This document shows positions 1-64,000 of a DNA stretch of 64,000 bases, piece by piece (position 1 is the stretch's first letter; every line of letters begins with the position of its first letter). A model generated the notes under the pieces. It searched no databases. It worked only from the letters and a program-made list of their open reading frames with translations, and was not told where the DNA came from. The DNA lies in assembly GCA_016647705.1 (NCBI GenBank), contig CM028339.1, positions 22,979,803 to 23,043,802 of the forward strand. Reading direction: 5' to 3'. A program made the translations under genes and the position numbers. This stretch comes from Eucommia ulmoides. Its lineage: Eukaryota; Streptophyta; Magnoliopsida; Garryales; Eucommiaceae.

Positions 1-117
1 GTATAATGTGTAACGGTTTTGGTTTCGGTTTCTAGTGAAACCGAACAAAAAACCGGACCATTGACATCCCTAAAGGTAAATAATAACCATGTGGAGGGAA
101 GGGGAGTTTTCTCACAC

Positions 118-3100
118 CTGAGTAGCGGGAATGTTCATCCTAGCAGAGTTACCCAGCTTAAGTATGTCCTGCATAGGTATGATAGCAGTCCGGGCAACGG
201 AAGAGACTGCAGCCCGGATTAGTTCCCAGGAGATTTCACCTTCTTCAGCAATTTTAAGATACTTCACAACCTGATAACAGAACACGGGCATAAATTTTTT
301 TAAGCATCTACCTAACAATTAAATGGTGTGAATTTGTATGAATTAAACAATATTATGCTGGAAAACCGCTCACGTTTGACTTCTCTCCTTGCTGCAACAC
401 ATCCCACCAACCGTGAATCTGGTAGTAATATTTACAGAAAATAAGCAAGTATCTTATTTGAATGCATAAAACTGTAGCTTCCTGCTAGTTTTTCATATTG
501 TATGGTCCAAAAAATTATGCTAATGGGAACAATTCTGATTCATTATATATTTTCAGATTATACGAGTACGAGGCATAGAGAATTACCGTGTCATTATCAT
601 GAGTACCAGTGTAGACTACTTGATTTTGCTCATGATTATGAGGCAAATGAGGGTTTTCTGCATCACTTCCAAAACCTATACCCATAAATATGAAGAACTG
701 AGATTTGCTGTCATACCTTATAATAGAGCTCGAAAACTTTTAGTATTTATGAATCTAAAAACACAAAACCGATTGGGTAAATTGATACCAAACTGAAGGA
801 CAGCCATTCCCGGTGCTCCAATAGATCTTCTAAGCTGAACTACATCTTCAGTGATTACTCCCTGTCACCCGCCGTACATATCAATAAGTATTTAAACAAA
901 TTAATATGTCAAAAGAACAATTATTATTATATTAAACTATTCTGAGGCATCATTCAATACAGTGATTATTCTTGTGGCCATGGGTTATACTTAGTCAAAC
1001 CACTTAAATCTTTGTCGATATTCCGCATTGATCTCTCTCTCTCTCTAATATTCAGTTTTTTCCTGTTTCCGGGGTATTGTGTGCGTATAGGAGTGATCCC
1101 TAAAAGAAGGAAGCTTCTCTCACCCAACTCCGGTAGATTTGCATCAATGGCTGTGAAACAAAGTCACCAGAGATGGAGTGGAGATGCATCTCCTCAAACA
1201 TTTTCATTCCAGATCTCAAAGTATATCTTCAGGGACTTCAAGGGAGATGGAAGAGTCGTGGTGATGCGTTTATCTGTAGATGGAAGGAGAAAAGAGAAAG
1301 GAAAAATGTAATGAATATTGTTAACTTTTTTCTTCTAACTTCGATTTTTTTCTGTTTTCTCCCTTTTATTTAATGTATTACTTTTTTAGATCAGAAATAT
1401 TTTTATGTTTATTTTTTTATTATTTTAATACAAAAGTCATGTGATCTGCAAGTGACTTTTTCCGTCCAAAAAATAGACAGATCGTCCAATCTGCATTTGA
1501 TTGACACACTAGAACCTTACAGGAGAAATTGGGAAAAAAATAGATTGGGGACCAAATTAATACTCCTGTTAAAGTTTAGGGACCATTAGTGAAATCAACC
1601 TTTGTTTTTAATATGAATTTCCAGCTCCTTATAAAGGCAAGGCTTCGGCTTCTTAAAATGACAATAAATTTTAGAGAATAACACTCTTGCCTTGGACATT
1701 AAATTATTGTCAGATGAACGACTTGAGAAATGTAGTTAGAGACAATTATAATGATATTAAGATTCAAAGAAAATGAGTCACAGACAATCTGAAAGCACAT
1801 ACCAAGTCTTCTGCTATGATATTCATCTTCCCTAGGGCACTGAAAATGGCGTCAAAGAAAGACTTTCCAGGTCCCGCCTATGTCAATGAAAATCATTAGT
1901 AATAGAATTGTCGGAGCAAATGGAGAAAGTAAGATGTAAACTAAAACAATGAGGAAAGGGGGATACCTTCCACTGTCCAACCATTGCAATTTTTGCCTCT
2001 GTACATGCAAAGATATAAGCACTTCTTGTCTAAACACACAATAGTCATTAGCCAGAAAGTACAAGTTAAGCATGTACTCACCAGCAGGAACAGCCCAAAA
2101 TCCTGCAAATCCTCTGAAGTGGTCTATCCTGAATTCATCAAATAGATTCTCCGCACGTTTTAGGCGCCGTACCCACCAAGAAAATGCATCTTTCTCCATG
2201 GCCTTCCAATCATATAGAGGGCTTCAAGTCAAAAAAGAAGGAATATTTCATTACCAAGCAGACTATTCTACAGGGAGATGTATAAGTAGCAGTCAATTAA
2301 ACTATAGCAGGACTGGGAATGTTTGAGACCATTCTATACGTTGTGAAAATCAAGTTAAACCAGATAATGATAACTGTCAAAAAAATGCTGACTAGCTTTG
2401 GTGATTAAGGTCTGGAAGATGGATTGCTTGACAGTTAGTCTTGCTTGTTTTGTCTTGCCTGCTTTATTTTTTCGTTGACAGTTAGTCTTGCTTGGTTTGT
2501 CTTCGCTGCTTTATGTTTTCGTTACTAGTTCTGGGCTGGTTTCTGTTTTCTGAATTTCTGTATTTGCTGTTCATATTTTTCCTTTCTCTTCTTTTTACTC
2601 TCTTCAGTATCCCCTTCAGTTCTCCTTGTGGTTATATAATTTCAATTTTCAGAAATAAACTGAAAAAAAAAAAAAAAAAAAACTGTCAAAGGAAACTAGA
2701 TATATGCATGACCATGAGACTGTATTTAACAGCTCCCAGCTACAACTTGATCGGAAAAATAGTAATTTAAAATAGATAAACTAATACACAATTTACAATT
2801 GAAATTAGCAGTTTGAACAGAAAATCTCACCTTAAACCCCTTCATTTACCTTTTTTAATTGGTTGTTTCCAAATTAAATGTAATTATTAGTTAATAAATT
2901 ACGGTCATTGGGCTGTAATCAGTATTAGTATACATAACTAATTTCTATATGCACAAATGTGGATTGTGGACTTAACCGATTCTCACATGATGGCAGAATC
3001 TATTACCCAATTTCTGACTAGTTTCTTGTACTATACTCCATTCTTCATGAAGAATAGTCATCACTCATCAATATCTGAAAAGTGGCTAATTTCGTACATG

Positions 3101-6100
3101 CAATAGACAAATGATTAACTACAAACATTGGAAAAGAGGAGGGAAAAGAATATAGATGAATAAAATAAAGAAAGCAGCATTGGAATTCAGTGCAAGAAGA
3201 AGTGTGCAATTATACTACTCCCTCCGTTCCCAAATAACTGTCGTGTTTGATTTTGCCCAACGTTTTATGTAGTGGTTGAATATTTGTTACTTTACTATAT
3301 TGCCCAAGCTGGAAAATGTGCGAAAGTATTAAAAATAAATAAATTTGAATGAGTGGTTGAGAGGAGGATCAGTTTGGAAAAGTAATAATTGAATATATCT
3401 GTTATAAAAGGAAAGTGGACAATTATGTTAAAACATCCTGAAGAGGAAAGTAGGACAAATATTTAGGAACTGAGGGAGGGGTATTCATTCATGAATTATT
3501 CCACAGAAAAATTATTGGAAGTTGTATATAAAGCAGATGCGTCAAGCAAAAAAAAAATGATTGACTTTCGTTGACATAACTCACACTGTCAACCAGGGAT
3601 GAATGAAGCAAACTATGTCTTTCTGTACTTATCAGTCTGTAATCTACCCGGGACAAAATCGAAAGGTTCAAAATTTAAAATGCAGCAGACCTCGCCAAAG
3701 ATAAAATAGCAACCCTTATTAACTTATATTGCACTATTGACCGAAACAATTAACTTGAACTACAAATCTACAGAACTAAAGAAAAACATATCAAATCTAC
3801 AGAAGCAGCCATTATCTTCACGACAGTATCTCGTTGCAGAGTTGCAAGCTGCAACTCCTGGAACTTGATGAATTAATTCATGTGTTGTCATCATGTCATT
3901 TTATATGAACTCAATGTTATAGTACACGTGTAGGAGAAGGACCTAAATTGAAATTAAACCAAAAGTGACATCTGTATAGACCAAAATTATATGTACTAGC
4001 AGCTAATTTACTCGTGAAAATTTTATGCTTTGAAGACAACATAAAAAAAATTTGGATGGTCAAATTTCATGGTCTGGAACAAGTTATATCATATTTTGAA
4101 AAATCTTTTTCAAAATTCATTAGGGTATTAGATAATAATTTTTTGCAATTAATTGATATACAAGTACTGTAGGCAACCTCAGTAACAATAGTATAACTAT
4201 TGCATCATCGAACCATTAAAATAAGATCAAAAGGCATTACTTGACTAACAAAGTGTACAATGTAAGTAGTCTTGGTATAGACCTGCCCCAAAGCTGACCA
4301 GTTTCGCTGAATGCATCCGGTGGAACACCACTAACTAGAAGAGGAAAACCATTCCTGTTCTGCCAGGCAAATAGATGGTTAGCTGATGCAAGAAAATAAA
4401 GTTTTGGAAGCATATTAGGATGATTAGTACTTCATACATTGATTGGAGAGAGTACTAACCAGCAAAAAGTGTTTCTTGTTAGCCCAAACATCAGCACTGT
4501 GATAACCAACGTAGATAGGCATGTCTCCCATTATGCTGATTCCTTTCACCCGTGCATATTCACGGAGCTTATTCCATTGTCTTTGGAATAAGAATTGTTG
4601 AGCAATGAATATATCAATCTGTAGTTTATTGCATCAGTTAGTGGCTAAAGCTCCACTGGGATCAAACATCTATATATACAGCAGAATCATGAGTCAATGG
4701 CATATCAAAGGGTCAGACAGATCTTACAAACTCCCTTTTGCTTTCATAAATTTCTTCAAATGCTACAAGATGGCGATTTTTCAAAGGTTCAGGCCAATCA
4801 TACCAGCTGAATGCATCTAAAGAGTTGTCAATAGCTGCAAAGAATGCAGCATCTACAAGCCAACCTGAAATTGTAAAGAATAACTTAAACCAACAATTAA
4901 TAAGCATGGAACACTACCAGGATGGCATTTACGCATGATAGGTAATGCAAAAAAAGTAACTGTATAGAGGGAAGATCAAATCAAATTCTAAAACCCTGGA
5001 GATGAAATAAGGACGGTGATATATAAATTACAAAGACAAGCTCAAAGCCACTAATCATAACCTCTGTGTTGAGTCAATGATTGGCACATCTATCTAAGTT
5101 TCAACCAATTAAGACAGCCTTGGTATAAGAAATATTTATTCATGCACAATTGAATCTATTACCAAAATATGCATGTTTTCGGAATACAACAGAACATAAG
5201 CCACCATAAGAATTAAAAGCCTGCAGAAGATAAAACAACTAGAACATGTATATAGCAAGTATTTCCTTGAAGTTGTGCATAAAATTCTCGTACAAGAGAT
5301 TCTAGGAGTGGCCCAGTGGAAGTCCTACTCCCCTCTAGACAGGTGGTTAGGGTTCAAATCTCACCAGGTGCATGAGGGGGGAAAAAACACTTACCTACTA
5401 AAAAAAATTAAAAAAAAAATACTTGCTCCATCCCAAATTCATTGTCCTACTTTCCTTTTTAGGATGTCCCCAATTAATTGTCATCTTTCCTTTTTAACAA
5501 ACATACTTTAGCACGTTTCCTAATATAGCCCTCTTCTCAACCACATATTCAAATTTCAAAAAGTTTTATTATGTTAACACCATTCCAAATAAGGATAATG
5601 ATAAAATAACAAGAGAATAGAAAAGAATTAGAAGTCTTAACTAATGTGTCGGCCTCTCCATCTATTTATAATAGAAATAAGGGAACAATACAGAAACATT
5701 AAGAGAACAATACAGAAACATTACGAGAATACAGAAATCTTAAGCACCAAGAATCACAGAAATATCTTCCAACAGGTAATATGGTAAAGTAAAAAATATT
5801 CAAGCACTATCTAAAACTTTGTGCAAAGTCAAATGTGACAATAAATTTGAGACGGAGTGAGTAATAATAATAATAATTATAATAATAATAATAATAATCT
5901 CGTACAAAATATGCTGTAAAATGAATAGTATGAAGTATGAATGCGTATGTATAGATAGATATGTGTGATTTCTCCATATATTAGATGGTAACTGCACACA
6001 GTGTTGAAAATAGAATATTTTTCATGCACCATGTGCTCTTCCTTCCATTTAGTTAAAAATGGTTGCAAAGCCAATCAATTGCATTATTTCACTAAAAATG

Positions 6101-9100
6101 TGCAGAACCAATCAGCTGTACGCACAATGAATTTGATTTTTTCGGTTGCCGACAATCATGCTAAATATTAGGAATACAAAGAACATAAGACCTGCAGTCA
6201 TATATCATGCAATATATGTATAAGTATGTATGGAAAATAATTTTAGCCAGCAACATCTTGATGTCCATTTATAAACTTTACAAACCTAACCAGTTTCGTA
6301 TATTAAAGAGGTTATATTCACAAAACGAGTTTCGCATAGACAAAGATATCTAAAGAGAATAAAGCTAAGTATTTAAAAGTAACAACTAACAAGACATGAA
6401 ATAGAATTGTTAAAAGATCTATACAATTGGTGTTACATTCCATTCATCTTTGAAACAGACACCGTTCTTAATTTGAAAATATATTCAAGCAATGATTCAT
6501 GATGACACTTTAAGAAGTTCAAATTCTAGATACAACCAGGGGGAAAAATAAAATAAATCCCACCTGACCTATTATATAACATCATAGACACGAGAATCCA
6601 AAATGAAAACAATTTGAGTTAGAAGCAAGAAGCTCCAACCCATGGAAGGCATAGACCAAAAACCTAAATAATTCTTGCTCTTCATTTTTAGTTCCCATAC
6701 AAGTAACAAGAAAGTTCAATAAAAGACCACACAACCAATTTAAGAAAACAAAATTGGATCCTATTTTCTCACAGTAAATGAAAAAAGCGTTGTAGAATAA
6801 ATCTCTGTTTGATGATTGTTAGCGTATCTTTACATGCAAAAACAATGACTAATTCAATTAACATGTTAATTGACTGGCATGCCTAATTAGATTGTATAAG
6901 AAAGTTGCAAACAAGGCCAACAATAAACACACAGAACTTATAAGAAACCCCAAACAAAAGTAAAAGAAGAAAATCCGACTCATTTGGTCATCAATGATTC
7001 AGTAGATAATCTCACCAACTAACAAGTATGGAAGAGAAAACAAGTTAGAATTGCCGGTTGCCACCTAATAAAAAAGAGAAGAAAATATCTCACTTGCAAC
7101 AGCAGGATCTTTACAGAAATTTTCAAGCTGATGTTTGAGTTCTCCTTCACTCGAAATAAGTCTCTGTGCAGCCTATCAAGGGAACAAATAACAACAGTAC
7201 TGCATATCAAGGGCCTGCCACCCAGATTTAGAAAGACATTTATGATAGGAACTCAAAACAAGCACGGTAGACATCAACAAAAAGTCTTCCCCCCATCCCC
7301 CACCCCACACACACACCCGGGGAAAAATCATATGCTTGTGTGCAGTTTACAAACTGGAAGACATGAAGAGAAAACTCTATCTAATTTCCCACGCTAGAAA
7401 CAGTGAAAAGGAACATTCATTGTTATCTTCAGATACTTTGAAGTGTATCGGCAAACAGAATGAAGGCCTAGATTATTGAAAACTTATTCACACATGAATA
7501 ATCAGAATTTAATACCAGACCCACTCGACTATTTCCTTTTGATGAGTTCCTAACACCTACAGTGCATAACATTCAAATGCTAAGCGTACCTTGGCTATCA
7601 AAGGATCCTTCATGGCAGCGACAATTGAGAAATTCACTCGATCTGCATCTCTGCAAGGTTGATTCAATAATAACCTAGCAATATGAAGGCAAAGAAACTG
7701 GCCATATACTAGATGCATTCATACACTAGAAATTCTCACACTGGTTTTGGCAGTTCTTCCTCCATCAACAAACCGTCTTTAACAAGCTCTTCAAGAGAAA
7801 TCAATAATGTGTTACCGCAATTCGCATCCTGTAAGTATTCAATAATAAGTTTCATCTTCCGTTACAGACGCAAACTACATATCGAGAGTCACCACCATCT
7901 TAACAATTCCTCATAGTAGCGCACCAGAAAAAAGGTTTAGAAAGTGATAACGAGAGGGCAAACTCGGTGCAATAAAGATACCGTTGCTTTAGATGGAAAG
8001 AAATACTATGAGCCCAGTCTTTAACGACAAATTGTGCTTGAAATACTGCATAAAACTACAAGAATAGAGACTTTCTAGGGTAAACCACCCACTTCATCAA
8101 GAAACTACAATTCTATCTTGCCATCTAGAAAGTCATATACAAACATTTGAAGGATCAAGGTTATAAAAGATTCATTTAATTCTATTAATAATTGGTGAAT
8201 ACTGAACGCCGCTCCTTTGGTAAAGCATCATCACTACCATGGACATTTGTCAATAGGTGAACATTGGGAATAACTATTACACATCTAAATTCTTTGGACA
8301 AAAGGTTGCGTTCTCAGCCACTTCAACAACAAACTTGATAATCTTTGCTAATAGCTGTTAGCAATGTATTCTATAACTGCATTTTGGCTATTTTACTCAA
8401 TACTGAAAGAAACAGATGAGATACATTAGAGTTTGAAGCAATAATTTCACCTGGCCAGAGTATGGGGATCCCTCTTCATTAGCCTTCCTTCCCGGTGGAA
8501 CAAGAGGAAGAACCTGCACCAAGATAACATTTTGTTCATGTAGTTAAAACTTCTAGGAACAGGGCGATCATGCTAATATAGATTTGAAACTTATCGTTGC
8601 ATTACAATTGAAAAACTAGAAATCAGTATCATATAATATAAATAACCAAAGCAGAACTCGATTTTCTTGTTTTCCTTTTTTAACTAGAAAAAGAAGGAAA
8701 AAAAAAAGGCATTTTGTTGAACTCATGGAACGTGTTACTCGTTAGGCGTTGCTGGAAGTCCACCAACTACACTAAAATGCATGTTGAAACCCAGTTTTGA
8801 TTGAACATCTATATTTGATCGGCTTGGGTTCAATCTAGAGCAACTTAACTTTGTTTATCTTCCCTTGAAAAATAGAAAGTCCCACTCATTCCTAACAAAA
8901 CCACACCTTTAAAGGCCCATTCTAAGTAAAACACGTAATTAACTACATTCGGTGCTCAGAAGTCCAGTTAACAGATTAGAGTGAAAGCTCAAAATCAAGC
9001 ATGCATAGACCTGCCAAAGGGAGCAACCGGCATCGTGAAGCCAATCGAGGAACCGAAATGCCTGGGGACCTAGGTCTCCGATGCCATAGGGACCAGGAAG

Positions 9101-9364
9101 TGACGTCGGGTGGAGGAGGATGCCGGCTCTTCTGCGATAGTCGGGATCGGGCTTGGGGAAGCAGTTGGCGTAGTTCGGCGGCAAATCCTCTCCCACGGGG
9201 GTTAAATTCGACGAATATGTAGCGTTTTGGAAGCGGACAGAGAGTGTTGCCAGCCGGGGAACGACGGGAATCTGGGAGAAGAAAGTGGCGGTGGCAGGGA
9301 CGGCGCAGAATTTGGGAGGGGAGAGAGGGGAAGGTAGGAAAGAGAGTGAATTGCAAGTCGTCAT
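118..9364 (-). CDS. DPE1: Plastid 4-alpha-glucanotransferase (disproportionating enzyme 1), 3' end outside window
   Basis: GH77 D-enzyme that moves glucan segments between malto-oligosaccharides during starch breakdown in the plastid stroma. Minus-strand exons, each with GT-AG borders and consistent phase: 9011-9364, 8451-8513, 7740-7828, 7590-7650, 7094-7172, 4728-4864, 4460-4618, 4283-4359, 2082-2221, 1967-1998, 1803-1877, 789-861, 587-675, 374-418, 118-270. They encode 542 residues; the roughly 34-residue C-terminal exon must lie left of base 1, giving about 576, as I recall for Arabidopsis DPE1. The Ser/Thr/Pro-rich N-terminus looks like a transit peptide. Catalytic residues visible: nucleophile Asp373 in RIDHFRGF, acid/base Glu420 in AEDLG, Asp473 in GTHDND. 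Also GDMPIYVGYHSADVW (family motif) and LLHPTSLPGPYGIGDLG near the mature start. No coding break was seen. The introns carry MITE and SINE insertions. Confidence 0.96.
3218..3481. mobile_element. Stowaway-like MITE in the DPE1 intron at 2222-4282
   Basis: Terminal inverted repeats read CTCCCTCCGTTCCCAAAT at the left and, on the opposite strand, CCCCTCCCTCAGTTCCTAAA at the right. The 264-bp element is flanked by TA on both sides, the target duplication of Tc1/mariner-type elements. CTCCCTCCGT is the hallmark terminus of plant Stowaway MITEs. It has no coding capacity. Confidence 0.85.
5308..5421 (+). mobile_element. tRNA-derived SINE-like element in a DPE1 intron
   Basis: A head resembling a tRNA gene has an A-box-like GGCCCAGTGG and a B-box-like GGTTCAAATC about 45 bases further on, followed by a short body and a degenerate A-rich tail. 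This is the layout of a plant SINE. It abuts the next MITE. No target duplication was identified, so the limits are approximate. Confidence 0.6.
5422..5861. mobile_element. Stowaway-like MITE, longer copy, in a DPE1 intron
   Basis: The left end CTTGCTCCATCCCAAATTCA and the reverse complement of the right end (CTCACTCCGTCTCAAATTTA) form imperfect inverted repeats with TA outside each end. At about 440 bp it is longer than the copy at 3218-3481. The middle (about 5,595-5,760) is unlike the arms and includes short duplicated phrases, so it may hold a secondary insertion. A TAA microsatellite follows directly. Confidence 0.7.
5862..5900. repeat. (TAA)n microsatellite
   Basis: A run of about 12 TAA/TAAT units adjoins the right end of the Stowaway-like MITE inside the DPE1 intron. 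Confidence 0.8.
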
Positions 9365-9373
9365 TACTTCCTG

Positions 9374-9374
<1 letters not shown>

Positions 9375-9406
<32 letters not shown>
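9375..9406 (-). repeat. (GA/CT)n microsatellite in the DPE1 5' leader
   Basis: An uninterrupted GA run on the plus strand (CT on the coding strand) lies about 11 bases upstream of the DPE1 start codon. CT-rich leaders are common in plant genes. It probably falls inside the 5' UTR, but the transcription start is not visible. Confidence 0.8.
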
Positions 9407-9408
<2 letters not shown>

Positions 9409-9598
9409 TGTGGGCGTGGGGGAGATTAGGATAGCTTTGTAGAGGGGGAACAGAAGATCAGCTATGGATCGGAACTTAGGAAGTTGGCTAGAGCGAAGAC
9501 GAGACACACGTCAGTTGGGCCAATTTTATGATGTCATTTTAGGTTAGTGTTTCTATTTTCTAGTAAACTTTAGGTCCGCGTATATATAATAAATTAAG

Positions 9599-9613
9599 CA
9601 TGACACACATATA
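9599..9613. repeat. Left target-site duplication of the LINE
   Basis: CATGACACACATATA here is identical to 10901-10915 on the other side of the LINE. A 15-bp duplication is typical of target-primed reverse transcription. Confidence 0.85.
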
Positions 9614-10900
9614 ACACACATATTTTTTTATTTTTTTTGGGTTAGAAAACGACACAACAAAAACTAACAACCAAGCGAGGGATTGTCCGTTTTCACATCC
9701 GCAATCATCAAGCCTTTGATACCCTCCGGCGGTTCTTCTAGATAAAGAAGCTCTGACCTACTATTCGCGCCCATGCGTGCAAAGAAGTCCGCACAATAGT
9801 TGACTTCTCTTCTGATGGCTTTGATTTTCAAATCATGGTTCTCAAAAATAAATTTACATTCCATTATCCATCCTCTTAGAATGTGGGAATCCGGACAATC
9901 TCCCTTGATAAGATCCACAGCATCCTGAGAGTCAATCTCAACCATCACCTTCGTATATCCTTTCGAAATCACCAGGCAGAGACTCGTATGAATCGTTCTT
10001 AATTCAGCCTCCAAGCTCGTACATGATTGAAGGTGACCAACAAAACCAATTTGCCACTTCCCATCCATGTCCCTGATAAGCCCGCCAACACCACCTCTCC
10101 CTGCGTTTCCCAAAGTGCTCCTATCGGTGTTAAGCTTGAAATTACCTGCAAGAGGAGAGGACCACTTGTATTCAGAGATCATACTGTTACCATTATGGGA
10201 ATTCAAAAGACGAAAAGCTTCCAACATATCCCGCGAGTAGCGACATATGTTGGAAACAACCACAAAAGGGTCTTGGGTGATTCCTTCGATGGTCTCTTTA
10301 TTCCAATCCTTCCAAATACCCCCATAAAATGGCAATAAACAAATATATGAAGGATGGTTTGACTGTTCGTTCTTTAATGTATTTAGAGATCCAGCTTTGG
10401 ATGTCCACATCTCGATCTCTTATTAAAACTTTTTTATCAAAAAACATGGACTACACGTGCCAAGCCTTTGGGCAAAGCTTAAGCACATGGTCAATATTTT
10501 CAATGGCTCCATTACATCTTTTACATATGGCCGAAGTATCAGTAGCCCATTTAGCTCTCAATCATTAGTAAGTAAACGTTTACGAAAAATTTTCCATAGA
10601 AAGAATTTCAAAGGTTGTGGGATTTTAAGCTTCCAAATCCAATCCCAATTAGAATAGGATTGGGTAGCATTAAAATCCGCAACAAGCGAGTATGCAGATT
10701 TGACCGTGAATTTGCCGAAATTTTCCAGAACCCAAACGACAACATCTTCTTCTAGAAAATTGGGGGGCTCAGAACTCAATATATCATTCACTTGGCTATT
10801 CGAGATAATGTGGATGATTGACAGAAAAAACTAACTACCTGAATCATTCAGAATATCGGCAACTCTTAAATCCAGTTTTTGTTGGAGCTCATTATTGCCC
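9614..10900 (-). mobile_element. 5'-truncated L1-type LINE (zinc-binding RT tail plus RNase H), with 15-bp TSD
   Basis: Reading from 10,900 down to 9,614, the element has the C-terminal part of plant LINE ORF2. A zf-RVT-like segment (about 10,791-10,450; KFTVKSAYS, WKLKIPQPLKFFLWK) precedes an RNase H domain (about 10,300-9,664) with KLNTD, SLEAEL, VEIDSQDA and NYCADFFARMG supplying acidic residues. The reverse transcriptase itself is absent, as expected for 5' truncation. Stops near 10,555 and 10,415 and a frame change between them show it is dead. The 3' end is an A-rich tail (9,620-9,640 on the opposite strand). The 15-mer CATGACACACATATA flanks it at 9599-9613 and 10901-10915. Confidence 0.88.
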
Positions 10901-10915
10901 CATGACACACATATA
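10901..10915. repeat. Right target-site duplication of the LINE
   Basis: Identical 15-mer to 9599-9613. It continues into a local duplication around 10,916-10,951 in which a phrase containing GATGTGTTTATTTTG occurs twice. Confidence 0.85.
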
Positions 10916-10951
10916 TGATGTGTTTATTTTGACACATGATGTGTTTATTTT

Positions 10952-12395
10952 GGTAACAATATTCGGAAAAAAATATATATAAGCTTCAATTAATAATAAT
11001 ATTTTATAAATACATAATATAAATATATTATATAAATAATCATAATATAATATTTTTTCAATTAACATTTACTAATATACTATAAAATAACAAATAAATA
11101 ATCATAAATTAGGATTAATTTTATCAATTTTTACAAGTTAATAAATTTTAATTTAATTAATTTATATCGTATCTTTTTTTTGCTAGACATATTTTTTGAA
11201 TCACAATTATTTTTTAAAATAATTTAAAATGTGAACTAGAAAAATTAATCATATATTTATACATTAATTTAAAAAATAGTAAATTAACTAAAACAAAAAA
11301 GATACAAATTTGAGTTGGACCACCTATTATTTGATATATAAAAAAATAAAAATAAAAAAATATATAATAACTCACCAACAGATTTGAAAAAGACATTCTT
11401 TAATCTCACTAAAAATTTCTCTGTATATTTCTACTTTTAAGCATTAGTATTATATTTGAAATTCTAATTCTGAGGATAGAAATATGTTCAGTAACGAAGA
11501 TTGTCTTGAAATTGTTTTTTTTAATTTAATTTATTAGAATGAAAATAAGAAACACATTTAATTCCAATATTTGTTCTCATTTTTTAAATTTTTTTTCCCT
11601 TTTAATGTATGGTGGGCGACATGGTGGTGATGACGGCGGGGGTGGTAATGGAAATAATTTTGTGTGAGTGAATAAGAATCAATATTTTTTTGTTTTTCAA
11701 ATTCTTAAGGAAAACATGAATTATTCTCAAATTAATTCTAAAATTTTGCCAAATACGTTTCTATATATTAATTCTAAAATTTTAAGAGCGGAGGTAACCG
11801 AAACAGTAACCAAATGGCCCTCAGTTTATAGTACACATTTTTATTTTATTATTAGTTGTTCAATTTTTCTATGTAAAATTATGGTTTAAATTTTGAAAAT
11901 AATATCTTTGTAAGCAGGATAAAACTATAAATATCTTATCCTTTTTAGCCCTGCAAGTGCCGAATGTACCATTTATTCTATTTTTTTAGCACCAAGTGAA
12001 AAAAAACCTTTATTAAATGAGTAATAAGTCATATCTCATTCTCCACCTATCAATTCACAGACTCGACCAAATATCCGAAGGATACTATGAATCTCATCCA
12101 AAACCAATACCAGACCTACAATTTCTTAAAAATCACAAAAATACTGATAAATATCAATAGCAGGAGAATAAAATATTTTTTACACTAACATCCCATGAAT
12201 TTTGGCATCTCTAATTTAATCCCCAAACTCGCCTTCACACACTATATGCCAACTCAACTACCTTTCAAGTGTAACCTAAATTGTTCTCAATGATATCTAC
12301 TGTCTACATATTACTACAAGTATAAAAAACCCAAGAACAACCATCTGTTTGTATTTGTATATGTATATGTATAGATACCATTTTACTCATTTTTC
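10952..12395. other. AT-rich intergenic DNA, no gene seen
   Basis: The sequence between the LINE and the SEP2 stop codon is very AT-rich, with short A/T runs, and no recognisable coding or mobile element. The last few hundred bases lie downstream of SEP2 and probably include its 3' UTR; no clear AATAAA was found there. Confidence 0.6.
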
Positions 12396-14993
12396 TCAAA
12401 CATCATCAGACCAATCACTCAAATCGCTTTCGTAGAACAACCCATCGATGATTTGATCGATCAACGAATCAATGAAGGCGTTGCATCCGACGGTGAAGAT
12501 TCGTCCAACCCTGTTGCGAGCGCTTGTGAACCAAGCGAATGCCGCAGCACAACTCACTGCTCCCAAACACACCCCTACTGCTTCGACGATTCCTTGTAGA
12601 TCAGTCTTTCTGAATACAGAGTTCCCGGTCACAACTTCAGTGGTTACTGTAGCTGCAAACACTACCTGAGCCAAAACAATGGATCCATTAGTAAGATATT
12701 TTAGAAATTATTTACTCAATAGAAATTACTAGTATTTCTTTAATGCATTGAGCTCATTTTAGGGGAGCTTTAGCGCAATGGTAGAAGTTGTCGCAGTGTA
12801 ACCTACAGGTCACCAGTTCAATTCGTGGAAACAATCTCTTAGAACGCAAGGTAAGACTATATACAATAGACTCATGTGGTTTGACCATTTTCCAGACCAT
12901 AGCGGGAGAGTACCGACTGCCTTTTTTTAATTGAGATCATTGTAGGTGTTGAAACCATTTTTATAACAACATTCAAATCTATATACATCTATCTAGGAAG
13001 AATAGGAAGCCTAATTTTTTAGTATTTTGCATTCATTACTTACCAAATTCCTAATTTTTTCTCTTACATCTCCCTTCTTCTTCACTTTTTTAAGGCACAA
13101 GAAAATTAATTTACACTTTACGTATAACTTAAAAGATAGATAAAATTAATTTTTTGTAATTTAAATTTTAAATTTTATCATATTATTCGAAAGTTTCATA
13201 TTATGATATTAGAATATATTCAAAAGTTATTACCCCACCGGGATGCATGGGGCGTTACAAATGATATCAAAATCAATCTTAATCCAGAAATGGCAATATG
13301 GTGATCTTGATAGAGGAGTAAAGACAAGGGGTAGAGGTTTCTTTGAATCAAGCTCAAGGTAGGTATTAGAAATACTTCTAAATAGATAAGTGGCGTCAGG
13401 GATCCAATCCAGCCTTACATTCTCCTCACTGGTGCGGATTTGTTGTACATGTTCTTCAAATGTTTACACAACCAAAGCATTTCTAATTTGCAGGATGTTG
13501 TTTTGTGAAGTGTTCAAACGAGTATCCTATGCTAGCGTATTAATCGATCTGATATGGTTTTAGATTGGATTACATATTGTCACGAGGTTTCAGATTGAAT
13601 TTTCAGGTTGAGTTTATCCGATAAAAATATGTTATATAAAAATAATTTTTTTTGGGTATTTTATGATCTAATTATTTGTGGAACCCAATGTTAATTTGGA
13701 ATATATGAATATACCAATGTATTCTTCTTGGAGAGGATATGAATGTGGTATATTTATTTAGGTAAAAATTATTTAAGAGGTGAATTAAAATTGTTCATTA
13801 AAATATCCACTTGAATATGTTGATTGATGTGTTGAGTGGATTATTTCACATCGGTAACAAAAGAATATGAAGAGTAATTTATTAAGGCTCGAGTTAACTC
13901 TTGAAGGTAAACTCAATACTGACAGTGGTTCGAAAAGAAATCTAGGTCCAGAGGTTTTGAAAGCCTTCTAAGAGATTATTTGGGTGTTTGGCAAGTGGGA
14001 TTCCATGGATGCCTTCCCAACTGCAGCAGTCTTGAAGCAGATATCATGGGAGTTTACAAGGGTATACCCATGGTAGCGAATGAAGAATGCCCTATGGTGA
14101 TAGTGGAAATTGACGCGGATGAGATTTTCAAACTCCCAACGGAGGACTATCCAAGATATCATAACTTCAAACACTAAATCGATGACTATAAGAGCATGAT
14201 AAAAGCCAATAACTATGTGATCCAACTTGTGCCAAGGGAAAAGAACAAATGTGAGGACTTCCTGGTTAACAAAAGAACCTGCGGCAACGGGGAATTCAAG
14301 TTTATCTTTAACCCTCCGGAGGATAAGCCTTTGATAGGTATCCGTGGGTCGGAAAAAAAAAAGTGTGAGAGGAGGAATTAACAATTAATCTATCCATCAG
14401 AAAAATTACTTATCCTACCGCTACCAAAATAATTTGATAACGAATTAACCCGATTTTTTTACTCCAAAAAATATGTAAAATGAGAAAATTATGTTCTAGA
14501 GAATTGACTTATTTCAAAGGGATCAATTTCTGCGAATTCTTCCTAAATTCTGGTTTATTTGAACCTAAAACACGATGATTGCTCATATAAACCTCTATGA
14601 TGAATCGGGATCGACTTCAAAGTAAGATAATGGAAAATTCCACGAAGAAAAACAGGAGAACAAAAAGGTTACCATGGCAAGACGACCAGATATAATCTCG
14701 AAGTCCTGACTCTTCTTCGAGCTCTCTATGTACTCCGAAAGAGTCCCGAAGAATCGCGAAACCCGATCGTCCTCGTCCACGCTCCTCGTTTTTACCAATC
14801 CGACACGATCGGATCCGTAGGACCTGAGAGTACATAGCCTCGGCTGCAGCACGATCTTCGCACTCTCGGCCGTCGACTGCGACGCTTCCGAGCCTCTCAT
14901 CGGTTTCTGAACGACCAACGCCTGCTCAACCTTCCGAACCTGCGGTTCCCGCGCCTTCAACTGGCAAAACACCGGCCGAGCCGTCAACGCCAT
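12396..14993 (-). CDS. SEP2: Stress-enhanced protein 2-like, chloroplast LHC-like two-helix protein
   Basis: Two exons: 14673-14993 and 12396-12665 (stop included), joined in phase at an ATG|GTAAC donor and CTCAG|GTA acceptor, giving 196 residues. The N-terminus (MALTARPVF...) fits a transit peptide. KIVLQPRLCTLRSYGSDR (residues 46-63) is a signature I recall from SEP2. The intron interrupts the first helix just after the chlorophyll-binding motif EIISGRLAM (Glu99, Gly103, Arg104, Ala106, Met107). A second membrane helix spans about 133-154. The C-terminus is acidic (SDWSDDV). SEP proteins sit in thylakoids, are induced by high light and are thought to be photoprotective. An in-frame Met 31 codons upstream (15,086) is less likely as start because a GA tract lies between. 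Confidence 0.93.
12762..12930 (+). mobile_element. Au-type SINE in the SEP2 intron
   Basis: The head GGGGAGCTTTAGCGCAATGG, a B-box-like CCAGTTCAATTCG, the body phrases ACAATAGACTC, TGTGGT, CCATTTTCCAGACC and ATAGCGGGAG, and a short T run at the end match the Au SINE family of angiosperms. Near-identical 11-mers flank it (TTGAGCTCATT at 12748-12758, TTGAGATCATT at 12931-12941; one mismatch), which supports a retroposition event. It lies opposite to SEP2 transcription. Confidence 0.85.
13200..13880 (+). other. Possible LTR-retroelement scraps in the SEP2 intron
   Basis: GGGGCGTTACA near 13,250 followed by TGATATCAAAATC looks like an LTR end with a decayed initiator-Met primer site. Near 13,830 the phrase TGTTGAGTGG...TTTCACATCGG resembles a copia-type LTR start. 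Both are short and degenerate, and no domain is visible, so this is weak. Confidence 0.3.
13890..14370 (+). mobile_element. LINE RNase H remnant in the SEP2 intron
   Basis: The plus strand encodes a decayed RNase H tail related to the 9.6-kb LINE: KLNTD near 13,910, LRDYLGVWQVGFHGCLPNCS at about 13,970-14,030, SLEAD, VEIDADE and NKCEDFLV. Stops and a frame change separate the parts. It ends in an A-rich stretch near 14,360. Its orientation is opposite to the host gene. Confidence 0.75.
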
Positions 14994-17225
14994 TGTTGCT
15001 GAGAGAGAGAGAGGGACTCTGTTTGGAATTGTGAAGTTTTGTTTGGGATCGTGTTTTGGTATTATGGTGGTCAGTGCAGAGTCCACGTCTGTGGAAAGAG
15101 AAAAGTGCTTTTGGGGATGTGAGTCAAAAAGTGGTTACGTAGCGTGAATATTCTCCGTTGACGTAGCTTTCAAATTTAGCGTGTGGACTCGAACTTGTTT
15201 TTAATATTTCTTTTACATAGTTACTTTACTTTTAATTTCACCTATTAGGATTTATGGAAATCCTTAAAATTAATTATATTAAATATTTAATTAATTAAAT
15301 TTATTTGATAAATATAATTAATATTATTTAATTAATTAAATTAACTTAAAAATTAAGTCAAAATATGAATAAAAAATTAAGTCAAGTCTTTTCACTTATT
15401 TTATTTTACTTAATGCACTCAATTATTTTTCACTTAAAAAAAAATTATATTTTGACCATTTTACCCTTGATCCCCTACAAGGGTTTAATTAAAGTTATAA
15501 TTAATGAGAATTGAATTAATTTTGGATTATTTTATGGTTTTAAATTTATTTTATATTTAAATTATTGTTATAATTTAATTTAAGTAATTAAACTACATAA
15601 AAAATACATAATATTTACATATTTTTAGGTTAATTTCTACTTTTAATTTTAATATAATTTTTTTTTAAAATGACACTCTAATTTTATTGCTTTGTTCTCA
15701 ATTTTTTTTATTTTTTTTATTTTTTCACATTATCTTAATTTAAAGGTAGTTATGTAAATTAAACAATTTTTAGCATACAAATTTTGTATTTATCAAACAA
15801 ATAAAAAAAATTCAGTATTTTATTTTCAGCACAATTTTATCAAACAACCTTCTTAAATTTTCAGCACTTAAAAATTAAGTTATTATCAAACAAGCCCTAA
15901 TATTTTAATTAAGATTTTGTTATTAACTGTCCATTTTGCTACCGTCGGTTGCCAAAACTCTTATCAACGTCAGATCCGTTGGACAGGGATCTGCGTTGCC
16001 GGCACAGATTCGATGTGTTTTTGACAATTTTCATGGCTTGATTGGTATTTGCTCGCCATGTTTGCTGATTGCATCATCTCTTTTGTTTACTACCGGCAAA
16101 TCAATGGCTTCGTCACCGACGATCCTCGGCTTCAAGATCTCTAATTATTTTGAATCCTCTACTTATATATATATTGTTCCGAAATTTATTGTTTAGTGTT
16201 TTTGTTCTTGGATTTAAGGTTTCCATTATCAAAAAATTCGAAACGAAAATCGAAATCTTGGAATAAATTTGGTTGTTTTCCTTAATGATTTTCCGGCGAG
16301 TTGTTTTGGCGATGGGGTGAAGCGGTTCCAGCGAGGTGGTGGTGGGAGAAAGATAGGACGGAAAAGAAGAAGATTTTTTTTTTTTTAATATTGTTAAAAA
16401 AAGAAAAGAGTTAAAGAGTTGAAGTTAAAGATAAAAAATAATTTAAAAAAGAGATGGGGTGTTAGTAAATTTTTATAAATATAAAAGAATAAAAAAATAT
16501 TATTTTTTAAATAAGAAAAGGGCTTCATGTCTTTTTACAAGAAAAAATTGGCCAAACGGATTAACCGATATTTGTCTCAAAGATCAGGGGGATCGATGAC
16601 GAATTCCCATATTTATTGACGGTTAAATTAAATGTCTTTTTTTAAATAAAAAAAAAAAACATGTATGCAAAGTTGAACAAACTCTATTATAATTTTAAAA
16701 TTAAAATTTAAAATAAATATACATTTTTTTTAACAATTTGATATTCATTTAAAGAGTTGTTATTATATAGTTCTCTCTTTTGTCTAGAAAAAATTATCCT
16801 ACTTTTTATAAATTTATTATTTTTTAATCCTTACTAATTTATTTTTAATTGTTATCAATATTTTAATTAACATTCTATAATATCAAAGATTTTTTTTTAT
16901 ATTTAATTAATAACAAAATAGTTGATATTAACAGAACGAGTAGAAAAATTATTCAAAAATTAAAAATAAAATTGTATAATTGATTTGTTTGAATATAAAT
17001 TTACTAATTTGCCCTTTATTGAATTACATACTTCCAAACAAGTCTTTAAAAACTTGGGGCTTGCACAATTTCAACTGGTCTGGGCTGGTGGGCCTTTTGG
17101 TAACTTGGGGCTTGTTGGCCCCCTCCTATCCCTTTTCGCTTTAATTCCTCTGTCTTGCACATGTTGCTTCTGCATATGAACCATACAAGATTACCTTTTT
17201 AACCTTTAGGTATTTATAAGAAGGG
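14994..17225. other. SEP2 upstream region and AT-rich DNA, no gene seen
   Basis: A GA/CT tract (15,000-15,013) directly precedes the SEP2 start. From about 15,180 the DNA is AT-rich, with A/T homopolymers. A higher-GC island at 15,940-16,160 has an 86-codon plus-strand ORF with no recognisable domain, and 16,300-16,360 is G-rich on the plus strand. I could not assign a gene to either. Confidence 0.5.
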
Positions 17226-17599
17226 GTTTTGACACTTTGCACCCATGAAGTTTGACCAAAATATCATTTTACTTCCATTGTTTCAATTTGAACATATAAC
17301 ACCTTAAAGTTTCTTAATCATCCCACTACAGTGTAGGTCATTATCCCAATTAAAATTTTGGACAGAAAACAGTCACATACCATGTACTTAATAGTTTTTA
17401 AGAGACTTTATGGACCCATTCTCTTTTTACTCACATTTTGAAAATGCCCATAACTGCTTGTCGTCTAATATTATAATGGAGTTATTGATTTGGATTGACG
17501 TCTAATAAATTACAAAACTTCAGGGTGTGTGTTTAGATTAAAACTATGGAGGCCAAAGTGAAATAACAGTCAAACTTCAAGGGTATAAAGTGTCAAAAC
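17226..17599. mobile_element. MITE with long imperfect terminal inverted repeats
   Basis: The ends read GTTTTGACACTTTGCACCCA and, on the other strand, GTTTTGACACTTTATACCCT, and the match continues imperfectly for about 60 bases (GAAGTTTGAC in both). The 374-bp element has no ORF. The style (long TIR of the GACACTTTGCACCC type) suggests a Mutator-like MITE, but no clean 8-9 bp target duplication was found. Confidence 0.75.
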
Positions 17600-18164
17600 A
17601 AAATAATAGGTAAATTATACTTTTTACCCTTTAGTTATACGAAAAATTAATTTTAACCTCAAAAAATATTTTATTACAATTTAATTTCACAGAACAGAAA
17701 ATTATTTACAAATTGAAATTACTAAAGACCAAAATATTCATAATTTTAGGGTAAAATCGTCAAAATTAATGAGTAATTTTATTTTTCTTATTTATGTTAC
17801 TCAAAAATTACGGGAAAAAACTAGTTACATTTTTATCCCAAAATTTTAAAAAAATAAAAATAAAAAAATAAAAAAAAAAATCCATAAACCCATATATAAG
17901 ACTTTAATTAAAATGGACTTCATAAATTTTAGCCCAATTGGAGAAAATATATATTTTCTCTCATCTTCATTTCCTGCACCCAAGAAATAAATAAATATAA
18001 AATTTTAAAACAAAATTGCTCTAAAATCTCTTTCTTCTCAACCAGAAGAAAGTTTGATATATATATACACCTTTATGGGTATTTTTGTAAAATTTAAATG
18101 ATTCAAGCAAATTGAAGAACCTCTGCTTCAGATGTTGACCCAATTTCTCCATTTCAGACAGCCA

Positions 18165-18203
<39 letters not shown>

Positions 18204-18462
18204 CAGAAAAACAAAAACAAAAATAAGAGCCTGAAAATGCTTGCCCCTAACTGGGCTTTGAGAGGCTACTACTTTGTTAATATATAGGTATAGCTCCCTC
18301 TCGGTTGCCCATGTGATCAATCTTATAATATTTTTAGTAGACACATTAATATTATATTTCAAGAAGATATATTTTTTAAAACAATTAATTTATCCTTTCT
18401 ATCCCTATTTTGTTTTTATTTATTTTTAATTTTTTTAAATAATTTTTTTGTCTTATAATATG
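17600..18462. other. AT-rich DNA with homopolymer runs, no gene seen
   Basis: It contains A and T homopolymers, notably facing T and A runs at 18,166-18,203. The start near 17,632 (ACTTTTTACCCTTTAGTTA) resembles a MITE end, but a partner was not found. Confidence 0.5.
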
Positions 18463-18978
18463 GGAAAATTGTATTTTCGGTTGGCCAAGTATGGGATGAG
18501 TGTGCATGTGAACCTTGAGATTATCAAATTACATATTTTGTACCTCAAGTTTCTTATTTGTTTTAATCACACAAATTAAAAACGTTGTTAATTATTTATG
18601 ATGAAAAATGAACGTTGCTCAACACGATGGCCTCCTAATCAGTAAATTTTTGTCATTTTATTATTCCAATAAATCTAAAAAAAAAAATCTTAACAACAAT
18701 TTAAGTTTTTATTTCTCATTCTTCAGAAGGATCTTACTAGAAAAATGTTAGAAAAAAAGGTTTTAAGTCTAGTATAGTAATGAAATAACGAAAATATTCT
18801 CATGAAAAGCCCACTATGCTAAGCAAACTTCATTTTACGTCCAAAATCATAATAGCGTTTTCAATTTTGCGCAGTTCAAACCAATGTGAAAGTTGAGGGA
18901 TCAAATATGCAATTTTACAAACCTGAAGGTCTACTAGACGTTCACCCTATATTTTATGGACCACAAATATAATTTTCC
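18463..18978. mobile_element. MITE, 516 bp, with imperfect long TIRs
   Basis: The left end GGAAAATTGTATTTTCGGTT pairs with the reverse complement of the right end, GGAAAATTATATTTGTGGTC. The similarity continues inward for over 80 bases (left AAATTACATATTTTGTACCT, right AAATTGCATATTTGATCCCT). It has no coding potential. Flanking AT-rich bases prevent a firm call of the target duplication. Confidence 0.72.
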
Positions 18979-19559
18979 ATCTAATATTAAATTTGTATTC
19001 AATACCATAATTAAAATAATCTAAAATATTGATACATCAAAAAATAAATTGATACCACCTAAAAAATAAATGGATACCCCCACTTCAAGCGCACCTCTGT
19101 ATCGACTGAATCACTCTAAGGGTCTAGTTGGTGGAACCGGTGAACCACGCGAGCTGGTTAGATGCGTGGGGCAGAGGGCTCGTCGTATCCTCTTTTCTAG
19201 ATCCAGCCCTTTCTTCGCTTCGGTAGTGAATCACCTACAAAAGGGGCAGACCGATTATCTTCTTTGTCACTTTGCTTTAAACCATAAATCTCTCTTGTTA
19301 TATGAAAAATACCAATCACTTCATTATCTAACACCATTTAGTTGGTCAAAACTTATTGAAATTTTAACTGTAATAACAATTTTAATCTTAACAATTCAGA
19401 AATAATTAAAATTTAAAATACATAAATATGCCTATAATTTTTTTGCATCTTCCTCGTTTATCTTTTTTATACTAATATCTCAAAAAAAAAAAAAAACTAA
19501 AAAAATCACCTTCCTTTTTTTAAAATGAAAAAAAACATAAACCCTCCCCCCCACCCCCA

Positions 19560-19670
19560 TCAGCACAACCACCCCAATGGCTTTATTCTTCGCCAGACTC
19601 GTAAAGATTCTTCAGCTGAGTGGCCAGATCTCCGCAAATCTGACCCAGTGCAGTTGGATTTATAGAGCCT
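19560..19670. other. Higher-GC island of unknown nature
   Basis: About 110 bases stand out in GC from the surrounding AT-rich DNA and are open on both strands (plus MALFFARLVKILQLSGQ; minus a short Arg/Trp-rich frame). Neither translation is recognised. It could be a decayed gene fragment or a piece of a mobile element. Confidence 0.25.
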
Positions 19671-19677
19671 CAACCAC

Positions 19678-19835
19678 ATATGGGCGGAGAAGGAAAAGAA
19701 AAAGAAGAAGAAATGGGAGGAGGAGGAAGAAGGAGGAGAAAGGAAAAAGAAAAAAGAAGAAGAATAAAGGAAGAAGGCGAAGAAGAAAAAGTGAAAAAAG
19801 AAGAATAAGAAGAAAAAAAAAAAAGGAAGAAGGAA
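19678..19835 (+). repeat. Long purine (GAA/GGA/AGA) tract
   Basis: About 150 bases are almost entirely purine on the plus strand, with irregular GAA, GGA and AAG units. ORFs crossing it (Lys/Arg-rich on plus, Phe/Leu-rich on minus) are a by-product of composition. Confidence 0.85.
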
Positions 19836-21150
19836 GATATCTGGCAAGAAATTCCAACATGTGGTGGATTTTTAAATTTTTCTTAAAATTAAAGGAGTGA
19901 AATATATAAATATATATAAAATTTTTAAATATTTTTTTTTTCTTTTTAACAACAAAGAAAAAGTATTTCTTTAAAAAATAAATAGTGAGGGCGTTTATAT
20001 CTATTATTAAAAAAACCAGTTAAATGAGTTGAGTTATATTTAGTAAATAATAGAGGAGGGTTGTCATAAAAAAATAACCGGAAAAGAAAGTAACAAATGT
20101 CCGTAAATATTTTACTCTACACAACAAAAAAATATTAAAAAAATAACTAGAACCCTACCTAATTAATTAATCTCTCTCTAATTGGAAAGTTCACAGTATT
20201 GAGTATCAATTTTTTTATAAATCACTCACCCACTCACGCACTCATAGATTCGATCTCCAAACTTTTGGCCTGGGAAGAGTAGCGAATCTCCCTATTGAGT
20301 ATGAACTTGTTAAGTAATATCTTCTTTCAAATGGAAAGTTGACAGTATTTGGTTGCAACTTGTTAGAAGCCTATTTAACATATCACATTTTCACATGTGC
20401 CCACCAGCTCAATTTTAATCATTCTAAAGCAAATGTTTTCAACATATTTTTATTAATTAATTCTTTTAAGAAAAGAAAAAAATTATTTAGTCCTCCAAAA
20501 TATATGCAATCTATTTAAAAGACTTTCAACTACTATAATCATAATTAAAATTTTGGTCCTCAAAGATATGTGAAAAAATAGTCTCCGTTTTTTTACTAGT
20601 GTTTTTCCCTAGTTTACTGTTTCAACAATGCATGATTTACCGCCAGTGTCAGCTCGAGCTGGATTCACCTGTCCTCCCCCTAGTGCGGTCTATCAATCTC
20701 TTGTAGCGTACTCAATTTACCTGCCCCGATAGATTCATCGATGGATAGAGCGTCATTTGCTAGAATCGACTAGGCTAAACTCCCATTTGTGCTCACTCCG
20801 ATGCCACTCAATCCCCACAACGAGCATACCTATCTCTTACAAGGGAATTGCAATATCAAACATAGGAGTTAAACCGGTTACCTATTCCTTGACCTCTTCA
20901 TAATATGTCATTCCATAAATTTAACAACTATGAAATTAAAAAGAAAAGTTTCTTAAATTATGGAACAAAAAACATGTTTAAAAAAATCAACAATGTGAAT
21001 GTTTCCAATGTTAAAAAAACTAAAAAAAATTACCATTTTAATGTACGATTCATGATTCACACACACATTAGCAGATTACTCGTGCTTGAAGGCATATATG
21101 TAAAAATAAAAATAAAAATTGAACATAATTTAATATTATTTCTTTAATTT
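19836..21150. other. AT-rich intergenic DNA, no gene seen
   Basis: No coding region is recognised. A moderate-GC stretch at 20,640-20,860 is open only in short frames and shows no known domain. The ORF at 20,905-21,147 is Lys/Asn-rich and typical of AT-rich noise. Confidence 0.5.
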
Positions 21151-22335
21151 AATTCAATTTCAATAAATTAATGTTTCAGTATTATTAATTTGTTATCCAT
21201 TATTGTTTTCATATATTTTTTTAAAATTTAATATTCATAATTTCTGTATATTATATTTTCTCTTTACATTATTTTTTTGATTTAAATTTTGTTAAATTTA
21301 TTATTATGATATCCATATGTTATTTTCATAATTTTTGCAAATTTAATGTTCATAATTTTCATATGTTATATTTGCTCTTTTATATTATTTTTTAATTTAA
21401 TTTTTATAAATTTGATATTTCAATATTATTAGAAAATTTAATATCAATATATTATTTCTATAATTTCTGTAAATTTAATGTCCATAGTTTATATATATAT
21501 ATATATATTTTCTCTTTTATACTATTTTTTTAATTTAATTTGTATAAATCTTTTATACTATTTCTTTAATTTAATTTCCATGAAGTTAATGTCTATGATT
21601 TTCTTATATTATATATTTTTTATATTATTTTTAATTAATTTTCATAAATTTAATATTTTTGAATTATTACTAAGTTTAATATAAACATATTATTTTTATA
21701 ATTTTCTTAAATTAAGGTGCAAAATTTTCATATATTATATTTTCTCGTGTATATTATTTTTTTAATTCATTCTTTATAAATTTAATGTATCGGTATTATT
21801 AATAAATTTAACGTTATATTATTTTTATAATTTTCGTAAATTTAATGTCCATAAGTTTCATATATTATATTCCTTCTTTCATATTATTTTTTAATTTGAG
21901 TTCTCTAAATCTAATATTTTAGTATTATTAATAAACTTAATGTCCATATGTTATTTCTATAATTTCTATAAATTTAATAATTTAATATTATTACTAAATT
22001 TAATGTCCACGTATTATTTCTATAATTTTCGTAAATTTAATGTTCATAATATCTATATATTATATTTCTCTTTACATTATATTTTTAATTTAATTTTTAT
22101 AAATTTAATACTTCATTATTATTAATAAACATAATGTGTATATATTATTTGCATAATTTCTATAAATTTAATGTTTATAATTTGCGCATATTATATTTTT
22201 TCTTTTATATTATTTCTTTAATTTTTGCTTGGTAAATTTAATGTCCGTAATTTTCATATATTATTCTTTTTTATTATTTGTTTAACTTAATTTTTATAAA
22301 TTTATTATTTTAGTATTATTTCTAAATTTTAAGTC
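21150..22335 (+). repeat. Degenerate AT-rich tandem array, unit about 130 bp
   Basis: The phrase AATTTAATGTYCATAA followed by TTTCATATATTATATTTTCTC, then ATTATTTTTTTAATTTAATT and ATAAATTTAATATTTCAGTA, recurs through the region. AATTTAATG anchors lie at 21,340, 21,472, about 21,839, 22,034 and 22,164, with decayed copies between. The 132 and 130 bp spacings define the unit; 195 bp suggests a half-unit change. About nine copies. Phe/Tyr/Ile-rich ORFs here are artefacts. Confidence 0.8.
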
Positions 22336-22339
22336 CATA

Positions 22340-22340
22340 T

Positions 22341-22400
<60 letters not shown>

Positions 22401-22402
22401 AA
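22340..22402 (+). repeat. Compound (TA)n(GA)n microsatellite
   Basis: A TATATA run passes directly into a GAGAGA run with few interruptions, at the right border of the AT-rich array. Confidence 0.9.
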
Positions 22403-22629
22403 ATATATTATCTCTCCTCAATTATACAATAAATTCTATTTTCTCAATTAGGTATAAGTTATATAAAGTAAAATATAAAATATAGAGTTTATATTTATGT
22501 TAATTTAGAGAATCAATCTGAACGGCTTTTTATGTGGGAGATAAAAAACAGTTATGATTTATCTAGAGGGTTTATGTAAGTCATGTTTATATATATATAT
22601 ATATATTGTATATTTTTAAAAATATTATA

Positions 22630-23125
22630 CAATCTTGTGAATGTTCACAACATTGTTAAAATACGCCTGGTTTTTGGTAAATTATTAAAACATTTGAAAC
22701 CGACATTCCCCACTTAATATTTCCTTCCATATTGAGATTTATTTTCTTCCTTAGACCTTAGATTCACTATAACTTTGAGTTATTGTTCATGTTGTCTAGG
22801 TTAAATGTGAACATTCAAAATTTATTTTTCTATTTTTAACACATAATACAATGTTTACAATAACTGATTGAACTATAGTGATAGTTCACAATGCCTATGT
22901 GAACATTCACGTTCTCTTGTTTTTATATGCATTATCACACTTGGAATATTGTCACATTTTTGTATATATAATAAATGTTTGGTTTAATTATGGTTACTCA
23001 CACTGTTATGTACTATTGTGAATGTTCACATTATGTCGAAACAATAACTCAACTCGTACTAAATTTAATCGGATTATCAACGTGGACATTCACACTACTT
23101 TTGTTTTGTTGTGAATGTTTACACT
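22630..23125. repeat. Cluster of GTGAATGTTCAC motifs in both orientations
   Basis: The 12-mer GTGAATGTTCAC or its reverse complement GTGAACATTCAC, exact or with one or two changes, occurs at 22,637-22,648, 22,807-22,817, 22,899-22,910, 23,018-23,029, 23,082-23,093 and 23,111-23,122. The DNA between is not otherwise repeated. It may be sub-terminal repeat structure of an unidentified DNA transposon. Confidence 0.6.
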
Positions 23126-23539
23126 ACTGTGTACTGCTTTCATATACATTCATTCTAGAAAAAATTGAACAAAATTTGAAAATAATAAATAAACAAATCT
23201 CCACCAAAATCAACAATAACAAGAAATTGATTTTTTTTTTCTACCAAATTAGATTTGTAGAATAAGAATAAGAATAAACAAGAACAAGAAAATCATAATA
23301 ACAATAATACAAAATATCTGAATCTACCGAAGAAGAACAAAACAAGATGAAAAGTCACAGATAAAAATCAAATTTGCAAATCAAGACCAATAATCCAAAT
23401 ATGCAAAAGAATATCGCTCGGAATCCAGATTCGTGATCAATTAATTTTTATCAATTTATCCCCTAATGAATTTTATGGTTTTTTTTAGCATTTATTTGTG
23501 TTTTTTTTTTTTTTTTTTTTTAAAGTTTATTTATGCAGG

Positions 23540-25010
23540 TGAGGTGAATTGGGTGAAATTGGTTGAAAATTAAGACTTTTGGAAAGAATTAGAGATCAAC
23601 AGGCGCGCTGCAACGAATAAGGGATCCATTCTAGTGCATTTACGAACCAGAACACTGCCTGATTTTCACTGGAGCGAGTCCAGGTGCGCTCCAGTGCACC
23701 CTAAAGTCTGACACTGCCCAAACCATGCTCCAACAAACTGTTGATCAACTCTTGCAGTGCTCCCAAACCAGACATTGCTTAAACCCCGCTCTAGCTCACC
23801 ATGAATACTCTCCAGCACGCTCCCAAGCCAAACATTCTGCCTGAAGCGCGCTCCAGTGCGCCTTTAACCTGCTCTAGTGTGCCTATCTTGTAAACCTAAA
23901 TGCTATGGCAGCGCTGAAGCACTCGTGAAGCCAGCTCCAACTCCATTTCTCACGCAGGATAAGCGTTTACTGCTGGAAATAGGACGTTTTGGAGGTAATA
24001 TAAAAGGGAGGTGAGATGAGATTGAAGGGGGACTTTTCAGAGCCGACTTTCAGAGACACCAAGACAAAAAATCGCAGATTTGGAGGCTAGCTTAAGGAGA
24101 TTAGAGGAGATTGGAGGAAAGATTAAAGATTCTTGAAGCCTCTCCAATCCTAGTTTTTCATTCCTCTCTTCTCTTTTTACTTTTTGCGCATGCTAAACTT
24201 AAGATATTTGATTGTTGATTGTTTGCGAATCATGGGTTTATGTTTGAATTTAGTTATGAATATTTTGTCAGATGATATGAACATGCTCGGCTAGATCTTT
24301 TCTATCTAGGGGGATTTGACTAGCTTTGTACGAATTATGCTTTGAGACCTTAAGATTTTGTTAATCAAATTTTATATTTTAATCATTTGTGTTTTCTTTA
24401 TACTTATTCACTGATTTATGTAAAAAATAAATTGGATATCATAGATGTGTGGAATAAGGCATTCGACAGAGGTAATTTTGCACATTGAAACCGGAGAAAC
24501 GCAACCCTGAGTATACTAGTACAAAAGACTATATAGTTTGGATAGCCATTTGATGGGCAAGACTTAATGATTGGATAATTTAGTGGAATTGAATAAACAT
24601 ATTAATTCAAGTAATTATACAAACTACCTTGGCTCTCGACAGAGGGAGCGAGGTTACTATAGAGACCCATGGTTAATGATTAAGCATGATTTCAATTAAC
24701 AAATTTGAATTGGATTAGCATAGTTTAACAAAGTGATGTCAAACCCCCCTAGAGCCCTTATTCCATTACATTTCCTAAAAGCAAATTTTCCATTAGCTAT
24801 TTACTTTCTTCGTTAATTATTAATTTAGTTATTAGTTTAATTTTTTTTACTAAATCTTTGATAGTCTAGATAAAATTGAATTATTCTAATAGCAGTACTT
24901 AGCTGTTTCTAACTACAATCCTAGAGGACGATACTCGATCTTCGAATCACTTTATTACTTGTTCGACCTCGTGCACTTGCGAGTACACATAGCGCATAAT
25001 TATTGCAACA
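23540..25010 (+). mobile_element. Ty3/gypsy LTR-like fossil (Tat/Athila type), limits approximate
   Basis: A candidate promoter (TATAAAAGGGAGG at about 23,999) precedes a long AT-rich region with two phrases of the GACAGAGG type. The block closes with GAGGACGATACTCGATCTTC, then TTATTACTTGTTCGACCTCG and GTGCACTTGCGAGTACACA, the usual U5 wording of plant Tat/Athila LTRs. No primer site or coding domain follows. The upstream part (23,600-23,950) has repeated GCTCCAGTGCGC-like phrases. It is an old, broken copy. Confidence 0.6.
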
Positions 25011-26030
25011 ATTTGCAAAATCGCTTAAGCTCCAGACCTGAATCTAAATATGCAAAAACAAATTCACTATTCGGTTTCACAGTAAAAAAACTCAGATATG
25101 CTTACAAGGCATTTTACAAACTCTGCGGATCTTCACGGCAACTAGGTCTTCGATCTGCTCAAAAGCTTCTTGTGGCAATCTAGGATTTTCGGCGGTGTAT
25201 CAATTTCAGATCTGAGTCAAATTGATTTCAACAGATATAGAGTTTAACAAAAGTAAGCCTTAACCAAATATCTGAATCAAATCGATTTCGGCAGATGTAG
25301 GGCTCAATCGTCACATATCTAAACTATTGGAATAACTTAGAAAATGATTCAATATACTCACATTTCTGGGAATACAGGGATGGAGATGAGAATAGATGAT
25401 TGGACAGTTCTACTACTTAAGCCCTTGGAGTGATGAACGACGATTGAGAAGGGAGGGAGAGAGAGAGAGAGAGATGATTAGCATCCGCATGCATGTCGTT
25501 GTTGTTCCAAATCCGAAAAAAGAAAAAGAAAATAGGGTTTTCTTTAACCTTCGTCGCAGGACAAGGGGAATAAGAACTCAAACCAAGTATGGCCAGAAGG
25601 GGAAGACAAATGGGAAGATGAGTTGGAACCTCAATTACAATGGTGATTCAATTTTGATGGCGGTGAGGTTCATCACCCTTGATTCTGACGGCGATGAGGT
25701 TCATCGTCCTCCCTCAGTTCATCGCCTTCTCCCTCCCCCGATTCTAACAGTGATGAAGTTCATTGCAAATAAAATCCACTACCGTGACTGGACGTCGACG
25801 CGATGAAGAGAATGGAGATAAGTGATTACAGCGCCAGTGATAAGAGAGAGAGAGATTTAGAAATCCTTAAGTTTTACTGTTGTAAAATTGACTTGATAAT
25901 TCGATAATTATAATTATCGTCGTAGTTTGTAAAATTTCTTAATTTGTATAAAATAAAATATTAGTTATTCAGTTTTAGTATAAATTCTCCAAAGGGAGAA
26001 ATCGCGTGGCAGTCCTGGGAAACCAGGTCA
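25011..26030. other. No recognised gene; short imperfect duplications
   Basis: A roughly 62-bp imperfect duplication lies at 25,208-25,310 (ATCTGAGTCAAATTGATTTC against ATCTGAATCAAATCGATTTC). The ORF at 25,396-25,806 has no recognised domain and includes repeated GATGAGGTTCATC-like phrases at 25,660-25,760. Confidence 0.45.
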
Positions 26031-26052
26031 TTACGAAGTGGTATTAGAGCTA
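26031..26052 (+). other. Candidate initiator-Met primer-binding site of an LTR fossil
   Basis: TGGTATTAGAGCTAG at 26,038 resembles the 3' end complement of tRNA-iMet (TGGTATCAGAGC) and lies just after a sequence ending in CATTAC. No recognisable internal domain follows, so the parent element is only a fossil fragment. Confidence 0.45.
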
Positions 26053-26699
26053 GTTTCGTCCTTGTCTCAAGTCCTTTTGGTGACCTAATATTAATATTAG
26101 TGGTTGATTTTTAAGATTTATTAAAATTAAAATTAAGAAGGTTTAATATTACATTTACTTTATGCTTATTAAATGAGATGGATAAAATTGTGAAATAAAA
26201 TTTATTGAATTAGGGATCATGTGATATTCGGTTTGAATTGAGAATGAACATCTACACATAAAGTTTTAAAATGGCCTTACTCAAAAAGAGAATAATGTCC
26301 TCATTCTAACAAATTTGTACTAAAATATCCTAGTGGATCATCTTGTAGATCCAATTTAGACCTCAGATATTTCATCACAAGCCTACAGATGGGTACGAGA
26401 ATAATTGATTAAGGAACATATCTACTCCAACATGTCAAGTAAACCTTGACAGAGTTTAAGTTTGCAGGCACTCTGAACTTAGGTTATGGTATCCATTACC
26501 AATAGTAAGTTAACTAAGACTAGATAAGTGTCGTGTTAATTGTGGACCATAGGGTAAGTTATTGAAAGGATTGGTTTAAAAGGTGTTTACTGTCTTCTAT
26601 GCAAATTATCAAATTATATTATCTTACTAAATTGAAGAAAAAAAAAGATGTTGATGAAAATGAACAGTTTTATGATGTTAAATTGATCAAGTAAAATTT

Positions 26700-27530
26700 T
26701 AAAAGTGAAAAATAGATTTTATTATCCTATTATGACATAGTTGTCTTGTTAGGAGGATATGTCCTGCGAGATGTTATTGGTCTTTACAGGAGGACATGTC
26801 CTGTAGGATGTTGTGTTGTGACCTGTCAGGAAGGCAAGTCCTACAGGTAGTTAATATATATTGTTGATGATGATTATTGGTATGATATAATGGTTTTTAC
26901 CACGTGTTATTGATTATCTATATGGTGGAGTTGAATATGGTATTGATTATTAATATGGTGGAGTTGAATATGATATTAACAATATAATGTGGTGGAGTTG
27001 AATGTGAAATTGATTATGAATATGTTATTAGACATGACAAGAGGGTAAGTCTTGCAAGTGATAAAAATATGTTGTTGATTTGACAAGAGAAGTTGAATAT
27101 GTAATTGATTATCAATATATTGTGTTGAGACTTGGCAGAAAGGTAAGTCCTGCATGTGGTTGAATATATTGTTGATATGTTGTGTTGAGACTTGCCAAGA
27201 GGGTAAGTCCTACAGGTAGTTGATATGATAACTCCCGATCGTAAGGTAAAACGATCTTATGGCTAGGAATGAAGTGTAATATTTTATTATATAAAAGTGA
27301 GTTGATATGTTGATTTAAATTCGGTTGTTCTATGATATTTGTAAAATTTTGATATTTTCCAGTGTGATAATATTTGTTGAAATTGAATTTTGATAAAAGA
27401 TACTTGATCCATATATTATTTTTATATTATGAAGACAATACACCGATAAAATATTTCGGTATATATTGGTCTACTACTAGCGATAGGTAGGGTCAGAGTG
27501 TGGGGTAATTGTTGAGACTTTTGGGAGACT
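26700..27530 (+). mobile_element. Tekay-type LTR fragment, plus orientation
   Basis: The order of landmarks matches the long LTRs at 40.2 and 45.8 kb read on their own strand. Repeated units with GGCAAGTCCTACAGGTAGTT come first, then ACTCCCGATCGTAAGGTAAA, then GAAGACAATACACCGATAAA, then CTACTACTAGCGATAGGTAG. It is diverged and fragmentary, so older than those two LTRs. Confidence 0.7.
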
Positions 27531-27652
27531 TTATATAATAGTTTTATATACATTTTACGTTAATTTTTACTTTGAGTCTGAACGATATTTTAGAAATTCA
27601 GGTGGGGGATTTTATGTAATATTTTATATACATGTTACGTAAATATTGAACT

Positions 27653-27900
27653 TTTGAGACGTATTTATGTGTTTGAGACATATTTCTATACTTAAAACGT
27701 GTTTATGTGTTTGAGACATAATTATGTGGTTTGAAACATATTTGTGTGTTTTGAGACGTATTTATGTGGCTAAGACGTACTTATGTGTTTCTAGACGTAT
27801 TTATGTGATTAAGACATATTTATGTGGTTAAGAAGTATTTTTATATTTTGGAATGTATTTATGTAGTTGAAAGGTATTTATGTGTTTTCAGACGTATTTC
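27653..27900 (+). repeat. Minisatellite, unit about 20 bp
   Basis: About twelve imperfect copies of GAGACGTATTTATGTGTTT-like units (core GACGTATTTATGTG) follow one another. It lies next to the Tekay-type LTR fragment and may belong to that element or its neighbour. Confidence 0.85.
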
Positions 27901-28328
27901 AAAAAAATTCATTATTTGAAGTTTGGATTGTGTTGATATTTATGAAAAAAGTTTACGAGATTATTGAAATTTTAATATTGATATTGGAGATAATTATTTT
28001 TAATCTCACGGGATAGTCCACGAGTAATTTGGGTTATGATGTTGATTGCAAATATGTTAACTTGAATATTGGATAAAATTGAGCAATGTTGGTTATGTGA
28101 TATGACAGTGGACTTGAAATGTCATGCCAAGTGAGAAAAATTATTGAGGTCGTGGTCCTGTTGAAATTGAGATAGATCTAATCCAAGTGAAACTACCATG
28201 ATATTTGAAAAACATATTTGTTGGTTATAAATATAAAGATATATTTATTGCTTTTTTTATCAGAGTAGTGCAGTGGAAGTATTTAGAAATATAAGATTCT
28301 TTGACAATTGGTTATCTGTGTTAGATAT

Positions 28329-30235
28329 TGTTGATCCCAAGATTTTGATGAACAATTAAGTATTAATATTTTGGTGGAACTAATGTTTGATCAAGTGTTT
28401 TAGTGATTTAAAGTTCCAGTAATGAAGATGTCAAATGGAATGGATGCTTAACGAAGATATCAAGATGATGAAGAAGTATTAAGAGTTTGAAGAAATTTGA
28501 GAAAGCAACCCAAGTTAATATTAACTCTTAATATCCCATTTAGGAACATACACATGGCACAAAATGAATCTTATATTTGATGTGTGTTTTTGTTAAGTAT
28601 ATTTATTTTCTCTTATGTGAATTAAGAATAAATATTTTTGAATGACTAAAATGAAATATAAGAATATTAGTGGAGCTTATTTAAATATAAAAATGGATAA
28701 ATGGACGAAATCGTAAAAGAAAGTAGGTTAAAAACGAGATCAGAGAAGTGATTCATAAGGAGGCAGTCAACTGAGGAGTCGACCGGAGAAGGAAGATGAA
28801 ATATCTTGAATTAAAGAGTCGACCGACCGGTCGACCTATGAAAACATTTGAACTCTCTGAATTTACAAGTTGATCAAGCGATCGACTGGTGAAAGCATGA
28901 CAAACTCTCTGAATCTACGAGTTGACTAAGCTGTCGACCTATGATCGCTTCGACGATGGTTTGGTTACAAGCAGCGTTGGGCAATTGATTGGGCAGTCGA
29001 CTGAATTTGCTGGTTCAAGATATTGTTTGATCCGATTTTAAATCCAAAAGTAGCCATTTTTTGTTAGGATTTGAGAGAGATTTAAGGGATATTCTCTATA
29101 TTTAATATATGGTTCATATACTAATTAAATTATTTCAATGTGATTCATTAAATATTAATGTTTCTCAATTTGGTAATTAAAATGGATTTTACACTTATTT
29201 ATTTTGATTGAGAAATACTTTGCGAATTTAATTGAGAGTTTTAAAAGTTATTATTAAGTGAAATTGAACCTAAATGAAGTCCTAATGCTATAAGGGGTCT
29301 ATAAGAGTATTTTATTTTTATTGTCACGACACTTGTAAATTAGCCGTTAGGTGGTTGATTACATTTGCATTTATATAGACTTGCGAATTTTCTAAGAGAG
29401 CTAATAATTCTAAGAGAGATAATAACTTTATATCATTTTGAGAGAGATTTTATAAAAATTATCATTCTAAGTTATTGAGAGTTGTTCTAAGAGTGATTTT
29501 GATAATCAACTGTGATCAAGTTTTGCTGATACCGGAATTGAAGCTACATTGTTCTAATCATTATTACTGTGGATTTCTGGTGAGATATTTCTATACTGAT
29601 TACTGCTTGTTTATTATTTTATATTTGGAAATTGATCTTAGAAATTTTTTTTTTGAAGAAAATATTTTTCAAACAATTTCTTGAATCTGATTACGTGCTT
29701 CAATTTGCTACCTATATCTTGTTAAAATCAGATTTCTGCATCTCACATATTTCTATCACTAGTTGAGATATTGATTGAGTTTTTATTTATTTGGGATGGT
29801 AGAAACTCCAAGTGAGACTTACTTATTAATTTTTGTATTGGTGAGTTGTGACAGATTAAATATCATTAGAGATATTTAATCAAGGGTAGCAGGGTTTTAG
29901 TTTTTTCCTGTAAAAAGATTAAGATAGTGATTCTTCATGGATAAGAATTGTATTTTTTTGAGTGATTTTGTAACGGTTCAATCCTTATCGGGTAAAATAA
30001 TATTTGGAGTGTTTTAGTGAGGTTTTGATTCTTGAGCCTAAGTGTTAAAAAGAATTAGGTTATTCTTTAATCTGTAAAAAGTAGAAGTTTTTCCTTATCT
30101 TGAGAAAAGAAAATTGTAAAGGTTGATTCTAAACCTGTAAAAGAATCAGTATGCGGGTTTGGTTCTTACCTTTAAAAGAATCTTGGTTTTAGTGGGTGCG
30201 ACCTCCGTGGAGCTCGGAGGACTGGATTAGCCAAG
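28329..30235 (+). mobile_element. Possible copia-type LTR fossil
   Basis: It starts TGTTGATCCCAAGATTTTGA, a beginning seen in SIRE-like copia LTRs. A cluster of GTCGAC-containing phrases (28,770-29,005), a TATA-like TTATATAGAC near 29,372 and repeated TTAAGATTC/TAAAAGAATC phrases follow. The region ends near GGAGCTCGGAGGACTGGATT where Tekay-type LTR sequence resumes. No coding domain is visible; the assignment rests on terminal wording only. Confidence 0.35.
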
Positions 30236-31316
30236 AGTGTACTGTCTTCTTACAAAATTATTTTTCTATATGTCGATCTAAATGTTTATTAAACTGCACG
30301 ATTTTATAAATATGGTGGATCGAGCAGGTTTTGTGTGAGTTGGTAAAAATGAATTTTCATGGAAATTGTTAGGGTTTTAAAAAGAAGGATATTATAAATA
30401 ATTTTGTTGGAAATTGACGGTAACTGAATTGACGATGGTGTGGTTGCTTGATTTGTGTTATTGGTTAGACTATGCCATAGTATAAGTCCTGTTCGGAAGG
30501 TGGTCCGGCAGGTGGTGATTCATATTATGGTCTGTCTGGAGGGTGGTCCGGCAGATGGATATTTGTTATAATGATTAATATAATTGGTGACTTATATTAT
30601 TGGCCTCCGGAGACGTCCGGTAGGCGGTAATCTGCTCAGTTAGGTCCGCTAGGAAGGCATATCCTACGGATGGTTACGGTACCGTTGCAACTCCCGATCG
30701 TGAGGTTAAAACGATCACTATGGTTTAGTCTGTGTGTATGTGAGTGATAGGTAAACTTGAAATGGGGTGTTTTTATTAAGATTGATGATTTATTGCATAT
30801 AATGATTAATATGGTTTTACATTGAATAGATTGGTGAGATATATAATTATATAATTGTTTATTTATTTTCACTGCTTATTTTAAAAAGAGATGTTTGTAT
30901 TATGGTATTCGTATAATTACGCTCGATCCCTTTTAAAAAGGTATTGAGAATGTATTATTATTTCGAAAACATGTTTTAAAATTACTAAGAAGGCAGTACA
31001 CTCGCAGGTACTATAGAGAAACGCTTGTCCCCTACTGGCAGTAAGTCGATTCCTGAAGGGCCGTAGCGAGGAGTATCTCGATAGTGATTCTTTTTGTTTC
31101 TGGTTGTATATGTTCGTTAGTAAAGATGAACTAGTACTGTTGTTGTAAGATCAAGAGAGTCCCAATAAAAGGGGGTGTATGTATTTTTGTTAACCATAGT
31201 AAATAATATTTTCTTTTTGTGTAAGACATTTTAATTAGTGTTAGACATTTGTTCGGATGAGTTGTATTGTTGTCACACCGGCCCACAAATGTTGGGAAAA
31301 CCGGGGTGGGTTGTGA
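30236..31316 (+). mobile_element. Second Tekay-type LTR fragment, plus orientation
   Basis: It opens with GTGTACTGTCTTC, passes through GGAGGGTGGTCCGGCAGATG units, GCAACTCCCGATCGTGAGGT and GAAGGCAGTACACTCGCAGG, and ends ACCGGGGTGGGTTGTGACA. The same landmarks in the same order occur in the LTRs at 40,220 and 45,825 on the opposite strand. It is diverged from the 26.7-kb copy, so they are separate relics of one family. Confidence 0.72.
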
Positions 31317-32120
31317 CAAAGAACCCCAACAATCACGTAAGGACTAGCAAGGCTGATCAAAACGGCACTATCAGACCCCTTGGATGTTCAACAATGTTGG
31401 AACATTACTAGACATGGTTGGACAAGAATGAGGAAGAAAAGCGGATGGAAAAATAAGAGATTGCAAAATTAAATTAATAGAAAGAAAGATAAAAATAAAT
31501 TGAGAAGAACTAACTGCTTGAAAGTGCAAAAACTCACTGAAATTGGAGAAGTAGCGCTGGAAATAACAAGGATATCGCTGAAGTTTTCTCTGTGCTTTGA
31601 GGATGCCAAAGTGAATAAACAAACTTAAGAGGCTAAGTCCTCCTCTTATAGTTGACTTGCTAAATGCCAATAAATACACCATAGGCACTGTCTGTAAGTT
31701 TGAACACTCTTAACGGATTAAAATCTATCAAATTCTACCATTTAAGAACATACTAATTCTCACAACGACAGTGCAACACCGACATATTCACTTGCATGGG
31801 CATTGTTTACAAAATCATTAGATTAGATTGGAAATGGACCATATTTGTGACTATCCATATTCATACACCGTCAACATGATTAAAGGAAATAAAATTGCAT
31901 TGCACCATTAAATTGACAAATACTATTACCATTGTTATCCAAGATAATGAAATAACAAATACATAAAAAGTTGTTTCTGTTAGACGATACCGCATGTCGA
32001 CATAGTATTATGTTGACACAACGTTTGGTGAGTCAAATAAAATTCCACTAAAATGAAATCAATATTTGAATGGGTAATTTTGATGGATTAGGCTTTATTA
32101 CCATGATAACAATTTTCCTT
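31317..32120. other. No gene recognised; possible minus-strand LTR leader
   Basis: A minus-strand ORF (31,371-31,688) shows no host domain. The minus strand carries TATAAGAGGAGG near 31,650 followed by a leader-like stretch and a short frame starting MSSNVPTLLN, which could be an LTR promoter and gag start of a copia fossil. The rest is AT-rich and downstream of the MIZ1-like gene. Confidence 0.3.
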
Positions 32121-32852
32121 TTATATCCTCACGAAGAAAATGCTTAGCTCAGGCCCATTGGTCCCATCCGGGCCCAGCATATACAGCGTCTCCGAATCCC
32201 TGGACCCAACCACGCGCTCGAAGTGCGCCCTCACATACGCGATTTCGCCGTCGCTCCCCCCCTCCGCCTCCTCCGCAGGCAGCACCCCCGCCCCCATCGA
32301 CACCGCCCTGAGCACCTCCATCACTCGGAGATCCTCCTCTGTCGCCTCCCTCCGTACTCCGTAGCCGCTCTTCCTCCCGTTGCAGTACATCGTCCACAGC
32401 GGCTCATCCAGGAGCTTCGTCTTGTCCTTCTCCGCCGCCCTCTTCTCGCACTCCAGTGCGATTCTCACCATCCCCAGACTCATCTCCTTCTGGAGGACGT
32501 TCGTCTGCATGGCCAGCTCCACCACCAGCGTCGGGAGGGTCCGGGGATTCTCCTGAACCGAGAGGTTCACGCGTCCTCTTCGGGAGCCGAAAAGCGTGCC
32601 GGTCACACGAGTCCCGGCAATGATGCGGGTGCCATCGGGCAAGCGGCCGCCGGGGAGGGAAGGCAATTTACAGGTGGGGGTTATGATGGGGAAGGACCGG
32701 AAGACGGATCGGAAGACCCGGAAAACCTTGGCAGGCTTGCGAGTTTTTTTTGTGGCGGGCTGGACGAGAGACGACGGCTGTAGCGGAGATAGAGGGGGCT
32801 GTCGTGGGGGAGTCGGCGCACATGAGCTTGAACCGGGACTGGGTTCACCCAT
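32121..32852 (-). CDS. MIZU-KUSSEI 1-like protein (DUF617), single exon
   Basis: An intact 243-codon ORF with far higher GC than its surroundings. Residues 1-40 are Pro/Ser-rich and low complexity. A basic segment (KVFRVFRSVFRSFP, 43-55) precedes the DUF617 domain at about 80-243. Motifs typical of the family are RVTGTLFGSRRGRV (82-95), PTLVVELAM, LECEKR, PLWTMYCNGRKSGYGVRR (151-168), the YVRAHFERVVGSRDSE region (206-221) and the terminal ELSIFFVRI. Arabidopsis MIZ1 is needed for root hydrotropism; which member this copy is cannot be told here. A candidate AATAAA lies about 22 bases past the stop (32,094-32,099). The ATG at 32,852 gives the expected N-terminus; an upstream ATG at 32,893 is in another frame. 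Confidence 0.93.
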   Translation of the reverse strand: MGEPSPGSSSCAPTPPRQPPLSPLQPSSLVQPATKKTRKPAKVFRVFRSVFRSFPIITPTCKLPSLPGGRLPDGTRIIAGTRVTGTLFGSRRGRVNLSVQENPRTLPTLVVELAMQTNVLQKEMSLGMVRIALECEKRAAEKDKTKLLDEPLWTMYCNGRKSGYGVRREATEEDLRVMEVLRAVSMGAGVLPAEEAEGGSDGEIAYVRAHFERVVGSRDSETLYMLGPDGTNGPELSIFFVRI

Positions 32853-32899
32853 TGCGGACCTTGAGAAGCACCAGCAATGGAAGAATTAAACAAGGAGAT

Positions 32900-33623
32900 G
32901 AGAGAGAGATTAGGGTTTGCTCATGATGAAGGGTTCGGGTTGGTTTGAGAGCTGGGCTTGGTCTCGGAGATCCCGAAAACATGGCCGTTAAGTTCGGTAT
33001 TACTAACTATTTTCACTCAATTTATAGACCACAGAATATGGGCTGTTAAAATTAAGCATATCCCATTTTAAAAAAACTCCCCAAATACAAATAAATATAA
33101 GAATAAAAGGATTTAACAAAAATCTCAAAACTATGTTTATAAGTGTTGAAAATTTGAAGTTATGAAATTATTAGTGTTGAATTGTGGTGAATATATTTAA
33201 TATAATTATTTTTTAAAAATAATTTTTACAATTTTATATTTTTAAAATATTTTTTTTCTACAACTTTTTTTCACAATTTAATATTTTTTCCATTTATAAT
33301 TTTTTATATATAACTTTCATTGTGAAATTTTATAATATATTGGTGTAAAATGTTAGTTGTAATAATTATATATTCTATGATATTAAATGATAAGTGCTAA
33401 AAAATTAAGAAAATTTTGAATAATTTTTTAAGTAATATTTATTTTTTAAATGAATATTTAATTTCATTATCAAACAGACTTAAAGAAATACTTCTCGTTG
33501 TCAAATGGGGCATAAGTTCAATTTTTTCAATGTATTTTGGAATTATATAAATTTCATTTAATTTGAGGGTAAATAGTGGATGCAATCACATTCCACTCAA
33601 AAGGATTTTGTTTCAGTGCTTTC
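32900..33623. other. Upstream region of the MIZ1-like gene and AT-rich DNA
   Basis: The first 150 bases are of moderate GC and probably hold the leader and promoter. From 33,060 onward the DNA is AT-rich without recognisable features, up to the left LTR of the nested fossil complex. Confidence 0.5.
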
Positions 33624-33829
33624 TGTCATGGACTTACTTTCCCTAAGGTAACCATGCGACACTTAGTCTTGATTCCAACCTCTTGGAAAAATTAAGCCAA
33701 CCTTGCTAAGATAATCAACCAAACAAAAGGAATAAAGGAAGCTAGAAAGCTTTAGAGAGAGAGCGAGAGTTTGAGAGAATAAGAACGCTTGTATTGCAAT
33801 TCTCTATTTGGTGAGGAGCAAATGAGCTC
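33624..33829 (-). repeat. 3' LTR part of the Galadriel-like fossil
   Basis: About 200 bases align with 49,859-50,060 (CTTAGTCTTGATTCCAACC against CTTAGTCTCGATTCTAACC; GTATTGCAATTCTCTA in both). An Athila-like LTR begins immediately to the right, inserted into this LTR. Confidence 0.85.
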
Positions 33830-36800
33830 TGATGAGTGGTTTATTTACCAACAAATCAAATATTTTTAGGTTCAAATATTTGTGTGTTTTCATGCATTTT
33901 TGTTAGTTTAATATGTTTTTATGTTGTTTTATAGGTTTATAAACAAATGGGTGAAAAGATGCAAAATCGGTTCAGATGCAATAACTTCAAGTCTATTTTT
34001 GACAATGATTCAATCCGATTTTGAAAAATCCCAAAACATGGAAGTTGTAGATATATGTATTATCTTTTCAGGGTTTTTGAATCATCTCAATTGAAGTTCG
34101 GATAAGAAAGTTATGGCCAAAATAAGAATTTAGTATTGGCACTGCCTTGACCATCGCTGCAGCGGTGATCCGGCAGTAAGTTTCTGCCTTCCCATTTCTG
34201 CAGCGACCCGACACCAACTGGCATTGATATTTTGAGATATTTTGCATTCCCACTCCAACCAAGAACATTTTTAGGAGCTCAAGATCATACCAAGTAAGAG
34301 GAAAACACATTTTGGAGAAGAGGAAACAAGATCAGAGCGAATTTTACGGACGTGGAACCATCCATTCTTTAGATAACGGCTATTCTCCCTTGTTTATCTC
34401 TTTCTTTCTAAACTCTTGTTTGTTGTTTGATCATGTATATATCGTTTTTAGTTGAATATTTGGTTATGACCATGAGCTAAGTGTTTATTATCTAGGGATT
34501 GATGAAATTTACATATATGTTGCTTGAGTAAATTGTTGTTTCGTTATCGGTTGTTTATCCCTATTCGATTGTGTTCACTGTTCTTTTACTTCTATTATAT
34601 GTTTTTTTTATGATATTTTGGTTGATTTGAGAATACGGGGTTTGACACTCCGGAGAGGTAACCCCGGATTCCGACTAGGGTTTAAACACAACGCAACGTT
34701 GTAATGTTTCGGAAGATTATTAAAAAGTGTGCAATCCGTAAAGTTGGGGCGAAACTCATATAATCGTTTAGATGCAATATAGGGATATCGGTGTTGACAT
34801 GAATTGCATATTCATTCACTTTACACTCGGGAGAGGTAGTGAGTGAATTTTTGATACCTAAATTGTTGGTAGTTTGAATACCGTTAATATAAACTAGATT
34901 GAATCAAACATGTTTAAGTGAACAAAATTAATCCCTAGATAATTTATTCCCATATTATAGTTTAAATAGTTATTATTTTAGTTTAGTTGTATTTCTATAA
35001 AAAACCTAAAATTAGATCGCCTAGATAAAGTTAGGTTACGATAATTACGGTACTTAACGACAATTTAAACCAATCCCTGTGGATATAACAACCCTACTCT
35101 TCCTATACTATTAAAACTTGACCCGTACACTTGCGGTAACGTGACAAATAATTCCGCTACCAAGTTTTTGGCGGCATTGTCGGGGATTGATTTTTAGATT
35201 GTTGTTGATATTGTGAATAAGCAACTTGATTTTAATTTAGGCATTTATTTTATTTTTAATTTGTGTTTTTAGTTTTGTTTGTTTTACGAGGTGTTTGTAG
35301 ATGTCTCATCAATAAGTCCTCTTAAGTTTTTCTCAATAGGATTCCAAACCATTTTATTGTGCTTGAGATAGATATAACGAGTCGCACTTTTGGTTTCCAA
35401 ATCATGGTTTCCCGAATGAGTGTCAATTACTGAATTTTCTCGACGGGTTACAAGCCGTAACCAGAACTTTGGTAGAAGGAGGAAATGGTACCACCTCTTT
35501 TTACGATCTAACCGCGGACGATGCCTATTGGTTGTTGGAAGACATGACGGAGTTTGATTTTCAGTATTGGAATTATTCAACAAGTTACCAAAGCTTGGGC
35601 GATAGTTCTACCGTTTCGGTGCTATGGACTGACACCCTGGACCAACATGTGGAATCTTCCCCTACCGTGGAAGAGATGTTCGCTGGAGACTCAAGTTTTC
35701 TGGAGGAAAACACATGACCATCTCAATGAGCTCATCATCTTGACAATATTGAGACGACCTTCACTGAAATTGATGTGACCGTAAAGTCCCTTGAGACACA
35801 AATCAGTCATCTTATTTGCTTTATTAAGACCGAGTCAGAAGTAGTAGCATTGAGAGACACACAAGTTACATCCATATGTGAAAGCCATCATGAGGAACCG
35901 AACACGAGCGGAAGAAAATTGGGAGCATTCAACAACAATGATTCGAATGAGAAGAAATTCCAATAATAGATTGAAGATGAAGAATCACATAATGATAATT
36001 ATGATTCTTCACCATTTGAGATCCAAATTTTGATGCCACCCTCGATCCAAGACGATTACATATATGAGGATCCAATGTGGCTCACTTGTTCTCTACCGCT
36101 TATAACACCGTTCATTCAAGCCCACCAAGCACATAAGACGGAGCCGAGTCATGTTGAGAGCATGTGCCAATCATTGCCATATTTCTCCAAGCTTGAAGGC
36201 GTTCTGAATCAAGACCCATATGTTGTGTTATATGACACATACTATGGACGGAATCCGCTCTTGGTAAGCCCTTCTCCGTGTCAAGTCGATGACATTAAAC
36301 CAAACGTTTCATGGGAGGCAACCCAAGTTTTCAAATAAATTAATCCATCACCGTCGACTATACTCGGAGGCGAGATTGTCTTGCCTCCCAGGTATGTGTT
36401 CAAAACCCCTTTCGTCACCATGCTATATGCCATTTGTTGAGTTCGATGTTGGGCCACTGTGGACACTGACCAGTCTAAGTTTGGGGGGATGTTGATGTTT
36501 AGTATGTTTTTATTGTTTAATGACTTTTTGTTGGTCAAGTAGTTAAGTTAAATAATTGTTAAATGTTGTGTGGTTTAAGTTAAATTTTTGTTTAGTTTCA
36601 TGTATGTTTAGTTGTTAAATGTTGCGTTGTTTAACTTCATGCATGTTTGTTTAGTATTAGTATAAGTGCGTTTATGTTTGTAGTTGTTTTTGTGTGTTGA
36701 GTTTTGTAGTTCTTTTGGACCATTACCTAATGATGATATTATCCCCTAATTGTTTATCGAGGTCAAAGGGTAATACCCATTCATGTGTGTTTTGTGTGCT

Positions 36801-37160
36801 TGACATTTCGTTTTGGTAAAAGTCATTGTGGATCCTAATTTGCACGCGCACGTAGACGCAATGTACTAGATATCCAATTGATTTGATGCCAATTATCCAG
36901 TAACCAAGTTTATGATAATTTAAGGGATTCTAGAACCTGATTGGGAAAAATTTGAGGCGAAATTCTAGGCGAGGTAGTTTAGAAGATATGATTTAGGCAT
37001 TCATTTTGATTGCTTGAGTCGTTGAAGTCTTCCATGTAAAATGTTTTACCTCTTGTTACCTTGTCGAAGCTTGTTAGCCGTTTCAATTCTGAACACGTAT
37101 CAAATGCCCTAGCCAATTAAATTTTTTCTAAACCACTGTCGCTAAACCTAAGGCACGAAA
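33830..37160 (+). mobile_element. Athila-like gag-bearing element inserted in the Galadriel-like LTR
   Basis: LTR at 33,830-35,162 (TGATGAGTGG ... CGCTACCA), followed after six bases by a tRNA-Asp primer site TGGCGGCATTGTCGGGGA (35,169-35,186). Gag-like coding traces run from about 35,330 to 36,340: an FPNHGF-like start, the segment TTSFYDLTADDAYWLLEDM that fits the Athila/Tat gag C-terminus, and DDYIYEDPMWLTC. A purine-rich AAGTTTGGGGGGATG lies at 36,478. The sequence parallels the 61.5-64 kb element up to about 37,160. No pol domain is seen. It is broken and no second LTR is present. Confidence 0.75.
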
Positions 37161-40100
37161 GAGGTGACTGTAGTAGTTGGCGCCCGTTTTGATGCTCCTC
37201 GTCCTGGTTCTTCCATGTCTTCATGATATAGCTTTAAAAAACTAATGCGGAAGACATGATGTATCTTTAACTTTGGTTGGAGAAGGAGTTTGTAGGAGAC
37301 CTTTCCCACACATTTTATTATCGGAAATGCGCCCTCGTAATGCCAACAAGGCCCCCTGTGAACTTTGTGTAGGGATTTGAACTGTTGTGGAAAGAGTTTC
37401 ACAAGCCCATTTTTTCATCTTCTTGGACGCTTTGTCCAAATATGCTTAAGCCATATCGGTTTGTTCATTCCACGCCTTCATAAACTTGTACGCGGCAGGA
37501 CTGTTCCTATCGTAGCTTGCTGCTAAGGTGTTGGGCGTTAAAGGCTGCCTTCCCGTGACAATCTCGAAAGCGCTTTGATTTGTCACCTTACTCTTTTGCA
37601 GGTTGTACGAGAATTGTGCCACGTCAAGTAGTTTGGTCTAATCGGTTTGGTTGGTACTCACGTAGTGCCGCAAATATAACTCCAACAATGCGTTAATTTA
37701 CTCCGTTTGCCCATTAATTTGTGGATGGAAACTTGTTGAGAAGTCCAAATCCGTCCCCAATAGCTTGAGCAACTCTGTCCAGAATCACCCGGTGAATCGA
37801 GGGTCTCGATCGCTAACAATATGTAGTGAAACTCCCCAGAGTTTCACCACATGTTTCAGGAATAGTTGAGATATTTCTTCCGCCGTACAATCGGTTGGTG
37901 CAAGAATAAAGGTCGCATACTTGTTGAACCTATCAACTACCATGACAATGCTCCCACAACCTTCTGACTCCGGTAAAGCTGATATAAAGTCCATAGAGAC
38001 AGTTTCCTATGGACGCTTTAGTATAGGCAGTGGTTCCAACAATCCCGCCGGATGTTGTTGCTCTAGCTTGTCTTGTTGACATACAAGACAAGTTCTAATG
38101 TAAGCCTCTATGTCGTCCCGCATTCGAGGCCAATAATAAGCATCATCCATTAGTTCCATGGTACGCCACATGCCTGGATGTCCTACCCACTTTGAGTCGT
38201 GACTTTCCTTCATCAAATCCTTCCGCAAGGTTTGCCATTAAGGGACGTAAAATATGTCCCCTTTCATATACAAAAGATCACCCTTTAGCTAAAAACGCCT
38301 CGTCTTGTCCTTGTTGGCCATATTAATAAGGCTCTTGGCTAGTGGGCCCCTGTTGTAGTCCCTCTTTTATGCAATCCACCAAAGGGCATTTTAGACTACT
38401 AATTGATGCTAGCTCGGCCTTACGGGTTAAGGCATCGGCTACTAGATTAACCTGCCAGGGCTTATATTCCAGTCGATAGTCAAACTCGGCAAGAAAATCC
38501 TGCCACCGTGCTTGCTTTGGGCTTAGCTTCTTTTGCGTTTGGAAATAGCTTATGGTAACATTGTCGGTCATGATGACAAACCAAGACCCCAAGAAATAGT
38601 ACCTCCAGGTTCGTAGATAATGAACAACAACAATCATTTCTTTCTTTTGGACGGTGTACTGCCTCTCAGTGTCATTTAGCTTTCGACTCTCGTATGCCAC
38701 AGGATGTCTTTCCTACAAAAGAACTCCCTCACTAGCAAATTCAAAAGCATTCGTGTGGACCTCATATGGCTTGGAGTAGTCGGCAAAACGCAAGACCAGC
38801 TTATCTGAGACGACATTCTTCAAATCGACAAAGGCACGTTGGCATTTCTTGGACCATTCCCATGTCTTTTCTTTCTTCAATAGATCGGTGATGGGCCGGC
38901 TCGAGCTAAATAACTCCTTATGAAGCGCCAGTAGTAGTTGACAAGTCCTAAGAAAGAACGTACCTCTGTTACTTTCGTGGACGGATCCCACTCTTGAATT
39001 GCTCTTACCTTGCACATTTCCATCATTATCTTTCCTTGTCGCACCTTGTGGCCAAAGAAGGATACTTCTTGGGCAACTGAACACTTTTCCAGTTTAACAT
39101 AAAGCTCATTTTTCCATAGCACTTCGAAGACTTGTTTGAGATGTTGGACATGTTCGTCCAAGGTCTCGCTATAGATGAGGATATTATTTAAGTAGACTAT
39201 GACAAAACAATTGAGGAACGGGTGAAAAATCTTGTTCATTAATGTATAAAAAGTAGCCGGTGCATTAGTGAGACCGAAGGGCATACTAAGAAATTCGAAG
39301 GAATCGTAACTTGTTACACATGTCGTTTTAGACTCGTCTCCTTCGGCAATCTGGACTTGATAGTATCCTGAGTGCAAGTCCAGCTTGATGAAGTACCGTG
39401 TTTAGGGAGTTGATCAAAGAGGTCCACAATCAAAGGAATGAAGTACTTATTCGTGATCGTGACCTTACTGAGCGCCCGATAGTCAATGCACATCCGCAAC
39501 GATCCGTCCTTCTTCTTTTGAAATAGCACCAGTGCCCTGTACGGTGCTTTAGACACCCGTAAGTGTCCAGCATCCAATAGCTCCTTGATTTGCCTCCTTA
39601 GCTCCTCAAGTTTGGAAGGCAATATCCAATAGGGTGCCATGGCAGAGGATTTAGCGCCCAGTTCTAACTCGATCCTGTGGTCCACATCTCTCTGGGGTGG
39701 TAGCCTTTTCGGTAACTCTTTCAACATAACATCCTTGTACTCCTCAAGGACACCTTTGATTTCTCTCGACACCTCAGGCAAGTTGGAAACTAATGGATCT
39801 TCGGACATTTATTTCATCATCACAAGGTAATTGGCTTCCCCCTTCTTGAACACCTTTCTAAATTGCATAGCGGATAGGACTTGTTTTTCGATCTTAGTGG
39901 TACGTTCCTCAGGAACCATGCAAATCTTACCACTATCCATAATACACACCGAATTTGCAAAAGAAATAGGGAAAGCTTTTACCTTATCAAGGAATTTCAT
40001 CCCGATCACAACCTTGAAGTCGTCCATTGGTACCATCAACATGTCCATCGTGCCTTTCCATTGTCCAATATTGGCACGTACATCTCGTTCCATGCCTTGT

Positions 40101-40219
40101 ATCGGTTGGGCCGTCGAGTTTACGGCCTTCATTGTACCTCATTCCTTAATGAAATTGAGTTTTAGTATTTTTGCCTCGTTCGCTGAGACGAAGTTATGAC
40201 TTGCTCTGGTATCGATTAG

Positions 40220-42747
40220 TGTCACACCCCACCCCGGGCACCCGTCACTCAAGGCCGGGCATGACGTCGACATTACGCTACATGCCCAATCAACTAAATA
40301 CATACAGATATACATAAATACACGCACTACTGTAAATGTTATATTTTTTTTTCCAAAATACTTGAACCTTTCACGGTTCACATCTGACTGACTCACCTCC
40401 AAAATGACCCTACCACCAGACTCTACCTAGTGCTAGTAGTGGACCGACTCCTAGCCGCGGTACATGAAACCAAAATTTTTTATCGGTGTACTGTCTTCAT
40501 AATAAAAATATTTTACAGATCAAGCATAAGAATTAAACACCACGTTTCAAATTATAAATAATATAACCACGTACCGTACTGAAATCCAATTCCCCTATCA
40601 CCATTGAAATAAACTGATATATTTAAAATACCTGGACCAAACATTTTAAATCAACTAACCCAATCATTTTAAATCAACCTATCCAAATATTTTAACCAAA
40701 ATATAATATAATATATCACCGCATACCGTGTTGAAAATTCAGTTCCACTGCCACCAATGAGATGAAATAATATATTTAACACCCTATCTAAATATTTAAA
40801 CCAATTAGTCTAAATATTTTTAAACGTTTAATAAAGTACACCACACCTCCTCTTCTACTAGCCATAGGATCTTTTTTACCTCACGATCGAGAGTTGCAAC
40901 GGTTACGTACTACCCGCAGGTTTTGTACTCCTGACGAGTCAATGAACCACCTGCAGGGCTAATCCTCCTGATAGGTTATAACATAATCAACCACCTGTCG
41001 GACTAACCCTCTAGACAGGTCATAATACAATCAACCACTTGCCGGACTAACCCTCCAAATATGTTTTAATATAATCAACCACCTGTCGGACTAACCCTCC
41101 AGACAGGTCTTAATATAATCAACCACTCACCGGACTAACTCTCCGGACAAGTCATAATATAATTAACCACTTGCCCGACTAACCCTCCAGACATGTCATA
41201 ATATAATTAATCACCTGCTTGATTAACCCTCCAGACAGGTCACAATATAATCAACCACCTGCTGGACTAACCCTCCGGACAGATCATAATATCAACAACC
41301 ACCTGCCGAACTAACCCTCTGGACAGGTTAAAACCGTCCCGCAGGACATGCCATCCTAACGAGATAAAAACTATGGTGTAGTCGGACACACACAAAATTT
41401 CCACATTTTTCCTTTTCTATTTTTACAAAATCCACATTTAAAACCCACTTAATCCGTATAAGCCACAAAATTGTTCATTTTCAAATCACCACATTTTTTT
41501 TTTCCAAGAAACGTATTTCTCCACAATTTATATGAAAATAAGGTTTTATAAATTTATATAGAAGACAGTACACTCACTTCGTTCTCCGCACTGCAAAAAT
41601 GTCAATGTCCAAAACCTATCTGAATGCTGGCGCCTGATTCGAATTTTTTCGCCTACCGAGATATGGGATTTGGATTTTTTATTTTTATTCGATTTTTTTT
41701 CCCCTCCTTTCCTGCTTCTATTTTGAGTTTAGCCGGCTCTCTCTCTCCCATGTTTCTGCTTCCGTCGACACGGCCACGCACGCCTCCCCTCTCACTTACC
41801 CCACCGCCGGCCGATCAGCAGCACACACACACACACGCGTGCGCTCGTTTGACCTCCCACACACACACGATGACACATACACCAGTCACTGCCGACGACC
41901 GAACACACACACCGGCGATCACCAAAACTGACGGCACACATACACACATACACACACACACACACAGTCGCACACAGCCACAGTCAACGACTGCATAGAA
42001 CACATACACACACGCTGGCTGAACGACGGCGACGATCCCACATATACCCACACGACAAATTCGACGGCTCACACACATGCATCAAAATACACACACTTAA
42101 CGTCCATACCCATGCACACCGTTAGACCGAACAACATACCCACACACGATCGCCGGTGAACCGTAACACTGCTACCGAAGACCCGATCAACCGATTGCCA
42201 CGCCGAATGAACAGCCTGAACATATACACCACTCCGTCATACACATACACATTTCCTCACCGATCACCCACACTATCGACAACTTCTCGCCGTCTGCCGA
42301 ACCTAACCTCTCTCTCTTCCTTCTCTTGGTTTTCCTGTTTCTATTCTCTTTTTTTTTTTCTTTTTCCGTTTTGGTTTCTGTGTGCAACTGGGTGTGAAAT
42401 GTGTGTGTATATATATATATATATAGATATATGAATCTTTGCCGCGTGCCTCTTCCTTCGTTGATGGGTATACACATATACATATATATAAATTACCACT
42501 ATTTCCTTCATAATGAAGGAATAGTTTTTTTTTATTTTTTATTTTTTTATTTAAATTACACTAATCTCCCTCAATTTTCTTTAAGTTATTAGTTAAACCC
42601 AAAATTTAAAATTAATATTTTTTAAAATTACGAATTAACCCCTAAAATTTTAAATTAAATAATAAATACCACAATCTACCTCGGTATTTTTTAAATGTTC
42701 TAAAATGCAACTGACGATCATGCACGTGCGAAAATTAGGGTCTTACA
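40220..42747 (-). repeat. 3' LTR of the Tekay-like fossil
   Basis: 2,528 bp, minus-strand TG...CA ends (plus strand TGTCACACCCCACC ... GGGTCTTACA). It contains a tandem array at 40,945-41,340, a CA-rich tract at 41,820-42,070 and a (TA)n near 42,410. Confidence 0.9.
40945..41340 (+). repeat. 44-bp tandem array inside the left Tekay-like LTR
   Basis: About nine copies of a 44-bp unit containing CAACCACCTGCCGGACTAAC and CCTCCGGACAGGTCATAATA. Each unit holds the inverted words CCGGAC/GTCCGG and CCTG/CAGG. Confidence 0.88.
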
Positions 42748-45700
42748 ACTCTTTTCCCCTAAAAGAAATTTCATTCCGAAATTTTAGTTACCTTAGCCAA
42801 ACATGTGCGGATATTTATTTCCTAGCTCATTTTCTCGTTCCCACGTCACCTCCTCTACTGAATGACTGTGCCAGAGCACTTTTACCAATGGAATCGTTTT
42901 CATCCGCAACACCTGATCTTTCTGACTCAAGATTTGGACTGGCTCCTCAACGTATGTCAAATCTTTTTTCAACTCGATTGGTTGAGAAGTCAACACATGC
43001 GAAGGATCTGGAACATATTTTCTAAGTATCGACATGTGGAAAACGTCATGTAATCTGGACAATTCTGGCGGTAGGGCAAGTCGAAAAGCTGTCGTACCAA
43101 CCCGTTCTAAAATCTTGTATGACCCGATGTATCTGAGACTTAATTTCCCTTTCTTCCCGAATCTCATTATGCCTTTCCACGGGGATATACGTAAAAATAC
43201 GTGATCACCCACTTCAAATGCTAACTCTTGCCTACGTTTGTCAGCATAACTCTTTTGTCGACTCCGAGTAATCTTCAATCTTTCCTGAATCACTTTCACC
43301 TTGTTTGCCGTCATTGGGGCTATATTCGGTATCAACAATTTTCTTTCTCTCACTTCAGTCTAACAAATTGGGGTTCTGCATCTCTTGCCATACAACGCTT
43401 CATACGAGGCCATTTCGATCACCGAATGGTAGCTGTTATTGTAGGAGAATTCCATCAACGTCAAGTGATCATCCCAACTACCAGGAAAGTCCAGAACACA
43501 ACCCCTCAACATATCCTCCAACGTCTGAATCATACGCTCTGATTGACTGTCAGTTTGAGGATGAAATGAGGTATTAAATTTCAGTTTGGTATCTAAAGCA
43601 ATTTGGAGACTCGGCCAGAATTTTGAAGTAAATCTCGAATCTCTATTCGACGCTATAGAACCCAGTGCACCATGTAATTGAACAATCTCGTCAATATACA
43701 ATTGGACATACTTATCAAGAGAGTACATCGTTTTTACGGCAAAAAAAAAAATGAGCAGATTTAGTAAGTCTATCAACGATCACCCGGATGAAATTATGCC
43801 TCTTCTGAGTACGGGGTAATCCCGAAACAAAATTCATCATGATATGCTCCCATTTCCACTCTGGAATAGGTAGGGGCTACAATAAGCCACCTGGACGTTG
43901 GTGCTCAATCTTGACTTGTTGACAAACGAGACATCTGGCAACAAATTCAACTATTTCTCATTTCATCTCATTCCACCAATAGAGTTCTCGCAGATCCCGA
44001 TACATTTTGGTACTACCTGGATGCATTGCGTATGCTGAGCTATGCGCTTCCTCCAAGATATCCTTCTTTAGATTGACATTTTCAGGCACACACAGTTTAT
44101 TTCCAATCATCAAAGCTTCATCACTATCCATGACACGATAGTTAGCTCTGTGACCATTTTTTACTTCAATTCGGGTCTTCTCCAATTGGGCGTCTATTTT
44201 CTGCGCTTCAATGATACAGTCGATCAATATCGGTCTCAAAGTCAACGTCGCAAGTAACCCTGCCATCTGACCAACCGCCAATTGAACTTGTAAAGATCTC
44301 AACTCGGCATACAAATTGGTATGAACAACTTGAATGTGTGCAACCGAACTCATCGATTTTTGGCTCAACGCATCCGCTACAACATTGGCCTTTCTCGGAT
44401 GATAGTGGATAATACAATCATAGTCCTTGATCAATTCTATCCAATACCTCTGTCTCAGATTTATTTCCTTCTGGGTAAACAAGTATTTCAAGCTCTGATG
44501 GTCGGTGTATATCTCACAAGTCTCGACGTACATGTAATGTCTCTAAATCTTTAAGGCAAACACAATCGCCGCCAATTCCAAATCATGCGTTGAATAATTA
44601 TGTTCATGATTTTTTTTAATTGACGGGAGGCGTATGCAATCACGTGACCATGTTCTATCAGTACACACCCTAGTCCCTGATATGACGCGTCACTATAGAT
44701 CACAAAGCCACCATCTTCAGTTGGAAGGGAGAGTATTGGCACAGATATCAGTCTATTCTTCAGCTCTTGAAAACTCTGCTCACATTTATCAGTCCTCTCG
44801 AATTTGGATTCCTTGCGGGTCAATCAGGTCAATGGAGCAGCTATAATAGAGAATCCCTGCACAAACCGACAATTATACCCTGCTAATCCCAAAAAAACTT
44901 CGAACTTCAGTCACACTTTTCAGCCTTTCCCATTGAACCACAACTTCAACTTTCTTTGGATCCACTAGAATACCATCCACCGAGATAACATGTCCCAAGA
45001 ACACGACTCTATCCAACCAAAACTCGCATTTACTGAATTTTCGCATAACGTTTGATCTGCCTACCCGGTAACCTGGAACGTATTCCTAAATTAAGTCCAT
45101 TTTGGAATATTCTACATCTTGTCTCTTCCGTTTTCACCAAATTAGGGGCAAAGTGGGACAAGGCATTGAATTTAATTTCATACTGCTGAACGATCACCTT
45201 TTCCTGTTTTAACCATATGAACTTCTCTCTCCAATAAAATCACAAGGTTTCCTTAGTATTGCCTAGAAGGCAGTTTTATGCACACCCTTGGATGCTGTAC
45301 ACTAGGATAGACTCCATGTATATCAAGAAGCAGCACAATATGTTGTGCAGTCCCATAATACTAGTAAGGTGTTGTCTAATAATCCAACTTAAGTGTGCTT
45401 TGTCACACTATTGGGTTTAACAACTAAAATATTAGGTGCTACTGATAGTGAATCCCAACGTCAAGTAATACAAATATGGTTATTTATCAGTTATAATTTA
45501 ACATTTAAAACCACTAGCACCACCACAATCACAATCTATCTACCACCACTACCAACAATACCACCCAATCCACCAACTAGCAGTATCACCACTACGTTGC
45601 ACCCACTAATTGCCAACAAGACAAATAACAATGCACGTTGCCAATGTACTATCTAATGCAATGCAATAACTATCACTCACGTGCCGAATCTACCTATCGA

Positions 45701-46544
45701 CATCCTATCTCATGATCTACCATTAGCTCGACACCACCTACCGACATCCTATCTCAGGGTCAACCACTGGCTCGACAAACTGACATTTCTACAGAACCTA
45801 TAACCTAAACTCTGATACCACAAATGTCATACCCCACCCCGGGCACCCGTCACTCGAGATCGAGCGTGATATCAACATGAAGCTACCTACCCAATCAACT
45901 AAATACATACAGATACACATAAATACACGCGCTACTGTAAATGTTATATTTTTTTTTCCAAAATAATTGAACCTTCCACGCTTCACATCCGACCGGCTTA
46001 CCTCCAAAATGACCCTACCACCAGACTCTACTTAGTGCCAGTAGTGGACCAACTCCTAACCGTGGTACCTGAAACTAAAAACTTTCATTAGTGTACTGTC
46101 TTCATAATAAAAATATTTTGCAAATCAAGCATAAAAATTAAACACCACGTTTCAAATTATAAATAATATAACCACGTACCGTAATGAAATTCAGTTTTCC
46201 TGTCACCATTGAAATAAACTGATATATTTAAAATACCCAAACCAAATATTTTAAATCAACCAACCCAATCATTTTAAATCAACCTATCCAAATATTTTAA
46301 TCAAAATATAATATAATATATCACCGCATACTGTGTTGAAAATCCAGTTCCACTGCCACCAATGAAATGAAATAATATATTTAACGCCCAATCCAAATAT
46401 TTAAACCAACAAGTCTAAATATTTTAAACGTATAATAAAGTACACCACACCTCTTCTCCTACTAACTATATGATCGTTTTTACCTCACGATCGGGAGTTG
46501 CAACGGTACCGTATCACCCACAGGTTTTGCACTCTTGACGGGAC

Positions 46545-46935
46545 AATCAACCACCTACAGGACTAATCCTCCTGACAGATCATAACATAATCAACCACCT
46601 ACCGGACTAACCCTCCGGACAGGTCATAATATAATCAACCACCTGCCGGACTAACCCTCCGGACAGGTCATAATATAATCAACCACCTGCCGGACTAACC
46701 CTCCGGATAAGTCTTAATATAATCAACTACCTGCCGGACTAACCCTCCGGACAGGTCTTAATATAATCAACCACCTGCCGGACTAACTCTCCGGACATGT
46801 CATAATATAATCAACCACCTGCAGGACTAACCCTCGGAACAGGTCATAATATAACCAACCACTTGCCGGACAAACCCTCCGGACAGGTCATAATACCAAC
46901 AACCACCTGCCGAACTGACCTTCTGGACATATCAA
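46545..46935 (+). repeat. 44-bp tandem array inside the right Tekay-like LTR
   Basis: About nine copies of the same 44-bp unit as at 40,945-41,340, more uniform here: several adjacent units are identical over CACCTGCCGGACTAACCCTC. Confidence 0.88.
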
Positions 46936-47437
46936 AACCATCCTGCGGGACATGCCCTCTTGACGGGATCAAAACTATGGAGTAGTCGGACACACACAAA
47001 ATTTTCATATTTTTCCCTTTTCCATTTTCACAAAATCCACATTTAAAACCCACTTAATCCATATAAGCCACAAAATTGTTCATTTTCAAATCAACACATT
47101 TTTTTTCCCAAGAAACGTATTTCTCCACAATTTATACGAAAATAAGATTTTATAAATTTACATAGAAGACAGTACATTCACCTCGTTCTCCGCACTCAAA
47201 AAATGTCGACGTCCAAAACCTATCGGAATGCTGGCGCCTGATTCAAATTTTCTGCCTACTGAGAAATGGGATTTGGATTTTTGATTTTTATTTGATTTTT
47301 CTCTTATTCTTCTCATTTTTTTTCCTTCTTCCCTGTTTCTGTTTTGAGTTCAGCCGGTTCTCTCTCTCCCCTGTTTTTGCTTCCGCCGACACGGCCACGC
47401 AACCCCCCTCTCACTCACCCCACCACCGGCCGATTAG

Positions 47438-47439
<2 letters not shown>

Positions 47440-47475
<36 letters not shown>

Positions 47476-47526
47476 CGACGATAAAACACACACGCACACA
47501 CTCGTCTGACCTCTCACACACATGAC

Positions 47527-47563
<37 letters not shown>

Positions 47564-47575
47564 CGACATACATAC
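47440..47575 (+). repeat. (CA)n microsatellites in the right Tekay-like LTR
   Basis: Two long CA runs (47,440-47,472 and 47,528-47,562) stand where the left LTR has shorter CA runs. A CT run at 47,970-48,014 shows the same pattern. ORFs of Thr/His or Cys/Val composition across this zone are artefacts. Confidence 0.85.
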
Positions 47576-47967
47576 ACACACGCTAGTCACTGTCGACGAT
47601 CGAACACACACACACTGGCGATCACCAAAATCGACGACACACACACACACAGTCGCATACACCCACAGTCGACGATTGCATAGAACACACACTCGCGCGC
47701 GCACACACACACACGTCGGCTGAACGACGCCGACGATCCCACATATGAACCAAAATACACACACTCAATGTCCATATCCATACACACCGTTAGACTGAAC
47801 AACATACCCACACACGATCGTCGGTGAACTGTAACACCACCGCTGATGACACGATCAACCGATTGCCACGCCGAATGAACAGCCTGAACACATACACCAC
47901 TCCGTCACACACATACACACTTCCTTGTTGATCACCCACACCGCCGACAGCTCCTTGCCGTCTACCG

Positions 47968-48017
<50 letters not shown>

Positions 48018-49858
48018 CTCTCGATTTTCCTGTTTCTGTTTTTTTTTTTTTTTTTTTTTTTTCGTTTTGGTTTCTTTGTGCAGCTGGGTGTGAAGTGTGT
48101 GTATATATATATAGATATATGAATCTTTGCCGCGTGTTTCTTCCTTCTTTGATGGGTATACACGTATACATATATATACATTACTACTCTTTTCTTCATA
48201 ATAAAGGAAGAGGTTTTATTTATTTATTTAAATTACAATAACCCCCCCTCAATTTTCTTTAAGTTATTAGTTAAACCCAAAATCTAAAATTAATATTTTT
48301 TAAAATTACGAATTAACCCCTAAAATTTTAAATTAAATAATAAATAACATAATCTACCCCGGTATTTTCTAAATGTTCTAAAATGCAACTAATGATCATG
48401 CACGTGCGAAAATTAGGGTCTTACAATTAGGGCCTTAGTATGCAATCCGTTGATCTTTGCTTCAATGAACATTAGCCCCTTCGGCGGAGCTTCCGGCATG
48501 AAACATTTAGCCTTAATGGCGTTTAATAGACGAAGGGAGCTCATATGTACCTCATTTTGCTATGTTGTTCCTCGTACTTCATTGTCATGGCATTAAAGGC
48601 TTTTTGTTTAGGACACTCCCGCACCCAATGTGGTCCATCACAAAGAAAATAATTTCTTTTGGGTCGAGAGCGGTCTTTGTCTTTAGCATCCGACGACTTT
48701 TCTTTTCCGAACGAGGGTTTGTGACCCCCAACGTCTTGAGGTACTTTGTCTCTCCCGCCCTTTACTAGATTAAATTTCTTGGGCTTGTCTTTCATCTGGG
48801 GTGCTTCATCCTTGGAACCATAGTCGATGAGCAATTCCGTTGCGGCTATAGCGTCAGAGAGACTTTACACGCCTCGATGTCTTAATTCTATCTTGGCCCA
48901 ATTTTGCAATCCATCAAGGAAGTAGAACAATTTATCCTTATCGGCCAAATCCAGGATTTCCATTGTCAGAGCAATGAAATCTTTCACGTAATCTGAGATA
49001 TACCAGTTTGTTTAAGTCGATGAAGTATCCATTTGCTTCTGCTTTGGCATTTTCAGGATAAGATTATTTCTTGATTTTCCTCTTGAAATTATTAAAAGTA
49101 TCAATTGTATATGTACCTTTAGAGATTTTCTCGTCTTTTCGTCGCCGACATAATAAATCCATATCCGTAACGTACGTTACCGCATTGTTGATCTTGGAGG
49201 TCTCATATACCATCCTCTTTGAGGAAAAATACCGTTCTAGCCCCCCAAAGGAAATTGTCCAATTCTCGAGCATTTCACCTACCCAAGAAAGTGTTTGGTT
49301 TTGGAATGTCGATGTCTGAAACCTCGCGAGTGGTAACGGTCTCTGACGACACCGCCCGCTTGCACAAAGACCAATCCGATTAATCCTTCTCCATTTCGGC
49401 CCGAATTTTGGAGAGTTCTCATTCGTAGTAACTTCTTAGGCTTCGTTCCAACTCAGCCCGAGTGTTGGAGATTTCACATTCGAAGTGCTTTTGTAGGTTC
49501 TTTTGCTCTAAGAAGACTTGATCTCGAAGGGCACGTACCTCTCCTCGTAGTGAACCACCATGTTTACGAAGGGAGACCCGCATAGTTTTGTTGATTGCTT
49601 GGTCCTCCAACTCTAAGCTTTGAAGCTGTTAGCCCATGTTCTCGAAATTGGACTTCACCTTTGCTAAGGTCTCTTCAAGGTGGGTCACCCTACCCTCAAG
49701 GCTCGAGACAGTGTCCTTAGACTTGGTCCTATTACTTTTTTGGTTTGGGGGTTGGCTCTCCGCTTGACCGTGTTCCATTACAGGTTCATCCAAAGCCAAA
49801 GTTCCGGTTGATGCCATTGTCACAGTCCAAGCTCGATTCCTCGAGCTCTAATACCAGT

Positions 49859-50347
49859 TGTCACGGATTTACTTTTCCCATAGTAACCATGTGGCACTTA
49901 GTCTCGATTCTAACCCCTTGGAAGGGCTAAGTAAGTCTTACCAAAACAATCAACCAAATAAAAGGAAGAAATAAAGCTTGAAAGCTTTAGAGAGATAGAG
50001 AGTTTGGGAGAATGAGAAAACTTGTATTGCAATTCTCTACTTGGTAAGGAGCAAATGAGTTGTCTCATCTTTATATAGGCCAAGGGTCTTACAATGGATG
50101 ATCTAGATCATTTTGATCTAATGGCTACAAATGATGATCGAGAGAATTCTACTAGATATTTACAAAAGAGAATTCTAGAAAAGAGGGTGTCTAGGATGCT
50201 CCACAATTCTCTACAATATCCTAAAATATTCTAGAAAGTTGGGGGCCTCCAATAGTACCTTTTTCCCGTACCCTATATATACAAGTCATGGCTTCCACAC
50301 TTAGAGAATTTCTCTAGTAGGAAGGCTAAGGTGTGAGGGACGTTACA
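49859..50347 (-). repeat. 5' LTR of the Galadriel-like fossil
   Basis: 489 bp with TG...CA ends on the minus strand (TGTAACGTCC ... ATCCGTGACA). A TATA-like CCTATATAAAG lies on the minus strand near 50,075. The primer site adjoins its inner end. Confidence 0.85.
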
Positions 50348-50700
50348 TTTCTCTTTAAAGGAAAAAAAATACATTTTTGGTCCCTAAAATATAGGGTAGA
50401 TATCTATTTAGACCTTGAGGTTTGTTAAATTGCATATTTGATCCATAAATTTATATACATTAGTCAGTCCAAATTGGTAACTCCATCAATTTTTTTAAGG
50501 AAATATTACCGTTTACTCTAAAAAAAAATTATTGTTTACCGTGCACTCCTATCTTCCTTTTCTTGCACTGATCACTTCCATTGTTGACTATTCTTTGCAC
50601 CGAAAACTCTCTTTTTTCCAAAATGGGCGGGAAACGAGATTACCGAAATGACTTCCCGCAGACGTCTTCAGAAATCTGATGTGTTTCAGTTAATCGATCG

Positions 50701-51110
50701 TCAATGGATGATGAACAATACTTCAATTTGATCCTTGAAATTGTAGTGAATAACCTTAGCTGGTATATGCAGCACCATGAACGATTCATCTTCTTCGTCT
50801 CCCTGAATGATGGAAAGTATCAAAAAATTGATACAGTTCGTTGATTTCGCAGATTTGAGATTTATCACAGAGAAGTTAAGGATTTTTATCAAATTAGCAA
50901 CGTCGGAGCTAGTCTCCTCCACGGCGGTCCGAGAGAGCCTTGGAACGGCACACACGCCTGCGTGACCGGCAGTGCCGCCGGAGATATTCTGTCGAATTTT
51001 GAGCAGCAGTGGACCAAACAATGCAACAGATCTTTGCTTTTACCGATGAACTCCATACCCGAACTCTTCCGGCAGCCCATTTCCGGTGACTCCCCGACCC
51101 AAAACGACTG
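50701..51110 (-). pseudogene. Possible F-box protein C-terminal remnant
   Basis: The minus-strand frame ends in DEEDESFMVLHIPAKVIHYN followed by FKDQIEVLFIIH and a stop, which resembles the last strand of plant F-box-associated domains (wording of the type MVLHIPGKVIRYN). Upstream the minus strand stays moderately GC-rich to about 51,110, but three frames compete and no F-box motif is visible. I read it as a decayed gene piece; a spliced 3' exon is the alternative. Confidence 0.35.
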
Positions 51111-51263
51111 AAAAGTCTAACAACTTGCAAAACTTTGTGATTCAAGCTTGCAAAGATTTGCATGATAGCCATTTATTATTGCAATTTGCATGTGTGATAG
51201 CTGGAGATATAAATATCTTGATTTTGACTATTTACACATTGCACCCTGTAATTTGTAGTTTAT

Positions 51264-51600
51264 TGCAGAGAACAGTTGATGTTACATTTAATATCTACAG
51301 ATGTTGAATATAATATATTATGATTTTTAACCGTGGATATATAAAACAAGAAAACAATTGATATTACATTCAACATCCACATGTGTTGAATGTAACATCC
51401 ACGCATAATGCGATCCATAAAAGTATGAGAACAATTGATGTTACATTCAAAATCCACTGGTATTGAAGTGTTGAATGTAATATCATATGGATTTTACTCT
51501 ACATACATAAAACAAGAGAACAATTGATGTTACATTAAACATCAACAGGTGTTGAATGTAATATCAACGCATAATACGATTCATACGTAAAAAAAATATG
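51264..51600 (+). repeat. Four-copy array, about 80 bp unit, each with a hairpin
   Basis: Units start at about 51,268, 51,349, 51,428 and 51,515 with AGAACAATTGATGTTACAT-like wording. Most also contain the inverse word GTGTTGAATGTAA, so GATGTTACATTCAACATC and its reverse complement face each other within a unit. Confidence 0.75.
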
Positions 51601-52585
51601 ATTCGCATATCGTAAAAAAATGATATTTTACTGATTAATATAGTATAAAAATATTAATTTTACAATATCAAAAACTACAAAAAAATCTATGTGTTTTGAT
51701 ATCAGGGGTATGAGGGGTATTTTGGTTAGAAAAAGACAAAATGAGTTATTGGTGCAAAAAAAAATGTGATAGACTTGATCGGTAATTTTTTTTTCGGATT
51801 TTGGGAGTTAATGGTTGATAGGTGGAATTTATCTATTTACTCCCAAATATTCTGCTACCAATGGTACATGCCCTTTTTTTTTTTTGACGAAATTAAATCA
51901 CGTGTGAAACATGAAATCACCCATATGGATGAATTTTATTATAAAAAGTGACGGAAGAATTGGCTTAGCACGATTTGAATAATTTAAGATTTAATGTCCT
52001 TCGAATTGAAAGCACAGGGATTAAAATGGATTTTTTTTTTTAAACTTTAAGGGTGCAAAATGAAAAAACTCATTTTTTTTTTAAATTGTATTTTTTATTT
52101 ATTTTTTCATCTGAGGAGGGGTGGTCATGGTCCGGGGGTTCGTCCAACCAATCCATTCCATTGTTTTTTTTAGAGCTTGAGCTTGTTTTTTGAGTCCATG
52201 GACAGGGTTAAAGCTTTAAAATTTAGGGTCGAGCTTGGACATTGATCATTTTTTGTTTAGGGACGACTATGCTCAGCTCAACCATTTATTAAAACAAAAA
52301 TTATATGTATATATATAAGATCAAGTAATAAGTGTTATATGAGATAATCTTAATTCTTCATTTTTCGACCTGCCTCGAGTAGAACAAGTGTTAAGTAATA
52401 AGTGAGATCAAGTAATAACAGTTAAGTAAGTACTAATTATTATCTATGAATGTATTTTATAATTGTAATTTGTCATTTTTGTGATTATTTTTTAAATTGT
52501 TAAAAAAATATAGGGTTAGGTTTGGGTTTGAATTTTTTTTATTTAGGATCAGACTTGGGCATGACATTAAAGTTCAGACGTAGAG

Positions 52586-52696
52586 CTAGAGATGAATTTG
52601 GGCTTACTATATATCCTAGGTAGACCTAGCCCGAACTCTTATGTCTAGAGATGAATTTGGGCTTACTATATATCCTAGGTAGACCTAGCCCGAACT
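52586..52696 (+). repeat. Perfect tandem duplication, 52 bp copies, period 59
   Basis: 52,586-52,637 and 52,645-52,696 are identical from CTAGAGATGAATTTGGGCTT to CTAGCCCGAACT, with a 7-bp spacer. Identity implies a recent event. Confidence 0.95.
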
Positions 52697-53136
52697 TGGT
52701 CTATGGCCAGCCCTAAGTTCATTTTATAGGATAAATTTCACTTTGTAGCTTAAAGCATGATCACATTGCGTTTTGTTTTCGAATATATATCAATTTACCA
52801 TATTTCGCCCTCAGTTTCATATTTATTCTAAAATGACCGTTTTGAGTTTTGATGCTCCTTTTTTGAACAACCAATTTATAATAGATATTAGCATGTGCTT
52901 TTAGGAATATCCTTTTTTATATTTAAAAAAAACAAAAAAAACACCATAGTTTCTACACAATATTTATTGGTTCTTTGAAAACATGCCAATAAACATAAAT
53001 GTCAAAAACAATATGTTTAAATTTAAGTACTAAAATGAAAATCTAATACTTAAAAAGGTATAAAGTATAATTTAGTTCCTAATTAAATCTCATATACTTT
53101 CACTATTTATATCAATCTTAAATCAGCCTTTACTAC

Positions 53137-54797
53137 TGGTAGGGCGTAAAATACGCCGCTACTTACACTCGCAAGTATACGAGGTCTAAGTTTTAGTATA
53201 GTGTGATCGTGAAAGATCGGGTTATCATATCCACAGGGATTGGTGTCATTACTATCGAATACCGCGTTTGTTATGACCTAATTTTTTTTAACGAAAAACA
53301 AATGTAATTAATTAATTAAACTAATACTAATATAACCTAAATTAACTACACTAATATGCTAATATGTTTTAGGGATTTCGATTTACTCACGTTTACAGTG
53401 TTCAACCTATTTGACAGCCTCGGTACATAAACTCCACCGTCACCTCTCCCGAGTGTAAGAAGGGGGAATACATGACTTCGAGCCAACGAAGAAGTCCCTC
53501 TCAACGTATTAACGACCCTAGGTCACGTGAGTCTTGCCCAACGTCATTGATTGCACACAATCCAACTCCCTCCCGGTTTATTAGATCGTCGCGTTGTATT
53601 TACCCTATCGACAATCTCCGTTCTAAAACTCCCTCGCCACCTCTCCTGAGTATAAGGCGAGGGATATAACGCAACTTCGAGTTAACAAAGAAGTCCCCCT
53701 CAATGTCTTAATGACCCTAGGTAGCGTGTGTCTTGCCCCACGTCATCGATTGTCTACAATTCAAACCCTGACCGGGTTATAGAATTGTGGCGTTTGTTTA
53801 CCTTAATCCGAATCTGGGGTTTGTCAAAACCCCGTATTCTCTATTTATCTAACTAAGTATGATAAATAAACAATACGATAAATACAATCAAACTACAAAT
53901 AACATTCACAAACAAAACACCGAAATCATCCAAACAACGTATTTATAAATATAGTGTTAATCCCTACTACAATCCATATTTAACTCGTGGACATAGCCGT
54001 ATAAACATGAAAGAATGAGCTAAACATGCTCACATGATCCTAAGATAAATAAATAAGGAAAAACAATCGAAGAACTTTGCCTCGTCCGAAGATAAACCGC
54101 TAAGAACGCTTTACGATCGATTTGCCGTCTTCTCCACTTCGGGATGTGAGCTTCACCTTTAAAACTCCTAAAGATACCCTTAGATATAGCCTAAAGGGCT
54201 AAAAAAGCCAAGGGAGCAAGAGAGAAACAGGCCAAGGGGGAGGAGAGAGGGTATCTATAGCTAAAATATCCTAAAAATATCTAAAAATATCTCAAGACTG
54301 TGCAGAGGAAATTCGCCTAGGCGAAGAAAACTTTGCCTAGGTGAAATCAGGTCGGTTTGGTCTGATTGCCTAGGCGGTGAAGTAGGCAGTGGACTGGGAG
54401 AACATTCTGTTGGAAATCCGCCTATGCGAAGAAAACTTCGCCTAGGTAAGCGGCGGTTAGTAGCCCATCTTTGTCTTCTGCTGGATTTCTGCCTAGGCGA
54501 AGAATCTTCGCCTAGGCGGTCGTCCGTCAGTAATATTTTGCTCTTTTCTCGGCTTCTTCACCGCCTAGGCGGTGGGCCTGTTTCATTTTTTAGCCTCCGA
54601 TCTTGTTTATCCACCGTAACTTCGAACCGTTTTGGTTCGATCTCATCGTTTTCGCTCTAGTTTCCTATCTTTTTGCCCCACACACCTGATTTATACAAAA
54701 AGTATGAAAATTAATTAAAACACATAAAAATAACTATAAACGTACTAAAAAACTAACAAATTCGGATTGAAAATATGTAGGTAATTTACACCTATCA
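53137..54797 (-). mobile_element. Solo LTR of the Athila-like family with ACTAC duplication
   Basis: 1,661 bp, minus-strand ends TGATAGGTGTAAATTACCTA ... CGCCCTACCA. Identical 5-mers ACTAC flank it at 53,132-53,136 and 54,798-54,802. Landmarks shared with the other family LTRs are the U5 wording (CACTCGCAAGTATACGAG on the plus strand), the CGGGAGAGGT-type repeats and the terminal GGTGTAAATTACC. The matching duplication shows a complete insertion later reduced to one LTR by recombination. Reverse-strand GCCTAGGCG words near 54,300-54,570 are repeated within it. Confidence 0.88.
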
Positions 54798-55250
54798 ACT
54801 ACCTCGTTTCAACTTTCAAAGAGATATAATGTAATAGTTGTATCATGTCTTAAATGTTTGGCCATGTAGACACGATATTTTGACTACCCAGCAAAAATTT
54901 TATGTTTTATTTTATATTTTACTTTGTTTTTATTTTATTTTATTTTAGAAAATATAAAGATGGATAATAAAAAGGAAAAAATAAGAATGAAGGAAAAATC
55001 AAAATAGGAGAAAAGGGTAAAACTTAAAAAATAAAAAGAAAAGGGGTACAATTTGAAAAGAAGAATAAAGAGAGGAGGAAAAGTGAGAGAGAAAACAGAG
55101 AGAGAGATAGAGGAGAGAGAGAGAGAATAAAGTGGAGAGGGGACCACCACCCTCGTTGCCCAAAAGAGAACCGGGAGAGAAAGAAATAAAGAAAAGGTGG
55201 AAAAGGGCTATGGCCCACTGCCAATGTCAGCCAAAAGAAAAGAAAAGAAA

Positions 55251-56918
55251 GGGTTAATACCACTTACACCCCTCAACTATAGTGACATTCCACATACACC
55301 CCCCTTAATTTTCAAAACTACCATGGCGACCCCTTGCCGGAGTTTTTTTTTAATGAATTGACCATTTTTCCCTTACTAATTTAGACCAAAAAAATAATAT
55401 AATAATATCAGGTCGTAAAATGTCCAAATTACCGTTAAACCTTTTACTTTTTTCTTTTTCTTTTTTTTTTCTCTCTTTTTCTTCCCATCTTTTTCCTCTC
55501 TTTTTATTTATTTTTTATTTTTTTTTAAATCCTGATCATCTTCATCTGTTCAGGACTCTTCCTCTTTATCCCTATGACGACACCACCGCCGCCGACACCA
55601 TTTTCAATGGCCGATCACACCACTACCAACCATATTACTGACAACGTGACCCTTCCTATCTAAATCTATTTTGACCTCTCTCCCTCTCTAAATCAAAACA
55701 TCAGGGGAGTGTGAATCGTCATCGCCGCCGAACCGAACAATACAGAGAGGAAAATTGTATATCTGAGCCATCGATGACGATTCATGCTCCCTTGAGCAAA
55801 TCTGAGCTATCTTCGGTGTTGTTGTTTAGCGGTGTATTGTTTGAACTGAGCCATCAATGACGATTTATGCTCCCTTAAGCAGATCTGAGCCATCGATGGT
55901 GGTGGTGTTCGCTTTGGTGTTGTTGTTTGATGCTGTATTGTTTGGTTCGACGATGATGACGATTTATGCTCCCTTGTGCTAATCTTAGTCATCTTTGGTG
56001 TTGTTGTTCGCTTCGGTATTGTTTGGTTCTGAGCTATTGATGATGATTTATGCTCCCTTGAGCAGATCTGAGCCTTTGTTCGGTCATGGTGTTCGCTTTA
56101 GTGTTGTTGTTCGATGTTGTATTGTTTGGTTCAACAACAATGACGATTCATGCTCCCTTGAGCAGATTTGAGCCTTTGTTCGGTAGTGATGTTCGCTTCG
56201 ATGTTGTTGTTCGACGTTGTATTGTTCGGTTTGACGGCGATGACGATTCACGCTCCCTTGAGAAGATCCGATCCATCGATGGTGGTGGTGTTCGCTTCGG
56301 TGCTGTTCGACAGTGTATTGTTTGGTTCGATGACGATGATGATTCACGCTCCCTTGAGCAAATTCGAACCATCGATGGTTGTGGTGTTCGCTTCGGTGCT
56401 ATTCGACAGTGTATTGTTTGGTTCGATGACGATGATGATTCACGCTCCCTTGAGCAAATCTGAACCATCGATGGTGGTGGTGTTCGCTTCGGTGTTGTTC
56501 AGCAGTGTATTATTTGGTTCAACAACGATGACGATTCACGTTCCAAGCAGATCTGAGCCTTCGATGGTATTGAGTCACTGGGAAAGATGGACAGTGAATA
56601 TTAGTAGGAAGGAGTCGGTGAAAAGAGAAAAATAAAAAAGAAATAAAAAATGATTAATTAAAAAGAAATAAGGGTAATTTGGTCAATGAAGGTAATTAAT
56701 AAGGGTAATATAGTCATTTGAATTGAGAAGAAACTGTTCAAGATGGTCAACACTGACAATTTTGACTTTCCAAGGGCATTTTCGGAAGAAAAAAATGAAT
56801 TGGGGGTCTGAGTGTTATTTAACGAAATAGTTCAAGGGGTGTCCCATGTAGTTTTAAAAGTTGAGGAGATTCCCGTGGTTTTGGTCAAAAGTTGAGGGGG
56901 TGTAAGTGGTATTAACCC
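55251..56918. mobile_element. Non-autonomous DNA element with long TIRs and an internal repeat array
   Basis: The left end GGGTTAATACCACTTACACC and the reverse complement of the right end are identical over these 20 bases; similarity continues with CCCTCAACT and, further in, TTTTCAAAACTACCATGG against TTTTAAAACTACATGGG. At 1,668 bp it has no transposase. The flanks are A/G-rich (AAGAAA both sides), so the target duplication cannot be sized. Long TIRs without coding capacity suggest a Mutator-like non-autonomous element. It sits in moderately repetitive DNA that may itself be an old LTR (TATAAATA at 57,104). Confidence 0.78.
55779..56560 (+). repeat. Nine-copy tandem array (83-100 bp, last four at exactly 96 bp)
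   Basis: GATTCACGCTCCCTTGAGCA or a close variant starts at 55,779, 55,862, 55,961, 56,045, 56,145, 56,245, 56,341, 56,437 and 56,533. The intervals are 83, 99, 84, 100, 100, 96, 96 and 96. Each unit also holds GAGCCATCGATGGTGGTGGT and GTGTATTGTTTGGTTCGA. Because 96 is a multiple of three, both strands stay open with a 32-residue period, which does not by itself imply a protein. Confidence 0.92.
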
Positions 56919-57480
56919 AAGAAAGAAAGGACTTGGCCCTGTCATGTGTCGGCCAAGGGATAAGGCGGTGAAAGGCCCCAAATTTCAAAAAATTCTATTT
57001 TATTTTTCAATTTTACCCTTTCCGTGTCCAACTCAGACTGGGTTTAAGCAGCCAGGTCTAATTTTTAGAGTTTCCTAAGTATTTTTCACGCCTAAATTTT
57101 TCCTATAAATAAACCTTCCTACTCCTACTTAATTTATTCAAAAATTGAGAGGAATAACCCCTAAAAGAGTGATTCTCATCGAAAGCCCTTTCGAAAAGCT
57201 ATTCGCTAGAGAGAAAAAACCTGAGTATCGGGAATATTGACCAAAACATGTGTGTTTTTTTATTCTTAATTCTTTTTTGCTTAATTTTTTTCCCCCAATT
57301 TAAATTCCTACAAATTTATTTCTTTTAATTATCCAATGACTCGATGAAAACGTCAGGATGAGATTCCCCATTCTCAATTTGAATCTTTGAGCGTTAAACG
57401 AGGATACCCATATCTTATTGTATTTTTTTTTTGTTTTTGTTTGCAATTCGTATAAAAAAAAAAAAAAATAAGTCGTCCTA
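56919..57480. other. LTR-like leader fragment, no gene seen
   Basis: A TATA-like CTATAAATAAACC (57,104) followed by about 150 bases ending GAGTATCGGG resembles an LTR promoter and R region. Together with 55,150-55,250 on the other side of the TIR element, it may be an older LTR split by that insertion. A long A run follows at 57,460. Confidence 0.3.
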
Positions 57481-57961
57481 TTTTTAAAGGAAAATTTCAT
57501 TAATAGGGGAATTAAACCCCCCAAGAGATATACAATAAAATATACACAATGACTAAACCAATCATACAAAACAAAACATCTTCAAACAAAGAGAAGTAAA
57601 ACAATAGACCAAATAAGACTGCGTACACAACAACCTAACCAGCATGAATACACTAGTCATGGAATAATCAAACAAAGCTAACAGCGAGGTTAGCAAACAG
57701 AACGTCCAGGCCTAATCCGAAATCGAAAACTTGAAAGAGACGAACACAGAAGAATCCAAAAGCAAACCAAACCAAACCAAAACACTGCTTGTGCCCGGGG
57801 AGATGGAAATGTAGCAGCTAACCAAACAAAACACAAAAACCTCAAACAATGAGAAAACCAAACAACATAGCAAACATGTGCCTACACAAGAATACTAAAC
57901 CTAGATCCTAATAGCAACAGTCGAAAGAAACTGGAAGAATCAAATCATAGCCAACGCTAAG
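57481..57961 (-). mobile_element. Possible LINE 3'-UTR fragment
   Basis: On the minus strand the segment ends CCCCTATTAATGAAATTTTCC followed by A-rich DNA, similar to the AATGAAATTTCC-type end of plant L1 LINEs. The body is an A/C-rich (plus strand) non-coding stretch. No ORF or duplication was found; it stops exactly where an LTR begins. Confidence 0.35.
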
Positions 57962-59359
57962 TGATAGGTGTAATTTACCTATCTATTTCCAGACTAAATT
58001 TGTTAGTTTTCAAATATGGTTATTACGTTTTAATACGTTTTTATGTATTTTTGTATAAATCAGGTATGTGAGGGTGAAAAGGCATGAAAACAGATCATAA
58101 ACGATCAAATCGGATCAAGAATAGTGGAAAAACAAGCATAAGGGCAAAATTCAGAACTGCAGCCCACGGTCGTGCGACCAGACCACTGCCGCGGTGGTCA
58201 AAATACAAAGTAGGCCTTAAACTTGCTGAAAACCCACTGCCGCAGCGATGAGATCCATCACCATGGCGGTGAAACAACAGAAAGGTCTCTGATCCCACCG
58301 CCGTGTCCACCGTTGAGACCGTGACCTAACTGACATACTCACCGTCGCGGTGGTCACTCTGCACAGCTGTTAGATATTTATTTAGATATTTTGAGCCCCT
58401 ATATCTTATCATCTCATTTCCATTCGGCAAGAAGAGACCATTATAGACCCCTTAGGGTTTCTAATATTTTGAGAGTGTTTTGGGGAATGTTCAACCAAAT
58501 CCGAAGGAGAAGAACACGTTGCGAAGAAGAAGAAGCGATCGTTGAACAGTTTTAGCAGCAAATCTTCGGACTACGGCTAAGTTCTTCCGTTTCTCTCTTT
58601 AATTTCTTAACTTTGGTAGTTTGTTGAGCATGTTTAGCTCGTTTCGCATTGTATAAATGGTTATGGTCATGAGCTAAACAGAATTTGGCTAGGGATTAAT
58701 AATATTTATGAAATCGTTGTTTGTTTGAGTTGTGTTTTGTTAATGGTTGTTCTTCGCTATTTCGATTTTGTTTAACGTTATTCTTTGATTATATACTTTT
58801 AGATATATAAAGAATACGGGGTTTGACACTCGGGAGAGGTAACCCCGAATTCGAATTAGGGTAAATACAACGCGATGATCTAATAACTCGGGAGGGAGTT
58901 GAAAGTGTGCAATCGATGACGTTAGGGCAAGACTCATTTGACCTAGTGTCGTTAAGATGTTGAGGGGGACTTCTTCGTTGATGCGAAGTTTCATATTCAC
59001 TCATCTTATACACAGAGAGGTGGTGAGTGAGTTTACGATACAGAGATTGTGGGATAGGTTGAACGTCGTTATTGTAAACTAAACGAGACCAAACACGTTT
59101 TTCTAAATGAAGTTAATCCCTAGATAACCTTTTTTCCTAAACATCTCAATATAATATTATAGTATAATTAGTTTAATTAACTTAGTATTAGTATATTTAA
59201 TTATAAACTCAATTTATGTTGCTTAAATAAAGTTAGGTTATGACATTGCGGTACTCGATAATAATCTCAACCAATCCCTGTAGATACGACAACCCCTACT
59301 CCTTCCCAACTTGATCTGTACACTTACGATGAAAGTGGCAACGTAATATTCTGCCACCA
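57962..59359 (+). mobile_element. Athila-like family LTR, plus orientation
   Basis: 1,398 bp, TGATAGGTGTAATTTACCTA ... TATTCTGCCACCA. It carries the family U5 signature (CAATCCCTGTAGATACGACA, TGTACACTTACGATG) and is followed after six bases by a tRNA-Asp primer site. It is nearly the mirror image of 60,154-61,501. No coding region of this copy remains beside it. Confidence 0.85.
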
Positions 59360-59365
59360 AGCTTT

Positions 59366-59421
59366 TGGCGCCGTTGCCGGGGATCGAACTCGGGTCACCC
59401 GCATGACAGGCGGGAATACTT
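59366..59421 (+). other. Extended antisense copy of mature tRNA-Asp(GTC) at an LTR primer site
   Basis: The first 18 bases, TGGCGCCGTTGCCGGGGA, are the usual tRNA-Asp primer site of Athila/Tat elements. The match to the tRNA complement does not stop there: it continues through the T arm, variable region and anticodon arm to GGCGGGAATACTT, 56 bases in all, with two differences (GAACTCGGG for GAACCCGGG, GCATGACAGG for GCGTGACAGG). The leading TGG is the complement of the post-transcriptional CCA tail, so the source was a mature tRNA, not a tRNA gene. Confidence 0.85.
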
Positions 59422-59441
59422 CTCGAAGTGGTTTTAGCGAC

Positions 59442-60138
59442 GGATCTTTAGATAAAATCTAGTCTCCTCGTTTCTCTCTTTACTCTTAGATTTGGTTGGT
59501 TGTTTATATATGTTTACCTTGTATTTCATTGTATATAGGGCTATGGCCATGTGTAGCTGAACATATATTGTATGGGGAGCGATTGACTTCGTGAAAACGT
59601 TATTTGTATAAAATCTATGTTTCGTTAAAAGTTGTTCTTGTTTGTTCGATTGTGTTTACCGTTTTTCAAATTTATTTGCTTGTTTAAATATATTGAGAAT
59701 ATGGGGTTTGATACTCGGGAGAGGTTACCCCTAATTCAGACTAGGGTTAAACACAACACGACGATCTAACGACCCGGGAGGGCGTTAGAAAGTATGCAAT
59801 CCGTGACATTGTGGCGAAACTCATGTGACCTAGTTTCATATAGACGTTGAGGAGGACTTTGGTGTTGACTCGAAGTCACATATTCATTCACTTTACACTC
59901 GGGAGAGGTAGTGTTTGAGATTTCGATACCGAGATTGTCGGATAGGATGAACGCCGTTAATGTAAACTAGATTGAAACGAACACGTTTAAATGGACGAAG
60001 TTAATCCCTAGATAATAAACTCCCATAAACGCTTATATTAGTATAATTAATTAATTTAGTTTAGTATAATTATTATAAACTATATTTTTATCGCCTAAAT
60101 AAAGTTAGGTTATGATAAACGCGGTACTCAACGATAAT
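59442..60138 (+). mobile_element. Partial second Athila-like LTR, plus orientation
   Basis: From GGATCTTTAGATAAAATCTA onward it parallels the middle and 3' parts of the LTR at 57,962 (TTTCTCTCTTTACTCTTAGA; GGGAGAGGTTACC; ATAAAGTTAGGTTATGATAA), with clearly lower identity. It therefore represents a different, older family member. It ends at ACTCAACGATAATT, where the inverted LTR's primer-site remnant begins. Confidence 0.75.
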
Positions 60139-60153
60139 TCGCCACCAAAAACT

Positions 60154-61501
60154 TAGTGGTAGAATATTACGTCACTACTTTCATCGCAAGTGTACGGGTC
60201 AAGTTTTAGTATAGATGGGAAGGAGTAGTGGTTATCGTATCCACAGGGATTGATTGAGATTATTATCGAGTACCGCGATTGTCATAACCTAACTTTATTT
60301 AGGCGACATAAATTGAGTTTATAATTAAATATACTAATACTAAATTAATTACACTAATTATATTATAATACTATATTGAGATATTTAGGGGAAAAGATTA
60401 TCTAGGGATTAACTTCGTTTATAAAAACGTGTTTGGTCTCGTTTAGTTTACAATAATGACGTTCAACCTATCCGACAATCTTTATATCGTAAACTCACTC
60501 ACTACCTCTCCCGAGTATAAGATGAGTGAATATGCGACTTCGCATCAATGAAGAAGTCTCCCTCAACATCTTAACGACACTAGGTCACATGAGTCTTGCC
60601 CCAATGTCATCGATTGCACACTTTCTAACTCCCTCCCGAGTTATTAGATCTCCGCGTTGTGTTTACCCTAATTCGAATTCGGGGCTACCTCTCCTGAGTG
60701 TCAAACCCCGTATTCTCTATATATCTAGAAAAACATATAATCAAAGAATAACGGTAAACACAATCGAAATAGAGAAGAACAACCATTAACGAAACACAAC
60801 TCAAACAAATAATGATTTCATAAATATTATTAATCCCTAGACAAAATCCATTTAGCTCATGACCATAACCATTTATACAATGAGAAACGAGCTAAACATG
60901 CTCAACAAACTACCGAAGTTAAGAAATTAAAGAGAGAAACGGAAGAACTTAGCCGTAGTCCAAAGATTTGCTGCTAAAACCGTTCAACGATCGCTTCTTC
61001 TTCTTTGCAACGTGTTCTTCTCCTTCGAATTTGGTTGAGCATTCTCTAAAACACTCTCAAAATATTAGGAACCCTAAGGGGTCTCTAATGGGCTCTCCTT
61101 ATCGAATGGAGAGAAGAGAAGAAGATATAGGGCTCAAAATATCTAATAGCTGTGCCAAATAACCGCCGCAGCGGTAAGTATATAGGCTGGGTCATGGCCT
61201 TGGCGGTGGGATCAGAGAGCTTTCTGTTATTTCACCACCGTGGCGGTGGGTTTTCAGCAAGTTTAAGGCCTACTCTGCATTTTGACCACCACGGCGGTGG
61301 GCTACAGTTTTGAATTTTGCCCTTATGCTTGTTTTTCCACCGTTCTTGATCCGATTTGATCATTTATGATTCGTTTTCATGCTTTTTCATCCCATACACC
61401 TAATTTATATAAAAATACATAAAAATATATTAAAACATAATAAACATACTCGAAAACTAACAAGTTGGGTTTGAAAATAGATAGGTAAATTACACCTATC
61501 A
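60154..61501 (-). repeat. LTR forming an inverted pair with 57,962-59,359
   Basis: 1,348 bp, reverse complement of the LTR at 57,962 with high identity by eye (for example the GAGTGTCAAACCCCGTATTC stretch and the Asp-primer-proximal end). The two arms are separated by 794 bp. Confidence 0.85.
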
Positions 61502-64000
61502 AATACCCCCAAACTTGGAATTTTACTAGTTCTCGAACAAAACACCCACACAAATCAAGAAAATATAACAACTAATTACTAAATTGAAAACTAAAAATGA
61601 AAAACACTAAAAATAATAATGTACAAGTTTTGAATATCATCTATCGGCCAAACAATTTTCCCTCATCGGCCCCCAATCCTATTGAGTTTAAGCATAAAAT
61701 AAACCATGTGGTGTTCTAGAATTTCAACATTCGATGATAATAAGCGCCATTCTAGATCCTATTAAAAGTGTGTGTGATTAAACTCAAATATACAATTATC
61801 CGTTGATAAGATGGGATTATCCCTCAAATAAGCTCATGACTAAAACCATTAAGGTATAGGGAATCCATAAGCCTGACCTGGGTTCTATTCTCCACTAATG
61901 TAGGCTTGGTAGTTTAAAAAGATCAATAGGATTTGGTTCGATTTTGGGAAAATGGTCCAGGGTATATCGGGATAGAAAACGGGTTAACGTTGTTAACTTA
62001 ACGCTACCCAAGTCTCAATGCTTGGCACAAAATCACTCTCGAATCCCCATAGATAAATTGAAACAACCCTGAACATTCATTTAAGAATGTCGTAGTCATT
62101 TGTCAAAAGAAACGGAAATTGTACTATATGTACGTATGATTTTTATTTTTATTTTTTACGAGCCACACCCCCAAACTTATTCGATTATTAGAATTTCACG
62201 GGTGTGGTTAAAACGAAAGAAAAACGACAAGTGAGTACTCGAATACCGAACCAATTAAAAAGTTCGCCTTAAACCCAATCGCTTACTTCAAGTAGCATTT
62301 GAAACTGCTAACTTGATTCACTCAAATTGTGCCTTCGGCTCAGCGATATAGGTTTGGAAATAAATTTTATCAGCTAGCATATTTGTTATGTGTTCAGAAT
62401 TTAAACGGATATTTGGCTTCAACAGGGTAACGAGGGATAATGATATAACAAGGTTAGCTTCAAAGGCTCAAGCGATAAAAACGAATGCCTAAATCATATC
62501 TCCCGAACTACCTCGCTTAGGATTTCGCCTCAAATTTCCCTCAAACCAGGTTCTAAAATCCCTATTGTCCTAAACTTGGCTAACATATAGTCGTTTTAAA
62601 ATTAAATAGACAGTTATACATTGAGTTTATGTGCTCGTGTATTTAGGATCTACAATAACTTTTACTAAAACGATACATCAAGCACATAGAACACACATGA
62701 ATGAGCTTTAAGCTCGGCCTCAATAAACAATCAGGGGACAGAATCATCATCGGGTAATGGCCCATATGAAGTCAAAACTCAGCACATAACAACAACAATC
62801 CTAAAAACATTCTACACTAAACAAACATGCAATACGGTAAAACAATAAAACATACTAACATCCTACACATCACCGCCAAATTTAAAACGGACAGTGTCCT
62901 CAACGACCCATCAGCGATCCCAATGAAAGCATAAAGCATTATAATGAAGACGAGGGTTTAAAACACGTACCTGGGAGGCGAGAGAATCTTGCCTCCGAAT
63001 CAAGTCAACAGTGACAGATTTAATTTATTTTTTTCCTTGGGTTGCCTCCCAAGAAGCGCGTGGTTTATTGTTCTCAGCCTGACATGGAGAACAGCTTGTC
63101 AAAGAGCATCTTCTACCCGTAGTAAGTGTCGTACAATACCACATAGGGGTCTTGATTTAGTACACCCTCAAGATTGGCGAGATTTGGCATTATTTGGCTC
63201 GAACTTTCAACAAGACTCTCCATCGGCTCATGTGCTTTGTAGGCATGAAGAGCATTGCTTATGGTGGCAAAGGACAAGTGAGCCACATAGGATCCTCGTA
63301 AATGTGATCGTTTAGAATCGATGGTGACATCACAATTTGAATCTCCAATGGTAATAAATCACAATCGTCGATCCATGATTGGGTCCTCATATCATTCGAA
63401 TAATCATATTTGAACTCTCCCAAGTTCCTTCCGCTCGTTTCCGGTTTCTCATGGTGGCTTTCACATGATATGGATTGTGTATCTCCCAGTGCCACCGCGT
63501 CTAACTCGGCCTCAATCAAAACAGATAAGCTAAACGATTCGGGTCTGAAGAGACGTTACGATTGCATCGATTTCAGCACAGACCGTCTCAATATTGTCGA
63601 GATGATCATCGTGCTTATTGATCCAGTCATTCGTTTCCTTCCAAAATGTCTGAGTCTCCCCCATAAATTCAACTAATATCTCTTCCAAAGGGGAAGACTC
63701 ATCCTCTTGGACCGTAGTGTTAATCCATGATGCCGTAGTATTGAAATAATCCTCTAAGCTTTGGTGACTTGGTGAATAAATCCAACTCTAATAATCAAAG
63801 GCCGCCAATTCCTCCAATGACCAAAAGACTTCATCTGCGGTTAGGTTGTAAAAGAAGGTAGTATCGTTTTCTCCTTCCACCCACGTTTTGGTTGCGGCTT
63901 GTAACCCGTCGAGGAAATTTAAAAGTTGACACTCCATCAGGAAACCATGATTTGGGAACCAGAATAGCAAATCCTTGTAACGTTCCCAAGCACAATAGAA
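60154..64000 (-). mobile_element. Athila-like gag-bearing element, minus orientation, continues past right edge
   Basis: LTR at 60,154-61,501 (minus-strand TGATAGGTGTAATTTACCTA ... ATATTCTACCACTA). Just upstream on its strand lies a polypurine tract (AAGTTTGGGGGTATT, complement 61,502-61,516), so it serves as a 3' LTR. Internal DNA extends rightward off the window. Gag traces lie at 63,970-63,200: FPNHGFLMECQLLNFLDGLQ, TTFFYNLTADEVFWSLEEL, DHIYEDPMWLTC. Between gag and the LTR about 1.6 kb shows no pol domain. It is broken, with a few breaks. A TGGTGGCGA word beyond its outer LTR end (60,139-60,153) resembles a primer site. Confidence 0.78.

Follow-up and report, generated by a model that had tools for sequence, protein, structure and literature searches.

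Anatomy of the element in the window

The window, a stretch of 64,000 nucleotides of Eucommia ulmoides DNA, contains near its right end a 7.6-kb non-coding element that extends from position 57962 to the equivalent of 65585 outside the window and is flanked on both sides by CTAAG. Both of its outer ends are U3 ends of LTRs, which are therefore inverted, and TGATAGG is found at each outer end. Read from the left, the order is LTR, spacer, tRNA copy and a sense piece of an LTR, followed in inverted orientation by LTR, polypurine tract, internal region, primer-binding site (PBS) and LTR:

57957..57961, no strand: left target-site duplication CTAAG, directly before TGATAGG
57962..59359, plus strand: left LTR with its U3 end outward, TGATAGGTG...GCCACCA; inverted copies elsewhere in L036
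59360..59365, plus strand: 6-base spacer AGCTTT between the LTR end and the primer complement, AGTTTT in most relatives
59366..59420, plus strand: 55 nt complementary to mature tRNA-Asp(GUC), beginning with its CCA end and reaching approximately the D loop
59384, plus strand: position facing A58 of the tRNA, where copying normally stops; T in this copy and in 82 of 82 copies read
59421..60138, plus strand: sense piece of another family LTR, from about LTR position 780, without U5 end
60145..60153, minus strand: inverted spacer and inverted first three primer-complement bases (CCA), sequence read directly
60154..61501, minus strand: inverted LTR, running from its U5 end on the left to its U3 end at 61501; serves the minus-strand element as 3' LTR
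61502..61513, minus strand: polypurine tract preceding the LTR at L036 4304, with the minus-strand sequence TTTGGGGGTATT
61514..64000, minus strand: interior of the minus-strand element, which continues beyond the window to about 64166
Beyond the window, at the equivalent of 65586-65590 (L036 8389), no strand: right CTAAG copy, directly after the opposite U3 end

The sense LTR piece abuts the tRNA copy directly. The internal region of the minus-strand element is 2.7 kb long, and beyond it lie a 19-nt PBS (L036 6970-6988) and the 5' LTR ending at 65585. The left LTR agrees to 88.3% with the inverted copy at L036 6995-8388, outside the window, and to 85.7% with that at L036 2959-4304. The event in the window is not recent, since the LTRs of the element are only 86-88% alike; their likeness to 13 other LTRs compared is below 80%. 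No recognised coding was found in the internal region, in which the longest ORF starting with ATG, GTG or TTG comprises 108 aa, and L036 contains no ORF of 200 aa from stop to stop. Matches to RVT_1 and aspartyl protease occur in the relative L034. The GGGGGT polypurine tract of the element is presumably also shared with the Ogre/Tat/Athila superclade.

Among the hallmarks of an LTR retrotransposon, here of the non-autonomous Ty3-gypsy type, TG...CA termini and a 5-bp duplication are present, as are, on the minus strand, a PBS after the 5' LTR and a polypurine tract before the 3' LTR. The outer LTRs are not direct repeats, a direct pair being confined to the minus-strand half, and coding for reverse transcriptase or protease is absent from the element (L036). 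The composite is thus a product of LTR retrotransposons and not a normal one itself. A foldback or terminal-inverted-repeat DNA transposon was considered and rejected on account of the primer complement and the polypurine tract; it is further contradicted by similar LTRs that form direct pairs in L021 and L026. The complement to the 3' end of tRNA-Asp and the 5-bp duplications resemble those of the non-chromoviruses of the Ogre/Tat/Athila superclade of Ty3-gypsy elements, among whose primers tRNA-Asp is described (PMC6317226). Unlike these, the element has no coding; the likeness is one of primer type and general layout only.

Several other features were observed. A second, ordinary-looking family member at 34366-37156 combines sequence resembling an LTR with a normal primer site near 35169 and the leader TGATTTTTAGATTG; its internal sequence is 73-76% like that of the element described above. 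A direct repeat pair of 1.6 kb (40220-41836 and 45825-47455, 88%), with an 8.8-copy array of a 44-bp unit in each repeat, probably represents the LTR pair of a further element, each LTR enclosing a minisatellite. A tandem array of units of about 96-100 bp (55763-56568) lies close to the composite. On the minus strand, an ORF of 243 aa with a strong DUF617 match (PF04759; 32121-32852) is probably a host plant gene, and an ORF of 248 aa (9664-10410) matches RVT_3 (PF13456). Beside the element at the related locus L024, a minus-strand ORF (L024 8968-9900) with matches to a viral movement protein (PF01107) and a caulimovirus peptidase (PF02160) is probably an old pararetrovirus-like insertion.

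Identity and recurrence of the tRNA copies

Plus-strand strong-stop DNA normally contains 18 primer bases, ends at m1A58 and is transferred to the other end of the minus strand. The copy in the window directly follows the LTR end, here GCCACCA (CTACCA-type), and the spacer; it begins at CCA and extends beyond A58, as does a plus-strand overrun. The antisense tRNA-Asp match from the CCA end reported in the preliminary description was confirmed: positions 59366-59421 agree in 54 of 56 bases with the complement of the tRNA-Asp sequence first used, CCA included, and positions 59366-59420 in 53 of 55 with the complement of the commoner gene form plus CCA. Base 59421 fits the minor isodecoder only, a form found in one of the nine tRNA-Asp gene copies read (L038). 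These alignments support the proposal made there that a reverse-transcribed primer, copied past the usual stop at A58, lies beside the LTR. The two mismatches are C-to-T and G-to-A changes, a type that accounts for 248 of the 304 substitutions across 82 related copies, an excess that would be expected of methylated repeats. Chance is excluded by a genome search with a 121-base query, in which the window itself matched at 1.4e-55 and further places at 1e-16 or better.

It might be argued that the sequence came to lie beside the LTR through insertion of a tRNA gene, of a SINE derived from a tRNA or of a tRNA copied independently; a reported case of reverse-transcribed tRNA adjoining a provirus was interpreted as arising independently of priming (PMC12220202). 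We regard such an origin as extremely improbable. ARAGORN detected no tRNA gene and Rfam no family in the window, so that 59366-59421 is not a tRNA locus, the origin that would have spoken against the earlier proposal. An encoded CCA, at the position after the discriminator base, is absent from all nine tRNA-Asp gene copies read, which bears out the earlier argument that the CCA complement speaks against insertion of a tRNA gene. Moreover, the left boundary of the complement is fixed at the spacer that follows the LTR, the orientation is the same throughout, and each copy continues a normal primer site.

The copy had been presented as a single curiosity, but such copies recur, with joints that are mostly locus-specific, and many are longer than that in the window, up to the full 75-nt complement. 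The 946.7-Mb genome was searched with the 121-base query around the copy, which returned 41 matches, with 40 of 349 candidates scored; among these, at least 38 places besides the window matched at 1e-16 or better. Of the remaining matches, C1:39406844 coincides with a perfect match to a tRNA-Asp gene, and a weak one lies beside another hit. The preliminary description had also proposed counting long tRNA complements after LTRs. LTR-PBS junctions of this type number 11,189 (27-base pattern, up to 3 mismatches), and in 124 the tRNA match extends to base 31 or further (pattern of 22 specified bases, at most 2 mismatches), with no match to either control (reversed pattern in the case of the junctions); overrun copies thus amount to roughly 1% of the junctions, a rate obtained from patterns of unequal stringency.

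The 82 copies that were read consist of a first set of 42, picked mostly by similarity to the window and therefore favouring long copies, and a second set of 40; the tRNA-gene-like L062 was dropped, and the reading covered the 124-junction search apart from 25 listed places and 24 that were only counted. Copy length ranges from 31 to 75 nt, with the tRNA 5' end (base 75) reached in 8 of 82; in the second set base 51 is reached in 28 of 40 copies and base 75 in 3 of 40. All complements have one orientation and start at the first base (75 of 82) or at base 3-6 (the other 7). Misreading opposite A58 was looked for and seen in none of the 82 copies; the uniform T would fit unmethylated primers but also faithful bypass of a methylated base. 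Base 56 is readable in 52 copies, the window copy not being among them, and identifies the major isodecoder in 51 and the minor one in a single copy (L061).

For comparison, 12 ordinary junctions were sampled, a small set of exact primer-site matches on the first contigs listed. In all of them the tRNA match stops at position 19, opposite A58, or within 2 bases of it, and both the tRNA extension and an antisense LTR are absent; an antisense LTR follows the junction in 31 of the 82 overrun copies (Fisher P 0.007). The extension is therefore not the ordinary leader of every family member, which would have spoken against the earlier proposal of an aberrant event.

Joints and flanking duplications

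Within 45 nt downstream of the tRNA copy, 31 of the 82 copies have an antisense LTR, 14 a sense LTR or PBS and 37 other sequence. In the antisense joins the second LTR begins no more than 25 nt from its U5 end in 18 of 31 cases, whereas the expectation under uniform joining is 51 in about 1,525 for each case (P about 4e-19). The sense joins of L071 and L089 start at the U3 end. The sequence classed as other is often an internal piece of the family in either orientation, and L018 and L024 join the same internal region in sense and antisense, respectively. Thirteen of these 37 copies have no match starting at the joint among the other loci compared, so that for part of the set a junction with chromosomal DNA or a later rearrangement may be involved. 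In L056, a tRNA copy of 70 bases is followed in tandem by another one of about 28 bases with the same complement, and L023 contains tandem U5-tRNA units. An interpretation of the latter as strong-stop arrays starting at R was dropped, as the LTR is not matched there by the first 14-17 bases downstream of the tRNA. Tandem primer sites about 60-95 bp apart were also noticed after one LTR in L030, L108 and L034; L108 is an ordinary junction, so a duplicated primer site occurs there as well.

L044 and L053 continue straight into the ordinary leader, and L027, L034, L067 and L078 return to the primer site and leader, from which it follows that some second transfers, in part shifted, were completed. 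The joints are mostly unlike from locus to locus; however, they are not all independent, since L066 and L084 have one joint in common (57 bases), and L060 and L102, which both join LTR position 380-381 after 51-53 bases, may share another. L066 and L084 lie 8 kb apart on opposite strands of C4, and a similar pair of hits occurs about 97 kb away (C4:23552449 and C4:23560295), which suggests a duplicated large inverted element.

The copies that lead into the leader, the shared joints and the very existence of about 124 copies could be explained by an ordinary extended PBS, i.e., a subfamily leader complementary to most of the tRNA that was inherited and selected. A selected leader would be expected to have one common 3' boundary; the extents vary from 31 to 75 bases, the downstream sequence differs at most loci and the ordinary junctions end at or close to position 19. 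An inherited leader is for these reasons very improbable.

The start of the left LTR was located in 14 of the 20 larger loci. In four of the 14 (L018, L020, L021, L027) a polypurine tract, in part degenerate, lies before it, and a similar, less clear tract is present at a fifth locus, L019. A polypurine tract before the left LTR identifies it as a 3' LTR, and the tRNA copy consequently follows a 3' LTR. This is the place where an unremoved primer lies. In seven of the nine remaining, testable loci a perfect 5-bp duplication surrounds the composite. Outward U3 ends adjoin the duplication on both sides, each time with its own 5-bp sequence, in L024, L031, L035 and the window element; in L023 and L026 it lies between a U3 and a U5 end, and in L028 at an internal CA, a weaker case for which chance is harder to exclude. 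L022 and L033 lack a flanking duplication. The layout of L031 is particularly simple: an LTR, a 71-base tRNA copy and an inverted LTR, with ACGTA on both flanks. L020 and its upstream neighbour L063 constitute a tail-to-tail dimer of 11 kb, with a 63-base tRNA copy as the link between its halves; the ends of the dimer, ACAAC and ACGAC, agree in 4 of 5 duplicated bases; the 5' LTR and the central LTR of L020 belong to different subfamilies, and a nested insertion could yield the same arrangement.

Rearrangement after normal integration, through nested insertions, inversions or gene conversion of neighbouring LTRs, would find ample material in the dense LTR families and multi-copy tangles, such as L018, L025 and L030, and would account for the two testable loci without a duplication. 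Arguing against it are the single 5-bp duplications that enclose the whole composite at seven loci, with LTR termini in six, the concentration of antisense joins at the U5 end (18 of 31) and the CCA-bearing tRNA copies, as long as 75 bases, for which rearrangement offers no source. We consider it improbable. The preliminary description was thus right in assuming an aberrant event beside an LTR, but it recognised no more than an overlong primer site. The inverted LTRs, the U3 ends at both outer sides and the one target-site duplication around the whole had been missed, and they identify the copy as the mark of an aberrant joint.

Proposed origin and significance

Most probably, the window contains an aberrant integrated product of a tRNA-Asp-primed LTR retrotransposon whose reverse transcriptase overran the primer stop and whose cDNA end was joined to other cDNA prior to integration. 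According to this model, reverse transcriptase would have passed A58 and copied the T, anticodon and D arms (55 of 75 bases). The overrun end could then not pair normally for the second transfer and would have been joined instead to other cDNA of the family, in this case to a segment from within a second LTR; that segment would itself have been joined to the U5 end of a complete, oppositely oriented element. The joint DNA would have U3 ends on both sides, through which integrase could insert it, leaving CTAAG on each side. The primers that were copied presumably carried no methyl group at A58. From the tail-to-tail clustering, together with the U3 ends and single duplications, we infer that joining, by template jumping or end joining, preceded integration.

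The same overrun might have been followed by host end joining of two linear cDNAs rather than by template jumping of reverse transcriptase; the product would be the back-to-back counterpart of two-LTR circles. This possibility, which we rate as appreciable though on the doubtful side, splits the main explanation and leaves its first half untouched. In its favour, joins often begin where a linear cDNA would be expected to end: at a right end as left by primer removal, of the AAAACTTGG type (L031, L085, L092), at an inverted primer site of about 19-20 bases (L055, L069) or at the U3 TG (L071). Template jumping is the more natural source of the tandem U5-tRNA units of L023, the second tRNA piece of L056 and the jumps into internal sense and antisense positions (L018, L024). 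By either route, overrun of the primer may be a recurrent fate within the family, in which strong-stop or full-length cDNAs joined through U5-tRNA ends form back-to-back dimers whose two U3 ends are paired by integrase. This proposal is tentative, and we give it close to an even chance. Should it be true, copies such as L031 would be integrated dimers of plus-strand strong-stop DNA, and the genome would archive hypomethylated primer tRNAs, including the isodecoder that primed each event.

Single cases are known from retroviruses. A circular murine virus DNA with a tRNA between the LTRs was found by Colicelli and Goff, as described in PMC12220202, which also describes a tRNA adjoining an HIV provirus. 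The murine virus circle resembles the copies reported here in that reverse-transcribed primer tRNA is joined to an LTR end. It was a single circular clone with mutations in the LTR and an incorrect primer, whereas here the primer is cognate and the products are integrated, at dozens of loci and often with inverted LTRs. The murine tRNA-Gly lacks its four 5' bases (PMC12220202), and 7 of the 82 copies end at base 71 of 75; all 7 belong to the biased first set of 42 and none to the second 40, and no parallel is claimed.

With unmodified tRNA, HIV-1 plus-strand strong-stop synthesis runs to the tRNA 5' end, giving a product P1 that, as treated in the review, is not counted among the products active in the next step (PMC13191261). 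The overrun copies share with this overextension at an unmethylated A58 the copying beyond A58 up to, in some cases, the tRNA 5' end (PMC13191261); the HIV-1 products are cDNA in cells or test tubes, and those found here were kept in the genome through abnormal joining and integration. Inserts of primer site or tRNA are likewise retained between LTR ends at HIV-1 two-LTR circle junctions (PMC5618025). Such circles are head-to-tail (PMC5618025), whereas the joins described here are integrated and the antisense ones, mostly tail-to-tail, constitute the larger class of LTR joins. In the part of the open-licence literature covered, neither tRNA overrun copies across a whole genome nor plant LTR dimers joined tail to tail were found to be described. 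In its genome-scale, back-to-back form the phenomenon appears to be new.

The control of plus-strand termination by tRNA methylation rests, as far as the sources consulted show, on work with HIV-1, and the about 124 copies provide a natural record of it in a plant-like host. They suggest an origin for inverted-LTR and LTR-tRNA-LTR elements, which pipelines that assume direct LTRs would likely miss or misfile. Less methylation of A58 is predicted to result in more such elements, and failed replication products need not be dead ends.
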